Origin: Saccharopolyspora sp. SCSIO 74807
GTDB lineage: Bacteria; Actinomycetota; Actinomycetes; Mycobacteriales; Pseudonocardiaceae
Assembly (NCBI RefSeq): GCF_037023755.1
Contig: NZ_CP146100.1
Location: forward strand, 5,797,501 to 5,861,500
Reading direction: 5' to 3'
DNA length: 64,000 bases
The notes beneath the pieces were generated by a model. That model saw only the letters and a program-made list of their open reading frames with translations. It had not been told where the DNA came from and ran no database searches. Positions 1 to 64,000 of this stretch are shown piece by piece (position 1 is the stretch's first letter; every line of letters starts with the position of its first letter). Both the position numbers and the translations under genes were made by a program.

Positions 1-1
1 G

Positions 2-1162
2 ACCCGCGCGCTGCGCGCGGCCGGTCCGCTGGTGCGCGTCGAGCTGCTCGGCGTACCCGCGTGGTCGGTCACCCGCCACGCCGAAGCCAGGCGGTTGCTC
101 ACCGATCCGCGGCTGGTCAAAGACATCGGGCGGTGGAAGCTGTGGCGCACCGGTGCGGTCACCCGTGCTTGGCCGCTGATCGGCATGATCGACCCCGGGC
201 GCTCGATGTTCACAGTGGACGGAGCGGAACACCGGCGACTGCGCGCGAAGACGGCGCAGGCGATGACGCCGCGGCGGCTGGAGAACATCCGGCCGTTGAT
301 CGCCGGCACCGTCCGGGAGCTGCTCGACGAACTCGCCGCACAGGGCGAGCACGGCCCGGTCGATCTCAAAGAGCTGTTCGCGCAGCCGTTGCCGATGGCG
401 GTGATCAGCGCGCTGATGGGCGTTCCGGCCGACCTGCGCGCTCGGCTGCACACGCTTTACAAGGCGTTCTTCTCGATGCTGACGCCGCAGGACGAGCGGC
501 TGGCGGTCTTCGCCGAACTCGACGACATCTTCCTGGAGTTGGTGCGGGCGCGTGCCGCCGAACCCGCCGACGACCTCACCAGTGCGCTGATCACGGCCGA
601 GGAAGGCGGCGAACCGCTCACCGAGCAGGAAGTGCTCGGCAACCTCAAAGCGATGGTGGGCGCGGGGCATGAGACGACGGTCAGCCTGATCCTCAACGCC
701 GTGCGGGCGCTGCTCGACCACCCCGATCAGCTGCGCATGGTGCTGGCCGGCGAAATCGGCTGGGATGCGGTGATCGAGGAGGCGCTGCGCTGGGACACGC
801 CGACCACGCACCTGCTGATGCGGTTCGCCACCGCGGACATCGAAGTCGGTGGCGAGGTGATCCGCGAAGGCGATGGAGTCGTGCTGTCGTATCGCGCGAT
901 CGGCCGGGACACCGGGCATCACGGGCCGGACGCGGACGAGTTCCGCATCGACCGCGCCGATGCGGCCAGGCACATGACCTTCGGTCACGGCCCGCACGTC
1001 TGCCCAGGAGCGGGACTGTCCAGAATGGAGGCCGGTATCGCACTTCCCGCGCTGTTCGAGCGGTTTCCCCGGCTGCGCGCGGCAGTGCCCGCGGTGCAGA
1101 ACCAGCCCGTGCTCACGCAGAACGACCTGCAGGAGTTCCCGGTCTTGCTGCACGGTGGTTGA
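2..1162 (+). CDS. Cytochrome P450, 5' end outside the window
   Basis: This is a cytochrome P450 monooxygenase of the soluble bacterial type, which would hydroxylate or epoxidise a small molecule using electrons from a ferredoxin. The frame is open from base 2, so the true start lies upstream; a GTG at 32 is internal. Numbered from that GTG, the I-helix motif AGHETT is at residues 211-216, the ExxR motif is E250-A-L-R253, and the haem loop FGHGPHVCPG carries the haem-ligand cysteine at about C324. The C-terminus is complete and of normal length. No ferredoxin or reductase gene is next to it, so the redox partner must be elsewhere. The substrate cannot be told from the sequence. Confidence 0.93.
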   Translation, partial: TRALRAAGPLVRVELLGVPAWSVTRHAEARRLLTDPRLVKDIGRWKLWRTGAVTRAWPLIGMIDPGRSMFTVDGAEHRRLRAKTAQAMTPRRLENIRPLIAGTVRELLDELAAQGEHGPVDLKELFAQPLPMAVISALMGVPADLRARLHTLYKAFFSMLTPQDERLAVFAELDDIFLELVRARAAEPADDLTSALITAEEGGEPLTEQEVLGNLKAMVGAGHETTVSLILNAVRALLDHPDQLRMVLAGEIGWDAVIEEALRWDTPTTHLLMRFATADIEVGGEVIREGDGVVLSYRAIGRDTGHHGPDADEFRIDRADAARHMTFGHGPHVCPGAGLSRMEAGIALPALFERFPRLRAAVPAVQNQPVLTQNDLQEFPVLLHGG

Positions 1163-1471
1163 TCCGGCGCGGGCGCGGCGGCCCGGATCGGGTCCGGCTA
1201 CGCCGTGATCGCCTCTTACCTCGGCACGGTCGGCGAGTCGGGGATCACCGCTCCCGCCGCGGAAACCGCCGAAGGCGTCCTGGCGAAGTCCACTCCGGAC
1301 AGAGCGCTCTTCCCGGCCGCACCGCTGAGCGAGGCGTTCTCGCACCACTCGCTCGAAGCCCGCGCCGGAATCCCGCCGGAAACGGGCTACTTCCCCCTCG
1401 CAGCAGCCGACCTCGACGGCATCGACGCGATCGCGTTCATCACCGACGCTTCCGAACCTCGCACCACGTGA
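1163..1471 (+). pseudogene. Possible C-terminal remnant of an erythromycin-esterase-like protein
   Basis: Directly after the P450 stop codon the same frame stays open for about 100 codons with coding-like third positions. There is no convincing start (first ATG-like start GTG at 1205). The translation (GSGYAVIASYLGTVGE near the beginning, a stretch ending IDAIAFITDASEP) resembles the last part of erythromycin-esterase family proteins, where a G-Y-x-x-I-x-x-x-x-G segment is followed much later by a D-A-x-x-F-x-x-x-x-x-P segment. It lacks the catalytic N-terminal part. I read it as a truncated, dead copy; the family assignment is from memory of the pattern and is uncertain. Confidence 0.3.
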
Positions 1472-1474
1472 CCG

Positions 1475-1525
1475 GAGTGAGCGGACCGTCGGTCCCACTA
1501 GATTGGACCAACAGTCCGTTCACTC
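1475..1525 (-). repeat. 51-bp inverted-end element, copy A (minus orientation)
   Basis: This copy begins GAGTGAGCGGAC and ends GTCCGTTCACTC, which pair over 12 positions with one G-T wobble. The core reads GGTCCCACTAGATTGG, the reverse complement of the core in the other two loci. Here GGTCC and GGACC can also form an inner stem around the core. It is followed 23 bp later by copy B in the same orientation. Confidence 0.85.
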
Positions 1526-1548
1526 GGTAAGTCCGGCGGGTGCGTTCG

Positions 1549-1599
1549 GAGTGAGCGGAACTTTGGTCCCACTAGATTGGTCAAACGGTCCGTTCGCTC
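1549..1599 (-). repeat. 51-bp inverted-end element, copy B (minus orientation)
   Basis: Exactly 51 bp, starting GAGTGAGCGGAA and ending CGGTCCGTTCGCTC, with the core TTTGGTCCCACTAGATTGG. The ten terminal positions still pair if two G-T wobbles are allowed. It forms a same-orientation pair with copy A (start-to-start distance 74 bp). Confidence 0.85.
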
Positions 1600-1610
1600 G
1601 GTTTGGGAGG

Positions 1611-1741
1611 GGCCGGGCAGCGGTGGGAGTGGGAGTCCGCTGCCCGGCCGACCGGCGACCGCGGGGAGGGGTGCGGGCGCCGGGGATTGGGTGCCTCGCC
1701 GGGGCGCTCGCCTACGGGGGTGCGAGCGAGACCGGCGAGGC
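1611..1741. repeat. Two GC-rich perfect hairpins in a gene-free stretch
   Basis: The gap between the esterase remnant and the XRE gene holds, after the 51-bp pair, a 13-bp perfect inverted repeat (GGCCGGGCAGCGG at 1611-1623 with its complement at 1637-1649, loop with two GGGAG blocks). A nested pair follows: GCCTCGCCGG at 1693-1702 with CCGGCGAGGC at 1732-1741, enclosing CGCTCGC at 1705-1711 with GCGAGCG at 1722-1728. No T-run follows, so neither is a classical intrinsic terminator. No gene is apparent in 1472-1972. Confidence 0.6.
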
Positions 1742-1877
1742 GCGGGCCGCCGGTCGGGGGCAGCGGCGACCCGATTTTGTGACACCTCCTCTTGGTCGTT
1801 ACTTCATCATTGAAAGGATCGGCACTCAGCGTGTCAGGGTGGACACGTACAGTATGCATCGCTGCGATCAACCGGAG

Positions 1878-1899
1878 TTGCACAGATCTTGCACAGATC
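1878..1899. promoter_or_regulatory. Perfect tandem direct repeat upstream of the XRE gene
   Basis: The 11-mer TTGCACAGATC occurs twice without a gap (1878-1888 and 1889-1899), about 75 bp before the start of the XRE-family gene. A period of 11 bp places both copies on the same DNA face. This is a plausible autoregulatory operator; binding is inferred, not shown. Confidence 0.5.
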
Positions 1900-1972
1900 A
1901 GCGCCTTGCCCTCCCGACCCGGGCTCGCCACGCTGATCCTGAGCGCACCGCACCACTACGAGGGAGCCGCGC

Positions 1973-3169
1973 ATGGAGGCCACGACACCGCACGCCGGGA
2001 CAGCCGTCGCTCTGCGCCGCAAAGAACTCGGCTGGACGCAACAGAAACTCGCCACCGAGGCGCGGCTATCGCAGTCGCTGGTCAGCAAGCTGGAAGTCGG
2101 TGATCGGCCGGCCACGCACGCGGTGCTGGCGCTGCTCGCGCGCACATTGCAGGTGCCGGTGGAGAAGCTGACCGGCCAGCCCTACGACGACGGCGGTAGC
2201 CGGGACGCGCGCACGCACGACGCGGTGGAACAGCTCCGCACGGTGTTGCGCAGGGCCGAGTTCCCCGCCGAGATCGCACCGAGGCCCTGCGACGAGCTTG
2301 CCGCCGATGTCGCCGAAACAGCGAAGCTGCGCCAGGACGCCGAATATCACAAACTCCTCGATCGCCTGCCCGCACTGCTCGCAGAGGTGTCCGCCGCAGC
2401 GTCGGACTCCTCCTCGGCAGACAGGCGACGAGCGAATCTGCTGTTGCTGCACAGCTATTTCGCCGCGCATAACGTCGTGCACCGCCTCGGCTATCGGGAT
2501 CTGGCCGAGTCGATCGAACCGAAACTCCTCGCCGCTGCCGAGCGCAGCGGCGACGACCTGGCAGTCGCGCTCGCCCACTGGGTTCGTGCGCAGTCGTTCC
2601 AATCTGCCGGTGATTACCGCCATGGCCTGGCTCTGATGGACACGACCCGAGGCGGTCTCGGCGACGAGCACGCGGAGCTCACTCCGGCCGAGCTCACGCT
2701 GCACGGCAGCTTGCACCTGCGGTCGGTCACGCTTGCTTCCCGCGCGGGCGATCTGGACCGGACCGAGGAACACCTGCGCACCGCCCGCTCGTTGGCGGAC
2801 CGGCTCAACGGCCCGGACCAAGTCCACTATGGACTCACATTCGGGCACGCCAACGTGACCACGCACGAAACCGCGGCCAGGGTGGAACTCGGCGACCATC
2901 CCGGAGCCCTGGCCGCCGCCGAGACATGGACGCCACCGGCGACAATGGCGCGTTCCCGGCGCGGACATCACTACATCGACCTGGCCCGCGCTCACCTGCA
3001 CAGCGGGAACCGAGCCGAGAGCCTCACCGCGCTCAAACACGCTCGTTCCATCGCACCCCAGCAAACGCGCCTGCACCCGATGACACGCGAAACGACCGCG
3101 GTACTGCTGAGCCTGCACCGCCGCAGCAACACCGACCTGTCCGAACTCGCCACCTGGCTCGGCCTCTGA
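1973..3169 (+). CDS. XRE-family regulator with long helical C-terminal domain
   Basis: The 398-residue product has a Cro/CI-type helix-turn-helix at about residues 8-65 (LRRKELGWTQQKLA, then LSQSLVSKLEVGDRPA), followed by a spacer and about 300 residues of alanine- and leucine-rich helices that look like tetratricopeptide-type repeats. Proteins of this build are common in actinomycetes as regulators of a linked gene. Its ATG is preceded by GGAG. The tandem TTGCACAGATC repeat about 75 bp upstream is a candidate operator. The next gene, about 60 bp downstream on the same strand, encodes a small SLOG-like nucleotide-binding protein, so the two may be a functional pair. The ligand is unknown. Confidence 0.85.
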   Translation: MEATTPHAGTAVALRRKELGWTQQKLATEARLSQSLVSKLEVGDRPATHAVLALLARTLQVPVEKLTGQPYDDGGSRDARTHDAVEQLRTVLRRAEFPAEIAPRPCDELAADVAETAKLRQDAEYHKLLDRLPALLAEVSAAASDSSSADRRRANLLLLHSYFAAHNVVHRLGYRDLAESIEPKLLAAAERSGDDLAVALAHWVRAQSFQSAGDYRHGLALMDTTRGGLGDEHAELTPAELTLHGSLHLRSVTLASRAGDLDRTEEHLRTARSLADRLNGPDQVHYGLTFGHANVTTHETAARVELGDHPGALAAAETWTPPATMARSRRGHHYIDLARAHLHSGNRAESLTALKHARSIAPQQTRLHPMTRETTAVLLSLHRRSNTDLSELATWLGL

Positions 3170-3232
3170 CGCCGACTGGGACGATCCGTACTGCTGATCT
3201 CTGCTCGAGCCCTCGACCGAAAGGTGTCGACC

Positions 3233-3709
3233 GTGCGCATCGGAATCACCGGCCACACGAACCTCACCCCTGCGACAAGTGTCCTGGTCCGCGAGGTGCT
3301 GGACGTTGAGCTGGCGGGGTACGACGCCGGTCTGATCGGCCTGAGCTGCCTCGCGCGCGGTGCCGATCAGCTGTTCGCGCGGGCAGTGCTCGACGCGGGC
3401 GGTTCGCTGGAAGTCGTGCTACCCGCCGCCGATTACCGCGCACGCAAGGTGAAACCGGACAACGCGGCAGATTTCGAGGAGTTGCTCGGGAAGGCGGCCG
3501 AGGTGCACACCATGCCGTTCGCCGAGTCGAACCGGGACGCGTACATGGCCGCGAGCGAACACGTCCTCAGCTCCGTCGACAAGATGCTCGCGGTCTGGGA
3601 CGGTCAGCCCGCCGGTGGCCACGGCGGTACCGGCGACGTCGTGCACGCCGCACGCGAACGCGGCATTCCCCTCACCGTCGTGTGGCCGGAAGGCGCCGCC
3701 CGCGCCTGA
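3233..3709 (+). CDS. Small SLOG/Rossmann-like nucleotide-binding protein
   Basis: The 158-residue product starts RIGITGHTNL and has a glycine-containing GADQLFARAVLDAGG segment and a final beta-strand PLTVVWP. This arrangement is typical of the SLOG/DprA-like Rossmann-type fold that binds nucleotides or nucleotide-derived ligands. I chose the GTG at 3233 because CGAAAGG at 3218-3224 sits 8 bases before it; a GTG at 3224 would overlap that site. It follows the XRE regulator closely and is probably cotranscribed. Whether it is a sensor, a hydrolase or part of a defence or stress system cannot be decided from the sequence. Confidence 0.7.
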   Translation: MRIGITGHTNLTPATSVLVREVLDVELAGYDAGLIGLSCLARGADQLFARAVLDAGGSLEVVLPAADYRARKVKPDNAADFEELLGKAAEVHTMPFAESNRDAYMAASEHVLSSVDKMLAVWDGQPAGGHGGTGDVVHAARERGIPLTVVWPEGAARA

Positions 3710-3919
3710 TCACAACCCTTTTCCGCAGGTCACCATCGGGAACTTCGAGGCTGCGCAGAGTCGTGCGCCGATCGCACGCGCGGCAGCAGCGCTGAACCAC
3801 CGAGCGAAGGGAATTCCCTGAACCGGACGGCAGAAGTGGCGCACCGCTGGGTCACCGGTGCTCGGGTGGGAAGCTTCCGGAGAAGGAGTACGCACAGCCG
3901 ACAGCGCGCGGAGGAACCC

Positions 3920-5185
3920 ATGCAGCAGCACCGACCGGAACACTCGTCTCGGCCGGGCGAGCCGAAAGCCATCTCGCGACGCCGGCTGGGCGGGCTGCTC
4001 GGGGCCGTGGGCGCTGCGGGAGCGCTCGGGATCGCCGGCTGCAGTTCCCCGGCCGCACAACGGAACGCCACCCAAGCCCGTCCCACCGGCTCGGCCGCTC
4101 CGGACGGCGTGCTCGGCGCGAACTTCAACGGCGACGCGGAGATCGTCACCTTCCCCGAACTCCAGGAAGTCGAAGCCAGCTGGCTGCGCGGCTTCTACAC
4201 GATGCGCGACGCCGACAAGGACGATCCGGCGAAGCAGCCCCAGATCAGCAAGCTTCTCGAGGCCGCCGACCGGGGCTACGGAACGCTGCTGTCGCTGAAG
4301 TTCCAGTACCACGAAAAGGAAATCCCGCAGCCCGGCACCCCGGCGATGGACGAGGAACTGGCCAGGGTGGACAAGGTGCTGCCCGCCGCGATGAACCGGA
4401 TGGACATCCTGACGATCGGCAACGAGCCGTTCTTCGAGACCCGCGATCAGGACAAGAACGAGAAGCTCAACAACTTCTACGAGGCGGTCGCCGAGCACGT
4501 CATCTCCTACCGCGATCGCGAGTTCGGGCCGAACTGCAAGACCCGGCTGTACATGGGCGCGCTGAACCGGCTCGACGAGCCGGAATGGCACACCCCGGCC
4601 ACCGAGCGGTGGATGACCTTCGTGCGCGAGACACCGGCCATCGAAGGCGTCGACATCCACCCGCACGTGGCGAAGCCGGAGAACGTGCAGAAGTACCTCG
4701 ACTACGTGCTGCCGAAGCTGCGGCCCGACCAGAAGTTCCTGGCCACCGAGTTCTCGCTGGTGCTGTTCTGGGAGGACCAGATGGAACAGCCCGTCTCCGG
4801 GAAGTTCGCCAAGCAATACGGCTTCCCGGCGGACACCAAGGTGTGGCAGGTCGTCGACGCCGCGATCGACAAGCGGTTCCCGCAGCAGCAGTGGAACGAC
4901 TTCCTGTCGATGAGCCCCTGGTACGAGAACCACAAGCACTTCCTGCGCAACCAGGTGCAGCGGTTCCGGGACACCGGCAAGCTCGCGCTGGCCACCTACG
5001 GCATCGCGCAGGACGACGCGATGGTCACCAACTGGGACAAGAACTCGAAGCCGTGGCTGTTCAACAGCCTGTTCGCGTCCAAAACCGTGCAACCCGGGCC
5101 GGACGGGCTGCCGGGGCGCAGCTACGGGTGGATCGAAGACTTCCGCGCGCTGCAACGGGAAAGCGACCGGCGCCCGACGCGGTGA
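3920..5185 (+). CDS. Tat-exported lipoprotein with glycoside-hydrolase-like fold
   Basis: The 421-residue product has a twin-arginine signal (SRRRLGGLL) followed by a hydrophobic stretch and the lipobox IAGC, so it should be folded inside the cell, exported by Tat and anchored to the outer face of the membrane. The mature part contains ILTIGNEPFF with E169 and FLATEFSLVLFW with E277. The spacing of a Glu after an Asn and a second Glu at a strand end is what clan-A (TIM-barrel) glycoside hydrolases use as acid/base and nucleophile. I place the start at ATG 3920, which has GGAGGA just before it; an in-frame GTG at 3836 would bury the signal peptide. No CAZy family can be named, and the enzymatic role is inferred. 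Confidence 0.7.
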   Translation: MQQHRPEHSSRPGEPKAISRRRLGGLLGAVGAAGALGIAGCSSPAAQRNATQARPTGSAAPDGVLGANFNGDAEIVTFPELQEVEASWLRGFYTMRDADKDDPAKQPQISKLLEAADRGYGTLLSLKFQYHEKEIPQPGTPAMDEELARVDKVLPAAMNRMDILTIGNEPFFETRDQDKNEKLNNFYEAVAEHVISYRDREFGPNCKTRLYMGALNRLDEPEWHTPATERWMTFVRETPAIEGVDIHPHVAKPENVQKYLDYVLPKLRPDQKFLATEFSLVLFWEDQMEQPVSGKFAKQYGFPADTKVWQVVDAAIDKRFPQQQWNDFLSMSPWYENHKHFLRNQVQRFRDTGKLALATYGIAQDDAMVTNWDKNSKPWLFNSLFASKTVQPGPDGLPGRSYGWIEDFRALQRESDRRPTR

Positions 5186-5372
5186 CCCCGCCGCTGCACT
5201 GACACCGGTGCGGTGAGCACGCGGCGGCAGCACCCGCGCCGGTTACCTGCTCCGCCGCCGCTGGTCTCGCTGCGAACCGAGAGGTGCGCGGCCCGAACCC
5301 GGGGTGACCGGAGCTGAGCCTCCGCGAGCCGCGAGCGGACCGGTCGGGGCGGCTGGTTATCGTCGGGCCGCT

Positions 5373-6572
5373 ATGACTCAGGACGGCCGCCGGGTGTACT
5401 TGCACCTGGGTTCCCCGAAGACGGGCACCACCTATCTCCAGGACGTCCTCTGGCGCAACCAGGACTCCTTGGCCGCGGCGGGCGTGCGCTACCCGGGCGA
5501 CGTCCCGGAAGCGCACTTCCACGCGTCGATGGACCTGCAGGGAGTCCAGTTCCAGGAGGACTGGTTCGACGAGAACGTGCCGGGCGCGTGGGCGCGGCTC
5601 GTCGACGACGCGCGGCAGTGGCCGGGCACGGTGGTGCTCTCGCACGAACTGTTCTGCACCGCCGACCCGGCGGCCGTCGAGCGGGCGGTGTCCGACCTGG
5701 CCTTCGCCGAGCTGCACCTGGTCTGCACCGCCCGCGACCTGGCGCGGCAGATCCCGGCCGTGTGGCAGGAGGACATCAAGAACCGGCACGTGCTCAGCTT
5801 CGCCGAGTTCGTCGCGGGCGTTCGCGGCGGCCCGGAACCGCACTACCTCAGCGAGCTGTTCTGGGAACGCCAGGACCTGCCCGCGATCCTGCGCAGGTGG
5901 GCGGCCGAGGTGCCTGCCGAACGCGTCCACGTGGTCACGGTTCCGCCGGAGCAGCCGCCGGAGCTGCTCTGGGAGCGGTTCTGCGAGCTGCTGGAGATCG
6001 ACCCCGCCGCGTTCGACGCCACCGTCGAGCGGCCGAACCGGTCGCTGGGGGTGGCTGAGACCGAGCTGGTGCACCGCCTCAACCAGCAGCTCGACGGCCG
6101 CATCGATTGGCCGGGGCACGACGGCGTGGTCAAGTACGGGATCGCCACCGAGATCCTGGGGCAGCGCTCGTCCCGCACGCCGCTGCGACTGCCGGACGAG
6201 GACCGGGAATGGGTGCACGAGCGGGCGGACCGGATGGTCGCCGAGCTGATCCGGCGCGGCTACCACGTCGTCGGTGATCTGAAGGAGCTGCTGCCCGCGC
6301 CGGACGCGGGCGGGCCGGCGCAGCACCCCGACCAGGCTGAGCAGGGCGAGGTGCTCGAGGTCGCCGTCGAAGCCCTCGCCGGGCTGGCCGAACGGTATGC
6401 CGAGCTGGAGGCGACGGCCGAACGCGCGCTGGGACGACCGGAAGCGCCCAGCGGAGTGCGGGAAAGCCTGCGCCACCTGTGCGAGCAGGACGCCGCGCTG
6501 TCCCGCGCGTACCGGGTGCTGGCGGAATCGAAATCCGCGCTCGCCCGGATCGGTCGCCGCAACCGAGAATGA
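5373..6572 (+). CDS. Sulfotransferase-family protein
   Basis: The 399-residue product opens with VYLHLGSPKTGTTYLQ, the 5'-phosphosulfate-binding loop of PAPS-dependent sulfotransferases, and has the conserved core up to about residue 260. It would move a sulfuryl group from PAPS to an unknown acceptor. The last 120 residues are helical and charged and are not typical of the family. The start at ATG 5373 lies 9 bases after a TATCGT box and has no ribosome site, which suggests a leaderless transcript; an upstream in-frame start at 5304 is less likely. It stands alone, with no PAPS-synthesis genes near. Confidence 0.8.
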   Translation: MTQDGRRVYLHLGSPKTGTTYLQDVLWRNQDSLAAAGVRYPGDVPEAHFHASMDLQGVQFQEDWFDENVPGAWARLVDDARQWPGTVVLSHELFCTADPAAVERAVSDLAFAELHLVCTARDLARQIPAVWQEDIKNRHVLSFAEFVAGVRGGPEPHYLSELFWERQDLPAILRRWAAEVPAERVHVVTVPPEQPPELLWERFCELLEIDPAAFDATVERPNRSLGVAETELVHRLNQQLDGRIDWPGHDGVVKYGIATEILGQRSSRTPLRLPDEDREWVHERADRMVAELIRRGYHVVGDLKELLPAPDAGGPAQHPDQAEQGEVLEVAVEALAGLAERYAELEATAERALGRPEAPSGVRESLRHLCEQDAALSRAYRVLAESKSALARIGRRNRE

Positions 6573-6715
6573 CGGGCCGCTGCACTGCGGGCACCGATGG
6601 CCGACCGTCTCGACGGTCCACAGCGGACGTGCACCGCGAAAAGCATTGCACCGCCGACCGAATCCGCGAATCCGATGTGTGCGGACTCGTGCGCGGATCG
6701 CGGCGACCGGCCGCG

Positions 6716-7492
6716 TCAGCCGTTCACGAGCCCGCCGTCGACGACCAGGTTCTGCCCGGACACCGCGCGCGCCCACGGCGAGGCGAAGAACAGCACCGCA
6801 TCGGCGAACTCCTCCGGAGTCACCACCCTGCGCAGCGGAGTGGCCTGCGCGATTCCGTCGAAGACCTCCTCCGGGGTGTCCGCGCTGGCGTCCGTGGTGC
6901 GCAGCAGGCCGCCGGAGACCATGTTCACGGTGATCCCGTCCGGGCCGAGGTCCGCCGCGAACGTCCGGGTCAGCGACAGCAGCGCGGCCTTGGCCGCCGT
7001 GTAGTCGTGATACGGCACGACCGGGCGCTGGAACAGGTTCGTGCCGATGTTGATGATCTGCCCGGTGCCCTGCGCGCGCAGCTGCGGCAACGCTGCTCGT
7101 GTCGTGTGCAGCGCGCCGCTGACGGAACCGCGGAACTGCGCGTCGAACTCGCCCCAGCCGATTTCCCCGGCGTGCGAACGGGATTCGCCGTTGAACGAGA
7201 AATCCGCGAGCGCGTTGTTGACCACCGTCGTCACCGGCCGGTCGAAACGCTGCGCGATCGTCTCGAACATCGCGTGCACCTGCTGCTCGTCGGTGACGTC
7301 CGCCTGCACCGCGAGCGCCCGGTCGCCGATCTCCGCGGCGAGCGCCTCCGCCCGTTCGCGGCTGCGCCGGTAATTGAGCACAACACGAGCGCCTTGCCCG
7401 GCGAACGCCCGCGCGATCGAACTGCCCAGGCCGCGCCCGCCGCCGGTGACCAGCACGAGCCGATCGGTGAGCCATTGACCACGTTCGTCCAT
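6716..7492 (-). CDS. SDR-family oxidoreductase (FabG-like)
   Basis: A 258-residue classical short-chain dehydrogenase. It has the cofactor motif TGGGRGLG near residue 15, VVNNALADF in place of the usual NNAG, and the catalytic Y-x-x-x-K (YHDYTAAKAAL). The C-terminal GQNLVVDGG is typical. The reverse-strand ATG at 7492 was chosen because the longer open frame upstream is out of character. The substrate is unknown. The second SDR lies 130 bp upstream in the same direction but is only distantly related. An imperfect GACAT-N7-ATGTC inverted repeat at 7562-7578 lies before the gene. Confidence 0.85.
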   Translation of the reverse strand: MDERGQWLTDRLVLVTGGGRGLGSSIARAFAGQGARVVLNYRRSRERAEALAAEIGDRALAVQADVTDEQQVHAMFETIAQRFDRPVTTVVNNALADFSFNGESRSHAGEIGWGEFDAQFRGSVSGALHTTRAALPQLRAQGTGQIINIGTNLFQRPVVPYHDYTAAKAALLSLTRTFAADLGPDGITVNMVSGGLLRTTDASADTPEEVFDGIAQATPLRRVVTPEEFADAVLFFASPWARAVSGQNLVVDGGLVNG

Positions 7493-7622
7493 GGCCACAC
7501 GGTATCGGCGCCCGCCGGTGGCGATGCGATCCCGGGCCAGTCCGCTCGCGGTCGTACGCCCGACATATCTGAAATGTCCACAATGGCGGACGAAACGCAC
7601 CTCCAGCCGGTGCCACCCGGGC

Positions 7623-8450
7623 TCAAAGGACGTGGAACCCCGCATCCACCGGCAACCCCACACCGGTGACGTAGCGGGAAGCGTCCGAAGCCAGCCACAG
7701 CACGGCATCGCTGATGTCGCCGGGTTGCAGCATCTTGACCGGCAGCGCGTTGCGCAGCATCTCCGCGTCCGCGGGATGCTCGGCGAAATACTCGCGCAGC
7801 GAGTCGTTCTCCAGCATCGGAGTGTCCACACCGGACGGATGCACGGTGTTGACCCGGATGCTCTCCTTCGCCAACCCCACCGCGTAAGACTTCATCAGGC
7901 CGACCACGCCGTGCTTGGCCGCCGTGTAGGCCAGCACCGCTGGAGTGCCGGGTGCGCCGACCAGGCCCTTCAAGCTCGCGGTCGATCCGGTCATGATGAT
8001 CGACCCGCCGCGGCCGGTTTCGCGCAGCGGCGGCAGAGCCGCTTCCACGGTGTTCCAGACGCCGGTCATGTTCGTGGCGACGATGGTGTTCCAGGTCTGC
8101 GAGTCCGAGGTTCCCTCGGCCGCCAGGACCGTCGAAATCCCGGCGTTGACCACCACGATGTCCAGACCGCCCAGTTCCGCGGCACCCTTCGCCACCACGG
8201 AAGCCAGGTCGTCACCATCGCGCACGTCCACCTGAGCGGTCACGATCCGGCGATCGTGGTTCTGGACCAGCCGCGCGGTCTCCGCGAGGTCGTCCGGAAC
8301 CGGCATGGCGTACGGCATCTCCGGCACGGTTTCGCAGCGGTCCACCGCGATCACGTCGGCCCCGGCCTCCGCGAGCCGGGTCGCGTGCGAGCGGCCCTGA
8401 CCGCGGGCGGCTCCGGTAACGAGTGCGATCTTTCCGGTCAGTGCTCCCAA
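7623..8450 (-). CDS. Mycofactocin-coupled SDR-family oxidoreductase
   Basis: A 275-residue SDR with the glycine motif GAARGQGRSHA, followed by GADVIAVD and then QVDVRD. The RGQGRSH signature, together with an insertion before the QVDVRD strand, marks the SDR subfamily described as mycofactocin-coupled, whose nicotinamide cofactor is thought not to exchange and is re-oxidised by mycofactocin. Catalytic residues are in YTAAKHG. The C-terminus GVGLPVDAGF is intact. No mycofactocin biosynthesis gene is in the window. It probably oxidises an alcohol; the substrate is unknown. Confidence 0.85.
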   Translation of the reverse strand: MGALTGKIALVTGAARGQGRSHATRLAEAGADVIAVDRCETVPEMPYAMPVPDDLAETARLVQNHDRRIVTAQVDVRDGDDLASVVAKGAAELGGLDIVVVNAGISTVLAAEGTSDSQTWNTIVATNMTGVWNTVEAALPPLRETGRGGSIIMTGSTASLKGLVGAPGTPAVLAYTAAKHGVVGLMKSYAVGLAKESIRVNTVHPSGVDTPMLENDSLREYFAEHPADAEMLRNALPVKMLQPGDISDAVLWLASDASRYVTGVGLPVDAGFHVL

Positions 8451-8559
8451 GATGACGTCTCCCGCCAGGTAGCGATCACGGCGAAACCATCCTGATCAGC
8501 ACTCTCCATGCACGGCAAGTACCCGATCGCAGCAGCGTCCGCGCCCGCAGCACGGTCCG

Positions 8560-9093
8560 ACTAGTGTTGTCGGTTTCAGCGTCGGCGGGCTGGAAGTGGC
8601 GCGGGAACCGTTCGCCGAGCTGTTCCAGCGCGCGCGGGCCGCGGGTCTGCGCAGCCTGCCGCACGCCGGGGAAACGGGCGGGCCGGACCGGGTCTGGTCG
8701 GCACTGCGCGACCTGGGCGCCGAGCGGATCGGCCACGGCATCGGCAGCATGAGCGACCCCGCGCTGCTGGAGCACCTGCGGGAACATCGGATTCCGCTGG
8801 ACGTCTCGCCGACTTCCAACCTGCGCACTCGTGCGGTGGCCGGTCTGCAGGATCATCCGCTGCCGCGCATGTTGCGGGAGGGATTGCTGGTCACGCTCAA
8901 CAGCGACGATCCGCCGATGTTCGGCACCGACCTCACCCAGGAGTACCGCACCGCGAACCGGATGGGCCTGGATCGCACCGACCTGGCCGCACTTGCTCGC
9001 AACGGAGTGCAGGCCGGCTTCCTCGAACCCGACAGGAAGGCGCGGCTGACGAACGAGATAGACGCCGTGCTGACCGGGCAGAACCAGGAGTGA
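8560..9093 (+). pseudogene. 5'-truncated adenosine/adenine deaminase
   Basis: The frame encodes the C-terminal half of an adenosine deaminase: VVGFSVGG, then LPHAGETGG with the catalytic Glu, RIGHGI, DVSPTSNLRT and LNSDDPPMF with a metal-binding Asp. The N-terminal metal motif HxH and the first half of the barrel are absent, and the homology begins at about 8560 with no start codon before it (first GTG at 8596). The rest is intact and ends in a normal stop. It cannot form a complete active site, so I read it as a decayed or deletion-truncated gene. Confidence 0.75.
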
Positions 9094-9234
9094 TGGCCGC
9101 GGACCGGCGCAGCATCGTAGGGTCCGGGCGGTTCGACGCTGCGCCGGTCCCCGGCGTCTTCGTGAGATGTCGGCGACTCCCCGCCGACGTTGTGCGATCC
9201 ACCGCCCGCCCACGCGCAGGAAGGCAGCACACCC

Positions 9235-9654
9235 ATGAGCACCATCCCCCGCTTCCACCTGGCCATGCCCGTCGACGACCTGTCCGCGGCACGCCACTTC
9301 TACGGCGAGGTGCTCGGACTGGACCAAGGCCGCAGCGCGGAGACCTGGGTGGACTGGAACCTGCACGGCCACCAGTTCGTGACGCACCTGGCGCCCGAAC
9401 GCCGCTCGGCCGTGCACAACCCGGTCGACGGTCACGACGTGCCGGTGCCGCACTTCGGCCTGCTGCTGACCGTCCCGGAGTTCCACGAGCTGGCGAACCG
9501 GCTGCGCGCGGCGGGCACCGAGTTCGTGATCGAGCCCTACGTGCGGTTCGAGGGGCAGCCCGGTGAGCAGTGGACGATGTTCCTGCACGACCCGGCGGGC
9601 AACGCCCTGGAGTTCAAGGCGTTCGCCGACGACTCGCAGGTCTTCGCGGTCTGA
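9235..9654 (+). CDS. VOC-family (glyoxalase/dioxygenase-fold) protein
   Basis: The 139-residue product starts IPRFHLAMPVDDLSAARHFYGEVLGL and ends FLHDPAGNALEFKAF. This is the paired beta-alpha-beta-beta-beta pattern of vicinal-oxygen-chelate proteins, with His near residue 7 and Glu near the end as likely metal ligands. The start at ATG 9235 follows AGGAAGG. Family members include glyoxalases, ring-cleaving dioxygenases and antibiotic-binding proteins; which applies here is not clear. A GCGCGGG-TGAA-CCCGCGC hairpin at 9677-9694 may end the transcript. Confidence 0.85.
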   Translation: MSTIPRFHLAMPVDDLSAARHFYGEVLGLDQGRSAETWVDWNLHGHQFVTHLAPERRSAVHNPVDGHDVPVPHFGLLLTVPEFHELANRLRAAGTEFVIEPYVRFEGQPGEQWTMFLHDPAGNALEFKAFADDSQVFAV

Positions 9655-9764
9655 AACGGGCCGAGTTCGGGCCGCCGCGCGGGTGAACCCGCGCCCCGCC
9701 GCGGGTAAGCCTCTCAGGTGCCCCGCGGCGGCTCGCCACGAGGCGACCGACGCGGGAGGTGCCG

Positions 9765-10091
9765 ATGCGACGCGGACGGCAATCGGACGACCCGGCGCTG
9801 ATCACCGACGCCGAACCGTCGTTCGACGAAGAGCAGCGGCACCGCAAGCGCGTCTACGCCGTGCTGATGGTGGTGCACCTGGTGGGCTTCACGGCCGCCG
9901 GACTCCTCGCGCACATCTGGTGGCTGGCGCTGGCCATCGTGATCGTCACCGGGGCGCTGCCGTGGGTGGCGGTCGTTCTCGCCAACGACCGCACCGCACC
10001 TCCGGGCAGGCACCGCACGCGGCAACACGAGCGGCGCGCCGTCGAAGACCGCCACCACGACCACATCGACACCGACCAGCGACAGCCCTGA
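9765..10091 (+). CDS. DUF3099-type small membrane protein
   Basis: The 108-residue product begins with a short charged region containing ALITDAEPSFDEEQRHRKR, followed by two hydrophobic helices (about residues 30-75) and a very charged tail rich in His and Arg. The ITDAEP motif before two membrane segments is that of DUF3099 proteins of actinobacteria, whose role is unknown. The start is fixed by GGGAGG at 9754-9759. It converges on the methyltransferase gene with only 18 bp between the stops. Confidence 0.8.
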   Translation: MRRGRQSDDPALITDAEPSFDEEQRHRKRVYAVLMVVHLVGFTAAGLLAHIWWLALAIVIVTGALPWVAVVLANDRTAPPGRHRTRQHERRAVEDRHHDHIDTDQRQP

Positions 10092-10109
10092 CAGCCGCTA
10101 CCCGCGCGG

Positions 10110-10928
10110 TTACCGAAGGATGCCGACCGCGCCGTAGACGTTGCCGCGGGCGGCTTCTTCCTCGGTGACCGGCTCGTCGGGCCGCCACTTCGCAGCGGGC
10201 ACCACGCCCGGTTCGAGCAGGGTGTAGCCGGGCATCAGCGCGGCGACCTCCTCCGGTGTGCGCAGGTGCAGCTGCGGCGTGGAAGTCGAGGACAGCAGGT
10301 AGCGCAGCCCGGCGACTTCCTCATCGGTGCGCGTGATCTGCGCGTTGTTGGACACCGCCAGCGCACTTCCCGGCACGCACCTGTCCCGGTAGCGGGTCAC
10401 CAGCGCCGCCCCGTCGGGGCTGGGAATGATGTCCAGGATCCCGAAGGCCAGCACCGCGATCGGCCGGTCGAAGTCCAGCAGTCCGGCCACGCCCGGCGCG
10501 TCGAGCACCGTCTCCACGTCGCAGGCGTCGGCTTCGGTGACGCTCACCTGCTCGTTCTCGCCGAGCAGGTAGCGGGCGTGGTGGCAGGCGATGACCTCCC
10601 AGTCCACGTAGGCCACGCGGGCGCGCGGGTTGTGCTCCTGCGCGATCTCGTGCACGTTGCCGACGGTCGGCACGCCGGAACCCAGGTCGAGGAACTGGTC
10701 GATCCCTTCCTCGGTCACCAGATGCCGCACGGCCCGGCCGAGGAATCCGCGGTTGGCCCAGCAGTAGTCCCGCTCGGTCGGCGCGATCCGCAGCGCTTGA
10801 TCGGCCATTTCCCGATCCACCGCGAAATTCGCCGACCCGCCGAGGTGGTAGTCGTACATCCGGGCGATGTTGGCGCGGTCGAAGTCCGCGTTCGCCACTT
10901 GGGCGGCCAGCTCCGCGTCGTGATCCAT
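10110..10928 (-). CDS. SAM-dependent methyltransferase, Methyltransf_19 (DUF574) family, copy 1
   Basis: The 272-residue product has the family hallmarks ARMYDYHLGGSANFAVDRE near the N-terminus, FLDLGSGVPT for SAM binding, VAYVDWE and the C-terminal LLEPGVVPAAKWRP. These proteins are abundant in actinomycetes, often several per genome; their substrates are generally unknown. A second copy lies at 11917-12732 in the same orientation, separated by a VOC-like gene. The shared motifs make the two clear paralogues. Confidence 0.9.
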   Translation of the reverse strand: MDHDAELAAQVANADFDRANIARMYDYHLGGSANFAVDREMADQALRIAPTERDYCWANRGFLGRAVRHLVTEEGIDQFLDLGSGVPTVGNVHEIAQEHNPRARVAYVDWEVIACHHARYLLGENEQVSVTEADACDVETVLDAPGVAGLLDFDRPIAVLAFGILDIIPSPDGAALVTRYRDRCVPGSALAVSNNAQITRTDEEVAGLRYLLSSTSTPQLHLRTPEEVAALMPGYTLLEPGVVPAAKWRPDEPVTEEEAARGNVYGAVGILR

Positions 10929-10979
10929 GCCCGAAACCGTAACCGAACTGCGAGGTCTCGCGGAGGATTCACGCCGTCA

Positions 10980-11645
10980 TCATTGCCCGAGCAGCACCGG
11001 GCGCCTGCGGATGACGGTCTCGTGCTCCTCGGGCGAGCTGCGCACCGCCACCGCGTACACCCCGTGCGGGCGGTGGTTGAACCGCAGCGGCAGATCGTCG
11101 ACGCCGGAGCCGAGCCATTCGCGCATGTCCCGCTCGGTGCCGCCGACCTCCATCCACGCGATCCCGCCGGGTTCCCGGCCGTGCGGCGCGTCGTTCGCCG
11201 GGTGCGTGTCCGGGTCCATGTGGAACACGTTCGGCAGTCCGCGGCGCCACGCTTCCGGAGCGCTCGGCGTTCGCGGCGAACCGCGCACCGAGCCGTCCGC
11301 GGCCACGCGGGTCACGGTTTCTTCGACCGGCACGCCGAACCACTCGGCGTAGCGGTCCAGTTCCTCGCGGCTGTCCACGCCCGCGCACCAGCCGAGGAAC
11401 ACGTCACCTGCGCGGAGCTGGTCGAGGAACCACCGCCCGCCTGTGGTGCGCTCGGCGGTGACCGCATCGATGACGCTCTCCACTTCGAGGTACTGCCGCG
11501 GACCCAGCGCGGCGATGCGGTTGGCCGCGCCGATGTTCGGGAACCAGCCGCCTTCGCGGTCCCCGAGGCCCGTCTCGGCCCGCAGCCGCTCGGCTCCCTC
11601 GAACAGATTCTGCACCCCGAGCGCGATGTGATCGATCCGCAACAT
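10980..11645 (-). CDS. Glyoxalase-like (VOC) domain protein
   Basis: The 221-residue product starts LRIDHIALGVQNLFEGAERLR, then WFPNIGAANRIAALGPRQYLE, and continues with a second half containing PGGIAWMEVGG. This resembles Glyoxalase_3-type proteins, in which two VOC-like halves form one pocket. The ATG at 11645 is the only good start. It is placed between the two DUF574 methyltransferases with 51 bp to the downstream one, so it may share a transcript with copy 1. The substrate is unknown. Confidence 0.75.
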   Translation of the reverse strand: MLRIDHIALGVQNLFEGAERLRAETGLGDREGGWFPNIGAANRIAALGPRQYLEVESVIDAVTAERTTGGRWFLDQLRAGDVFLGWCAGVDSREELDRYAEWFGVPVEETVTRVAADGSVRGSPRTPSAPEAWRRGLPNVFHMDPDTHPANDAPHGREPGGIAWMEVGGTERDMREWLGSGVDDLPLRFNHRPHGVYAVAVRSSPEEHETVIRRRPVLLGQ

Positions 11646-11711
11646 CGTTCGCCAGCCTAAACGTCAGGAGGGGTACCGACCACAAGGGATGGACGGCTTC
11701 GTCGCGTCCGG

Positions 11712-11828
11712 TCACGGTTGCGCGGGCTGGCGACCACCGATGATCTCGGACATGGTGCTGCCTGCGCGAAGCAGCGCCAGGGCGCGCTGGGCGATGAGTG
11801 CGGCGACGATGCGAGCCTCGGGGCACAT
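11712..11828 (-). CDS. Possible 38-residue small protein or gene remnant
   Basis: On the minus strand an ATG at 11828 opens a 38-codon frame whose third positions are mostly G or C, encoding IVAALIAQRALALLRAG followed by STMSEIIGG. The frame also continues upstream without a stop toward the end of the DUF574 copy 2 gene, but with weaker coding bias. It may be a real small protein, or the end of a degraded one. I do not recognise a family. Confidence 0.3.
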   Translation of the reverse strand: MCPEARIVAALIAQRALALLRAGSTMSEIIGGRQPAQP

Positions 11829-11916
11829 ACGTAGAGGGCGCGATTTCGCTGCTTCGCCAAGCGCACGAGAGGGCCGCGCGTCGTACCGCGCCCAGGGAAC
11901 GCCGGGCGCCCCGCAA

Positions 11917-12732
11917 CTAGTCGTTCCCGGGTTCCGGTTTGCGGCCGACGCCGCCGTAGCCGTCGACGTCCGCGCGCGGATCGTCGACCTCCGGGCGCCA
12001 CAGGCTCACCGGAACCACGCCCGGTTCGACGAGTTCGAGATCGCGGAACAGCTCGCGGACCTGATCGGGAGTGCGCACGACGTAAGGAATCGCGCCGCTG
12101 GTCGCGTACTGGTCGTTGGCGGCGACCATTTCCTCGTGGGTGTCGGTGCCCTCGTAGTGCACGAGCACGCTGCCCGGCGGCAACGCTTCCAGCAGCTCCG
12201 CGACGATCCTCGCGGCCTCATCGGTGTCGGCGACGTGGCCGAGCACGCCCATCAGCACCAGCCCGATCGGCTGCGCGAAATCCAGGGTCGCGGCGGCTTC
12301 GCGGAGGATCACCGCGGGTTCGCGCACGTCGGCGTGCACGTAGTTCGTCGCACCCTCCGGGGAACTGGTCAGCAGCGCACGGGCGTGCACGAGAACGAGC
12401 GGATCGTTGTCCACGTAGACGATCCGGGCATCGGGCGCGCAGCGCTGCGCGATCTCGTGGGTGTTGTCGGCCGTCGGCAAGCCGGTGCCGACGTCGAGGA
12501 ACTGGCGGATTCCCTCCTGCTCGACCGCGTACCGCACCGCGCGGCCGAGGAACAACCGGGATTCGCGGGCCACGGTGACCATCCGCGGGAAGTGCTCGCG
12601 GACGTAGTCGCCGATCTCCCGGTCGACCTCGTAGTTCTCCTTGCCGCCGAGCAGGTAGTTCCAGAACCGAGCCGAATGCGGCACGGTCGAATCGATGCCC
12701 GTCCGGTGATCGTCGGCCGCGTTCTGACTCAA
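11917..12732 (-). CDS. SAM-dependent methyltransferase, Methyltransf_19 (DUF574) family, copy 2
   Basis: The 271-residue product has ARFWNYLLGGKENYEVDREIG, FLDVGTGLPTADNTHEIA, ARIVYVDNDPLVLVHA and LVEPGVVPVSLWRP. This order matches copy 1 and the actinobacterial DUF574 family. The start is a TTG at 12732, supported by GGAGGGG eight bases earlier; no ATG is better placed. Its target is unknown. The upstream region lacks a clear operator. Confidence 0.9.
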   Translation of the reverse strand: MSQNAADDHRTGIDSTVPHSARFWNYLLGGKENYEVDREIGDYVREHFPRMVTVARESRLFLGRAVRYAVEQEGIRQFLDVGTGLPTADNTHEIAQRCAPDARIVYVDNDPLVLVHARALLTSSPEGATNYVHADVREPAVILREAAATLDFAQPIGLVLMGVLGHVADTDEAARIVAELLEALPPGSVLVHYEGTDTHEEMVAANDQYATSGAIPYVVRTPDQVRELFRDLELVEPGVVPVSLWRPEVDDPRADVDGYGGVGRKPEPGND

Positions 12733-12897
12733 CCTGCTACCCCTCCGAATCCGTCCGCACCCAGGGTCCCCGGTTCGCCTGGCGCGCCGACCCGGTCATG
12801 ATCGCAAAGGTGTCCGCGCGCGGAAAAGGAGGGATCGCCACCGGATGCGATCGACGCAGCGCGCTGCGTCGTTCCGACCAGCGCGCGGCCGAGCCGC

Positions 12898-13782
12898 TCA
12901 AGAGCTGAACCGCTGCTCCTGCTCGCGGATGCCGGGCAACCCGATCGTCTCCAGGAATCCCTGGAAAGTCTCCATGTCCCGCGAATCCGTCGAGTGCTGC
13001 GCGCGGAACGTCTCGAAAATTCCGCGGATCGCCGGTGTCGCCGCCAACAGGGCGCTGACCGGCGAGATCACCACGCCGAAACCGAGTTCGGCCAGCCGCG
13101 AGAACGGGATCTCGGCGGTGTTGCCGCCTTCCACGCGGTTGAACAGCAAGCAGTGCCCGGACAGCTCGCGCGCCACGGTCTCGATGTCCTCGACGGTGCG
13201 GGGAGCTTCGACGAACAGCACGTCCGCGCCTTCCGCGGCGAACCGGCGGGCCCGCTCGATCGCCGCGGGCAGGCCGTGCACCGCGGCGGCGTCGGTGCGC
13301 GCGATGATCAGCAGGTCCGGGTCGGTGCGCGCCGAGACGGCGGCGCGGATCTTGGCGCACGCCTCGTCCACGTCGAGCACGCTCTTGCCGGACATGTGGC
13401 CGCAGCGCTTCGGCGACTCCTGGTCCTCGAGCTGGATCGCGGCGACCCCGGCCTGCTCATAGTCGTGCACGGTGCGCACCACGTTGAGCGCGTTGCCGTA
13501 GCCGGTGTCCGCGTCGGCGATCAGCGGCACGTCCACGGCCTGGGACAGCCGCCGGGCGGTGTCGGCCATTTCGGTCGCGGTCACCAGCCCGATGTCCGGC
13601 CTGCCCAGCAGCGACGCGGCCACCCCGAACCCGCTGAGGTAGACGGCGCCGAAACCCGCCTGCTCGGCCAGCCGCGCGGTGATGCCGTCGTAGACGCCCG
13701 GCGCGACGACCGGTGCGGCGTCGGTGAGCGATTCGCGGAGCTTCCTGCGGACGTTCGGGCGCGGCCCGGCGAACTCCGACAC
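12898..13782 (-). CDS. Isocitrate lyase/PEP mutase superfamily enzyme
   Basis: The 294-residue product has the metal-binding DADTGYGN and the active-site loop QLEDQESPKRCGHMSGK of the superfamily that includes 2-methylisocitrate lyase, oxaloacetate decarboxylase and phosphonopyruvate-related enzymes. The KRCGH loop holds the catalytic cysteine of the lyase-type members, so a C-C bond lyase is more likely than a phosphomutase. AAG GAGG lies six bases before the GTG at 13782, which decides the start. No methylcitrate-cycle partner is adjacent. A GTGCGAA-N10-TTCGCAC inverted repeat at 13936-13959 is a possible operator. Confidence 0.8.
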   Translation of the reverse strand: MSEFAGPRPNVRRKLRESLTDAAPVVAPGVYDGITARLAEQAGFGAVYLSGFGVAASLLGRPDIGLVTATEMADTARRLSQAVDVPLIADADTGYGNALNVVRTVHDYEQAGVAAIQLEDQESPKRCGHMSGKSVLDVDEACAKIRAAVSARTDPDLLIIARTDAAAVHGLPAAIERARRFAAEGADVLFVEAPRTVEDIETVARELSGHCLLFNRVEGGNTAEIPFSRLAELGFGVVISPVSALLAATPAIRGIFETFRAQHSTDSRDMETFQGFLETIGLPGIREQEQRFSS

Positions 13783-14061
13783 GTGTTCCTCCTTGGTCGC
13801 AACGTTCTCCCCGCATCGTCGCGCACTCGACCGGCGCGCCGGTCCGGCGGGAGCGAGAGCGCGATCCTGCGCTCGAACCCGCGGCACGGGCTTCGCTCGC
13901 GCTGCGCCGGCCCCCTCAACTGCGGGGGTGGGGTTGTGCGAACTACGTCTCATTCGCACCGCGCCGTTCTTCGCGCCTCAACGATTTTCGCAGTTCATGG
14001 CACATCCGGGCGGGTCGCCCCGAGTGCGCGCGCCGCGCTGCGGTCCGGAGGGTGAGCGGCC

Positions 14062-14148
14062 ATGAGCAAGACGACGAGCCTGATCATCATCATCGCCGGT
14101 GGCGTGCTGGCCATCGCAATGCTCTTCACCGCCCTGGCGGTCGGCTGA
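14062..14148 (+). CDS. 28-residue single-span membrane protein
   Basis: An ATG at 14062 opens a 28-codon frame reading SKTTSLIIIIAGGVLAIAML and ending in FTALAVG. It is a short positive N-terminus and one hydrophobic helix, with a GGAGG about 10 bases before the ATG and a strong hairpin after the stop. Such tiny membrane proteins are often missed. The function is unknown. Confidence 0.5.
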   Translation: MSKTTSLIIIIAGGVLAIAMLFTALAVG

Positions 14149-14201
14149 GCACCGAACCTGCAAGCACCAACCACGATTCAGCAAGACCGGAAACAGCAAC
14201 G

Positions 14202-14239
14202 CGACGGGCCGGGCGGTTCTCCAACCGCCCGGCCCGTCG
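14202..14239. terminator. Bidirectional 17-bp perfect hairpin
   Basis: CGACGGGCCGGGCGGTT at 14202-14218 and its exact complement at 14223-14239 enclose a four-base loop. It lies between the end of the small membrane protein gene (plus strand) and the end of the TetR gene (minus strand), so it could stop transcription from both sides. Confidence 0.8.
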
Positions 14240-14260
14240 TTCGTCGTAGCCGCCGAAAGA

Positions 14261-14848
14261 TCAGCGGGGCGCGCCGTCCTCGTCCGGGCGCATCCCCCGC
14301 CAAACCAGATCGACGAGGTTCTCGGTCTGGTTGCGCCAATCGCCGCTCGGATCGAGGAAAAGCAGTCCGCCGAGCCCGCGGAACACCGTCTCCGGATCGA
14401 GGTCCGCGCGCACCGTCCCGGCCGCGATGTTCGCCGTCAGCAGTTCGGCGACCGCACCGAGCACCATCTGGTGCGTGTTCGCGGGCAACTCCCCGCGGGA
14501 TGCGGTCGCGGCGCGCAGCGCGTCGACGAGACCCCGCTTGGTCATCATGTAATGGGTCAGGTGGTCGGTCGTCCACACCCGGAAGGCCTGCTGCGGCGGG
14601 TGCGTTTCGAGCAGTTTCGGCACGACTTCGACCAGGGCGTCGACCTCGCGCTGGTAGACCGCGAGGATGAGCTCTTCCGGGGCGCTGAAGTGCCGGTACA
14701 CCGTGCCGACGCCGACACCGGCCTGCTTGGCGATGGTGTTGAACGACAGCTCGCCCGACTCGGCCAGCGACTCGGCCGCCGCGTTGAGAATGCACTCGTG
14801 GTTGCGCCGGGTGTCCGCGCGCCGGGAGTTGACCGAGCCGGTCCCCAT
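14261..14848 (-). CDS. TetR-family repressor facing the molybdenum hydroxylase operon
   Basis: The 195-residue product has a TetR helix-turn-helix at about residues 8-55 (ILNAAAESLAESGELSFNTI, then GVGVGTVYRHFSAPEELI) and a C-terminal domain for ligand binding. GGAGGAACG precedes its ATG. It is divergent from the three-gene Mo hydroxylase operon. Two 18-bp palindromes of nearly the same sequence lie between them and are the likely operators, so the protein would repress the operon and itself until its ligand, perhaps the substrate aldehyde, appears. That last step is inference. Confidence 0.88.
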   Translation of the reverse strand: MGTGSVNSRRADTRRNHECILNAAAESLAESGELSFNTIAKQAGVGVGTVYRHFSAPEELILAVYQREVDALVEVVPKLLETHPPQQAFRVWTTDHLTHYMMTKRGLVDALRAATASRGELPANTHQMVLGAVAELLTANIAAGTVRADLDPETVFRGLGGLLFLDPSGDWRNQTENLVDLVWRGMRPDEDGAPR

Positions 14849-14910
14849 CGTTCCTCCGTACTCCGCGAGTCGCGGCGCGCGCCGGAGCCGGTGCGCCGCC
14901 TTCGTTGCGA

Positions 14911-14928
14911 AGCGGATTCTAATCCGCT
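14911..14928. promoter_or_regulatory. TetR operator candidate O1
   Basis: AGCGGATTCTAATCCGCT is an 18-bp palindrome with 8-bp perfect arms, located between the divergent TetR gene and the Mo hydroxylase operon. A second copy follows at 14944. Confidence 0.7.
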
Positions 14929-14943
14929 AGTCTCGGTTCACAT

Positions 14944-14961
14944 AGCGGATGATTATCCGCT
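14944..14961. promoter_or_regulatory. TetR operator candidate O2
   Basis: AGCGGATGATTATCCGCT repeats the half-site AGCGGAT of O1 in inverted form. Its centre is 33 bp from that of O1, about three helical turns, which would put two repressor dimers on the same DNA face. Confidence 0.7.
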
Positions 14962-15080
14962 TCTGTACATCCACTGCACTGCCTGGCCGCCGACTCGGCG
15001 TGGCCGTCTCCCACCAATGTGCCGCAAGGCCCGCGGACCCGTGCCGCGCGGCCGCGAAGTAGCTGCGGAGAAGAGACCTT

Positions 15081-15533
15081 TTGGACATCTCGCTCGAAAT
15101 CAACGATCGAACGGAACATCTGGAGGTGGATCCCGGCGTCACGCTGCTGGACGCGCTGCGGGAACGCCTCGGCATCACCGGCCCGAAGAAGGGCTGCGAC
15201 CGGGGGCAATGCGGCGCTTGCACGGTGCACGTCGGCGGCCGTCCGGTGCTGTCCTGCCTGACCCTGGCAGCCACCGTGCGCCAGCCCGTGACGACCGTGG
15301 AAGGACTGTCCACTGGGGACGAACTGCATCCGGTGCAGCGCGCGTTCGTGGAGCAGGACGCCCTGCAGTGCGGGTTCTGCACGTCCGGGCAGGTCATGTC
15401 GGCCGCCGCCGCGGTCGAGCAGGATGTCCCGGACGTGCGCGAGTTCATGTCCGGCAACCTGTGCCGCTGTGCGGCCTACCCGAACATCGTCGCCGCGATC
15501 GAACAAGCGAGGCAGGCCGATGCGCCCCGTTGA
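15081..15533 (+). CDS. Mo hydroxylase [2Fe-2S] subunit (PaoA/CoxS-like)
   Basis: The 150-residue product is the small iron-sulfur subunit of a xanthine-dehydrogenase-family enzyme. Cysteines at 39, 44, 47 and 59 ([12 protein letters not shown]) form the plant-ferredoxin cluster, and C97, C100, C128 and C130 (QCGFC, LCRC) form the second cluster. It would pass electrons from the Mo site to the FAD subunit. The start is a TTG at 15081 after GCGGAGAAGAG. Unlike E. coli PaoA, it has no twin-arginine signal, so the complex should stay in the cytoplasm. Its stop overlaps the next gene by 14 bases. Confidence 0.9.
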
Positions 15534-16479
15534 ACTCACCGCCCCGGAGACCGTGCAGGACGCGCTCGCGCAACCGGCAACGCCGGTCGCGGGCGGAACC
15601 ACGCTGGTCGACCTGATGAAGCTCAATGTTCTTGCACCGCGCCACGTGCTGGACATCAACGCGCTGCCGCTGCGCGGCATCGACACCGCCGACGGGCTGC
15701 GGATCGGTGCGCTCGAGCGGATGAGCGACGTCGCGGCGCATCCCGGCGTGTACCCGATGATCTCGCGAGCGTTGCTGCTGAGCGCCTCGCAGCAGTTGCG
15801 GAACATGGCCAGCATCGGCGGGAATCTGCTGCAGCGCACCCGCTGCACGTACTTCCGCGACGTCGAAATGCCGTGCAACAAGCGGGAACCGGGCAGCGGC
15901 TGTCCCGCGCTCGAAGGCGCCAACCGGATGCACGCCGTGCTGGGCACCAGCGACTCGTGCGTGGCGACGCACGCCAGTGACGTCGCGGTCGCGTTCACCG
16001 CGCTCGACGCGGAGCTCCGGCTGATCAGCGAGGCGGGCGAGCGCACCGTCAAGCTGGCCGATTTCTACCGCCTGCCGGGGGATTCGCCCGAGGTGGAGAA
16101 CGACCTGCGGCCCGGTGAGCTGATCGCCGAGGTCGTGGTTCCGCGGCTGGATTGGGCTTCCCGTTCGACCTACGTGAAGGTGCGCGACCGGCAGTCCTAC
16201 GAGTTCGCGCTGGGCTCGGCAGCGGTGGCGCTGGACGTCCAGGACGAGATGATCGCCGACGCCCGGGTCGCGGTCGGCGGTGTGGCGACCGTGCCGTGGC
16301 GGCTCAGCGCTGTCGAAGCTGCGTTGCGCGGCGCGCCCGCCACGTTGGAGTCCTTTGAGGACGCCGCTGCGCTGGCGACCGAGGGCGCGCGCCCGTTGGC
16401 GTCGAACGGTTTCAAGGTTCCGCTGCTGCGGCGGACCGTCGTCCGCGCCCTGCTCGAACTCACCGAGGGGAGCCACTGA
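15520..16479 (+). CDS. Mo hydroxylase FAD subunit (PaoB/YagS-like)
   Basis: The 319-residue product begins [13 protein letters not shown], then [17 protein letters not shown] and a [10 protein letters not shown] segment. The cysteine-rich insert at about residues 107-130 is known from the YagS/PaoB branch, where it carries an additional [4Fe-4S] cluster; this branch transfers electrons to an acceptor other than NAD in E. coli. The C-terminal part is the CO-dehydrogenase flavoprotein domain. ATG 15520 lies inside the end of the preceding gene, and the stop overlaps the next ATG (TGATG), so the three subunits are translationally coupled. Confidence 0.9.
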
Positions 16480-18653
16480 TGGTCAACCGGCTGGACGCGC
16501 CGCTGAAAGTCACCGGCAGGGCCGACTACGGGACCGACCGCAACTTCCCCGGCATGGCCCACGGATACGTCGTGGTCAGCACCATCGCGCACGGGGAGAT
16601 CGCGGCGATGGACGTCACCGCAGCGAGCAGCTCCCCCGGAGTGCTCGGCGTGTACACGCCGTTCGAGCCGCTGCCGCTGCGCACACCGACCTCGTCGGTC
16701 GCCGGCAAGATCTGGGTTCCGTTGCAGGACAAGGAAGTCAGCTACTACGGCCAGCCGATCGGGTTCGTGGTCGCCGAGAGCTTCGAGCAGGCGCGCGACG
16801 CGGCGATGCGCATCGAGGTTTCCTACCACCGGCGGCCCGCGCGGACCTCGCTGGACGAAGGGCTCACCACCGCGGAGGACGCACCGCCCGCCATGGACGG
16901 ATCGCCGCCCTCCTTGAGCGTTCTCGCGGACGGCGTCGAGTCCATCGAGGACGCTTTCGCCGGCAGCCCGGTGGTGGTCGACGCGACCTATCGGACCGCG
17001 ACGCAGAACCACGCCCCGATGGAGCCGCATTCCGCGGTCGCGCTGTGGGATTCCGATGGCTTGACGGTCTACAGTGGAAACCAGGGCGCCCACCTGCAAG
17101 CGGCCGAGGTGGCCGACGCGCTGGAAGCGGACCCGTCATCGGTCCGGGCCGTGAATCCGTTCGTGGGCGGGGCTTTCGGCGGCAAGGGAGTCACCTCGAC
17201 CCCGGCGTTCCTGGCGGCGGCCGCGGCTCGGGCGCTCGGCAGGCCGGTCAAGGCCGCGCTGAGCCGCGAGCAGGTCTTCACCGCGACCGCCGGCCGCGCC
17301 GCCACTGTGCAGCGGATCGCCCTCGGCGCGGATCGGGACGGCACGCTCATCGCGCTGCTGCACGACTCGACGTGCAGCACGTCCGCGGACCGGTCGTTCG
17401 TGGAGCCGACCTCGCACGGCACCTCGCGGGAGTGGTATGCGACGCAGAACCTGGCCATCAGCCAGAAGATCGTGCCGCTGAACCTCCCGCCGACCACGTT
17501 CATGCGCGCACCCGGCGAGGCCCCCGGCTCGTTCGCGCTGGAAAGCGCGATCGACGAGCTGGCCGTCGCGCTGCGCATGGACCCGATCGAGCTGCGGCTG
17601 CGGAACAACTCGGCGGCACCGCCCGGAAAAGACCTGCAGTGGTCCAGCAAGCACCTGGACGAGTGCTTCCGCACCGGTGCGCGGCGGTTCGGCTGGCAGC
17701 ACCGCCCGCCGGGGGAACGCAGCGACGGCGACTGGCTCGTCGGGCAGGGCACGGCGACCGCCATGTTCCCGGCCCTCCGGTTCCCCGCCACGGTCGGGAT
17801 CACGCTGCACGCCGACGACCGGGCGGAAGTCGCGACCAGCGGAGCCGACCCGGGAACGGGCCTGCTGACCGTGCTTTCGCTGGTGGGGGCCGAATCGCTG
17901 GACATCCCGCAGGAGCTGATCACGCCGCGGCTGGGCGACTCGGCGCTGCCGCCCGGGGGCATGTCCGGCGGTTCGACCGCGACCGCCAGCGCCGGTTCGG
18001 CCGTCGTGGTCGCGGCCGCCGAGGTGACCGACGCGTTGCTCGAGCTGGCGGCGGCGCCGGGCTCGCCCTTCGAGGGCATGGAGGTGGTCTACGAAGCGGG
18101 CAGGCTGCTCGCCGGTGACCGCAGCATGACCTTCGGCGAGCTGTTGCGCGCGGTCGGCCGCTCATCGATCTCCGCGACGGGCTCGTCCACGCCCGGCGAG
18201 GAGCTGACCAAGCACTCGTTCAGCTCGTTCGGTGCGCAGTTCTGCGAGGTCCGGGTGCACAAGTGGACCCGGGAGGCGCGGGTCTCGCGGATGACCGGCG
18301 TGTTCGACGCGGGCCGGATCATCAACGAGCAGACGGCGCGCAGCCAGCTCGCGGGCGGCATGATCTGGGGCGTGTCGGCGGCGCTGCACGAGGGCCTGGA
18401 GATCGAGCCGGACGGCCGGTTCGCCAACGGCGACTTCGCCGGCTACCTGCTGCCGGTCAACGCCGACATCCCCGATGTCGACGTGCAGTTCGTGCAATAC
18501 CCGGACACGTTGCAGAACAGCCTGGGAGCGCGCGGGGTCGGCGAGATCGGCATCGTCGGCATGGCGGCGGCGGTGGCCAACGCCGTGTACAACGCCACCG
18601 GCATCCGCGTCCGCAACATCCCCATCATGCTGGAAGATCTGCTGCAGCAGTGA
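16479..18653 (+). CDS. Mo hydroxylase molybdopterin-binding subunit (PaoC/YagR-like)
   Basis: The 724-residue product is the large catalytic subunit. It holds the Mo-pterin-binding stretches (FVGGAFGGKG, MRAPGEAPGSFALE, GSSTPGEEL) and the C-terminal GARGVGEIGIVG, whose Glu is the general base in this family. It would oxidise an aldehyde or a heteroaromatic ring using water as oxygen source. Gene order Fe-S, FAD, Mo is that of paoABC, so an aldehyde oxidoreductase is the best reading. No PaoD-type maturation factor is in the window. A strong hairpin follows the stop at 18661. Confidence 0.9.
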   Translation: MVNRLDAPLKVTGRADYGTDRNFPGMAHGYVVVSTIAHGEIAAMDVTAASSSPGVLGVYTPFEPLPLRTPTSSVAGKIWVPLQDKEVSYYGQPIGFVVAESFEQARDAAMRIEVSYHRRPARTSLDEGLTTAEDAPPAMDGSPPSLSVLADGVESIEDAFAGSPVVVDATYRTATQNHAPMEPHSAVALWDSDGLTVYSGNQGAHLQAAEVADALEADPSSVRAVNPFVGGAFGGKGVTSTPAFLAAAAARALGRPVKAALSREQVFTATAGRAATVQRIALGADRDGTLIALLHDSTCSTSADRSFVEPTSHGTSREWYATQNLAISQKIVPLNLPPTTFMRAPGEAPGSFALESAIDELAVALRMDPIELRLRNNSAAPPGKDLQWSSKHLDECFRTGARRFGWQHRPPGERSDGDWLVGQGTATAMFPALRFPATVGITLHADDRAEVATSGADPGTGLLTVLSLVGAESLDIPQELITPRLGDSALPPGGMSGGSTATASAGSAVVVAAAEVTDALLELAAAPGSPFEGMEVVYEAGRLLAGDRSMTFGELLRAVGRSSISATGSSTPGEELTKHSFSSFGAQFCEVRVHKWTREARVSRMTGVFDAGRIINEQTARSQLAGGMIWGVSAALHEGLEIEPDGRFANGDFAGYLLPVNADIPDVDVQFVQYPDTLQNSLGARGVGEIGIVGMAAAVANAVYNATGIRVRNIPIMLEDLLQQ

Positions 18654-18660
18654 GTTCACC

Positions 18661-18701
18661 CGTGCCGTCGGGAGCTTCGATCCGAGGCTCCCGGCGGCAC
18701 G
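18661..18701 (+). terminator. Hairpin after the Mo hydroxylase operon
   Basis: CGTGCCG plus CGGGAGC pairs with GCTCCCG plus CGGCACG across an 11-base loop, giving 14 base pairs with one bulged base on each side. It begins eight bases after the stop codon and is followed by GTTTCGT. Confidence 0.65.
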
Positions 18702-18739
18702 CCGTTTCGTCCCCAGTGGACACCGAGCCTGAATTCCGG

Positions 18740-18762
18740 TCTTGAGCGGCGAAGCCGCTCAG
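18740..18762 (+). repeat. Short hairpin of the TCTTG-GCGGC family (solo copy)
   Basis: GAGCGGC-GAA-GCCGCTC at 18744-18760 is preceded by TCTT. The same TCTTG plus GCGGC-triloop-GCCGC unit starts both of the large structured repeats at 29527 and 31682. Here it occurs alone, between convergent transcripts. Confidence 0.5.
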
Positions 18763-18785
18763 CGGTGACCGAGCGGCGCCGCTGC

Positions 18786-19529
18786 TCAGCCGTCCTGGTC
18801 CAAGGTCTCGGCCAGCCGTCCGGCTGCGGTGCCCATGTGCGCGCTCATCGCGGCGGCGGCCGCGTCGGCGTCGCCTGCGCGCAGTGCGTCGTAGATCCCC
18901 TGATGTTCGGACAGCGCGAGTTCCGCGTGCGTCCGGTCGGCCAGCGCGCGCTCGACCCAGATCCGCAGCAGCGAGCGGACGTTCTGCAACAGCTGCTGCA
19001 GCACGACGTTGCCGGAAGCCACCGCGATGCGCAGGTGGAACAGCCGGTCGGCCTCGACGAACTTCGCCAAGTCGGTGAGGTTCTGCCGCATCCCGTCCAG
19101 CTGCGCGGCGAGGTCGGCCAGGTCCTCTGCGGTGCACCGCTCGGCCGCGCTGCGCACGGCCAGCACCTCCAGCCCGTTGCGCACCTCGACGAGCTCGCGG
19201 GTGCGCGGCTCCCCGAGCATCAATCCCCAGCTCAACGTCTGCGGCAGCAATTCCGAAGCGCTGCCGCGCAGATACGTCCCGGAGCCGGGGCGCACCACCA
19301 CGATGCCGAGGATCTCCAGCGCCGCCAACGCTTCGCGGATCGCCGAGCGCCCCACGCCGAGCGAGGTGGCGAGGCTGCGCTCGGGCGGCAGCCGGGTGCC
19401 GGGTTGCAGGTCCCCGGCGGTGAACAGGTCGAGCAGCCGCTTGGCGACCTCGCCGACCGCGGTACCCGCGGGCACGCTGCCCAGCGCTTCGCCGATGCCC
19501 GCGGCCTCGGACCCGTTCGGAGTGGACAT
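18786..19529 (-). CDS. GntR-family regulator, FadR subfamily
   Basis: The 247-residue product has an N-terminal winged helix (GDLQPGTRLPPERSLATSLG, then VGRSAIREALAALEILG) and an FCD-type helical effector domain with the E-A-D-R-L-F-H and later His residues that usually hold a metal and a carboxylate ligand. It is divergent from the permease-kinase operon. A perfect 14-bp palindrome GTCAACCGGTTGAC at 19567, 38 bp before its start, is the likely operator. Ligands of this subfamily are mostly organic acids, which would fit a sugar acid such as D-apionate. Confidence 0.88.
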   Translation of the reverse strand: MSTPNGSEAAGIGEALGSVPAGTAVGEVAKRLLDLFTAGDLQPGTRLPPERSLATSLGVGRSAIREALAALEILGIVVVRPGSGTYLRGSASELLPQTLSWGLMLGEPRTRELVEVRNGLEVLAVRSAAERCTAEDLADLAAQLDGMRQNLTDLAKFVEADRLFHLRIAVASGNVVLQQLLQNVRSLLRIWVERALADRTHAELALSEHQGIYDALRAGDADAAAAAMSAHMGTAAGRLAETLDQDG

Positions 19530-19566
19530 GGGACCGAGCCTAGCAAGATCCGTCGCGGCGAAATTG

Positions 19567-19580
19567 GTCAACCGGTTGAC
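19567..19580. promoter_or_regulatory. FadR-type operator candidate
   Basis: GTCAACCGGTTGAC is a perfect 14-bp palindrome between the FadR-type gene and the MFS operon. With the flanking TG it fits the T-x-G-T-xxx-A-C-x-A pattern of FadR-subfamily sites. Confidence 0.65.
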
Positions 19581-19760
19581 AGGTTGGCGGCTGGATTTCG
19601 ATACTTGGCCGCACGGCGAGGGCCGCTCGCCGGATCCCGCATTCCCGGCCCCGCACTCCGGCCCGCCCGGACCACTCCGGCCGCCAGACCACGGCCGCCC
19701 GGACCGCTCCGCCCGCTCCGCCGAGCACCGGACGTTCCCGCACCGCAGCAAGGAGTCAAT

Positions 19761-21131
19761 GTGGACACCTCGACCACCTCGCGGCAACGCCGCCCGGGCG
19801 TGGAAAAGGCGGCCATCCGCAAAGTCGCGGTCCGGCTGGTGCCGTTCGTGGCGCTGATGTTCTTCGTCAACTACCTGGACCGCACGGCGATCAGCTTCGC
19901 CGCGCCGAACGGGATGCGCAGCGACCTCGGCCTGACCGCGGCCCAGTTCGGCTTCGCCTCCGGCGTGTTCTTCATCGGCTACCTGCTGCTGGAAGTGCCC
20001 AGCAACATCGCCCTGCAGAAGGTCGGGGCGCGCCGCTGGCTCGCCCGGATCATGGTGTCGTGGGGCGCGGTGGCGCTGCTGTTCACGTGGGTGCAGGACT
20101 TCACCCAGCTCGCGGTGCTGCGTTTTCTGCTCGGTGTGGCCGAGGCCGGGTTCTTCCCGGGCGCGGTGCTGTTCCTGAGCCTGTGGGTGCCCGCCCGCTA
20201 CCGCAGCCGGATCCTGGCGCTGTTCTACCTGGCGCAGCCGCTGACCACGGTGCTCGGTGCGCCGCTGGCGGGTTACCTGATGCAGCAGCAGGGTGTGTTC
20301 GGCCTGCAGGGCTGGCGGTTCATGTTCTTCGGTGTCGCGATCCCGGCGATCGTGCTGGGCGTGGTCGCGTGGTTCTACCTGGCCGACAGCCCCGCGCAGG
20401 CGAAATGGCTCACCGCCGCGGAGAAGGACTGGCTGACTTCGGAACTTTCGGCCGAGCAGCAGGAGAAACCCGCGGGCCGCGGCGGAGTGCGCGCGGTGTT
20501 CCGCAACGGCCGGGTGTGGGCGCTGTCGATGCTCTACTTCGGGTTCATCTACGGGCTCTACACGCTGGCGTTCTTCCTGCCCGCGATCATCGGCCGGTTC
20601 GAGCAGCGGTTCTCCACCAGCTTCGGCGTGTTCGAGGAAGGCTTGATCACCGCGGTGCCCTACCTGCCCGCCGCCGTGGTGCTCTACCTGTGGTCGCGGG
20701 ACGTGACCCGGCGCGGTCTGCGTCCCTGGCACATCTGGGGACCGGCGCTGCTCGGCGCGGTCAGCGTGCCGCTGGCGCTGTTCGCGGGCTCGCCGGAGCT
20801 GACCATCGCGGTCATCACGGTCACCGCGTGCTCGATCTTCGCCGCGCTGCCGAACTTCTGGACGCTGCCGACCCGGTTCCTCGGCGGGATGGCCGCCGCC
20901 GCGGGCGTCGCGCTGATCAACACCGTCGGCAACTTCGCCGGGTTCGTCGCGCCTTACGTCACCGGCGCGCTGTTCGACTGGACCGGCTCCTACGTGCTGC
21001 CGATGTTCGTCGTGGGCGGATTCTTGCTGCTTTCGGCAGTGCTGATGGTATTGCTGGGCCGCGGAGACCGGACGGGTGAGCAGACCCGCACGGCCGCCGA
21101 CCGATCGTCACACCGGCAGGAGAACCCATGA
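19761..21131 (+). CDS. MFS permease, anion:cation symporter type
   Basis: The 456-residue product has 12 predicted membrane helices. Its N-terminal part FFVNYLDRTAISFAAP and the loop EVPSNIALQKVGARRWLARIM are typical of the anion:cation symporter group, which takes up sugar acids and other organic anions with protons. The start is GTG 19761 with AAGGAGT before it. The stop overlaps the ATG of the kinase gene (ATGA). Its position at the head of a sugar-catabolic operon suggests it imports the pathway substrate, perhaps D-apionate. Confidence 0.85.
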   Translation: MDTSTTSRQRRPGVEKAAIRKVAVRLVPFVALMFFVNYLDRTAISFAAPNGMRSDLGLTAAQFGFASGVFFIGYLLLEVPSNIALQKVGARRWLARIMVSWGAVALLFTWVQDFTQLAVLRFLLGVAEAGFFPGAVLFLSLWVPARYRSRILALFYLAQPLTTVLGAPLAGYLMQQQGVFGLQGWRFMFFGVAIPAIVLGVVAWFYLADSPAQAKWLTAAEKDWLTSELSAEQQEKPAGRGGVRAVFRNGRVWALSMLYFGFIYGLYTLAFFLPAIIGRFEQRFSTSFGVFEEGLITAVPYLPAAVVLYLWSRDVTRRGLRPWHIWGPALLGAVSVPLALFAGSPELTIAVITVTACSIFAALPNFWTLPTRFLGGMAAAAGVALINTVGNFAGFVAPYVTGALFDWTGSYVLPMFVVGGFLLLSAVLMVLLGRGDRTGEQTRTAADRSSHRQENP

Positions 21132-22855
21132 CACGACTGTTCAACGATCCGGGCGCGTTCGCCGCGGAAATGCTGAACGGCTTCGCGACCGCCCAGCAGC
21201 ACCGGCTCCGCCAGGTCTCCGGCGGAGTGATCCGGCGCGGGCAGACCCCGCCGGGCCGGGTCGCCGTGGTGATCGGCGGCGGCTCCGGGCACTACCCCGC
21301 GTTCGGCGGCCTGGTCGGGCCTGGGCTGGCGCACGGGGCGGCGATGGGCAACCTGTTCGCCTCGCCGTCGGCCAGGCAGGTCCACTCGGTGGCCGCCTCG
21401 GCGGACAACGGCGGCGGAGTGCTGCTGTGCTACGGCAACTACGCGGGCGACGTGCTGCACTTCGGGCTCGCCGAGCAGCGGCTGATCGGCGACGGAATCG
21501 GCTGCCGCACGGTCGTGGTCACCGACGACGTCTCCAGCGCGGAACCGTCCGATGTGGACCGGCGTCGCGGCGTGGCCGGGGACCTCGTGGTGTTCAAGGC
21601 CGCCGCCGCTGCCGCCGAGGAAGGCTTCGACCTCGACGAGGTCGCCCGGGTCGCCGCGCACGCCAACGCCCGCACCCGCTCCTTCGGCGTGGCCTTCGGC
21701 GGGTGCACGATGCCCGGCGCGGACCAGCCGCTGTTCACCGTCGCCGACGGGAAAATGGCCGTGGGCATGGGAATCCACGGTGAGCCCGGCATCGACGAGC
21801 AGGAGGTCCCCACCGCCGACGGGCTGGCCGAGCTGTTCGTGCAGAAGGTGCTCGCGGAAGTGCCCGAGGATGTCGGGCAGGTCGCGGGCAGCCGGGTCGC
21901 GGTGCTGCTCAACGGACTCGGGTCGGTGAAGTACGAAGAGCTGTTCGTGGTCTACCGGCGGGTGGCCGAACTGCTGGCCGAAGCCGGGCTGGTGGTCGTC
22001 GAACCGGAGATCGGCGAGCTGGTGACCAGCTTCGACATGGCCGGGGCCTCGCTCACGCTGTGCTGGCTGGACGACGAGCTGGAGCGGTTCTGGCGCGCGC
22101 CCGCCGACTCCCCCGCCTACCGCAAGCTGCCGGCTGCCGAGGACGGTCCGCAGTCCGCGCAGGCCGTGCTGGAGCTCGAAGAGATTCCGCGCGCTTCGGC
22201 GGAATCCCGCGCCGCGGCGGTGCGGGTGCTGGCCGCGCTGGAGACCGTCAAGTCCACTGTGGATGACAATGCGGCGGAGCTGGGCCGGATCGACGCGGTC
22301 GCGGGCGACGGCGACCACGGCATCGGGATGCAGCGCGGCGCGGAAGCCGCGGTGCTGGCCGCGCGGGAAGCCGCCGCGGGCGGAGCGGGCGCGGGCACCC
22401 TGCTCGGCCGGGCCGCCGACGAGTGGGCCGATCAGGCCGGCGGGACTTCAGGAGCGCTGTGGGGCGTGGCGCTGCGCGCGCTGGGAGCCGAGTTCGGCGA
22501 CGAGTCCGCACCCTCCGCGCACAGCATCGCAGCAGGTGTACGAGCCGCCAAGGACGCGGTGATCCGCCTCGGGCAGGCTCGGCTCGGCGACAAGACGATG
22601 GTCGACGCGCTGGTGCCGTTCGCCGATGAGCTGGAACGTGCGCTCGCCGCCGGATCGTCGCTGACCACCGCTTCGGAGGTGGCCGCGACCGCTGCGCAAC
22701 AGGCAGCGGAGGCGACCGCTTCGCTGCGCCCGCTTCTCGGCCGCGCCCGGCCGCTGGCGGAGCGGAGCGTCGGCACGCCCGACCCGGGTGCGGTGTCGCT
22801 GGCGCTGATCGTTCGCTCGGTGCAGGCCGAGCTCGGCGCGGGAGCGGGCGCGTGA
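21128..22855 (+). CDS. lerK: DhaK-DhaL fusion kinase, probably L-erythrulose kinase
   Basis: The 575-residue product joins a DhaK domain (about 1-330) and a DhaL domain (about 365-575), so it is an ATP-dependent kinase of the dihydroxyacetone-kinase family. GMGIHGEPG contains H217, the residue that binds the ketose covalently, and GDGDHG at about 393-398 is the Mg-ATP-binding Asp motif. The neighbour is a TIM-like isomerase, not a glycerol gene. In mycobacteria the same pairing is L-erythrulose kinase with L-erythrulose-1-phosphate isomerase (LerK, LerI), so L-erythrulose is the best guess. Dihydroxyacetone or D-erythrulose kinase are the alternatives. Confidence 0.75.
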   Translation: MTRLFNDPGAFAAEMLNGFATAQQHRLRQVSGGVIRRGQTPPGRVAVVIGGGSGHYPAFGGLVGPGLAHGAAMGNLFASPSARQVHSVAASADNGGGVLLCYGNYAGDVLHFGLAEQRLIGDGIGCRTVVVTDDVSSAEPSDVDRRRGVAGDLVVFKAAAAAAEEGFDLDEVARVAAHANARTRSFGVAFGGCTMPGADQPLFTVADGKMAVGMGIHGEPGIDEQEVPTADGLAELFVQKVLAEVPEDVGQVAGSRVAVLLNGLGSVKYEELFVVYRRVAELLAEAGLVVVEPEIGELVTSFDMAGASLTLCWLDDELERFWRAPADSPAYRKLPAAEDGPQSAQAVLELEEIPRASAESRAAAVRVLAALETVKSTVDDNAAELGRIDAVAGDGDHGIGMQRGAEAAVLAAREAAAGGAGAGTLLGRAADEWADQAGGTSGALWGVALRALGAEFGDESAPSAHSIAAGVRAAKDAVIRLGQARLGDKTMVDALVPFADELERALAAGSSLTTASEVAATAAQQAAEATASLRPLLGRARPLAERSVGTPDPGAVSLALIVRSVQAELGAGAGA

Positions 22856-22923
22856 GCACCGAGCACGGAAAAGCCCGCGCACCGCGGGAAATCGCCGACC
22901 ACGATTGCGAGCAGGACCGATGA
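22852..22923 (+). CDS. Possible 23-residue coupling mini-ORF
   Basis: A GTG at 22852 overlaps the kinase stop (GTGA) and opens a 23-codon frame that ends in a TGA inside the ATGA start of the next gene. It fills the only non-overlapping junction of this operon exactly. It may allow ribosomes to pass from the kinase to the isomerase gene; the peptide itself looks polar and featureless. It could also be chance. Confidence 0.25.
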   Translation: MSTEHGKARAPREIADHDCEQDR

Positions 22924-23678
22924 CCCGGCTGATCGGCACCAGCCTGAAGATGTACTTCGGCCACCAGCGCACGCTGCGGTATTGCACCGAGATCGCCGAG
23001 ATCGCCGGGCGGCACCCCGCGGTGCGCGAGTCGGCGGCCGAGCTGTTCGTGCTGCCGTCGTTCCCTGCGCTCGCCCCGGCCGTGCAGCGCTGCCAGGAGA
23101 CGCCGGTGGCCATCGGCGCCCAGGACCTGTTCTGGGAGGACGAAGGGGCCTACACCGGCGAGGTCAGCGGTGCGGAGCTGCGCGAAATGGGCTGCCGCTA
23201 CGCGGAGGTCGGCCACGCAGAGCGGCGCCGGATCTTCGGCGAGGACGAGCAGGTGATCGCCGGCAAGACCGCGGCCGCGCTGCGCAACGGGCTGACTCCG
23301 GTGCTGTGCCTGGGAGAGGAGGACCGCGGCGAACCGGCGCGGGCGATCCGGACCTGCCGTGCGCAGCTCGACTCGGCGCTGCACGCCGCCCGCTCGGACG
23401 GCGTGCTCGGCCCGATCGTCGTGGCCTACGAGCCGCAGTGGGCGATCGGCGCCGCCGAGCCCGCGTCGCCGGAGTTCATCGGCGAGGTCTGCGCGGCGCT
23501 GCGCGCCGGTGTCGCGGCGGACCCGGCGCTGAGCGGCAGCCGGGTGATCTACGGCGGCAGCGCCAAGCCGGGGCTGCTGACCGCGCTGGGCGATTCGGTG
23601 GACGGGTTGTTCCTCGGCCGCTTCGCGCACGATCCGCGGGCGTTCGAGCAGATCCTGGACGAGGTGTCCGCACCATGA
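22920..23678 (+). CDS. lerI: Triosephosphate-isomerase-like, probably L-erythrulose-1-phosphate isomerase
   Basis: The 252-residue product has the full TIM catalytic set: K10 (GTSLKMY), H99 (VGHAERR) and E171 (AYEPQWAIG), with the phosphate loop YGGSAKPG. The usual N-x-K of glycolytic TIM is replaced by S-L-K, as in the TpiA-like isomerases of tetrose metabolism (LerI, EryH). It would convert L-erythrulose 1-phosphate to D-erythrulose 4-phosphate. ATG 22920 follows GCAGGA. Its stop overlaps the next ATG (ATGA). Confidence 0.75.
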   Translation: MTRLIGTSLKMYFGHQRTLRYCTEIAEIAGRHPAVRESAAELFVLPSFPALAPAVQRCQETPVAIGAQDLFWEDEGAYTGEVSGAELREMGCRYAEVGHAERRRIFGEDEQVIAGKTAAALRNGLTPVLCLGEEDRGEPARAIRTCRAQLDSALHAARSDGVLGPIVVAYEPQWAIGAAEPASPEFIGEVCAALRAGVAADPALSGSRVIYGGSAKPGLLTALGDSVDGLFLGRFAHDPRAFEQILDEVSAP

Positions 23679-24475
23679 CGATCGGGCTGAGCACCTACGC
23701 CTACTTCTGGCAGTGGTCCGAGCACGCGCCGGAACCGCTGTCGCTGACCGGCATGCTCGCCGACACCGCCCGGCACGGGGTGTCGCTGTTCCAGATCTGC
23801 GACTACCCGCCGCTGGAGTCGATGTCCGGCGAGCAGCTGCGGGCGGTGCGCGCGACCGCCGACCGGCTCGGCGTCGAACTGGAACTGGGCACCCGCGGCC
23901 TGCAACCCGAACACCTGCGGCGGTTCCTGCAACTCGCCGAGCTGCTGGGAGCGCGGCTGGTGCGCTCGATGATGCACACCGCGGACGACAAGCCGGACCT
24001 GGACGAGGCCGAACGCAGGCTCCGCGAGGTATTGCCCGAGTACGCGGCCGCGGGCGTCACGATCGCGCTGGAGACCTACGAGCAGGTGCCCACCGGCACG
24101 CTGGTCGAGCTCGTCGAGCGCGTCGGCGATCCGCACCTGGGCATCTGCCTCGACCCGGCCAACGTGGTCGCCGCGCTGGAACACCCGGTGTCGGTGGTGG
24201 AAAGCACCGCCGCGCACGTGCGGAACGTGCACGTCAAGGACTTCGAGTTCGTCCGGTCGCCGGGCTGGGTGGGCTTCTCGCTGATCGGCGCACCGCTGGG
24301 CGACGGGCTGCTGGACCGCGAACACCTGCTGCGGCAGGTGCGCCCGCAAGACCGCGGCATCAACGAGGTCATCGAGCACTGGCTGCCCTGGCAGGGCGAT
24401 GCGCACACGACCTGCGCGGTCGAACGCGAGTGGACCGCGCACAACCTGGAGCAGTTGAGGAGGCAGCGGACATGA
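23675..24475 (+). CDS. Xylose-isomerase-like TIM-barrel enzyme, candidate 3-oxo-isoapionate decarboxylase
   Basis: The 266-residue product is of the AP-endonuclease-2/xylose-isomerase fold. The likely metal ligands are E in IALETYE, D in GICLDPANV, H in VRNVHVKDF and a final E in INEVIEHWLP. The fold covers epimerases, isomerases and decarboxylases. Its linkage to LerK, LerI and the 6PGDH-like enzyme matches, from memory, the D-apionate pathway in which OiaX decarboxylates 3-oxo-isoapionate to L-erythrulose. An epimerase of another sugar remains possible. Both ends overlap their neighbours by ATGA. Confidence 0.6.
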   Translation: MTIGLSTYAYFWQWSEHAPEPLSLTGMLADTARHGVSLFQICDYPPLESMSGEQLRAVRATADRLGVELELGTRGLQPEHLRRFLQLAELLGARLVRSMMHTADDKPDLDEAERRLREVLPEYAAAGVTIALETYEQVPTGTLVELVERVGDPHLGICLDPANVVAALEHPVSVVESTAAHVRNVHVKDFEFVRSPGWVGFSLIGAPLGDGLLDREHLLRQVRPQDRGINEVIEHWLPWQGDAHTTCAVEREWTAHNLEQLRRQRT

Positions 24476-25326
24476 CCGAGCAGTTGACCATCGCCGTGAT
24501 CGGGGCCGGCGGCAAGATGGGGATGCGGGTTTCGGACAACCTGCAGCGCACCGAGCACACCGTGCGCTACAGCGAGAACTCCCCCGCCGGGCAGCAGCGG
24601 GTCACCGGCGCGGGCCGGGAGGTGACCGGGACCGCGGTCGCGATCAAGGACGCCGACGTGGTGATCCTGGCGGTGCCGGACACGGTGCTCGGCGCGGTCT
24701 CCGAGCAGGTCGTTCCGCAGCTCAAGGCCGGCTCGGTGCTGGTCACCCTGGATCCGGCCGCGGCGTACGCGAACCTGCTCGCCGAGCGCGACGACCTCGC
24801 GTACGTGGTCGCGCACCCGTGCCACCCCTCGGTGTTCCTGCAGCGCAAGACTCCGGAGGAACTGGCGGACACCTTCGGCGGCATCGCCGCGCCGCAGGAG
24901 GTCGTCGCCGCGATCGAGTCCGGCGACGAGCAGCACCGGGCCGTCGCGGAATCGGTGATCCGCGCGATGTACGCGCCGGTGCTCGACGTGCACTGGGTGA
25001 CCGTCAAGCAGCTGGCCTACCTGGAGCCCACGCTGGTGGAGACGGTGGCCTGCATGGTCGGCGACCTGTTGCGGGAAGCGCTGCACGAGACGGTGCACAC
25101 CGTCGGCGTCCCGGAGCCCGCCGCGCGGGCGATGCTGCTGGGGCACACCCAGGTCGCGCTGGCCAACACGCTCAAGGGCGACAACCCGTTCTCGGACGCC
25201 TGCAAGATCGCGATGGACTACGGCCGGGAGAGCATCGTCAAGGACGACTGGAAGAAGATCTTCGACGATGCCGAGCTGGACGCGGTGATCACCCGGATGC
25301 TCCGGTTGGAGCGCATCGAGCGCTGA
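24472..25326 (+). CDS. apnO: 6PGDH-like dehydrogenase, candidate D-apionate oxidoisomerase
   Basis: The 284-residue product begins TIAVIGAGGKMGMRVSDNL, a Rossmann NAD site, then DADVVILAVPD. The C-terminal half, with VVAHPCHPS, GDLLREALHE and the helical ending, looks like the phosphogluconate-dehydrogenase C-terminal domain found in ApnO-type enzymes, which oxidise and isomerise D-apionate to 3-oxo-isoapionate. It is the last gene of the overlapping operon that begins at 19761. No RpiB-like DerI, needed to finish the route to D-erythrose 4-phosphate, follows. Confidence 0.6.
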   Translation: MTEQLTIAVIGAGGKMGMRVSDNLQRTEHTVRYSENSPAGQQRVTGAGREVTGTAVAIKDADVVILAVPDTVLGAVSEQVVPQLKAGSVLVTLDPAAAYANLLAERDDLAYVVAHPCHPSVFLQRKTPEELADTFGGIAAPQEVVAAIESGDEQHRAVAESVIRAMYAPVLDVHWVTVKQLAYLEPTLVETVACMVGDLLREALHETVHTVGVPEPAARAMLLGHTQVALANTLKGDNPFSDACKIAMDYGRESIVKDDWKKIFDDAELDAVITRMLRLERIER

Positions 25327-25423
25327 GCGCGGGCAGCCGTGCCTGCCGGTGCTTGCCCCGCCTGCCGGTACTTCGCGCACCACGCCACGATGCGGAACGC
25401 CTCGACGGCGGCCCGCGGCGGGT

Positions 25424-25429
25424 TAACCT
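25424..25429 (+). promoter_or_regulatory. -10 box for a leaderless transcript
   Basis: TAACCT lies seven bases before the GTG of the acyl-CoA dehydrogenase gene, so transcription should start on or next to the start codon. The same TAACCT box precedes the XRE gene at 54617 on the other strand. Confidence 0.5.
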
Positions 25430-25436
25430 CGGCTGC

Positions 25437-26471
25437 GTGGTTACCGTGCAGCGGGCGCAAGCCCTGGCCGACGACGTGCTGTTCCCGGACGCGTCCACAG
25501 TGGAGGCAGAGGGCGTCGTTCCGCGCAGGCATTTCGACCTGCTCGCCGCGGAGGGCTTCTACGGCCTGGCGGCTCCGGCCGAGCACGGCGGGCCGGAGAT
25601 CACCCTCGCCGAGCGTTCCCTGATCTTCGAGGCGTTCGCCGGTGGCTGCTTCGCGACCGCGTTCACCTGGGCGCAGCACCAAGGCGTGGTGCGCGGGCTG
25701 GCCACCACGGACCGCTCGGAGCTGCGGGAACGCCACCTCGCCGATGCGGTGCGCGGGAAGTTGCGCGGCGGTGTCTCGTTCGCCGGGGCGATCCCGCAGC
25801 CGCCGCGGCTGCACGCCACCCCGGTCGACGGCGGCTACCGGCTCGACGGCGAAGCGCCGTTCGTCACCGGCTGGGGGCTGGTGGACGTGCTGCGGCTGTC
25901 GGCCCGGCACGGCGAAATGGTCGTCGACGGACTCATCGACGCCGCTCCCGCCACCGGCATCCGGGTCGAACCGCTGACTCTGGTGGCAGCGCAGGCATCG
26001 TCGACCGTGCGGCTGTTCTTCGACGGCTACCACCTGCCGACCGAGCGGGTGCTCGACGAGGTCCCGCTGGCCGACGTGCTGGCCGCGCAGTCCGCGAGCG
26101 CGCGGCTCAACGGCGCCATGCCGCTCGGGCTGGCGGGCCGCTGCACCAGGCTGGTCGCCGAGGCGGGGCGCCCGGTGGCCGCCGACCGGCTCGAGGCGGA
26201 GCGGGACGCGGTGCGCGAGCAGCTCGATGCCGCTTTCGCCGAAAGCACCGCCTCCGGCGACGACTCCGCGATCGCGGCGGCCAGAGCCGACGCCGCTGAG
26301 CTGGCGTTGCGCGCGGCAGGTGCGGTCGTCACCGCCGCGGGCAGTTCCGCGCTGCTGGCGGGCGCGCACGGCCAGCGGCTGGTGCGGGAGGCCACCTTCA
26401 CGCTCGTCGCGGCGTCCCGACCGGCGATCAAGGACGGCATCCTGATGCGGCTGGCGGGCGATTCGGGGTGA
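25437..26471 (+). CDS. Acyl-CoA dehydrogenase-family protein
   Basis: The 344-residue product has the acyl-CoA dehydrogenase arrangement: an N-terminal helical part (AEGFYGLAAPAEHGG), a middle beta part (FAGAIPQPPRL to PTERVLDEVP) and a C-terminal helical part. It is shorter than classical enzymes (about 380) and the usual catalytic Glu and FAD-binding signatures are not clear, so it may act on a non-CoA substrate or be a flavin-dependent family variant. The GTG start fits a leaderless transcript. It converges on bioF. Confidence 0.7.
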   Translation: MVTVQRAQALADDVLFPDASTVEAEGVVPRRHFDLLAAEGFYGLAAPAEHGGPEITLAERSLIFEAFAGGCFATAFTWAQHQGVVRGLATTDRSELRERHLADAVRGKLRGGVSFAGAIPQPPRLHATPVDGGYRLDGEAPFVTGWGLVDVLRLSARHGEMVVDGLIDAAPATGIRVEPLTLVAAQASSTVRLFFDGYHLPTERVLDEVPLADVLAAQSASARLNGAMPLGLAGRCTRLVAEAGRPVAADRLEAERDAVREQLDAAFAESTASGDDSAIAAARADAAELALRAAGAVVTAAGSSALLAGAHGQRLVREATFTLVAASRPAIKDGILMRLAGDSG

Positions 26472-26609
26472 TCTCCACGCATCGCCGGGTTTCCTGACCG
26501 TTCCCCGCGGCGGTTCGTCCGGTGCGCGTCGCCGACAACCGCGACGGCCGCAGGTGTCCGACACCCGGCACGGCGGAATCGCCCGAGTCGTCCACTGTGG
26601 ACGTACGGG

Positions 26610-27743
26610 CTACCGCCGGTGCTCGTCGGCGATACTCGCCAGCACCTCGACCGCGTCCGACCAGGCCTGTTCGTCCAGCCCGGCATGGGTGGTGATCCGC
26701 AGTCGCGAGATCCCGTCCGGCACCGACGGCGGCCGGAAGCAGCCCACCCGGACTCCGCGAGCGCGCGCCGCTGCCTGCGCGGCGACCGCGACCTGCGGCG
26801 ACGGCATCGGCACCGAGAGCACCGCGCCCGCCGACGACCGCACGCCGAGCCGCTCGGCCAGCTCGCCACTGCGCCGGTGGATCCATGACGGGAGGTCCGG
26901 CCGCTCCCGCAGCACGCGCAGCGCGGCCTGCGCACCCGCGGCGGGAGCCGGTGCCAGGCCGGTGTCGAAGATGAACGGGCGGGCGACGTTCGTGACGTGA
27001 TCGATCAGCGCGACCGAGCCGAGCGCCGCACCGCCCATCGCGCCGAGCGACTTGGACAGCGTCGCGGTCACCACCACCCGCGGATTCCCGGCCAGGCCCT
27101 GCGCATGCACCAGCCCGCGACCGCCGGGCCCGGCGACACCGAGCCCGTGCGCCTCATCCACGACCAGCAGCGCGTCGTGCTCGGCGCAGACCGCGGCCAG
27201 GTCCGCGAGCGGCGCCGCGTCGCCGAGCACCGAGAAGACCGACTCGGTCAGCACGATCGCGCGCCGGTCACCGGCCTCGGCCACTGCGGCCCGGACCGCG
27301 GCGACGTCGTTGTGCGGAACCACCTCGATCGCCGCCCGGGACAGCCGCGCCGCGTCGATCAGCGAGGCGTGCACGTGCGCGTCGGAGACGATCAGCGTCT
27401 GCTTGTCCGCCAGCGCGGTCACCGCGGAGAGGTTGGCGTGGTATCCGGTCGAGAAGACCAGCGCAGCCTCGCGTCCGGTGAACTCGGCGAGTTCGCGCTC
27501 CAGCTCGGCGTGCAGCGTGGTCGTACCGGTGACCAGGCGGGAGGCGCCGGCGCCCGCACCCCACTCCAGTACCGCGTCCGCGGCCGCCCGGCATACCTCG
27601 GGATGGCGGCTCAACCCGAGGTAGTCGTTGCCCGCGAGGTCGATGAAGTCTTCGTCGGCCGCCCGCGGCCGCAACGTGCGCTGCAAACCGGCGTCCTCGC
27701 GCACGCTGCGCCGCTCGGCGAACCACTGCGGCCAGCCGTTCAT
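26610..27743 (-). CDS. bioF: 8-amino-7-oxononanoate synthase
   Basis: The 377-residue product is a PLP-dependent alpha-oxoamine synthase that joins pimeloyl-ACP or -CoA with L-alanine, the first committed step of the biotin ring. The PLP lysine is K231 in TATLSKSLGAMGG, and DEAHG at 196-200 binds the cofactor. LAGNDYLGLSRHP near the N-terminus is typical for BioF. It lies three bases downstream of bioB and is surely cotranscribed with it. bioA and bioD are not in the window. Confidence 0.93.
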   Translation of the reverse strand: MNGWPQWFAERRSVREDAGLQRTLRPRAADEDFIDLAGNDYLGLSRHPEVCRAAADAVLEWGAGAGASRLVTGTTTLHAELERELAEFTGREAALVFSTGYHANLSAVTALADKQTLIVSDAHVHASLIDAARLSRAAIEVVPHNDVAAVRAAVAEAGDRRAIVLTESVFSVLGDAAPLADLAAVCAEHDALLVVDEAHGLGVAGPGGRGLVHAQGLAGNPRVVVTATLSKSLGAMGGAALGSVALIDHVTNVARPFIFDTGLAPAPAAGAQAALRVLRERPDLPSWIHRRSGELAERLGVRSSAGAVLSVPMPSPQVAVAAQAAARARGVRVGCFRPPSVPDGISRLRITTHAGLDEQAWSDAVEVLASIADEHRR

Positions 27744-27746
27744 CGG

Positions 27747-28814
27747 TCAGGCGTTGGGCACCACGGCGGTGCCCGCCCCGCGGCGGCGGATCGCCGGATC
27801 GACCGGAGCTGCGGACCGCTGGGCCAAGTCCTCCTCGGATCCGAGCACGACGAAACCGTTGTCCCGGATCATCTCCAGGTCCGCCTTGGCCTCCTGCCCC
27901 TCCGAGGTGAGGTAGTCCCCGAGGAAGATCGAGTTGGCGACGTGCAGCGCGATCGATTGCAGCGAGCGCAGGTGCATCTCGCGGCCGCCCGCGATCCGCA
28001 CCTCCCGGTCCGGGCAGACGAACCGCGCCATCGCCAGGATCTTCACGCAGTGCGCGGGCGTGAGCTCCCAGGTGTTCTCGAACGGGGTGCCGTCGAACGG
28101 CATCAGGAAGTTGACCGGGATCGAGTCGGAATCCAGCTCCCGCAACGCGAACACCGCCTCGACCAGCTGCTCGTCGGTCTCCCCCAGCCCGGCGATCAGA
28201 CCGGAGCACGGCGAGAGGCCCGCTGCCTTCGCCTTCTCAACGGTGTCCACGCGGTCGGCGTAGGTGTGCGTCTGCACGATGTTCGCGTGGTTGCTCTCGG
28301 CGGTGTTGATGTTGTGGTTGTAGGCGTCCACACCGGACTCCTTGAGGCGCTCGGCCTGCTCGTCCTTCAGGAAGCCGAGGCAGGCGCAGACCTCCACATC
28401 GGGGTGCTCGCCCTTGAGCGCGCCGACCATCTCGGTGACCTTGTCGATGTCCCGATTGGACGGTCCGCGGCCGGAGGCGACCAGGCACACCCGGCCCGCT
28501 CCGCCCTGCAACCCGGCCCCGGCCTGCTGCAGCGCCTCGTCGGTGGACAGCCACGAGTACTTCAGGATCGGCGCGTCCGAGCCGAGCGCCTGCGAGCAGT
28601 AGTTGCAGTTCTCCGGGCACATCCCGGATTTCAGGTTGACCAGGTAGTTCACCTTCACCGTGTTGCCGAAGTGCGCGCGGCGCAGCCGGCCCGCCGCGGC
28701 CACCACGGACATCAGTTCGGCGTCGTCGGCACGCAGCACCGCGAGCGCATCTTCGGGTGTGGCGGGGGTTCCGCCGAGGACGCCATCGGCGAGCTGCTGG
28801 AAGGTGGCGCGCAT
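27747..28814 (-). CDS. bioB: Biotin synthase
   Basis: The 355-residue product is a radical-SAM enzyme that inserts sulfur into dethiobiotin. The [4Fe-4S] cluster cysteines are C66, C70 and C73 (CPENCNYC), followed by SQALGSDAP, and the later GLGETDEQ and [12 protein letters not shown] segments are characteristic. The protein is of normal length. The promoter region upstream holds a double BioQ box shared with the divergent regulator gene, so biotin-dependent repression is expected. Confidence 0.96.
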
Positions 28815-28843
28815 CGCTTCTCCCGGTGTCGGAGGACAGCAAC

Positions 28844-28873
28844 CTGAACAGCGTTCAGCTGAACGGTGTTCAG
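28844..28873. promoter_or_regulatory. Double BioQ box between bioB and bioQ
   Basis: CTGAACAGCGTTCAG and CTGAACGGTGTTCAG stand back to back without a gap. Each fits TGAAC-N3-GTTCA, the box described for the actinobacterial biotin repressor BioQ. The second copy ends two bases before TAGGAT (28876-28881), a likely -10 of bioQ, so binding would block the regulator promoter and the bioB promoter. Confidence 0.85.
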
Positions 28874-28915
28874 GGTAGGATGGCGGGATCGACCGGTCAA
28901 CCGGGGAGGGTTCGG

Positions 28916-29470
28916 GTGCGCTACCACCGCAGCGACGTCGTGGACCGCGCGATCGCGGTGCTGGACGAATACGGCCTGGAATCGCTGACGATGCGCCGGC
29001 TCGCCACCGAGCTCGGCGTGCAACCGAGCGCGCTGTACCACCACGTGCCGAACAAGCAGACGCTGCTGACCGCAGTCGCCGACGAGATCGTGGCCCGGGG
29101 CAAGCGGCCGCGGCGGGCCGCGGAGTGGGACCGGCGCGTGGTCGAGCTCTGCGGCGAGCTGCGGGACGCGATGCTCGCCTACCGGGACGGCGCCGAAGTG
29201 GTGCTCACCGCGCACACCTTCGGGCTCGGCGCCGGCGAGCCCGCGGGCCAGCTGCGCGCGGCGCTGCGCGACGGTGGCCTTCCGCAGGACGTGGTCGACG
29301 TCGCCACTCGCGCCCTGCTGCACCTCGTGTTCGGGCACACCGCGGAGGAGCAGACCGCGCTGCAGGCCGCCAGCGCCGGGGCGATCGACCGGGAACCCGC
29401 CAGGGCGTCCGACTTCGAGCAGGGCCTCGAACTCGTGCTGGACGGCCTGCGCTCCCGGGTGAACGGTTAG
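28916..29470 (+). CDS. bioQ: TetR-family biotin regulator BioQ
   Basis: The 184-residue product has a TetR-type helix-turn-helix ([20 protein letters not shown], then [18 protein letters not shown]) and a C-terminal domain in the TetR_C style of this group. Its divergent position from bioBF and the double TGAAC-N3-GTTCA site make BioQ the natural assignment. BioQ is known in corynebacteria and mycobacteria as repressor of bio genes. GGGGAGG seven bases before GTG 28916 decides the start; an in-frame ATG at 28880 lacks such a site. Confidence 0.88.
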
Positions 29471-29481
29471 CGGCGACGTGC

Positions 29482-29528
29482 ACCCTCGTCGCCCCGGCGC
29501 AGCACCCACCGGGACGACGAGGGTTTCT
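29482..29528 (+). terminator. Intrinsic terminator after bioQ
   Basis: ACCCTCGTCG at 29482-29491 pairs perfectly with CGACGAGGGT at 29515-29524, with five further pairs inside, followed at once by TTTCTT. It begins 12 bases after the bioQ stop. Confidence 0.75.
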
Positions 29529-29690
29529 TGAAGCGGCGCAGCCGCTTGCGCCCACCACCTGAGCAACCGGCACCGCCGCGGGTTCTCAGGCGTCGTCTCG
29601 CGAGGACAGCGCCGACGCCGCGTAGGGCGCTACGTCAGGAGGCGATCCCGCAGCGAGACGGCGCCTGAGGTTCCGCCACCCGCCCCGCTA
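29527..29690 (+). repeat. Structured repeat element, copy 1
   Basis: The element starts with TCTTG and a short hairpin (AAGCGGC-GCA-GCCGCTT, 29531-29547), then a conserved GCAACCGGCACCGC linker, then a long structure. The outer helix pairs 29585-29601 with 29653-29669 (17 pairs, one wobble). Inside lies a second helix (CGCC with GGCG, then tandem G-A mismatches) and a terminal hairpin CGTAG-GGCG-CTACG. Copy 2 at 31517-31682 is in inverted orientation and keeps the pairing with different bases. The pair brackets the alcohol dehydrogenase and TetR genes. Confidence 0.85.
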
Positions 29691-29716
29691 CGCAAACCCT
29701 TCAAATATTCCGAAAA

Positions 29717-30766
29717 TCACGCGCCGATGGTGGCGGTGTCGATGACGAAGCGGTAGCGGACGTCGCTGTTCTCGACCCGCTCGTAGGCGGTGTTGACCTG
29801 GTCGGCGGAGATCAGCTCGATCTCCGCGCCGATGCCGTGCTCGGCGCAGAAATCCAGCATCTCCTGGGTCTCCGGCAGCCCGCCGATCATCGATCCGGCC
29901 AGCACCTTGTTGCCCGCCAGCAGCGAGAAGGCGTTGTAGGACAGCGGTTCGCCAGGCGCACCGACGTTGACCATCGCGCCGCCGACGCGCAGCAGCCCGA
30001 GGTAGGAGTCGACCGGGAGGTTCGCCGAGACCGTGTTCAGGATCAGGTCGAAGCGCCCGCGCAGGGTCTCGAAGGTCGACTCGTCGGCGGTGGCGAAGTA
30101 GTCCTGCGCGCCGAGCTTGAGCCCGTCCTCCTGCTTCTTGAGGCTCTGGCTGAGCACCGTCACCTCGGCGCCCATCGCCGCGGCCAGCTTCACCGCCACG
30201 TGCCCGAGCCCGCCGAGACCGATCACGGCGACCCGCTTGCCGGGCGCGGCCCCCCACTGGCGCAGCGGGGAGTAGGTGGTGATGCCTGCGCACAGCAGCG
30301 GAGCGGCGACGTCGAGCCCGATGCCGTCCGGGATCCGGCAGACGAAGGCGTCCTTGACCACGACCTGCTTGCTGTAGCCGCCGTAGGTGTTCTCGCCGTC
30401 GAAGCCGACGCCGTTGTAGGTCTGCACGTTGCCCTGGACGCAGAACTGCTCGGTGCCCTGCTGGCAGTACTCGCACTCGCCGCAGGAGTCGACCATGCAG
30501 CCCACGCCGACCCGGTCGCCGACCTGGTACTTCGTCACGTCCGAGCCGACCGCGGCGACCACGCCGGCGATCTCGTGGCCGGGCACCATCGGGAAGATGC
30601 CCTCGCCCCAGTCGCCCTTGGCCTGGTGGATGTCGCTGTGGCAGATGCCCGCGTAGGCGATGTCGATCAATACGTCGTCCGGACGCAGATCACGTCGCGC
30701 GATCGTCGTCGGCGCGAGGGGTGCCCCCGGCGTCGGCGCGGCGATAGCGTGCGTGGTCGTGCTCAT
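29717..30766 (-). CDS. Zinc-dependent alcohol dehydrogenase (cinnamyl-alcohol type)
   Basis: The 349-residue product has catalytic zinc ligands in GICHSDIH and PGHE, the structural zinc cysteines in CGECEYC with a further C, and the Rossmann motif [25 protein letters not shown] and the overall pattern are those of YahK/AdhA-like NADP-dependent aldehyde reductases. GGAGGG five bases before ATG 30766 fixes the start. It is divergent from a TetR gene that probably controls it. A likely role is detoxifying aldehydes; the substrate is unproven. It lies between the two inverted structured repeats. Confidence 0.9.
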
Positions 30767-30792
30767 GAACCCTCCAAGGAACAGCTCTGCGA

Positions 30793-30812
30793 AGGGCTCG
30801 CGTGAGAGCCCT
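30793..30812. promoter_or_regulatory. Inverted repeat between alcohol dehydrogenase and TetR genes
   Basis: AGGGCTC and GAGCCCT face each other across six bases, in the 105-bp divergent region. It is a candidate operator for the adjacent TetR-type protein. Confidence 0.45.
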
Positions 30813-30871
30813 CTTACATCAATACATAGCGGCACGGCCACTTATTCCGACCGGAGGACGTGATCCACGGC

Positions 30872-31480
30872 ATGGGCGGCAAGTACCACCACGGCGACCT
30901 GCGGGCCGCGCTCGTGCGCAGTTCGCTGGAGCTGATCGCCGAACGGGGCGTGGCCGGTTTCTCGGTCGCCGAGGCGGCCCGGCGGGCCAACGTCAGCCCC
31001 GGCGCGCCGTACCGGCACTTCCCGGAACGCGAGAGCCTGCTGGCCGCCGTCGCCACCACGACCGCCCAGCTGCTCACCGAGCGCGTGCAGCACGCCGCCG
31101 AGCAGCACGAGGACGCCGCGGACGCGCTCGCCGCCGCGGCCGGGGCCTACACCGAGTACCTGATCGAACGCCGCGCCGGGATGCACCTGATCTACGCCGA
31201 CGGCCTGCACGGTCCCCGGTACGCCGAGCTGCACGAGCAGACCCGGCGGCTGACCGACCAGTTCCTGCTGCGCTGCCTGGAGGTTTCGGCCACGCCGCAG
31301 GACGCCCTGGAGCTGATGGAGCAGCTGTTCACCCAGGCGCACGGCTACGGCATGTTCTGGCTCGACGGCGTCTTCGCCAAGCACGGCTACTCCGCGGAAC
31401 TGGTCGTGCGCAAATCCACCCGCGCAGCCCGCAGCGCGATCTACGGGCATCGGCTCGCGGGGGACCCGAGCCGTCTTTAG
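30872..31480 (+). CDS. TetR-family regulator
   Basis: The 202-residue product begins GGKYHHGDLRAALVRSSLEL, the common opening of one TetR subgroup, followed by FSVAEAARRANVSPGAPYRH as helix-turn-helix. The C-terminal domain (TetR_C_33-like pattern) binds an unknown ligand. A GTG at 30860 is also in frame but lies only one base after GGAGGA, so ATG 30872 is preferred. It probably represses the divergent alcohol dehydrogenase gene. A TetR plus aldehyde-reducing ADH pair is a usual arrangement for aldehyde stress response. Confidence 0.85.
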   Translation: MGGKYHHGDLRAALVRSSLELIAERGVAGFSVAEAARRANVSPGAPYRHFPERESLLAAVATTTAQLLTERVQHAAEQHEDAADALAAAAGAYTEYLIERRAGMHLIYADGLHGPRYAELHEQTRRLTDQFLLRCLEVSATPQDALELMEQLFTQAHGYGMFWLDGVFAKHGYSAELVVRKSTRAARSAIYGHRLAGDPSRL

Positions 31481-31516
31481 GTCGTCACTAAGGAGTTTTT
31501 CCAGAAAGGTCTGCGT

Positions 31517-31682
31517 GGCGGTGCCGGTAGCGGAACCTCAGCGCCTTCCTCGCTCCGGGATCGATTTCTGACGTAGCCACCCTACGCGGCGAAATCGCTG
31601 TCCTCGCGAGGAAGCCGCTGAGAACCCGCCGCGGTGCCGGTTGCTTTCATAGCCACTGCTCAGCGGCTACGCCGCTGACAAG
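31517..31682 (-). repeat. Structured repeat element, copy 2 (inverted)
   Basis: Read on the minus strand, this copy has the same order as copy 1: TCTTG, hairpin TCAGCGGC-GTA-GCCGCTGA (31660-31678), GCAACCGGCACCGC linker, outer helix (31537-31553 with 31606-31622, 16 of 17 paired), an inner CGATTTC/GAAATCG helix and the terminal CGTAG/CTACG hairpin. In the outer helix five base pairs differ from copy 1 on both sides and still pair. It is placed downstream of the TetR gene and of the MFS gene. Confidence 0.85.
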
Positions 31683-31720
31683 ACAAGACCAAAGATCGTA
31701 CTGAAACGAAGTGCTGCCGG

Positions 31721-32944
31721 TCAGTCCCGCTCGGCGGCGCTGATCGCCTCGGTGGACCCCTGGCGTTGGCGGTTGGCCACCAGCCGCGGGCCGGCCGACG
31801 CACCGCCACGGTCCATCCGGCCCGCGGTCAGCGCGAAGGCGAGCCCCACGAGCGTGAGCACCACGCCGATGATCGCGGGCGAGGTGTAACCGAACCCGGC
31901 GCTGATCCCGACGCCGCCGAGCCACGCCCCGCCCGCGTTGGCGAGGTTGAACGCCGAATGGTTCGAGGCGGCGGCCATCGTCGGCGCGTTGCCCGCCTTC
32001 TGCATGATCAGCACTTGCAGCGGGGCGGTCACGCCGAACCCGGCCGCGCCCAGCACCACCGTCATCAGCACCGCCGACCACGCGGTGTGCACGGCGAAGC
32101 TGAACACCAGCAGCACGACCGCCAGCGTGGCCAGCGCACCGTAGATCGTCGGCCGCAGCGCCCGATCGCCCAGCGGCCCCACCACGAGCGAGCCCGCGGT
32201 CATGCCGACGCCGAACAGCGCCAGCACCACCGGCACCGCGGACTCGGGCAGCCCGGCGAGCCCGGTCATCATCGGCGAGATGTAGCTGTAGACCGCGAAC
32301 ACGCCCGCGAAGCCGAACACGCCGGTGACCAGGCCGAGCACCACCTGGCGCGTGCCGAGGGCGGACAGCTCGCGCTTGAGGCCGATCCCCTGCGGCATCG
32401 GCACGCTCGGCACGAACGCCAGCACTCCGAGCACGGCCAGCGCGCCGATCGCGGCCACCACCAGGAAAGCCGACCGCCAGCCGAACAGCTGCCCCAGGAA
32501 CGTGCCGCCGGGAACGCCGACGATGTTGGCGACGGTCAGCCCGAGCAGCACGCGCGCCACCGCCGTCGCCTGCTTCGCCGGTCCCACCAGGTGCGCGGCG
32601 ACGAGGGTTCCCGCGCCGAGGAAGGCGCCGTGCGGGAGCCCCGCCAGCATCCGTGCGGCGAACACGGTCCCGTATCCGGGCGCGAACGCGGTGGCGAGGT
32701 TGCCGAGCGCGAAGATCCCCAGGAACAGCACCAGCGCGTTCTTGCGCGGCAACCGGGTGCTCAACGCCGTGAGCAGCGGTGCGCCGAGCACGACGCCGAG
32801 CGCGTAGGCGGAGACCAGGTTCCCCGCGTCGGCGACCGGGATGGACAGCCCTGCCGCCACTTGCGGCAGCAGCCCCATGATCACGAATTCGGTGGTGCCG
32901 ATGGCGAACGCGCCCAGGGCGAGCGCGAGCAACGCCGGAGCCAT
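31721..32944 (-). CDS. MFS exporter (AraJ/Bcr-like, 12 helices)
   Basis: The 407-residue product begins LALGAFAIGTTEFVIMGLLP and has NLVSAYALGVVLGAPLLTAL, both typical of the DHA1 group of sugar and drug efflux permeases (AraJ, Cml-type). Twelve membrane helices can be traced. ATG 32944 is chosen since it directly precedes the first helix. It is divergent from a LacI-family gene; a perfect 16-bp palindrome lies between them. The exported compound is unknown. Confidence 0.88.
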   Translation of the reverse strand: MAPALLALALGAFAIGTTEFVIMGLLPQVAAGLSIPVADAGNLVSAYALGVVLGAPLLTALSTRLPRKNALVLFLGIFALGNLATAFAPGYGTVFAARMLAGLPHGAFLGAGTLVAAHLVGPAKQATAVARVLLGLTVANIVGVPGGTFLGQLFGWRSAFLVVAAIGALAVLGVLAFVPSVPMPQGIGLKRELSALGTRQVVLGLVTGVFGFAGVFAVYSYISPMMTGLAGLPESAVPVVLALFGVGMTAGSLVVGPLGDRALRPTIYGALATLAVVLLVFSFAVHTAWSAVLMTVVLGAAGFGVTAPLQVLIMQKAGNAPTMAAASNHSAFNLANAGGAWLGGVGISAGFGYTSPAIIGVVLTLVGLAFALTAGRMDRGGASAGPRLVANRQRQGSTEAISAAERD

Positions 32945-33059
32945 AGAACATGACCTTTCACGACAGGATGAGATCGGGAAGCGGCGGCACGACACCGGGC
33001 CGACCACGCGGCACCCGCCCTGGCGCTCGGGCGATCGGGGTCGACCGGGGAGCAGCTCT

Positions 33060-33075
33060 TTTAGCACGTGCTAAA
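33060..33075. promoter_or_regulatory. LacI-type operator candidate
   Basis: TTTAGCACGTGCTAAA is a perfect 16-bp palindrome with the central CG typical of LacI-family sites. It lies in the divergent region between the MFS exporter and the LacI-family gene, 115 bp from the exporter start. Confidence 0.7.
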
Positions 33076-33239
33076 TACAGGGTTCCACTCGATCCGCGCG
33101 GCCTTCAAGCCACGCCCCTGTGATGTGACTCGCGAGCACTCGCGGCAACGGCGACGAGTACCCTGCCGGTGACCGCGCGGCCGTCCGGAGCGACAAGTCA
33201 GCAGCGGCCGGTCGGACGGGTCAGCCAGGAGGAACGGGA

Positions 33240-34277
33240 ATGCCAGGTCCGCAGGACCGGAACACCGCCCGTGGCAAGCGCCCCACCATGGCCGATGTCG
33301 CAGCCGAGGCGGGTGTCTCGCGCCAGACCGTCTCGCTGGTCCTCGGCGACAAGCCGGGGCCGAACCCCCGCACCAGGCAACACGTCCTGCGCGTCGCCGA
33401 AGACCTCGGTTTCCACGCGGACATCGCCGCCCAGCTGCTGCGCCGCGCCCGCAGCCGCCAGCTCGGCGTGCTGTTCACGCTGGGGCATTCGCTGGACCCG
33501 CACGTCGTGGAAGCGCTCTACGCCGCGGCTTCCCGGCTCGACTACAGCATCGTGCTCAGCGCGATCCTGCCCAGCCGCAACGTGCGCCACACCGTCGACG
33601 AGCTGCTCGGACTGCGCTGCGAAGCGCTGATCCTCATCGGGCTGGCCGTGGAGGCGCCCGCGCACCTCGGCCGGATCGCCGAGCGCATTCCCGTGGTCGA
33701 GATCGGCCAGCACACCGGCGCCGCCGGGATCGACAGCGTGCGCACCGATGACACCGAAGGCGCTCGGCTGGCCGTCGGCCACCTCATCGGCCTCGGACAC
33801 CGCAAGATCGCGCACGTCGACGGCGGAACGCTGCCGGGAGCCGCGCAACGCCGCGACGGCTACCGCGCGGCCATGCGCGAGCACGGGCTCGACGCGCACA
33901 TCGAGGTCCTGCCCGGCGACTACACCGAGGAGTCCGGAGCCGACGCGGCACGGGAACTGCTCAGCAGGCGCGACCTGCCCACGGCGGTCCTGGCGGGCAA
34001 CGACCTGTGCGCCGGCGGCTTGATCACCACGCTGCTGCGGGCCGGGGTCCACGTCCCCGGCGACATCTCCGTGGTCGGCTACGACGACAGCCACAGCGCC
34101 GGTCTGTCCTATGTGGACCTCACTACGGTGCACCAGGACACCGGGCGGATGGCGGAGTTCGCCATCCGCTCCTGCACCGAACGCCTCGACGAGCAACGCG
34201 CCACGAGCACCGACGTCGTGCTGACTCCCGAACTCACGGTGCGCGGCAGCACGAGCCCACCCCGCGCAACGGACTGA
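33240..34277 (+). CDS. LacI-family transcriptional regulator
   Basis: The 345-residue product has the LacI helix-turn-helix (TMADVAAEAGVSRQTVSLVL) with hinge LLRRARSRQLGVLF, then a periplasmic-binding-protein-like effector domain ending GDISVVGYDDSHSAGLSYVD and the TTVHQD segment. It should bind a sugar or related ligand. ATG 33240 is preceded by AGGAGGAAC. The 16-bp palindrome upstream may be its site and would link it to the divergent MFS gene. No sugar-catabolic gene is next to it, so its regulon may be just the transporter. Confidence 0.9.
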   Translation: MPGPQDRNTARGKRPTMADVAAEAGVSRQTVSLVLGDKPGPNPRTRQHVLRVAEDLGFHADIAAQLLRRARSRQLGVLFTLGHSLDPHVVEALYAAASRLDYSIVLSAILPSRNVRHTVDELLGLRCEALILIGLAVEAPAHLGRIAERIPVVEIGQHTGAAGIDSVRTDDTEGARLAVGHLIGLGHRKIAHVDGGTLPGAAQRRDGYRAAMREHGLDAHIEVLPGDYTEESGADAARELLSRRDLPTAVLAGNDLCAGGLITTLLRAGVHVPGDISVVGYDDSHSAGLSYVDLTTVHQDTGRMAEFAIRSCTERLDEQRATSTDVVLTPELTVRGSTSPPRATD

Positions 34278-34345
34278 TCCGGGCGCTCAGGAGTCAGCCG
34301 GGGACTCAGGGGCCGGTCGGGCGCTCACCGATCAGCCGGGCGCGC

Positions 34346-35269
34346 TCAACCGAGCGCCAGCAGCTCGCCCGCGACCCTGGCGTCGGTGACCAGCCCGTGG
34401 ATCAACCCGGAGCGGATCGCGGCGAGCACCGCCTTGATCTTCGCACTGCCGCCGCCGACGGCGATCACCTCGGGAATCTCGCGCAGCCGGGCGGTCGGCA
34501 CGGCGATGCAGCGGTCCTCCAGCCCCTCGACGACCTCGCCGTCCGAGTTGAGCAGCGTCCCGCAGATCTCGGCCCGCACTCCCCGGCCGGAGAGCTTGCG
34601 CCGCTCCTCCACCCGCAGCGAATCGTGCAGCTGCGAGTCCGGCGGGTCCCAGCTGCCGACGCCGACCACCGCGCGGGTCACCATCCCGTGCAGTTCGAGC
34701 GCCCGGGAGATCCCGGCCTGCCCGCGCAGCCCGCGCGCCGTGGCCGCGTCGGCGACCACCAGCGGCGCGTAGATCGGGTTCGCGTGCCCGCCGTTGACCG
34801 CGCACATCTGGCGGACCAGCTCCATCGTGTTTTCCGAGATCGTGCCCGCGACCCCGGTCAGCTGGACGATCGGGCAGGTCGCCAGCTTGCTCAGCGCACC
34901 GGGGATCGCGCTGAGCGTGCGGCCCCAAGCGATGCCGAGGCAGTCGTCCTCGGTCACCACGTCGGTGAGCAGGTCGGCGGCGGCCTGGCCGAGCTGCTTG
35001 CGCCGGGTGGCAGGCTCGTCGGCAGTCGACACCGCCAGCGCGCGCTTGAGGCCGAAGTGCCTGCGCAGCCGGTTGGACAGGTCGGCGTCCACGCCGGAGG
35101 GCAGCTCGACGGTGATGCGCACGATGCCCTCCGAGTGCGCCGCCTCCAGCAGCCGCGCCACCTGGAACCGGGACAGCGACAGATCTTCCGCGATCTGCGA
35201 CTTGGTCTGCTTGTTCAAGTAGTGCTGCGTTGCGACGAGCGCGGCGAGGATCTGGCGCTCCGGTCCCAC
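34346..35269 (-). CDS. SorC-family sugar-responsive regulator
   Basis: The 307-residue product has an N-terminal helix-turn-helix (NKQTKSQIAEDLSLSRFQVA) and a sugar-phosphate-binding domain with GIAWGRTLSAIP and the C-terminal AVGGGSAKIKAVLAAIRSGL, characteristic for SorC/DeoR-type regulators that respond to phosphorylated sugars or polyols. GTG 35269 follows GGGGGAG. It is divergent from the tetritol-type operon. A 9-bp inverted repeat in the 350-bp gap is the likely operator. Confidence 0.9.
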   Translation of the reverse strand: MGPERQILAALVATQHYLNKQTKSQIAEDLSLSRFQVARLLEAAHSEGIVRITVELPSGVDADLSNRLRRHFGLKRALAVSTADEPATRRKQLGQAAADLLTDVVTEDDCLGIAWGRTLSAIPGALSKLATCPIVQLTGVAGTISENTMELVRQMCAVNGGHANPIYAPLVVADAATARGLRGQAGISRALELHGMVTRAVVGVGSWDPPDSQLHDSLRVEERRKLSGRGVRAEICGTLLNSDGEVVEGLEDRCIAVPTARLREIPEVIAVGGGSAKIKAVLAAIRSGLIHGLVTDARVAGELLALG

Positions 35270-35292
35270 GTGCTCCCCCGTCCTACCGAGTG

Positions 35293-35331
35293 ACCGCTCA
35301 TTTGAGCGACGCCTATTGACGTATGAGCGGT
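35293..35331. promoter_or_regulatory. SorC operator candidate
   Basis: ACCGCTCAT (35293-35301) and ATGAGCGGT (35323-35331) form a perfect 9-bp inverted repeat with a 21-bp spacer; the left half also pairs locally as CGCTCA-TT-TGAGCG. The rest of the gap to 35620 has a weak CTGTTG/CAACAG repeat at 35565-35597 and no gene. Confidence 0.6.
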
Positions 35332-35619
35332 ATTGAACGGAAGGTTACCGCACTTCGCCTGACGTTGGGCTGATCGAGTGAGGGAGATCGGTGCGTGGCT
35401 GCTGGCCGGGCCAGGCCGGGACACCCGGCCGGCGAGCTGCCGGGCCGAGCAGCCTTCTCGCTGGTCACGTCCGGGGTGAGCCGCCCTCCACCGGACGGCA
35501 GCGGGACTCGGCACCGGCGGCCTCGGCACCCGGTGCCTGCGACGTCGTGCGAGCCTACGGTCCGCTGTTGTTGCAGCGCAGGCCGTTTTTTCAACAGTTG
35601 ACCAGCAATGGAGGCAAAG

Positions 35620-36711
35620 GTGCCGCAATCCATTCCCAGCCGGATGCAGGCGGTAGTCGTGCACGGCCCGGAGGACTACCGGCTCGAAGAGGTGGACGTG
35701 CCCACGCCCGATCACGGCGAGCTGCTGATCGAGGTGGAAGCGGTCGGCGTCTGCGCGAGCGATCTGAAGTGCTACCACGGCGCGGCGAAGTTCTGGGGCG
35801 ACGACAACCGCGCCGCCTGGGCGCAGAAGGGCGTCATCCCCGGGCACGAGTTCGTCGGGGTCGTCGTGGCCGGTGACCGCAAGGGCCTGGACCACCACGG
35901 GGTGGAGCTCGGCGACCGGATCGCCTGCGAGCAGATCGTGCCCTGCGAGGAATGCCGCTACTGCCGCCGCGGCCAGTACTGGATGTGCGGGCCGCACGAC
36001 ATGTTCGGCTTCCGCAACTACAACGGCGCGATGGCGCAGTACACGCTCGTCCCGATCAACGCGCGCGCGCACAAGGTCTCGCACGAGCTCAAGCCGCACC
36101 ACGCCGCGTACGCCGAGCCGCTGTCCTGCGCGCTGCACGCGGTGGAGCGGGCGAGCATCAGCTTCGGCGACGTGGTGGTCGTCGCGGGCTGCGGTCCCAT
36201 CGGCCTGGGCCTGATCGCCGGGGCCCGGCAGAAGAACCCGATGACCCTGGTCGCGCTCGACCTCGACGACGACAAGCTCGAGCTGGGGCGCCAGTGCGGT
36301 GCCGACGTCACGTTCAACCCCGCCAAGGACGACGTGGTCGCCCGCGTCGCCGAGCTGACCGAGGGCTACGGGGCCGATGTCTACCTGGAGGGCACCGGTG
36401 CCACTCCCGCGGTCGGCCAGGGGCTGAACCTGCTGCGCAAGCTCGGGACGTACGTGGAGTACTCGGTGTTCGGCTCGGACGTGACGGTCGACTGGTCGAT
36501 CATCTCCGACGACAAGGAGCTCAACGTCCTCGGCGCGCACCTCGGGCCGCACTGCTGGCCCGCCGCGATCAAGCTGCTGGAGCAGGGCAAGATCCCGGTC
36601 GAGCAGATCTGCACCCACCAGGTCGGGCTGGGCGAGTTCCAGCAGGCGCTGGACCTGGTCGCGGACACCTCGGGCGCGTCCGTGAAGGTCTCGATCCTGC
36701 CCAACAAGTGA
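35620..36711 (+). CDS. eltD: Zinc polyol dehydrogenase, probably erythritol/L-threitol dehydrogenase
   Basis: The 363-residue product is a medium-chain zinc dehydrogenase: C45, H76 and E77 are catalytic zinc ligands and C109, C112, C115, C123 hold the structural zinc. The sequences CASDLKCYHGAAKFWGD, CGPHDMFGF and DWSIISDDKELNVLGAHLGP agree closely, from memory, with the mycobacterial erythritol/L-threitol dehydrogenase EltD, which makes L-erythrulose from L-threitol. GGAGG at 35610-35614 points to GTG 35620 rather than ATG 35608. It heads an operon with a polyol permease and a DthD-like SDR. Confidence 0.8.
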   Translation: MPQSIPSRMQAVVVHGPEDYRLEEVDVPTPDHGELLIEVEAVGVCASDLKCYHGAAKFWGDDNRAAWAQKGVIPGHEFVGVVVAGDRKGLDHHGVELGDRIACEQIVPCEECRYCRRGQYWMCGPHDMFGFRNYNGAMAQYTLVPINARAHKVSHELKPHHAAYAEPLSCALHAVERASISFGDVVVVAGCGPIGLGLIAGARQKNPMTLVALDLDDDKLELGRQCGADVTFNPAKDDVVARVAELTEGYGADVYLEGTGATPAVGQGLNLLRKLGTYVEYSVFGSDVTVDWSIISDDKELNVLGAHLGPHCWPAAIKLLEQGKIPVEQICTHQVGLGEFQQALDLVADTSGASVKVSILPNK

Positions 36712-36728
36712 ATACGGGGACGAACACG

Positions 36729-38048
36729 ATGAACACCGCAACCACCACCGGTCCGGCCCGCGAGACCTTCCTCGACCGGATCGGCATCCCGCACTCGCTG
36801 CGCTGGGGATTCCTCGCCGTGCTGATCTTCATGACCGGCAACGGCACCGAGACGAACTTCATCGAACCGCACATGGGCGAGGTGCTGGGCTCCGGCACCG
36901 CCACCGTCGGCACCATCATCTCGATGTACAGCTTGGCCGCGCTGATCGGCAGCTACTTGTCGGGAGCGCTCGCCGACCTGTGGGGACCGCGCCGGGTGAT
37001 GCAGCTGGGCGCCGCCGTGTGGATCGTCTTCGAGCTGCTGTTCCTCGCCAGCCTCGCCATGGGCAGCCTGCCCCTGGTGTTCCTCACCTACTTCCTGCGC
37101 GGTTTCGGCTACCCGCTGTTCGCGTTCGCGTTCCTGGTCTGGGTCAACGTGGTCACGCCGGTGGAGCGCAACGGCAAGGCGGTCGGCTGGTTCTACGTCA
37201 TGTTCACCGGCGGCCTGCCCACGCTGGGCTCGCTGTACGCGCTGGGCATGATCCCGGCCTTCGGCGGCGGGACCGCCGGTGAGACCGGTGCGATGGTGGC
37301 CTCCATCGCGCTGGTGGTGATCGGTTTCCTGCTCGGCCAGTTCGCGGTGCGCGAGCCGCACGGCGACAGCCGCATCGCACCGGCGGGCAACTCGACCGCC
37401 GCGGTGCTCACCGCCGGGCTGCAGCTGACCGTGCGCCGGCCGAAGATCCTGATGGGCTTCCTGGTGCGGTTGATCAACACCGCGCCGCAGTACGGCATGT
37501 TCATCATCCTGCCGACGGTGATCGCCGAGGAGCTGGGCTGGGGCCAGTCCCGCTGGCTGATCATGACGACGCTGGTCTACGCGTCCAACATCCTGGTCAA
37601 CGCCGTGTTCGGGGCGATCGGCGACCGCTGGGGCTGGCGGCGCACCGTGCAGTGGTTCGGCGTGTTCGGCTCCGCGGTCGGGCTGCTGGCCTGGTGGTAC
37701 GTGGCGCACTGGGTGCCCGCCGGAACGTCGTGGGGCTTCTGGACCGCCACGGCCGCGGGCTGCCTGTTCGGCGCGCTGCTGGCCGGGTTCGTGCCGATGG
37801 GCGCGATCATGCCCGCGCTCGCCCCGGACTACAAGGGCGCCGCGATGGCCATGTACACCACCGCGGCCGGCGGTTCGGCGTTCCTCGGTTCGGCCGTGCC
37901 CGCCGTCGTGCTGGCCGTCGGCCTCGGCAACGTGAGCGTGGTCTGGGCGTTCGTGGTGCTCTACGCGGCCGCCTTCGTGATGGTCGGTTTCCTCAAGGTG
38001 CCGGAGGACGAGAACCGGCGGCGCAAGCCCGCCGCCGCAACCGCCTGA
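36729..38048 (+). CDS. MFS polyol permease
   Basis: The 439-residue product has 12 membrane helices and resembles the polyol permease group (ribitol and D-arabinitol transporters): FMTGNGTETNFIEPHM in the first loop, SYLSGALADLWGPRRVM and FLVWVNVVTPVERNGKAVGW are marks of that group. It begins 17 bp after the dehydrogenase. It probably imports erythritol or threitol. A strong hairpin (38128) follows the gene. Confidence 0.88.
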   Translation: MNTATTTGPARETFLDRIGIPHSLRWGFLAVLIFMTGNGTETNFIEPHMGEVLGSGTATVGTIISMYSLAALIGSYLSGALADLWGPRRVMQLGAAVWIVFELLFLASLAMGSLPLVFLTYFLRGFGYPLFAFAFLVWVNVVTPVERNGKAVGWFYVMFTGGLPTLGSLYALGMIPAFGGGTAGETGAMVASIALVVIGFLLGQFAVREPHGDSRIAPAGNSTAAVLTAGLQLTVRRPKILMGFLVRLINTAPQYGMFIILPTVIAEELGWGQSRWLIMTTLVYASNILVNAVFGAIGDRWGWRRTVQWFGVFGSAVGLLAWWYVAHWVPAGTSWGFWTATAAGCLFGALLAGFVPMGAIMPALAPDYKGAAMAMYTTAAGGSAFLGSAVPAVVLAVGLGNVSVVWAFVVLYAAAFVMVGFLKVPEDENRRRKPAAATA

Positions 38049-38127
38049 TCGCCGCGTCCGGCACCGGATCCCGCCGCACCGCCCTGCGGGCGGCGCATCC
38101 GGTGCCGACCGGTGCCACGGCACCGAA

Positions 38128-38169
38128 CCGGCGGACCGCCCTCCCGGCGCGGAGGGCGGTTTCCGCCGG
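38128..38169 (+). terminator. Hairpin between permease and SDR genes
   Basis: CCGGCGG plus ACCGCCCTCC pairs with GGAGGGCGGT plus CCGCCGG around a six-base loop, with two unpaired T. There is no U-tract, so it may reduce rather than end transcription into the SDR gene, or protect the upstream mRNA. Confidence 0.5.
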
Positions 38170-38270
38170 TGCAAGACGGGCGGTGCGCAGCTCCGTTGTG
38201 CGCAGCCCCGTTGCGAACAGCAGAGTTTTCGGCCGCGGCGGCCGAAACCACGGACAAGGACGGCTCAGCC

Positions 38271-38990
38271 ATGTTTGAACTTGCGCAGAAGGTGGCCCTG
38301 GTGACCGGTGCGGCGTCCGGGATCGGCGCCGAGATCACCCGCGTGCTGGCCGAACGCGGGGCCACGGTCGCGGGCGCCGACCTCGTCGCCGACCTGCCGG
38401 AGTCGTGCGCTTCGGCGCACCGGGTGGACGTCTCCGAACCGGACTCGGTGCAGGACTGCGTACGGGAGGTGCTCGACCGGCACGGCCGGATCGACGTGCT
38501 GGTCAACTCCGCCGGTGTCGCCCGGCTGGCACCGGCCGCCGACATCGTCATGGACGACTGGCGCGCGACGCTGGACATCAACCTGACCGGGAGTTTCCTG
38601 ATGTGCCAGGCGGTCGGGCGCGGCATGGTCGAGCAGGGTTCCGGACGGATCATCAACCTCGCTTCGCAGGCCGCGAGCGTCGCGCTGGACCAGCACGTCG
38701 CCTACAGCGCGTCGAAGGCCGGAATCCTCGGCATGACCCGGACGCTGGCTTTCGAGTGGGCGCGCAGCGGCGTCACCGTCAACGCGGTTTCGCCGACCGT
38801 GGTGCTCACCGAGCTCGGCCGCGCCGCCTGGGACAACCCCGCTGGCGAGGCGCACCGGGAGGACATCCCGGCGGGCCGGTTCGCCGAGCCGGCGGAGATC
38901 GCGGCCGCGGTCGCCTACCTCGCCACCGAAGAGGCCGCCATGGTCAACGGCACCGACCTGCGGGTGGACGGCGGATTCACCATCCGCTGA
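38271..38990 (+). CDS. dthD: SDR, probably D-threitol dehydrogenase
   Basis: The 239-residue product is a classical SDR with TGAASGIG, NSAG and the catalytic S and YSASKAG. The segment NAVSPTVVLTELGRAAWDNP followed by IPAGRFAEPAEIAAAVAYLA is shared, from memory, with mycobacterial DthD, which oxidises D-threitol to D-erythrulose. The permease-dehydrogenase context supports a tetritol. AAGGA lies ten bases before ATG 38271. Other polyols such as xylitol or arabinitol are possible. Confidence 0.7.
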   Translation: MFELAQKVALVTGAASGIGAEITRVLAERGATVAGADLVADLPESCASAHRVDVSEPDSVQDCVREVLDRHGRIDVLVNSAGVARLAPAADIVMDDWRATLDINLTGSFLMCQAVGRGMVEQGSGRIINLASQAASVALDQHVAYSASKAGILGMTRTLAFEWARSGVTVNAVSPTVVLTELGRAAWDNPAGEAHREDIPAGRFAEPAEIAAAVAYLATEEAAMVNGTDLRVDGGFTIR

Positions 38991-39237
38991 CGCTCGATCC
39001 GACATCTATCCACAGTGGAATAACTCGGGTTCGCTGCGCCGGTCACCGAGACTTCCGCCGCCGCGCGGCACCGGAACTTCCGCCGCCGCGCGGCACCCGA
39101 GCTTCCGCCGCCCTGCCACGACGGACCGAGCGCAGTCGCGATCGGCACCACGCGCATCAGCCGACCCAGTGATTGACATCCCGGATCACCGGGTAGGCGA
39201 AGAGGGTCTTGCCCCACTGCGCTTGGAGGAGATCCCC

Positions 39238-39393
39238 GTGATCACCCTAGGTGTCATCCTGCTGATCCTCGGCCTGGTGCTGAGCGTCCCCGTCCTCTAC
39301 ACGATCGGCGGCATCCTGATCGTCGCGGGCCTGGTCCTGTTCGTGCTCGGCCGAATGGGCACCAAGGTCGGCGGCCGCGCCCACTGGTTCTGA
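39238..39393 (+). CDS. 51-residue two-helix membrane protein (DUF6131-like)
   Basis: The product is almost entirely two hydrophobic helices (ITLGVILLILGLVLSVPVLY, then GGILIVAGLVLFVLG) followed by GGRAHWF. This pattern with the C-terminal R-x-H-W is that of small actinobacterial membrane proteins annotated DUF6131. GGAGGA eight bases before GTG 39238 decides the start. No function is known. Confidence 0.75.
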   Translation: MITLGVILLILGLVLSVPVLYTIGGILIVAGLVLFVLGRMGTKVGGRAHWF

Positions 39394-39490
39394 CCGGCCA
39401 CAGTGGACTGGCGTGCGGATGGACCGAAACCCGCATCGCCCCGCCGTGCGCACGAACCGAGCCCCGATGTTCCGAGGGCGACGCGAAGCC

Positions 39491-40735
39491 ATGACCGGAG
39501 GCGACACGACCGGACGGACCGCGGTCCACCGGGCGAAGGAACGCGCCGAACGCCTCATCGGCACGCTGCGGCGAGGTCTGGGCCACGCCGGCCCGGACCG
39601 CGACGCGATGTTGTCGATCGTGAAGAGCGTGTTCGCGGCAGCCGTGGCCTGGCTGATCGCGAACAACCTGCTGCACGCGCCTTCGGCGACGTTCGCCCCG
39701 TTCACCGCGTTGCTGATGGTGCAGGCGACGGTGTCGCAGTCGGTGGACCAGTCCGCCCGCTACGCCGCGGCGATGGTGGCCGGCGTGGTCCTGGCCGGGG
39801 TGCTCACGCCCACGCTCGGTGCCGCGATGTGGACGTTCGCGGTACTGATCCTGGTCGCGCTGGTTTTCGGGCGCTGGCGCAAACTCGGCCAGCAGGGACC
39901 GCAGGTCGGGGTGGCCGCGCTGTTCGCCTACTCGTCGTTCACCCAGTCACCCGCGCTCTCCTCCAGCTATCTCCAGCTGGCCAGCATCGCCGGACTGGTG
40001 CTGCTGGGTTGCGCGCTGGGAGTGCTCACCAATCTCGTGATCGTGCCGCCGATGCGCTACCGCAGCGCCGAGCACGGCATCGGTTCACTGGCCCACTCGC
40101 TGTGCGACCTGCTCACCGACGTGTCGGAGGGCTTGCACGGCGGTGTGCCGGACCGGGAATCGGCGCAGGCGTGGCAGCACCGCGCCGACCAGTTGCCGGA
40201 GTCGGTGGCGCAGGCGCGCGCCACCGTCGAGCACGCCGCCGAGACCATGCGGTTCAACCCGCGCAGGTTGTTCATGCGGGACTCCACCTCCTTCGCCGGC
40301 CACCGCACGATCCTCAACGCGCTGGAGCGCGCGGGTGAGCAACTGCGCTCCGGCCTGCGCGGCGTGCACAACGCCGCCGCCACCGACCACCCGCAGGACC
40401 GGGCACACCACCGGTTCATCATCGGCTACGCCGAACTGCTCGCTGCAGCGGCCGAAGCGGCTCGAAACCTCGGCCGGTTGCACAGCGCCGACGACACGCC
40501 ACAACTGCGCGAACTCGACGACGCCACTTCCCGGGCCGAACGCGCTTACCGCGAGCTCGCCGAACAGGCCGGGGACGAAACGCTCGACAGCCCGCGGCAA
40601 TGGCCGATCTACGGCGCCCTGCAAACCGACGCGCACCGCTTGGTCGAAGAGTTCATCCACGCCCGCCATTCCCTGTCACGCCTGCTCGAACCCGACCGGG
40701 AGGAACCCCGATCCGTGGGCTCCGCGGGGAATTAG
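39491..40735 (+). CDS. FUSC-family (aromatic acid exporter-like) membrane protein
   Basis: The 414-residue product has about six membrane helices in the first 200 residues (FAAAVAWLIANNLLHAPSAT, then FAPFTALLMVQATVSQS) and a long helical cytoplasmic region. The short hydrophobic half plus soluble domain is typical for FUSC proteins, which export aromatic acids or other organic anions. Several in-frame starts exist (39413, 39467, 39491); ATG 39491 is preferred as it is closest to the conserved part. It converges on an XRE gene with 31 bp between. Confidence 0.8.
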   Translation: MTGGDTTGRTAVHRAKERAERLIGTLRRGLGHAGPDRDAMLSIVKSVFAAAVAWLIANNLLHAPSATFAPFTALLMVQATVSQSVDQSARYAAAMVAGVVLAGVLTPTLGAAMWTFAVLILVALVFGRWRKLGQQGPQVGVAALFAYSSFTQSPALSSSYLQLASIAGLVLLGCALGVLTNLVIVPPMRYRSAEHGIGSLAHSLCDLLTDVSEGLHGGVPDRESAQAWQHRADQLPESVAQARATVEHAAETMRFNPRRLFMRDSTSFAGHRTILNALERAGEQLRSGLRGVHNAAATDHPQDRAHHRFIIGYAELLAAAAEAARNLGRLHSADDTPQLRELDDATSRAERAYRELAEQAGDETLDSPRQWPIYGALQTDAHRLVEEFIHARHSLSRLLEPDREEPRSVGSAGN

Positions 40736-40766
40736 CGCGCAACAGCCCGCCCCCTCCATGGGAACG

Positions 40767-41582
40767 TCAGGCCGTCGTGCCGGCTGCCAGCTCGCCGAGA
40801 ATTCGCCGGGTCGCCTCGTCGGCCGGGAAGAACGACTCGACCGCGAGTTCGGCGAGGTTCACGTCGTGCGGCGCGCCGAAGTGCGTCACGGTGCTGTGCA
40901 GGTTCAGCGCACCGGACGGGTGCTCCAGCTGCAACGGCAGCAGTACGTCGTGCTCAGGTCGGCTGTTCATGCCCACGGTGGGCGGGCCGTAGCCGCGCAT
41001 CTCGGAGAGCAGTCCGGCGAGGCGCGCATCGCCGGTCGTGCGCGTTAGCCGGTCGAGGCGTTCGATCAGGTGGGCCGCCCACGCGCCGAGGTTGCGGATG
41101 CGCGGCGCCAGTCCCGCTGGGTGCAGGCTGAGGCGGAAGATGTTCACCGGCGGGGCGAGCAGCTCCGGGTCGACCCCGGCGAGCAGCGGCGCGACCGCGC
41201 GATTGCTCAGCTGCATGTCGCCCCAGCGGTCAATGACCAGCGCCGGATAGGGCTCGTGCCCGGTGAGCAGGTGATCGAGGGCCGCACGAATTGCCTGCAA
41301 CTGCTCGTCATCCAGGTCGGACGCGGTGTAGACCGGTGCATAGCCGCCGGCGAGCAGCAGGGCGTTGCGTTCGCGCAGCGGCACTTCCAGGCTCTCGGAG
41401 AGCGTGAGCAGCAGTTCACGGCTGGCTCTCGACCGGCCGGTCTCGACGAAGCTCAGGTGCCGAGCCGACACTCCCGCCGAGATGGCGAGTTCGAGCTGAC
41501 TGCGACGCCGGCGCGCCCGCCATTCCCGCAACACCTCCCCCGGGCCGGCTGATGCTTCGCGTTCGGCAACCGAGTCGGACAC
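40767..41582 (-). CDS. XRE regulator with MmyB-like ligand domain
   Basis: The 271-residue product has a helix-turn-helix at about residues 18-70 (RRRRSQLELAISAGVSARHL, FVETGRSRAS) and a C-terminal PAS-like domain beginning PALVIDRWGDMQLSNRAVAP, known as the MmyB-like transcription-regulator ligand-binding domain, which may bind fatty acids or similar. It is divergent from a thioesterase-family gene; two inverted repeats lie between them. Regulation of the thioesterase by an acyl ligand is a reasonable inference. Confidence 0.88.
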   Translation of the reverse strand: MSDSVAEREASAGPGEVLREWRARRRRSQLELAISAGVSARHLSFVETGRSRASRELLLTLSESLEVPLRERNALLLAGGYAPVYTASDLDDEQLQAIRAALDHLLTGHEPYPALVIDRWGDMQLSNRAVAPLLAGVDPELLAPPVNIFRLSLHPAGLAPRIRNLGAWAAHLIERLDRLTRTTGDARLAGLLSEMRGYGPPTVGMNSRPEHDVLLPLQLEHPSGALNLHSTVTHFGAPHDVNLAELAVESFFPADEATRRILGELAAGTTA

Positions 41583-41615
41583 ATCGATGATGCTAGACCG
41601 CGCGATGCGCCGGTT

Positions 41616-41669
41616 CGATTACCTCGGAAGTAATCGATCCGCCGCACGCACCGATTCAGAATTCGGTGC
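41616..41669. promoter_or_regulatory. Two inverted repeats between XRE and thioesterase genes
   Basis: CGATTAC-N7-GTAATCG (41616-41636) and GCACCGA-N8-TCGGTGC (41648-41669) lie in the 87-bp divergent region. The second one touches the thioesterase ATG, so binding there would block initiation. Confidence 0.5.
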
Positions 41670-42521
41670 ATGACTGTTGCGGAGCATCCGTTCGACATCG
41701 ACACCCGCGTGCGACCGACCGGTACCCCGGGCCGGTTCGAGGCCGGGTTCTCGCCGCGTTGGAAAGCGCTCGGCGGCGTGATCAACGGCGGGTACGCGGC
41801 GGCCGTGAGCCTCAGCGCGTTGCGCGCCGCGCTCCCCCACCCGGACCCGCTCGTGGTGTCCACCTTCTTCTTGCGCCGAGGCCGTCCCGGTCCGATCGAG
41901 GTGCACACCGAGGTGGCCAACCGGGGCCGCCGGATATCCACCGGCCAGGCCCGAATCCTCGCCGACGGCACCGAGATCGTGCGCACGACCGCAAGCTTCA
42001 CCGACCGCACAGGTGCCGCGGGCATTTGCGCGGAGCTGTCCGCGATGCCCGATCTACCGCCGCCCGGGGAATGTCTCGACCCGCTCGCGGATGCGCCGAT
42101 GCCCGAGGTGACGATCACCGAGCAGGTCGAGTTCCGATACCCCGTACGGCCGGGATGGTTCGGCGGATCGCCCAGCTCCGTCCCGCACGCCGAATTCTGG
42201 ATCGCGTTCGCCGGTGGCCGCGACGCCGATCCGATGAGCCTGCCGCTGCTCGTCGACGCCGCCGCGCCGGTGGTCCTCGAACTCGGAGTCGCGGGCTCGG
42301 CGACCGTGGAACTGAACACCCACGTCCGCCGCTGGCCCGCACCGGGATGGCTGGCCTGCCGGGTGGCCACCCACCACGTCGCGGACGGCTACCACGAAGA
42401 GGACTTCGAGCTCTGGGACTCCCGCGGCCACCTGGTCGCCCAGGCCCGCCAGCTCGCCGCTGTGCTCCGGCCCGCGCCGCGGGCCACGGAAAGCTCCCCG
42501 CAACCTGAAGCGTCGCGCTGA
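41670..42521 (+). CDS. Acyl-CoA thioesterase-family protein (double hotdog)
   Basis: The 283-residue product has two hotdog-like halves: the first around FSPRWKALGGVINGGYAAAV with a central helix, the second around HAEFWIAFAGGRDADPMSLP and a final beta-sheet. This is the TesB-like/4HBT_3 type. It would hydrolyse acyl-CoA or a related thioester; no active-site assignment is certain. There is no ribosome site before ATG 41670, only an inverted repeat, so the message may be leaderless. It probably answers to the divergent XRE protein. Confidence 0.8.
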   Translation: MTVAEHPFDIDTRVRPTGTPGRFEAGFSPRWKALGGVINGGYAAAVSLSALRAALPHPDPLVVSTFFLRRGRPGPIEVHTEVANRGRRISTGQARILADGTEIVRTTASFTDRTGAAGICAELSAMPDLPPPGECLDPLADAPMPEVTITEQVEFRYPVRPGWFGGSPSSVPHAEFWIAFAGGRDADPMSLPLLVDAAAPVVLELGVAGSATVELNTHVRRWPAPGWLACRVATHHVADGYHEEDFELWDSRGHLVAQARQLAAVLRPAPRATESSPQPEASR

Positions 42522-42561
42522 GCCGAGGCCGGCGAGACGCGGACGAACCGAGTGAGCACGA

Positions 42562-42984
42562 CTACACCACAACGGCATTGTCGAGCCCCGACTCCTGCAG
42601 AACGGACAACGCTCGTTCGGAGACGACGAGCGTCAAATCGTCGTTGCGGCCGAAGTCGGAGGCACCGGGCCAACCGGTGATCTTGAGCCAGAGCCACTGC
42701 GGCAACGACTCGTCGATCAGCTCTTCGCCTTCGGGTGAGAGCGTCACGGTCACGGCGTCGAAGGCCACTCCCGTCAAGCCTTCCCGGGTGATCCGCTCCG
42801 CGAGCGCGGCGGTGACGATGAAGCAGGGAGTGCTCTCCACCAGGGCATCACCCAGCCAGTTCGTGAACCGGAGTTCGAGGCGGGTCACCGTGACCGGACT
42901 GACGCTGCGATCGAAACTCGTTCCCGGCCCGAGCTCTCCCGCTACTTCCGGCTCGACGACGTAGTAGACCCCGCGCGAAGCCAC
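42562..42984 (-). CDS. Uncharacterised 140-residue protein coupled to the DHA2 efflux gene
   Basis: The frame reads VYYVVEPEVAGELGPGTSFD near the start, CFIVTAALAERITREGLTGV in the middle and DFGRNDDLTLVVSERALSVL near the end. It has no signal peptide or membrane helix. The middle motif recalls DUF1629/Imm11-type proteins, some of which act as immunity factors, but the match is weak. The GTG at 42984 is one base from the stop of the upstream efflux gene, so they are cotranscribed. Function unknown. Confidence 0.6.
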   Translation of the reverse strand: MASRGVYYVVEPEVAGELGPGTSFDRSVSPVTVTRLELRFTNWLGDALVESTPCFIVTAALAERITREGLTGVAFDAVTVTLSPEGEELIDESLPQWLWLKITGWPGASDFGRNDDLTLVVSERALSVLQESGLDNAVVV

Positions 42985-42985
42985 G

Positions 42986-45224
<2,239 letters not shown>

Positions 45225-45231
<7 letters not shown>

Positions 45232-45240
45232 TCTTGCACT
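45225..45240. promoter_or_regulatory. TetR operator candidate overlapping the start codon
   Basis: AGTGCATTCTTGCACT has 6-bp arms and a 4-bp centre. The reverse-strand start codon of the TetR gene occupies 45229-45231 within it. A further half-site AGTGCA follows at 45253. Confidence 0.6.
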
Positions 45241-45327
45241 ATGGCTTGCTGAGTGCAGACGCCGGGGTCGATCCTCGCCCCGGCGCGCTCGCGACCTGCA
45301 GCACCTCGGGTGCATGCGACAAGAAAA

Positions 45328-45363
45328 GAGGGCCTTCGCGGGTGGTTCCTCGCGAAGACCCTC
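45328..45363 (-). terminator. Intrinsic terminator of the ricin-like gene
   Basis: GAGGGCCTTCGCG and CGCGAAGACCCTC pair at 12 of 13 positions around a ten-base loop. Read leftwards it is followed by TTTTCTTG, so it is a classical U-tract terminator 30 bp after the stop at 45394. Confidence 0.85.
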
Positions 45364-45393
45364 TCGGCCGCTGCGCTGCGGCGGCGCGTTCGA

Positions 45394-45924
45394 TCAGGGC
45401 AGGGTGAACAGGCTTTCCCTGGACTTTTCCGAACTCGCGCGGTCCTTCAGCACGAGCGGACTGCGCCCACCGGGCTTGCTGAGCTCGCGGACCGAAACCG
45501 CCAGCGCCGGATCGTTCTTCGGCGTGATCACCAGAGTTCCGCCGTCGCCCGGTTCGACCTTCCACTTCTGCAGGTCGTCGTGCTGCTGGCACGGACGCAC
45601 CTGCACCGCCGAGTCCGGCTCGACGAGCTCGGTGGCCGCGCACTTGTTCGTCTTCGCGTTCTTGATGCTCACGTGGTCGCCACCGGCATCGGAGATGATC
45701 CACTTGTGGCTGGTGTACTCGGGCCGGTTCTTCAGCTGCGCACTGTCGATCTGCGGCCCGGTGTCGCCGTCCAGCACCCAGCGGGTGCCGTCGGCCGCAC
45801 TCGCGATCTGGCCGCGATGCACGATGTCGCCGGGGGCCGCTTCACCCTGGGCGAACGCGGGCGCGGCCGCGGCGAACCCGAGCGCCGCCAGCGCGCCGAT
45901 GGCGACGAGATGAGATCGGTTCAT
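45394..45924 (-). CDS. Secreted ricin-B-lectin-like (beta-trefoil) protein
   Basis: The 176-residue product has a Sec signal peptide (LVAIGALAALGFAAAAPAFA, cleavage after AFA at about residue 25). The mature part has W-x-x-D and LQKWKVEP-like segments of a beta-trefoil fold and two cysteines (CAATELVEP and RPCQQHD) that may form a disulfide. It may bind sugars outside the cell. GGAGG in the leader precedes ATG 45924. A U-tract terminator ends the transcript. Confidence 0.75.
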   Translation of the reverse strand: MNRSHLVAIGALAALGFAAAAPAFAQGEAAPGDIVHRGQIASAADGTRWVLDGDTGPQIDSAQLKNRPEYTSHKWIISDAGGDHVSIKNAKTNKCAATELVEPDSAVQVRPCQQHDDLQKWKVEPGDGGTLVITPKNDPALAVSVRELSKPGGRSPLVLKDRASSEKSRESLFTLP

Positions 45925-46083
45925 GACTTTCCTCCGTCCGGATCGCCGGCTTGCGGTGTCGAGATCGGCGATTCCGCGCAACGTCATACCCGGCTCGGAC
46001 CACCTCGGCCCGACGACGCACCGCAACGGGTGATCGCCTGGAGCGGTCAGCGGTGGAACCGGAACCAGTTCAGGAAGGCGATG

Positions 46084-46274
46084 TCATCGGCGCGGCGGCG
46101 GTGAGACGTCGGGTTGCGCCAGCACGGCCCTCGCGCGTGCTTCGCGAAGCGCCTTTCCTGGAGTTCGGCGGCGTCGTCCGCGGGAAGCTCCGGCGAGAGC
46201 TTCAGCTCTTTGACCGCCACCGGGCGGTGCAGCAACTCGTCGGTATTCGACCACACGGTCCCCCATCGCACCGC
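46084..46274 (-). pseudogene. Frameshifted fragment of a Ser/Thr protein kinase
   Basis: On the minus strand one frame encodes GTVWSNTDELLHRPVAVKEL and PELPADDAAELQER, the glycine-loop end and the VAVK lysine region of actinobacterial Hanks-type kinases. After about 46150 that frame loses homology, while the neighbouring frame continues with KALREARARAVLAQPDV, the next kinase helix, before a stop. Nothing of the catalytic loop follows. It is a short frameshifted remnant. The gap 45925-46735 holds otherwise only the promoter of the transporter operon. Confidence 0.65.
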
Positions 46275-46588
46275 GACATGTGCTGCTCTCCAGCCGGTAC
46301 CGGCTCCCGATGACGCGGTACGCGGGTGCGGCCGCGTCGTGTTAGCGCCGAAAAACCGGGGCGGGCGGCGGCTTTTCCATTCAGCCGATCCATAGTGGAC
46401 AGACATTGTGGATACCGCCGTTCAGCGGATCGCGCGCTTTGCCAACGGACCACATCGGGCAACGCGAACGTAGCTAGACAGCAGCGCCCTCCGCGGGGAT
46501 CGCAGCTTCCGGGATCCACCCGCAGCCCGGACCAACGCCGGAGCACTTCGCGTACACCGGCCGTTGACCGCCACGCGCCCGATGCTTA

Positions 46589-46614
46589 TTGTACCGAGTC
46601 GCAACTTAGTACAA
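46589..46614. promoter_or_regulatory. Operator of the tripartite transporter operon
   Basis: TTGTAC-N14-GTACAA. The right half-site is preceded by TTA, giving TTAGTACAA. The same site with the same 14-bp spacing lies before the aconitase gene at 50999. The GntR gene between the two loci is the likely source of the binding protein. Confidence 0.7.
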
Positions 46615-46735
46615 CTTGCATCTGGGGCGCTCCACCGGAGCGCCGACCAGGAGCGGCGCGTAGGAGACCCATGGCGATCACCGCCGATCGTTGCCCGGCC
46701 GACGGCGCCCGCCGCGCGGGACGGAGGTCGACACC

Positions 46736-47731
46736 GTGACCACACGCAAGATCCTGCTGCGCACGGTCGTGACCATGCTGAGCCTGGTGCTGGTGGTCGC
46801 CGGCATCGCCGAGGCGCACGAGTCCGCAGGCACCGGCGCGGGAGCGCGGGACAAGCTCAAGATCATCGCTCCGGCTGCGCCCGGCGGCGGGTGGGACACC
46901 ACCGCCCGCGAGCTGCAGAACGCGGCGCAGGCCAACGACCTCACCGCCGCGAGCGAAGTCCTCAACGTGGAAGGCGCGGGCGGCACGATCGGCCTGGCAC
47001 GGCTGGTGAACCAGCCCGGCGATCCGAACACGCTGCTGCTCACCGGCACGACGATGCTCGGCGGCGTCGAGATCAACGGCTCGCCGGCCAAGGTCGCCGA
47101 CACCACCCCGATCGCCAAGATCAGCGAGGACTACGACGCGATCGTCGTTCCCGCCGACTCCCCGCTGCGCACCATCGACGACCTGATGGGCCGGTGGCGG
47201 GCCGATCCGGGAGGCGTGGTCGTCGGGGGCGGTTCGATCGGCAGCCTGGACCACCTGCTGGCGGGCTCGGCCGCGAGCGCCGCCGGGGTCGGGCCTGCGG
47301 GGTTGAACTACATCGCCTACTCCGGCGGCGGCGAGATGGTGGCGTCGCTGCTCGGCGGCCACCTCGACGTCGGGGTGGCGAACACGAACGAGATCAGCGA
47401 TCAGGTCACCGCCGGAGAATTGCGGGTGCTGGGCGTTTCCGCGCCGCAGCGCACCGCCGATCTGCCCGGAGCGCCGACCCTGCGGGAAACCGGGATCGAC
47501 ATCGTGCTGTCGAACTGGCGCGGCCTGGCCGCCGCACCGGGGATCACACCGGCGCAAGCCGAGGACATGCGCGCGTTCGCCCGGCAGCTGGTCGCCACCC
47601 CGCAGTGGCGGGATGCGTTGCGGCGCAACAACTGGATCGACGCGTTCGTGGACGGCCCGGCATACGACCGCTACCTGCGGGCGGAGACGGGGCGGATCCG
47701 GGAGATCACCAAAAGGTTGGGGCTGGCATGA
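46736..47731 (+). CDS. tctC: Tripartite tricarboxylate transporter, periplasmic-type binding protein
   Basis: The 331-residue product has a signal peptide (TMLSLVLVVAGIAEA) and a two-lobed extracytoplasmic binding domain: IIAPAAPGGGWDTTARELQ, then NVEGAGGTIGLARL and AYSGGGEMVASLLGGHLDVG, all standard for the Bug/TctC family. In a monoderm it would be tethered or trapped near the membrane; no lipobox cysteine is seen. GGAGG lies eight bases before GTG 46736. It is the first gene of the operon and its ligand is probably a tri- or dicarboxylate. Confidence 0.88.
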   Translation: MTTRKILLRTVVTMLSLVLVVAGIAEAHESAGTGAGARDKLKIIAPAAPGGGWDTTARELQNAAQANDLTAASEVLNVEGAGGTIGLARLVNQPGDPNTLLLTGTTMLGGVEINGSPAKVADTTPIAKISEDYDAIVVPADSPLRTIDDLMGRWRADPGGVVVGGGSIGSLDHLLAGSAASAAGVGPAGLNYIAYSGGGEMVASLLGGHLDVGVANTNEISDQVTAGELRVLGVSAPQRTADLPGAPTLRETGIDIVLSNWRGLAAAPGITPAQAEDMRAFARQLVATPQWRDALRRNNWIDAFVDGPAYDRYLRAETGRIREITKRLGLA

Positions 47732-48324
47732 CGACCGCTTCCGGCGAGCAGCACGAGGAACCCGCGCGGCCCGAAGACACCGGGCAGACCGAAGGCACCG
47801 GGCAGACCGAAGGCAGTGCGCAGCACGAAAGCACCGGGCAGCACGAGGCAGCCGACCCGCACTCGCCCCGGGCGGACCGGGTGCTCGCAGGACTGGTGCT
47901 CGTGACCGGGCTTTTCCTGGTGCTGCAGGGACTTCGGCTGCCGTTGCCGCTCAACGTCGGCTACCTGGGACCGCAGTGGTTCCCGATCGCGGTCGGCGTC
48001 CTGCTGATCGCACTGGGCTGCGTCCTGACCATTCAAGCGGTGCGAAAGCCGACGGTCAGCGCACCGGCCGCGGAGGCGTCGTTCGACCGGCGCGCGTTCG
48101 GACTCGTGGTCGCCACCTTGGCCGTGCACCTCGTGGTGCTCCTGCTGCTCGGCTGGATTCCCGCCGGAACAGCGCTGTTCTGGGGCGTCGCGCGGGCGCT
48201 CGGCAGTTCGCGGGCGCTGTTCGACCTGGGCGTGGCAGCGGTGTTCTCGTGCACCGTGCAGCTCGCCTTCACCGCCGGGCTCGGCATCGCGCTGCCGGTC
48301 GGCCTGCTGCCGGAGGTGCTGTGA
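47728..48324 (+). CDS. tctB: Tripartite tricarboxylate transporter, small membrane subunit
   Basis: The 198-residue product has four membrane helices after a polar N-terminus and is of TctB size. Its first 45 residues are rich in Q, E, T, G and contain a perfect 18-bp tandem duplication (ACCGGGCAGACCGAAGGC at 47779 and 47797), not usual for the family. ATG 47728 overlaps the tctC stop, and its own stop overlaps the tctA start. Confidence 0.85.
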   Translation: MTTASGEQHEEPARPEDTGQTEGTGQTEGSAQHESTGQHEAADPHSPRADRVLAGLVLVTGLFLVLQGLRLPLPLNVGYLGPQWFPIAVGVLLIALGCVLTIQAVRKPTVSAPAAEASFDRRAFGLVVATLAVHLVVLLLLGWIPAGTALFWGVARALGSSRALFDLGVAAVFSCTVQLAFTAGLGIALPVGLLPEVL

Positions 48325-49823
48325 TGGACGCCTGGAACCTCCTGCTCAGCGGGTTCGCCGACGCGCTCACGCCGGTCAACCTGCTGCTGTGCTTCGTCGG
48401 CGTGGTGCTGGGCACGGCGGTCGGGGTGCTGCCGGGGCTGGGCAGCTCGATGGCGGTGGCGATGCTGATCCCGCTGACCTTCCGGCTGGAGCCGACCGGC
48501 GCGTTCATCATGCTCGCCGGGGTGTACTTCGGCGGGCAGTTCGGCGGCGCCACCACGGCGATCCTGCTGAACACGCCGGGGCAGTCCTCGTCGATGGCCA
48601 CGGCCTTCGAGGGCTTCCTGATGAGCCGCCGCGGCCGTGCGCCGCAGGCGCTGGCGACCTCGGTGATCGGCTCCTTCGTCGGCGGCACGATCGCCTGCGT
48701 CGCGGTGGTGTTCTGCGCGCCGTTCCTGGTCGATTTCGCGCTGCGGTTCGGGCCTGCGGAGTACTTCGCGCTGGTGCTGTTCGCGTTCGCGGCCACCGCG
48801 GCGGTCGTCGCCGACTCGGCGGTGCGCGGGCTGACCGCGCTCGGGCTGGGCCTGGCGCTGGGCGTGGTCGGCATCGACGCGCAGACCGGCGTGGCGCGCT
48901 ACACGCTCGGATCCGGTTCGCTGCTCGACGGGATCAGCGTCGTCGTGGTGACCGTCGGAATGCTCGCCATCGGCGAAGTCCTGCACGTCGCCGCGCGCAA
49001 CCGCAGCGGGCAGCGGCTGCAGGACATCGACACCGGGCGGCCCTGGCTCGACCGCAAAGACGTGCGCCGGTCGTTCCTGCCGTGGATGCGCGGCACCGCG
49101 CTGGGCTTGCCGTTCGGCGCGATCCCGGCCGGTGGCTCGGAAATCCCCACGTTCCTGTCCCTCGGGTACGAACGGAGGCTGGCGCGGCGCCGCGGCGGTT
49201 CGGAGTTCGGCCGGGGCGCGATCGAGGGCGTCGCCGCGCCGGAGGCCGCGAACAACTCGACCACCGCGGTGTCGCTGGTCCCGCTGCTCGGGCTGGGCCT
49301 GCCCACCTCGGCCACCACCGCGATCATGCTCGGTGCCTTCCAGCAGTACGGGATGCAGCCGGGGCCGCTGCTGTTCCAGGACGAGGGCGAGCTGGTGTGG
49401 GCGCTGCTGGCGAGCCTGTTCATCGGCAACGTGCTGCTGCTGGTGCTGAACCTGCCGTTCGCGCCGGTCTGGGCGAAGCTGCTGAGCATCCCGCAGCACT
49501 ACCTGTACGCCGCGATCGCCGTGTTCGCCACGCTCGGCGCGTACGCGTCGAAGCTGGCGGTATCGGACATCGTGCTGGTCTACCTGGTCGGTCTGCTGAG
49601 TTTCCTGTTGCGCCGCACCGGTGTTCCGCTGGCGCCGGTGCTGATCGGCGTCATCCTCGGGCCGCTGGCGGAGCAGGAGCTGCGCCGGGCGATGGCCGTC
49701 GGCCAGGGCAACGTGCTCGTGCTGTTCGACAGTCCCATCGCGGTGAGCTTGTACGCGGTGCTGGCGGTCGCCGTGCTCGCCACGCTCGTGCTGCGGTGGC
49801 GCTCGCGGCGAACCGCCGCCTGA
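48324..49823 (+). CDS. tctA: Tripartite tricarboxylate transporter, large membrane subunit
   Basis: The 499-residue product has about twelve helices and the TctA signatures [20 protein letters not shown] and [20 protein letters not shown], followed by the second half motif [20 protein letters not shown] and [18 protein letters not shown]. It forms the substrate channel of the three-part secondary transporter. The start is coupled to tctB by TGATG. The GntR gene begins about 60 bp after it. Confidence 0.92.
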
Positions 49824-49885
49824 CCGGGCGCAGGTTTCCGAGCCGCCCGATTAGCATGGTCGGCGACCAGATCGGCGAGGAGATC

Positions 49886-50764
49886 ATGCCCCCAAGCATC
49901 GCGATGCAGGTCGTCGACCTGATTCGACGCTCCGAATTGGACCGGGGCGCGCACGTGCGCGAGCAGTGGGTCGCCGACGCACTGGGCATCTCGCGGTCGC
50001 CGGTGCGCAAAGCGCTCGGCTACCTCGCCGAACTCGGGCTGGTCGCGCAGGAACCGAACCGCGGGTATTTCCTCACCCGCGCCGCCGGCGAATTGGCCCA
50101 CGTGGACCTTTCCGCGGGGCCGGACAACGAGGAGGACGCCTACTTCCGGATCGGGGACGACTACCTCAGCGGCCGGTTCGCCGGCGAGTTCACCACCGCC
50201 GAGGTACGCCGCCGCTACGGCCTCACGACGCGGGAGGCCGATCGCGTGCTGGTGCGCATGGAGCGCGAGGACCTGATCCGGCGCAGGCCGGGCCGCGGCT
50301 GGGCGTTCCAGCAGCTGCTGTCCACCGCGCAGGCGCACGACCAGAGCTACCGCTTCCGCATGATCGTGGAGCCCGCGGCGGTGCGCGAACCGGGTTTCGC
50401 GATCGACGCGGAGAAGTTCGCGCTGCACCGCAAGCAGCAGGAATCGTTGCTGCGCGGGGACGCGCTGCTGCTGCCGCGCGGCGAGCTGTTCCGCGTCAAC
50501 GCCGAGTTCCACGAGATGATCGTGGGTTGCGCGGGCAACGCCTACCTGCTCGACGCGGTCTGCCGGGTCAACCGGGTGCGCCGCCTCGTCGAGTACCGGC
50601 ACCAGACCGACCGGCAACGCCTGGTCCGCCAGGCCAGGGAGCACCTGGAACTGCTCGATCTGCTGGAAACCGGCGACCACGCGGCCGCGGCCCGCTTCCT
50701 GCACGAGCACCTCGACGAGGTCCGCGAGCTCAAAACCCGAATCCCCGCCGCTCAATCCGAGTGA
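49886..50764 (+). CDS. GntR-family regulator of transporter and aconitase
   Basis: The 292-residue product has a first winged helix (WVADALGISRSPVRKALGYL) and a second one-like segment (FTTAEVRRRYGLTTREADRV, then LIRRRPGRGWAFQ) before an FCD-type helical domain with NAEFHEMIVGCAGN. Two DNA-binding modules in one GntR protein is less common. ATG 49886 follows GAGGAG; an upstream ATG at 49856 overlaps a TAGCAT box. It lies between tctCBA and the aconitase gene, both of which have the same TTGTAC-N14-GTACAA site. Its stop codon is supplied by the 51-bp repeat copy C. Confidence 0.85.
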   Translation: MPPSIAMQVVDLIRRSELDRGAHVREQWVADALGISRSPVRKALGYLAELGLVAQEPNRGYFLTRAAGELAHVDLSAGPDNEEDAYFRIGDDYLSGRFAGEFTTAEVRRRYGLTTREADRVLVRMEREDLIRRRPGRGWAFQQLLSTAQAHDQSYRFRMIVEPAAVREPGFAIDAEKFALHRKQQESLLRGDALLLPRGELFRVNAEFHEMIVGCAGNAYLLDAVCRVNRVRRLVEYRHQTDRQRLVRQAREHLELLDLLETGDHAAAARFLHEHLDEVRELKTRIPAAQSE

Positions 50765-50809
50765 ACGACCCGTTCGACCAATCTAGTGGGACCAAAGTTC
50801 CGTTCACTC
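50759..50809 (+). repeat. 51-bp inverted-end element, copy C
   Basis: It begins GAGTGAACGA and ends CCGTTCACTC, with the core GACCAATCTAGTGGGACC. The TGA inside its first six bases is the stop codon of the GntR gene. Copy D follows after 69 bp in the same orientation. Confidence 0.9.
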
Positions 50810-50878
50810 CCAACGCACCCCCGCTGATCGCGCGACGCGCGGGCGTGTCGGCGCCGCGCCACCCGCGCCGGAACTCCC

Positions 50879-50929
50879 GAGTGAACGGCCCGTTCGACCA
50901 ATCTAGTGGGACCAAAGTTCCGTTCACTC
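50879..50929 (+). repeat. 51-bp inverted-end element, copy D
   Basis: GAGTGAACGG and CCGTTCACTC form perfect 10-bp ends; the interior is identical to copy C except for one base. The 44 bp after each of the two copies also align without gaps and share CGGGCGTGTCGGCG, so the tandem unit is about 95-120 bp. Confidence 0.9.
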
Positions 50930-50998
50930 GGAATGCGCCTGGGCTGCTCGGGTGGCGTACGGGCGTGTCGGCGCGGGGGCGGCCACTTCCAGCGAGTG

Positions 50999-51024
50999 TT
51001 GTACTTGTGAGCGGTTTAGTACAA
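50999..51024 (+). promoter_or_regulatory. Operator/promoter of the aconitase gene
   Basis: TTGTAC-N14-GTACAA, the same as upstream of tctC. The right half contains TACAAT (51020-51025), an ideal -10 box six bases before ATG 51032, so the transcript should be leaderless and repressor binding would cover the promoter. Confidence 0.75.
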
Positions 51025-51031
51025 TCGCTGT

Positions 51032-53707
51032 ATGGGTGCTGCGCGGACTGCTGAACTTGCCGTTGGAGAGCGTGCGTATCGGTACGTTCCGCTGCTGGAG
51101 CTGGCCGCGGAGCGGGAGCTGGCCACGCTGCCCTACGCGATCCGCGTGCTGCTGGAGAACGTCGCCCGCCGCGCCCCCGGTTCGCTGGAGGCGGTCCTGC
51201 GGCGCGCGCTCGAACGCCGCGGCGACTGCGAGGTGCCGCTGCACCCGAACCGGATCATGCTGCACGACACGACGTGCCTGCCCGCGCTCGCCGACTTCGC
51301 CGGAATGCGCGACGGCGTCGCCGACCTCGGCGGTGACCCGGCACTGCTGCAACCCGCCATCCCGGTCGACCTGACCGTCGACCACTCCGTCATCGCCGAG
51401 GAGTACGGCACCGCCGACGCCGCCGAGCGCAACCTGCTGATCGACTTCCGGCGCAATCGCGAGCGCTACGAGTTCATCAGGTGGGCCGAGCGCAGCATCG
51501 AGAACTTCCGGGTGGTGCCGCCTGGGACCGGGATCATCCACCAGGTCAACATGGAGTCGCTGGCGCGCGTGGTGTGGACCGACCCGGCGGGAGATGCGCC
51601 GCTGCTGCACCCGGACCTGCTGGTGGCCACCGACAGCCACACACCGATGATCAACTCGATCGGCGTCGTCGGCTGGGGCGTGGGCGGATTGCAGGCGCAG
51701 GCCGCGATGCTCGGCGAACCGGTCGTCGTTCCGTTCCCAACCGTGGTGGGCGTCCGGCTGCTCGGCAGGCTGCGCAGCGGCGTGACCGCCACCGACCTGG
51801 CGCTCACGGTGACCGAGGTCTTGCGCGCGCACGGCGTGATCGACAAGTTCGTGGAGTTCGTCGGCCCCGGCGCGACCGGTCTCGGCTGGGCCGATCGCGC
51901 CGCGGTCTCGAACATGGCTCCGGAGTACGGCGCGACCTGCGCGTTCTTCCCGTTCGACCAGAACGCGCTGGACTACCTCGCGCTCACCGGCCGGGACGCG
52001 GCGCACCGCGAAGTGGTCGCCGAATACCTGCGCGCGCAGGGATTGTTCCGCACCGGAGCCGAACCGGAACCGGTCTACGACGAGACGATCACGATCGACC
52101 TGGACACCGTGGAACCGAGCGTGGCCGGTCCGCGACTGCCGCACGAACGCGTCCCGCTTTCGGCCGTGCCGGGCACTTTCCGCGCGGCTGCGGGAAATCC
52201 GGAAACCGCGTCGGGCGGCTCCGAGGAACCCGCTGGGCAACTCGGGCTTTCCGAACAACCGAGGGCCTTGGCGGAACCCGTGCCCGCAGGCGCGGTCGCG
52301 ATCGCGTCGATCACCAGCTGCACCAACACCGCGAACCCGGCGCTGATGGTGCAGGCAGGGTTGCTGGCCCAGCGTGCCGCCGAGCGCGGCCTGCGCGCCA
52401 AACCGTGGGTGAAGACCTCGCTGTCACCGGGCTCCCGCGTCGTCAGCGACTACCTCGACGCGGCCGGACTGCTCGCGGCGCTGGCCGACACCGGTTTCCA
52501 CGTCGCCGGATTCGGCTGCATGACCTGCATCGGCAACTCCGGGCCGTTGCAGTCCGATATGGACACATTGGTCGAACGAGGATTCACGCCTGCCGCAGTG
52601 CTTTCCGGAAACCGCAACTTCGCCGGGCGGATCAACCCGAAGATCTCGCTGGCCTACCTCGCCTCGCCGCCGCTGGTGGTCGCCTACGCCCTGGCCGGGT
52701 CGGTGCTGCACGACTTCACCACCACCCCGATCGGCCACGACCGCGACGGGGATCCGGTGCACCTCGCGGACCTTTGGCCGTCCGATGTGGACGTTCAGCG
52801 CGTGGTGGCCGACTCCGTGCAACCGGAGCTCTTCCGCGCGAACACGGCGAAGCTCCGCGACGGAACCGAGCACTGGCACGCCTTGCCCGCGCCGGAGGGA
52901 ACCAGGTTCTCGTGGGACGAGGACTCCACCTACATCCGCAAACCTCCCTACCTGACGGGACTTTCCCGCACTCCCCCGGCCGGGCTCGGGTTCCGGAACG
53001 GCCGGGTCCTGCTGTGGCTCGGGGACGACGTCACCACCGACCACATCTCCCCCGCGGGTGCGATCCCCGCGGACAGCGCCGCGGGCGAGTACCTGCGCGA
53101 GCGCGGCACTCGACCGCGCGATCTCAACCAGTACTCCACCCGGCGCAGCAACCACGAAGTCATGCTGCGCGGCGCGTTCACCAACCGAGCCGTCGAAAAC
53201 CTGCTGCTGCGCGAGGAATCCGGATCCGGCGGCCGCGCGCTGGACTCGGCCGGGCAGGTCAGCCCGGTCTACGACGCCGCGATGTCCTGTCGTGCCGCGG
53301 AAATCCCGCTCGTAGTGATCGCGGGCCGGAACTACGGCGCCGGATCCAGCCGGGACTGGGCCGCGAAAGCCCAGTCGCTGCTCGGCGTGCGCGCGGTGGT
53401 GGCGGAGAACTTCGAACGGATCCACCGCAGCAACCTGATCGGCATGGGCGTGCTTCCGCTGGTGTTCGAGCCCGGCGAATCCGCCGACGACCACGGCTTC
53501 CACCCCGGCGACGAACTCGACCTGCACGTCCCGGACGCACTCGAAGTGGGCCTGAACCGGGTCACGATGACGATCACCCGGCTCGGCGGAGCGGTTCGGG
53601 AACTGCGGCTGCGGCTGCGCCTCGACTCGCACAGCGAGATCAGCTACCTCGAGCACGGCGGAACGCTGCCTTACGTGGTCCGCAAGTCACTGCCCGCCGC
53701 CGAGTAA
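51032..53707 (+). CDS. acnA: Aconitate hydratase, AcnA type
   Basis: The 891-residue product is a monomeric aconitase. C430, C496 and C499 (SITSCTNTANP; FGCMTCIGNSG) hold the [4Fe-4S] cluster. DSHTPMINSIGVVGWGVGG, GDDVTTDHISPAGAI, the STRRSNHEVMLRG substrate-binding Arg region and YGAGSSRDWAAK are all in place. Domain order is that of AcnA/IRP1. It differs from the commonest AcnA at a few positions (FGCMTC for YGCTTC, RRSN for RRGN). Its link to a tricarboxylate transporter suggests a catabolic aconitase for imported citrate, aconitate or a relative, not the housekeeping one. Confidence 0.92.
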   Translation: MGAARTAELAVGERAYRYVPLLELAAERELATLPYAIRVLLENVARRAPGSLEAVLRRALERRGDCEVPLHPNRIMLHDTTCLPALADFAGMRDGVADLGGDPALLQPAIPVDLTVDHSVIAEEYGTADAAERNLLIDFRRNRERYEFIRWAERSIENFRVVPPGTGIIHQVNMESLARVVWTDPAGDAPLLHPDLLVATDSHTPMINSIGVVGWGVGGLQAQAAMLGEPVVVPFPTVVGVRLLGRLRSGVTATDLALTVTEVLRAHGVIDKFVEFVGPGATGLGWADRAAVSNMAPEYGATCAFFPFDQNALDYLALTGRDAAHREVVAEYLRAQGLFRTGAEPEPVYDETITIDLDTVEPSVAGPRLPHERVPLSAVPGTFRAAAGNPETASGGSEEPAGQLGLSEQPRALAEPVPAGAVAIASITSCTNTANPALMVQAGLLAQRAAERGLRAKPWVKTSLSPGSRVVSDYLDAAGLLAALADTGFHVAGFGCMTCIGNSGPLQSDMDTLVERGFTPAAVLSGNRNFAGRINPKISLAYLASPPLVVAYALAGSVLHDFTTTPIGHDRDGDPVHLADLWPSDVDVQRVVADSVQPELFRANTAKLRDGTEHWHALPAPEGTRFSWDEDSTYIRKPPYLTGLSRTPPAGLGFRNGRVLLWLGDDVTTDHISPAGAIPADSAAGEYLRERGTRPRDLNQYSTRRSNHEVMLRGAFTNRAVENLLLREESGSGGRALDSAGQVSPVYDAAMSCRAAEIPLVVIAGRNYGAGSSRDWAAKAQSLLGVRAVVAENFERIHRSNLIGMGVLPLVFEPGESADDHGFHPGDELDLHVPDALEVGLNRVTMTITRLGGAVRELRLRLRLDSHSEISYLEHGGTLPYVVRKSLPAAE

Positions 53708-53732
53708 CGGCACCGCCCCGAGCGGGCGCCGC

Positions 53733-54617
53733 TCAGCCGTCCTCGCCGGGCGCGTCCTCGACCAGGTCCTGAGTCGCGGCCCAGCTCGCGAGCATCTTCA
53801 GGGCGTCGGCGGTGGGCGTGTCCGGCGGCGTGGTGTAGACGTTGAGCGTCAGGCCCGGTTCGGAGGGCAGTTCCATCGACTCGTAGTCGAGGTCGAGCTG
53901 GCCGACGACGGGATGGTGCAGCCGCTTCTGCCCGCTGCGGTGGAACTGCACGTCGTGCGATGCCCAGCGCTGGCGGAACACCTCGCTTCGCGTGGACAGC
54001 TCGCCGACCAGCTCGATCAGTTCCTTGTCGTGCGGATTGCGCCCCGCCTCCAGGCGCAGCATCGCCGCGCCGTCGTTGGCGATCAGGTCCCAGTCGACGA
54101 AGAAGTCGCGGGCGGCCGGGTTCAGGTAGACGAACCGCGTGGTGTTGGCCGGGCGGCGCGGATCTTCCAGGACCGGTGAGTAGAGCGCTCGGGCGAGCCG
54201 GTTCATCGCGACGATGTCGTGGCGCGCGTTGCGCACCCACGCCGGGGCCTCGGTGATCGCGTCGAGCACGTGCTGAACGGTCGGCCGCACGCTGGTCGGC
54301 GAGGCGCGGCGGCGCTTCGGACTCTGCCCCGAGGCCCGCGCGAGCGCGAACAGGTGGTCCCGTTCCGCCTCGTCGAGCTGCAGGGCGCGGGCCAGCGCGT
54401 CCAGCACCGGCTCGGAAGCGCCCGAGAGGTTGCCGCGCTCCATGCGCACGTAGTAGTCGACGGACACGCCCGCGAGCATCGCGACTTCTTCCCTGCGCAG
54501 GCCCTTGACCCGGCGTTTCCCCCCGTAGGCGGGCAGCCCCGCCTGCTCGGGGGTGATGCGCGCTCGCCGCGAGCTGAGGAACTCGCGGACCTCGGCGCGG
54601 TGCTCCGTCTGGCCCAT
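53733..54617 (-). CDS. XRE regulator with MmyB-like ligand domain
   Basis: The 294-residue product has VKGLRREEVAMLAGVSVDYY and VRMERGNLSG as helix-turn-helix, then the MmyB-like domain (WVRNARHDIVAMNRLARALY, FVYLNPAARDFFVDW). Proteins of this build often control a divergent oxidoreductase, as here (aldo/keto reductase at 54777). TAACCT lies six bases before the ATG, with GGAGGT directly in contact with it, so a leaderless start is likely. Confidence 0.9.
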   Translation of the reverse strand: MGQTEHRAEVREFLSSRRARITPEQAGLPAYGGKRRVKGLRREEVAMLAGVSVDYYVRMERGNLSGASEPVLDALARALQLDEAERDHLFALARASGQSPKRRRASPTSVRPTVQHVLDAITEAPAWVRNARHDIVAMNRLARALYSPVLEDPRRPANTTRFVYLNPAARDFFVDWDLIANDGAAMLRLEAGRNPHDKELIELVGELSTRSEVFRQRWASHDVQFHRSGQKRLHHPVVGQLDLDYESMELPSEPGLTLNVYTTPPDTPTADALKMLASWAATQDLVEDAPGEDG

Positions 54618-54665
54618 ACCTCCAGGTTAAGCACCTCGCGCGCGGGAGGGAGGGTCCGGCAATAC

Positions 54666-54726
54666 CCCTTGAGCCCGCGACGCCCTTGAGCCCGCGCCCG
54701 GCGGCACGGGGGTACTGCCGGTACCC
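54666..54726. promoter_or_regulatory. Direct and inverted repeats between XRE and aldo/keto reductase genes
   Basis: CCCTTGAGCCCGCG occurs at 54666-54679 and 54683-54696 (17-bp period), and GGGTAC-N5-GTACCC at 54710-54726. Either may be the XRE operator. Confidence 0.5.
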
Positions 54727-54766
54727 GGCTCTGCGGACACTGCCGGGCCGGTGGTGGCGGGCTTAG

Positions 54767-56698
<1,932 letters not shown>

Positions 56699-56785
56699 GG
56701 CCGCGGTCGGCGCGGTCGGGAAACCGCGCTACAGAAGGAGATTCGGGCGGTACAGACCCAAATTCTCCGGTTTGTGATGCGAAAC

Positions 56786-56817
56786 CGGCCCCCGTGCCCA
56801 AGCTTGGCACGGGGCCG
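56786..56817. terminator. Hairpin between convergent AKR and ADH genes
   Basis: CGGCCCCCGTGCC pairs with GGCACGGGGCCG around CAAGCTT, with one bulged base. It lies in the 140-bp region where the AKR (plus) and ADH (minus) transcripts meet. Confidence 0.7.
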
Positions 56818-56839
56818 CGCACGCGTGTTCCGCGATGGA

Positions 56840-57877
56840 CTACGTCAGATCGGCCATGTCGAGCACGAAGCGGTAGCGGACGTCGTTGCGCGCCAAGCGG
56901 TCGAGAGCTTCGCGCACGCGCGTTGAGGGGACGAGTTCGATGTCCGCGGTGACGTCGTGCTCGGCGCAGAACTCGAGCATGGCGGCCGTTGCGGGACGGC
57001 CCCCGCTACCCGCCGAGCTGAGCTTCTTGCGTCCTATCAGCAGATCGGTGGCCTGCACGGTGACCGAGCCCAGGTGTCCGAGGTGGCTGAGGGTTCCGTC
57101 CAGGGCCACGAGTCCGAGGTAAGGGGCGACGTCGTGCGGGACGGCCACAGTGTCGATGACGACGTCGAACCTGTCCCGAGCCGCGGTCATTCCTCGTCGG
57201 TCCGTGGACGCGATCAGGTCGTGGGCGCCCAGGCGGCGGGCGTCGTCAGCCTTGTCGGCGGATCGGCTGATGACCGTGGTCTGCGCCCCGAGTGCGACGG
57301 CGAGCTTGACCGCGAGGTGCCCGAGGCCGCCGAGCCCGGCCACCGCGACTCGGGTGCCTTCCCCGACACCGAGGGCCCGCAGCGGCTCCCAGACGGTGAT
57401 CCCCGCGCACAGCAATGGAGCCGCGGACGCGGGATCGAGCCCGGTGGGAAGCGGGTAGGCGAAGCGGTCGCGGACGACGTACTCGCGGGAGTAGGCCCCC
57501 ATCGTTGTGGTTCCGTCGTGGCGGTCGGTGCCGCCATAGGTCAGGGTCGGGAACTCGTGGCAGAAGTTCTCCTGCCCTTCCCGGCACATGGCGCATACGT
57601 CGCACGAGTCGACGATGTTGCCAACGGCCACCCCGTCACCGGCGGCGAATCGGGTGACCGCACGCCCGACGTCGGTCACCACTCCCGTGAACTCGTGACC
57701 GGGCACGACCGGCACTTCGCCGTTGCCGGTGCGGACGGCGTGGAGATCGGTATGGCAGACGCCGCAGTAGTCCACGCGCACGGCGACGTCGTCGTCCCGC
57801 AGTTCCCGTCGTGCGAGCGGAACCCGCCGCAACGCGGTCCCGGCGCCGTCGGCTTGCCAGCCCACGGTGCTCCTCAT
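56840..57877 (-). CDS. Zinc-dependent alcohol dehydrogenase
   Basis: The 345-residue product has the catalytic zinc site GVCHTDLHAV and PGHE, structural cysteines (CDVCAMC and a fourth C in ENFCHE) and GLGGLGHLAVKLA as NAD(P) site. It is related to the ADH at 29717 (both end with DVRYRFVLD or DVRYRFVID). GGGGGAG before ATG 57877 supports the start. It probably reduces aldehydes; the next gene on the same strand is a hydrolase 68 bp upstream. Confidence 0.9.
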   Translation of the reverse strand: MRSTVGWQADGAGTALRRVPLARRELRDDDVAVRVDYCGVCHTDLHAVRTGNGEVPVVPGHEFTGVVTDVGRAVTRFAAGDGVAVGNIVDSCDVCAMCREGQENFCHEFPTLTYGGTDRHDGTTTMGAYSREYVVRDRFAYPLPTGLDPASAAPLLCAGITVWEPLRALGVGEGTRVAVAGLGGLGHLAVKLAVALGAQTTVISRSADKADDARRLGAHDLIASTDRRGMTAARDRFDVVIDTVAVPHDVAPYLGLVALDGTLSHLGHLGSVTVQATDLLIGRKKLSSAGSGGRPATAAMLEFCAEHDVTADIELVPSTRVREALDRLARNDVRYRFVLDMADLT

Positions 57878-57945
57878 GGCCCACTCCCCCGGCAAGCAGG
57901 ATGTTCGGTTTCACAACCGTAGCGGACTCCGGCCCGAACCGGTGG

Positions 57946-58734
57946 TCACGGAATCGTGGCGAGGAATCGTTCGATGTCGGTCGCGCAGGTGTCGGGGGTT
58001 TCGACGAACGGAACGTGCGCGATGTCGTAGTACACCTGCAAACCGCAGCGCGGGATGGCCTGCTGCGTGGCGAGGTGGTTGCGCAGCGGTATGTGCTTGT
58101 CGCGATCACCGCAGACCAGCAGTGTCGGCAGAGCTGCCAGGGCGGCGAGGTCCGGTTGGCGGGTGAACGTCCGCATCGCGTGGGCCGCGCCCTCCATGTG
58201 TTCCGGCGACGCCGATTCGACCGCGCTGATGAGGTCGCGCAGGTATTCCTCGGGCGGTGGGCGGCGGAACGCTGCGCGGGCGAACGCTTGCTGCTGCTCC
58301 CGCGTCGGATGCGCGAGCGCCTCGAAGCTGGCCTCATCGGGCAGGAAGTCGAAGCCGGAGGTCGACGACGGGGCGACCAGCACGATCCCGGCGAACCGCT
58401 CAGGATCTTCCAAGGCGGCGGTCAGCGCGATCACGCCGCCCAGGCTGTGCCCGATCACGACGGGCCGGTCCATGCCGCGCCGGTCGCACAGCGCGGTGAG
58501 GTCGGCGGCGTACTCGTCGATCGTGCAGCGCTGCGGCGTGGCCGGGCGTCCGCTCGCGCCGCAGCCGACCAGGTCGAACCGCGTGAACCGGTATCGCTCC
58601 TGGTCGAGCCGGTCGACCAGCGGGCTCCACGCCCTGTGGTCGTGCTGGAAGCCGTGCACCAGCACGAGGTCGCAGTCACCGCTGCCGGACTGCTGAAACG
58701 CCAGGTCAGCGCCTCGAATCTGATCATGCTGCAC
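57946..58734 (-). CDS. Alpha/beta hydrolase
   Basis: The 262-residue product has LVLVHGFQHDHRAW (oxyanion HG), GHSLGGVIAL with the nucleophile serine, VCGDRDKHIP with the acid and AHVPFVETP with the catalytic His: a complete triad. It is an esterase, lactonase or related hydrolase of the 3-oxoadipate enol-lactonase shape. The start is a GTG at 58734. No close partner indicates the substrate. Confidence 0.88.
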   Translation of the reverse strand: MQHDQIRGADLAFQQSGSGDCDLVLVHGFQHDHRAWSPLVDRLDQERYRFTRFDLVGCGASGRPATPQRCTIDEYAADLTALCDRRGMDRPVVIGHSLGGVIALTAALEDPERFAGIVLVAPSSTSGFDFLPDEASFEALAHPTREQQQAFARAAFRRPPPEEYLRDLISAVESASPEHMEGAAHAMRTFTRQPDLAALAALPTLLVCGDRDKHIPLRNHLATQQAIPRCGLQVYYDIAHVPFVETPDTCATDIERFLATIP

Positions 58735-58823
58735 GGCCGGAGCCTACCGCGCGCAGGCGAACCGCCGGAACCTCCACGCGCTCAGCCCGGCCGATGGCCC
58801 CACGTCCGTCGAGCTGCGGTTGC

Positions 58824-59711
58824 TCAGCGCAGCTCAAGCCGGTCGACGACCGCTGCGACCGCGGCACGGTCCGCATCGGGAAGACCGCGCAGCGGGCGGG
58901 GCAGGTTCGGGTGCCCGACCAGCCCGAGGTGCTCGGCGATCGCGGAGACGACGCGGAGGCTGCCGTGGCGGGCGAACAACTCCCACAGCGGTCGAAGCCG
59001 CTCCGATTCCGCAGCCGCGGACGCCGCAGCGCCGCCGCGGGCGGCGCGAGTGATCGCCAGCGCAGGTTCCGGCACCGTCCCGGCCAGCACCGAGTACCAG
59101 GCGTCGCACCCGGCGTTGAGCCCGGTCGCGGCGAGCGGATCACCGCTGACCCCGATCGTCACCGCGGGCAGCAGCGCGCGGAGCCGCGACACGCGCCGCT
59201 CGGCGTCGCCCGGATCGGCAGGGACTCCGGGGATCTTGATCGAGGCGACGTTCGGGAGCTCGGCGACGCGGGCGTAGAGCTCGTCGGTGAAGGTGAAGTG
59301 CGTGGTGCCCGGGTTGTCGTAGACCACGAGCGGCACCGACAGCTCGGCCGCGACGTCCTCGTAGAGCCCGAACACCTCGTCCGCGGTCAGCGCTTGGTAC
59401 GACACCGGCGCGAGCAGCACTCCAGAAGCTCCGACGGCCTGCGCGTCCTCCGCGAGTTCGAGGACGCCGCGGGTGCGCAGCGCGCCGATTCCGACGAGCA
59501 CCGGGGTGTTCCCGGCGTGTTCGACCGCAAGCCGCGCGACGTGGGCACGTTCCTCGCGGTCGAGGTACGGGTAGGAACCGGTGGAGCCGAGCGCGGTGAT
59601 CGAGTCGACGCGCGCGGCCGCGAGCCGCCCGACGAGCGCGGCGAACGCCTCCTCGTCCACGCCGTCGTCGGTGATGGGGGTGAGCGGGAACGCGCTGAGT
59701 CCGGTGAGCAT
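58824..59711 (-). CDS. Dihydrodipicolinate-synthase-family aldolase
   Basis: The 295-residue product has the DapA fold marks GSTGSYPYLDREER (pyruvate carboxylate site), VVYDNPGTTHF with the catalytic Tyr and ASIKIPGV with the Schiff-base Lys. Normal DapA has GTTGE in the first motif; S-Y-P-Y here indicates another substrate. It begins 14 bp after the stop of the cystathionine-gamma-synthase-like gene, so both form one operon. It would condense or cleave a 2-oxo acid with an aldehyde. Confidence 0.85.
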   Translation of the reverse strand: MLTGLSAFPLTPITDDGVDEEAFAALVGRLAAARVDSITALGSTGSYPYLDREERAHVARLAVEHAGNTPVLVGIGALRTRGVLELAEDAQAVGASGVLLAPVSYQALTADEVFGLYEDVAAELSVPLVVYDNPGTTHFTFTDELYARVAELPNVASIKIPGVPADPGDAERRVSRLRALLPAVTIGVSGDPLAATGLNAGCDAWYSVLAGTVPEPALAITRAARGGAAASAAAESERLRPLWELFARHGSLRVVSAIAEHLGLVGHPNLPRPLRGLPDADRAAVAAVVDRLELR

Positions 59712-59725
59712 GACTCTCCCGTTGG

Positions 59726-60931
59726 TCAAGCGGGCAGTGCGGTGTCGAGCGCTGCGCGGATGTCGGCGATCAGGTCGCCCGGCTCCTCCAGGCCGACCGC
59801 CAGCCGGAGGTGCCCGTAGCGCTGGAACGGTTCGGGGTAGTACTTGTCCCCGCCGCGCGTGCCGGGTGCGACGTGCACGATCAGCGTCTCGTCGTGCCCG
59901 AGCGAGACCGCGGACGTGATCACGCGCAGTGCGTTGACGAACCGGTTCTGCACCTCGGAATCGCCTTCCAGCGCGAAGGAAAGCACCGCACCGTAGCCGC
60001 GGTCGCCGAACTGGCGCTTCGCCAGCTCGTGCTGCGGATGGTCGGTCAGCCCGGGATAGGCGACGAAGGCGATCCGCTGCTCGGCGGCCAGGAACTCGGC
60101 GATCCGCTGCGCGTTCGCGAGGTGCTGGCGCAGCCGCAGCGGCAGCGTGACCGAACCCCGCATGATCAACCATGCGTTGAACGGCGCGAGCACCCCGCCG
60201 ACGTCCACACCCGCATCGCCGCGGATCTTGCCGACCAGCTCGTGCGAGCCGATCACCGCGCCGCCCATCGCGTCGCCGTGGCCGTTGATGAACTTGGTCA
60301 GCGAGTGGATCACCACGTCCGCGCCGTCGGCCAGCGGCCGGTACAGCGGGGGCGGAGTGAACGTGCCGTCCACGCTCAGCAGCGCACCGCCCTCGTGCGC
60401 GATCTCGGCGACCGCGGCGATGTCGGTTACCGCGGTGGTCGGATTCGCGATGGTCTCGACGTGCACCAGTCGCGTGTCCGGGCGCATCGCCGCGCGCACC
60501 GCGTCGAGGTCGGTGGATTCCACGAACGTCGCCTCGATGCCGTAGCGCTCCGGCAGCAGCTCGGCGAACAACCGGTGCACCGCCTCGTAGGCCACTGCCG
60601 ACACGACCACGTGATCACCGCTGCGCAGGTGCGTGAAGAACATGGCGTGCAGCGCGGCGACGCCGCTGGCGAAGACCACCGCCTCTTCCCCACCGTCCAG
60701 CGCGGCGAGCTTGGTCTCCAGCGCGCGCTGGTTGATGTGCCCGTTGCGCGCGTAGATCAGCTCGCTGGAGTCCGACCAGCTCAGTTGCGAGGCGTCCTCG
60801 GGCAGCACGTAGGAATTCGCCGCCACCAGCGGAGTGCGCAGCGCACCGAAGGCGTCGGAGGAGTTGCCGCCGTGTACCGCCCAGGTCAGCTCGTCGACTG
60901 TGGACGGATCGTGCCTGTCCGGAGTGGACAT
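59726..60931 (-). CDS. Cystathionine-gamma-synthase-like PLP enzyme
   Basis: The 401-residue product belongs to the trans-sulfuration PLP family: YARNGHINQRALETKLAALDG, FASGVAALHAMF, the ETIANPTTAV segment and the PLP lysine in HSLTKFINGHGDAMGG. It has the length of MetB/MetC/MdeA. The sequence is diverged from housekeeping MetB in the substrate region (YARNGHIN for the usual YSRxxNPT), so the reaction (gamma-substitution or elimination) is open. The aldolase gene follows 14 bp downstream. Confidence 0.85.
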   Translation of the reverse strand: MSTPDRHDPSTVDELTWAVHGGNSSDAFGALRTPLVAANSYVLPEDASQLSWSDSSELIYARNGHINQRALETKLAALDGGEEAVVFASGVAALHAMFFTHLRSGDHVVVSAVAYEAVHRLFAELLPERYGIEATFVESTDLDAVRAAMRPDTRLVHVETIANPTTAVTDIAAVAEIAHEGGALLSVDGTFTPPPLYRPLADGADVVIHSLTKFINGHGDAMGGAVIGSHELVGKIRGDAGVDVGGVLAPFNAWLIMRGSVTLPLRLRQHLANAQRIAEFLAAEQRIAFVAYPGLTDHPQHELAKRQFGDRGYGAVLSFALEGDSEVQNRFVNALRVITSAVSLGHDETLIVHVAPGTRGGDKYYPEPFQRYGHLRLAVGLEEPGDLIADIRAALDTALPA

Positions 60932-61168
60932 CCGTGTTCCTTTCGTCCGGACCGCAGCGAGAGCACGACGCGGCTGCGATCTTGCGGCTGCTGCGGTTGC
61001 TGATCGTGACACCATCCTAGGCACGTTCTCGACGCTGATCACCAGGTCAAGGCAGGCTCCGGAACCGCGCCCGCCATCCGGACCCGCGGCCGAACGTCGA
61101 TCGAGGTCGTGCGCGCCGCAGGTATCGTCGGCGCCGCACCTGATCATCCCGACGAGCGAGGACCCCGC

Positions 61169-61591
61169 GTGGACACCATCGACACCTTCCGCACCGCCGT
61201 GCAGCAGCGCGACGTCGCCGCGCTGGAGCCGCTGTTCGCGGCCGAACCGCGGATGTTCAGCCCGATCAAGTTCCGGCCGTTCGAGGGCCGCAGCACGGTC
61301 CTCGGCGTGTTCGGCGTGCTCATGCACCGGGTCTTCGAGGAGTTCCGCTACGTCGGCGACCTCGGCGGCACGGCGGAGACCGATGCGGGCGACGCCACCG
61401 ACGCGCACGTGCTGGTGTTCCGGGCGACCGTCGCGGGCAAGCAGATCCACGGCATCGACCTGATCCACCTCGACGACGACGGCCTGATCTCGGAGTTCAC
61501 CGTCATGGTCCGGCCGTTGAGCGCGGTCACCGCGCTGGGCGAGGCCGTCCACGCCGGACTCGTCGCCGAAGGCTTGGCACCCGCCGAGTGA
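61169..61591 (+). CDS. SnoaL/NTF2-like protein
   Basis: The 140-residue product has the pattern of a small cone-shaped alpha+beta barrel: TIDTFRTAVQQRDVAALEPL, then FRPFEGRSTVLGVFGVL and LIHLDDDGLISEFTVMVRPL. Members are ketosteroid-isomerase-like enzymes or binding proteins. GAGGA precedes GTG 61169. It is divergent from the CGS-like operon and followed directly by a terminator. Confidence 0.8.
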   Translation: MDTIDTFRTAVQQRDVAALEPLFAAEPRMFSPIKFRPFEGRSTVLGVFGVLMHRVFEEFRYVGDLGGTAETDAGDATDAHVLVFRATVAGKQIHGIDLIHLDDDGLISEFTVMVRPLSAVTALGEAVHAGLVAEGLAPAE

Positions 61592-61593
61592 TC

Positions 61594-61622
61594 GGCCCGC
61601 TCCAGGAATCCGGGAGCGGGCC
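61594..61622 (+). terminator. Hairpin after the SnoaL-like gene
   Basis: GGCCCGCTCC and GGAGCGGGCC are perfectly complementary over 10 bp with a nine-base loop, starting two bases after the stop codon. Confidence 0.7.
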
Positions 61623-61645
61623 TGCCCGCTCGATCGGACGTCCCT

Positions 61646-61696
61646 GAGCGAACGGCCCGTTCGACCAATCCAGTGGGACCGGAGTTCCGTTCACTC
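61646..61696 (+). repeat. 51-bp inverted-end element, copy E
   Basis: It starts GAGCGAACGG, ends CCGTTCACTC and has the core GACCAATCCAGTGGGACC. One terminal position is a G-T wobble. Copy F follows after 55 bp in the same orientation. Confidence 0.88.
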
Positions 61697-61751
61697 CGGA
61701 TGCAGCTTCGGCGCGTCGGCCTACCGGTGTCGCACCGCGCGAACAGGGTCC

Positions 61752-61802
61752 GAGTGAACGGACCGTTTGACCAATCTAGCCGGACCAGCGGTCCGTTCAC
61801 TC
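61752..61802 (+). repeat. 51-bp inverted-end element, copy F
   Basis: The ends GAGTGAACGGACCG and CGGTCCGTTCACTC pair perfectly over 14 bp, the longest stem of the six copies. The core is TTTGACCAATCTAGCCGGACC. It lies just before the end of the convergent acyl-CoA dehydrogenase gene. Confidence 0.88.
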
Positions 61803-61821
61803 CGAACACCCCGGATGGCGC

Positions 61822-62988
61822 TCAGTCCGTTGGCCAGCGCGGCTCGGCGCCGGGATCGATGTTCAGCGCGGCCTTGCCGATCGTTTCCAGCGCGACGTCG
61901 TTGTTCGGCGGGTGGAACTGGCCCGCGCGCACGTCGCGGTAGTACCGCTCCAGCGGCAGCTTCCGGAAAATGCCCTGGCCACCGACCATGCGAATGCAGC
62001 GGTCCACGGCTTCGTCGGCCGCGTTCACGGCCACGTGCTTGATCGTGTTGAGGTCGGCCGGGCTGAGCACCCCGGTCTCGGCGCGGCGATGCAGCCCGTC
62101 GGCGACCAGCGCCTCCGCGGGCCGCAGCAGCAGTTCGATCTCGGCCGCGCCGTAGACCTGCGCGGGCTGGCGCGCCATCGGCAGCGAAGCACCGGTGACG
62201 GTCCGGCTGGTGACGCGGTCGTAGGAGAAGCGCACGGCCGTGCGGGCCAGTCCTAGGTAGATCGAGGCGATGGTGAAGGCGAACCAGGAGAATCCGCGTT
62301 CCCTGGCGGCATCCCAGACGAGTTCTTCGTCGTTGGCGGCCAAATCCTGCTGCACGGCCGCATGGGGCACGAAGACGTCGTCGAAGACCACGTCCCAGGA
62401 ACCGGTGCCGCGCATCGCCGTCGTGTCCCAGGTGTCCACGAAGTTCAGGCCCGGCGTGTCCCGATTCAGGCCGAACAGCAGCAGATTCCCGGTCTCGGTA
62501 TCGGCCGCGGTTCCCCAGAAGAAGTTCAGCACCGGTGCCAGCGAGCAGAACGACTTGCGCCCGGAGATGACGTAGCCGCCGTCGACCGGCTTGGCCGGTG
62601 TCGCCGAGGTGCGCACGTTCAGGCCGGTGGCCGCATCGGTCAGGCTGCCGCCGACGATCGTGCCGCCCGCGACCATCTGGAACAGCTGCTCGGCGCCGCG
62701 ATCTCCGGCGTACCAGCCTTCGGCCGCGGAGCCGAGGCCGAAGACGTGCATGTTGACCGCCAGCGCCGTGGAGGCGCAGCCGCCGGCGAGGATCCGCTGG
62801 CACGCGGCGACGGTCGCGAGGTCGGCCCCACCGCCGCCGAACTGCTCGGGCACCGCGATGGTGAGGTAGCCGACCTCTTTCATGCGCTCGATGTTCCGCA
62901 CCGGGAACTGTCCACTTCGGTCGGTTTCCGCGGCGGTTTCGGCGAATTCCGCGGCCAGCCCGGTCGCGACCTCGGTCCAGTCTGTCAT
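61822..62988 (-). CDS. Acyl-CoA dehydrogenase-family flavoprotein
   Basis: The 388-residue product has the three-part ACAD build: IAVPEQFGGGGADLATVAAC, then SLTDAATGLNVRTSATPAKP and SGRKSFCSLAPVLNF in the beta domain, and FSYDRVTSRT plus CIRMVGGQGIFRKLPLERYY in the C-terminal helices. The position of the usual Glu is not clear, and RKSFCS is reminiscent of monooxygenase-type ACADs (SfnB/DszC-like), so it may be a flavin monooxygenase. The ATG overlaps the stop of the ADH gene upstream (ATGA). Confidence 0.85.
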   Translation of the reverse strand: MTDWTEVATGLAAEFAETAAETDRSGQFPVRNIERMKEVGYLTIAVPEQFGGGGADLATVAACQRILAGGCASTALAVNMHVFGLGSAAEGWYAGDRGAEQLFQMVAGGTIVGGSLTDAATGLNVRTSATPAKPVDGGYVISGRKSFCSLAPVLNFFWGTAADTETGNLLLFGLNRDTPGLNFVDTWDTTAMRGTGSWDVVFDDVFVPHAAVQQDLAANDEELVWDAARERGFSWFAFTIASIYLGLARTAVRFSYDRVTSRTVTGASLPMARQPAQVYGAAEIELLLRPAEALVADGLHRRAETGVLSPADLNTIKHVAVNAADEAVDRCIRMVGGQGIFRKLPLERYYRDVRAGQFHPPNNDVALETIGKAALNIDPGAEPRWPTD

Positions 62989-64000
62989 CACGGCTCCACG
63001 ATGATCTTGCAGTGTTCTTCCGGGCGGTCGAGGGCTTCGAAGGCCCAGCCGATGTCGTCGAGCGGTATCCGCGCGGTGATCAGGGATGCCACGTCGATCT
63101 CCCCTTCGGCGATCGAACGCAGCGACCGCGCGAACTCCGCCGGGTCGTACCCCAGCGCGAACTGGACGTTGATCTCCTTGCTGATCCCGAAGAACGGGCT
63201 GATCGTGTCGTCCTCCATGCACACGCCGACCACGAGCACCCGCGTCCCGCGCGGCGCGGAACGCAGCACGTCGTTGATCATCCCCGGCACGCCGACGGCC
63301 TCGAACACCACGAGCGGCCGGTGGCCATCGCCGGTGCCCCAAGGTGTCTCCTCGCCGGGATCGACCGTCCGGTGCGCTCCCATGGTCGCGGCCAGGTTCC
63401 GGCGCGCGGGCGAGAAGTCGGCGGCCGCGATCGGTTCGATGCCGCGCACCCGCAGCGCCGCGATCACCGCCAGCCCGACCGGTCCGCAGCCGAGCACCAA
63501 CGCGTCTTCGCCTTGCTGAATCCCGGATTTGTTCACCGCGTGCAGCCCGACCGCCATCGGCTCGGTCAGCGCCGCGTGGTGCGCGGGAAGTCCATTGGGG
63601 ACTTCGAGCAGCAATTGCGCGGACAGCAGCAGTTGCTCGCCGTAGCCCCCTTTGACGCTGTTCGAGTAGACGATCGGTTGGATACCGTCCGGACCCGCGA
63701 GCAGCGGCATCGCGGTCACGTGCGCGCCGACCGGCGCGGATTCCTCCGTGTCCGGGCCGAATTCCAGCACCTCGGCGGAGAACTCGTGTCCCATGTAGAC
63801 GTCGCGGTCGAGCTCGACGAGATCGGCCGAGCCGCCCGTACCGTCCATTTCCCTGCCGAGCGCGAGCATCCGCTCGCCGTGCCGGGCGAAGTGCAGGTCG
63901 GAACCGCAGATCCCGCACGCCCGCACCCGCGCCAGCACCTGACCGGGGCCGGGCCGCGGGTCGGCGACGTCGTCGCGGACCGCGATCCGGCCCGCGTTGA
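62988..64000 (-). CDS. Zinc-dependent dehydrogenase (butanediol/threonine type), start outside the window
   Basis: The frame is open to the right edge, so the first residues are missing. It has GICGSDLHFARHG, MGHEFSAEV, ALVLGCGPVGLAVIAALRVR as NAD site and EIDVASLITARIPLDDIGWA at the C-terminus. The four-cysteine structural zinc loop is absent, as in some members of the 2,3-butanediol/L-threonine dehydrogenase group. It is translationally coupled to the ACAD-like gene. Substrate unknown. Confidence 0.88.
   Translation of the reverse strand, partial: NAGRIAVRDDVADPRPGPGQVLARVRACGICGSDLHFARHGERMLALGREMDGTGGSADLVELDRDVYMGHEFSAEVLEFGPDTEESAPVGAHVTAMPLLAGPDGIQPIVYSNSVKGGYGEQLLLSAQLLLEVPNGLPAHHAALTEPMAVGLHAVNKSGIQQGEDALVLGCGPVGLAVIAALRVRGIEPIAAADFSPARRNLAATMGAHRTVDPGEETPWGTGDGHRPLVVFEAVGVPGMINDVLRSAPRGTRVLVVGVCMEDDTISPFFGISKEINVQFALGYDPAEFARSLRSIAEGEIDVASLITARIPLDDIGWAFEALDRPEEHCKIIVEP

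Follow-up and report, generated by a model that had tools for sequence, protein, structure and literature searches.

The window, that is, the whole 64,000-nucleotide stretch of the Saccharopolyspora sp. SCSIO 74807 genome that was analysed, contains two inverted copies of a structured repeat. Copy 1 (29527-29690) and the inverted copy 2 (31517-31682) are both present as the first-pass annotation had described them, and each adjoins the stop codon of a host gene; from their open reading frames we take these genes to be ADH-like and TetR-like, respectively. The strand on which the structure was originally read, hereafter the reader strand, is the plus strand for copy 1 and the minus strand for copy 2. 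The features of the locus are as follows.

29524..29715, folded strand +: copy 1, delimited as the complete segment that the sibling strain lacks (no counterpart at the orthologous locus)
29531..29547, +: copy 1 terminal hairpin, AAGCGGC-GCA-GCCGCTT, with a GNA triloop on the reader strand (sequence, loop survey)
29578..29676, +: copy 1 main hairpin (sequence, folding, consensus fold, pairing survey)
29585..29601, +: copy 1 outer helix, 5' arm (sequence)
29653..29669, +: copy 1 outer helix, 3' arm (sequence)
29717..30841, -: presumed ADH-like host gene, outside the element, stop codon adjoining copy 1 (ORF)
30860..31480, +: presumed TetR-like host gene, outside the element, stop codon adjoining copy 2 (ORF)
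31489..31715, folded strand -: copy 2 in full, with degenerate ends and approximate, provisional limits (profile core and flanks)
31537..31553, -: copy 2 outer helix, one arm (sequence)
31606..31622, -: copy 2 outer helix, other arm (sequence)
31660..31678, -: copy 2 terminal hairpin, TCAGCGGC-GTA-GCCGCTGA read on the minus strand (sequence, loop survey)

The main hairpin of copy 1 is composed of a GCGG/CCGC base, a conserved GTT/GTT internal loop, a 17-pair covarying outer helix, a covarying inner helix and an apical stem. The conserved core of copy 2, as defined by the profile, spans 31509-31676, and by eye its flanks look like those of sister copies. The inverted-repeat arms 29562-29627/31580-31645 and 29629-29702/31504-31577 are 83% and 78% complementary, and the mean column identity of the two stretches, taken with some flank, is 82%. 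The first-pass account of the outer helix was borne out: on the reader strand, positions 6, 7, 10, 11 and 12 are changed on both sides with pairing kept, a T·G wobble at position 9 becomes C-G, and a single pair, at position 8, is lost, with G opposite G in copy 2. The arms thus change from CTCAGGCGTCGTCTCGC/GCGAGACGGCGCCTGAG in copy 1 to CTCAGCGGCTTCCTCGC/GCGAGGAAGGCGCTGAG in copy 2.

When folded on the reader strand, both copies were better than all of 200 shuffles (z -3.75 for copy 1 and -4.14 for copy 2). On the other strand, 12 of 200 shuffles were as good as copy 1 (z -1.71), and none of 200 was as good as copy 2 (z -4.76). Since copy 2 folds well on both strands, the strand is not decided by single folds.

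Spread and anatomy of the family

Further copies were recovered by sequence and covariance-model searches both in SCSIO 74807 and in its relatives, as the first-pass annotation had proposed. In the SCSIO 74807 genome (6.69 Mb, one contig) 40 candidates were scored and all 40 were matches, eight of them under 100 bases; the core measures ~165 bp. A covariance model, R1, built from 63 copies matched 56 of 200 sampled genomes of Pseudonocardiaceae, spread over 14 of 46 genera; no more than 15 candidates were scored in any one genome. Carriers among the matches listed include Saccharopolyspora species, Amycolatopsis bartoniae, A. rhizosphaerae, Saccharomonospora sp. CUA-673 and Sciscionella sediminilitoris. 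Searches of plasmids and phages gave no match to the element, nor did one exact pattern in viral contigs. No Rfam family matches the element in the window at the gathering threshold; when six loci were searched up to an E value of 5, the sole match fell outside the element. A literature search (open-licence papers, top-ranked results) returned nothing apparently about this repeat.

In order on the reader strand, the element consists of a right end, the small hairpin AAGCGGC-GNA-GCCGCTT, a GCAACCGGCACCGC-like linker, the long hairpin, another linker and a left end, which adjoins the stop codon. The long hairpin has the form GCGG-GTT-CTCAG...CTGAG-GTT-CCGC and includes conserved asymmetric inner loops, the inner helix and the apical stem. 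A stop-free run spans 196 of 222 examined copies, which is common at high G+C; at its size the element would not accommodate a transposase gene. Two SCSIO 74807 loci contain frame-only copies: the long hairpin is missing from L063 and present in its intact sibling-strain counterpart L196, and L226, which corresponds to intact L212, suffered the loss between GGTGGTCGGG repeats.

Several variants were observed. A second small, CCCGCCCGTCACCCGACCACCACCCCC-like insert of ~50 bp is found repeatedly within the hairpin, in L107, L087, L145 (S. rosea), L251, L257 and L265; it occurs in different genera and may be a smaller repeat nested there. In L074, L075, L078, L097, L115 and L164 the junction on one side of the hairpin begins with GCGGCCCC instead of GCGGAACCTCAG. 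Two model matches of like orientation lie ~120 bp from each other in one genome (G136, L248/L263), and the second is weak.

Covariation and strand preference of the fold

After eight loci (L039-L046) had been judged chance matches and dropped, 14 of 154 full copies failed the core pattern, and the 140 remaining cores were reduced to 84 representatives. Alignment A2 contains 68 of these 84, while A3 consists of 62 sequences and L001 (63 in all). Sequences that were truncated, contained long insertions or had decayed arms were omitted from both, and the covariation counts therefore lean to intact copies. In the 63 diverse copies of A3 the helices are not freely broken, with standard pairs in 96.5% of pair cells compared to 81.8% in shuffled controls and at most 49.2% when the partner was slid by 1-3 columns. 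The covariation score was 0.384, compared to 0.122 shuffled and at most 0.079 slid. Significance was assessed against a tree-based null in which substitutions were re-placed on a FastTree tree (1,359,000 null scores; our own R-scape-like script, not R-scape itself). Fifteen of 37 pairs were significant at E<0.05, as was none of 11,288 non-structural column pairs.

The inner-region consensus fold has an energy of -61.9 kcal/mol on the reader strand versus -34.9 kcal/mol on the other strand, and 63 of 68 single copies fold better on the reader strand. Two pairs are fixed wobbles: one is G·U on the reader strand in 67 of the 68 copies and the other in all 68, and both read as A·C on the opposite strand. 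Among the pairs where no wobble is fixed, G·U occurs in 37 cells and A·C in 17, counted as cells and not as independent events; 12 such pairs lean towards G·U, five towards A·C and one is tied. A cruciform was considered and rejected, since it would show no wobble lean and the wobbles are one-sided. The original proposal of a folded single strand, whether of RNA or of single-stranded DNA, is reasonable, as both the consensus fold and the G·U wobbles favour one strand. Nearly all of the 68 copies retain the GTT/GTT internal loop, the fixed G·U pairs and the asymmetric inner loop, and unpaired bases and wobbles are conserved across genera.

Mobility, target sites and orientation

The mobile nature of the element was not visible in the first-pass annotation. 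We compared SCSIO 74807 with a sibling strain, Saccharopolyspora sp. HNM0986 (G041), which is ~99.5% identical in the loci compared; another genome labelled as the same species as HNM0986 (G067) has the same contigs and places. Orthologous sites tested at 10 loci included two clean filled/empty pairs, L193/L227 and L204/L225. In one clean insertion TTCCTA[GGTTTG...CTCTCC]TACCGCC corresponds to the empty site TTCCTACCGCC, and in the other CCCCTA[GGAGAG...AGAACC]TAGGTGG corresponds to CCCCTAGGTGG; both insertions are consistent with a TA duplication. Presence/absence was untidy at three further sites (L203/L224, L195/L229 and L216/L228), which are empty but not clean, and the inner part was lost or diverged at L010 and L212. 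Around L010 and L223 the two strains are only ~94-96% identical, compared to ~99% or more at most other compared loci, which suggests that this segment may have recombined.

Copy 1 of the window (L001 1498-1689) is absent at the orthologous HNM0986 locus L147, where six other bases are found. No target duplication is visible at this copy; together with the 6-bp difference of the empty site, this makes a deletion in the sibling possible.

At L017, L019 and L028 the element is also present in the sibling, interrupted after GGTAGC by foreign sequence, and the sibling contig then ends. The interruptions, seen in L222 (reverse strand), L220 (after 1914) and L221 (after 1910), respectively, occur at one common point, after GGTAGC and before GGAACCTCAG, and consist of IS-like DNA of two kinds. 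The end of one interrupting DNA has a weak integrase-core similarity (rve_3, E 6e-5, below cut-off). Since the break point is common to all three copies, other insertion sequences may insert preferentially into the element.

Terminal inverted repeats are present in S. rosea and HNM0986 copies and degenerate in many SCSIO 74807 copies. In S. rosea, where copies are bounded by GTGCCTGTCTTTGAACTC-like ends, the triplets beside both ends (TCA or TGA) match in seven of 12 end pairs, all found by pattern in this species. Of the five that do not match, L113, L119 and L145 are true misses; in L130 and in one L107 pairing, the two ends probably belong to different copies. Copies nested inside copies at CTCAG were also observed in S. 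rosea.

An autonomous element with the same ends was found in S. rosea. The first 14 bases of the MITE end GTGCCTGTCTTTGAACTC are common to the end GTGCCTGTCTTTGATCTTGG of an IS5 element (L129; near-identical sequence in L157, L076 and partly L172, all of S. rosea), which interrupts a MITE copy with TCA on both sides. Its transposase belongs to the IS5 family (NF033580, DUF4096 and DDE_Tnp_1). Target sites of the form TNA or TA are those of the IS1031/IS427-like subgroups of IS5. A search for the S. rosea transposase in SCSIO 74807 revealed two partial matches only, and no autonomous partner was found in that genome; the SCSIO 74807 copies would, by analogy, have been moved by an IS5-family transposase. 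Elsewhere in S. rosea L129, at 2032-3543, a large transposase gene (DDE_5/NF041680) directly adjoins the left end of a MITE.

Neighbouring genes were predicted from simple codon scores. In 118 of 158 copies the upstream gene has the same orientation as the element, and the median distance from the upstream stop is 20-23 nt in the two largest classes. The neighbours of the 158 copies are arranged as 64 co-oriented, 50 convergent, 25 mirrored and 11 divergent, with one neighbour missing in eight.

To relate orientation to replication, we took dnaA as marking the origin and placed the terminus halfway along the genome. Of 167 listed copies, some of which are orthologous between species, 132 are oriented such that the strand opposite the reader strand runs with the fork. 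By genome, fork-aligned copies number 30/40 in SCSIO 74807 (G000), 19/20 in G016, 22/28 in G001, 18/21 in G017, 21/26 in G003, 13/21 in G004 and 9/11 in G073. Sampled genes run with the fork in 59-61% of cases in four genomes, and the bias over this baseline has p values of 0.00084 (G016), 0.023 (G017), 0.035 (G001) and, for SCSIO 74807 alone, 0.054. An orientation that follows the fork, tied to the sliding clamp, is reported in PMC5371812 for several insertion-sequence families, IS200/IS605 among them.

Origin of the paired changes and role of the fold

Between the two sibling strains, 24 orthologous copies differ by 48 substitutions in 4,067 element sites (1.18%), compared to 0.88% in the next 45 bp and 0.56% in 400-bp flanks. 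No host-level constraint was thus seen between the siblings, the element being no more conserved than the adjoining 45 bp. The structure sites of the 24 copy pairs reveal six double compensated changes, three single changes that keep pairing and six pairs that are unpaired in one strain, with another 10 changes at unpaired sites. Independent point changes would give ~0.12 doubles. Three of the six doubles affect the same apical pair, for which other copies could be donors. The A-T state at alignment columns 48/108 occurs in one of 222 examined copies, and the T-A state at 59/97 is found in only one other copy among the 222, from another genus; no donor for either was detected among the examined copies of either strain, those of the sibling being incomplete. 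Because the 48/108 state is so rare, both arms are most simply taken to have been rewritten together by a DNA process, of which template switching within a DNA hairpin is the simplest. Part of the paired changes must stem from arm-to-arm copying or gene conversion.

Covariation is widely read as proof of conserved RNA. Here paired changes arise within about half a percent of genome divergence and include one state unique among the examined copies, and DNA hairpins can therefore make RNA-like covariation. Such rapid double changes weaken covariation as proof of selection. The first-pass claim of a selected structure accordingly stands in part: the covariation is real across many copies and genera, but, given the excess of doubles and the lack of extra conservation between the siblings, it is not in itself a mark of selection.

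Paired changes were also followed in one small genus of seven genomes with one to four model matches each. In five of them the element lies behind a gene that, judging from its open reading frame, we take to be gatB. Two of these genomes, with a single match each, differ by eight double compensated pairs, two single changes that keep pairing and one pair broken in one genome; three of 26 unpaired sites differ. In another pair of species, two double changes are the only differences in the hairpin. Insertions and deletions abound in the DNA on the far side of the gatB-linked element, and the fifth gatB copy (G166) has three broken helix pairs. Fixed wobbles and loops stay even though arm copying would erase them, and selection on the fold therefore likely persists.

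Taken together, we consider that the repeat is very probably an IS5-type MITE with a one-strand folded domain that covaries through both DNA rewriting and selection. It is short and non-coding, is carried by many soil actinobacteria, and occurs in many dispersed copies with terminal inverted repeats, target duplication and empty sites. According to this model, a MITE of ~190-230 bp would have spread through part of Pseudonocardiaceae, moved in trans by an IS5-family DDE transposase, the partner of which was found only in S. rosea. Its target would be TA or TNA, often a stop codon such as C-TGA-G or C-TAG; duplication of such a target restores the stop, and the element ends up in the 3' untranslated region. 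The folded domain would comprise the long imperfect hairpin and the small GNA-loop hairpin. Arm-to-arm copying at replication and gene conversion between copies may rewrite both arms at once, and selection may maintain the reader-strand fold and its unpaired bases. The fold presumably has a selective reason, with the folded strand acting as RNA or as single-stranded DNA.

That the covariation is wholly mutational, produced by template switching between arms and conversion between copies with no selection on the fold, is doubtful, yet a real possibility. The excess of doubles, the two donorless states and the loss of hairpins in one step are in line with it. Against it, the mismatches (GTT/GTT loop, fixed G·U pairs and asymmetric inner loop) survive, and the wobbles favour one strand.

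A function of the folded strand as single-stranded DNA, comparable to attC sites or IS200/IS605 ends, e.g. in replication-coupled transposition, is likewise conceivable, although we view it with doubt. It agrees with folding on one strand and with the fork-linked orientation, and also with the terminal loops. In 158 of 196 distinct copies the stem of the terminal hairpin is perfect over six pairs or more. In this loop survey, which includes sibling-strain copies so that the counts are not independent, all 106 triloops are GNA on the reader strand, and 43 of 46 tetraloops have G first and A last, 37 of these 43 with a pyrimidine at the third position; GNRA accounts for only six of the 46. The d(cGNAg) and d(cGNNAg) sequences are exceptionally stable DNA loops. 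The loop pattern fits these rather than RNA GNRA loops, as far as the DNA-loop rule applies; a literature search on stable DNA loops gave no support either way. However, the well-folding strand is the leading-strand template, which is less exposed, in 79% of listed copies, TNA duplications contradict an HUH mechanism, and IS5 transposition uses double-stranded DNA. A fuller version, quite unlikely in our estimate, would make the element a DNA transposon whose functional core is a single-stranded DNA hairpin folded on one strand, with terminal loops of the stable DNA type, arms renewed by arm-to-arm copying and insertion in step with forks, so that covariation would read DNA and not RNA structure.

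It is unlikely that the element is a conserved regulatory RNA, its reader-strand transcript being antisense to the upstream gene, with selection at the host level and mobility incidental. Tree-tested covariation, unpaired bases and wobbles kept across genera, the position behind gatB in five of seven genomes with DNA scrambled on one side, and the eight compensated pairs between the two single-match genomes all speak for such an RNA. Antisense transcription enriched at gene 3' ends is described in a transcriptome report on Saccharopolyspora erythraea (PMC3610266), a study not about this element. Nevertheless, the element is no better conserved between siblings than the adjacent 45 bp, whole copies and hairpins are gained and lost, one of five gatB copies has broken helix pairs, Rfam contains no match and the tetraloops are mostly not GNRA. 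Finally, a REP/REPIN-type element moved by a RAYT (Y1) transposase is highly improbable: the repeat is palindromic, intergenic and of high copy number, and Y1_Tnp matches occur in G000 (two), G067, G009 and G016, but Y1_Tnp is absent from six of 10 element-rich genomes searched (G001-G004, G017 and G018), and the inverted ends and TNA duplication are as in IS5 elements.

We return to the preferred reading, an IS5-type MITE. The repeat is like IS5-family MITEs in being short, lacking a transposase gene, having inverted ends and a TA/TNA duplication and sharing 14 end bases with the S. rosea insertion sequence. It differs from them in its long one-strand hairpin with many compensated pair changes and in its position behind stop codons, aligned with replication. 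On this reading the repeat defines a new family of IS5-type MITEs, unusual for its strand-specific hairpin with matched arms; it is common, mobile and located behind genes in Saccharopolyspora, a genus of antibiotic producers. The family still bears marks of one-strand selection, which makes it a natural test bed for separating selection from DNA rewriting.

IS200/IS605 and REP/REPIN elements, which are moved by Y1 HUH transposases, resemble the repeat in their strand-specific hairpins and differ in that the repeat has a TNA duplication. ERIC, NEMIS/Correia, RUP and CIR share with the repeat an intergenic location, a MITE-like character and stem-loops, and differ from it in sequence, host group and mover. 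The sections of PMC2229807 devoted to them report ERIC and NEMIS as active in mRNA and CIR structures as conserved between genera, and do not describe the strand-biased wobble and rapid paired changes seen here.

Integron attC sites share with the repeat an imperfect hairpin, a conserved fold, variable arms and the importance of one strand. The repeat, in which no attC box arrangement was discerned by eye, differs in its dispersed loci, inverted ends and target duplication.
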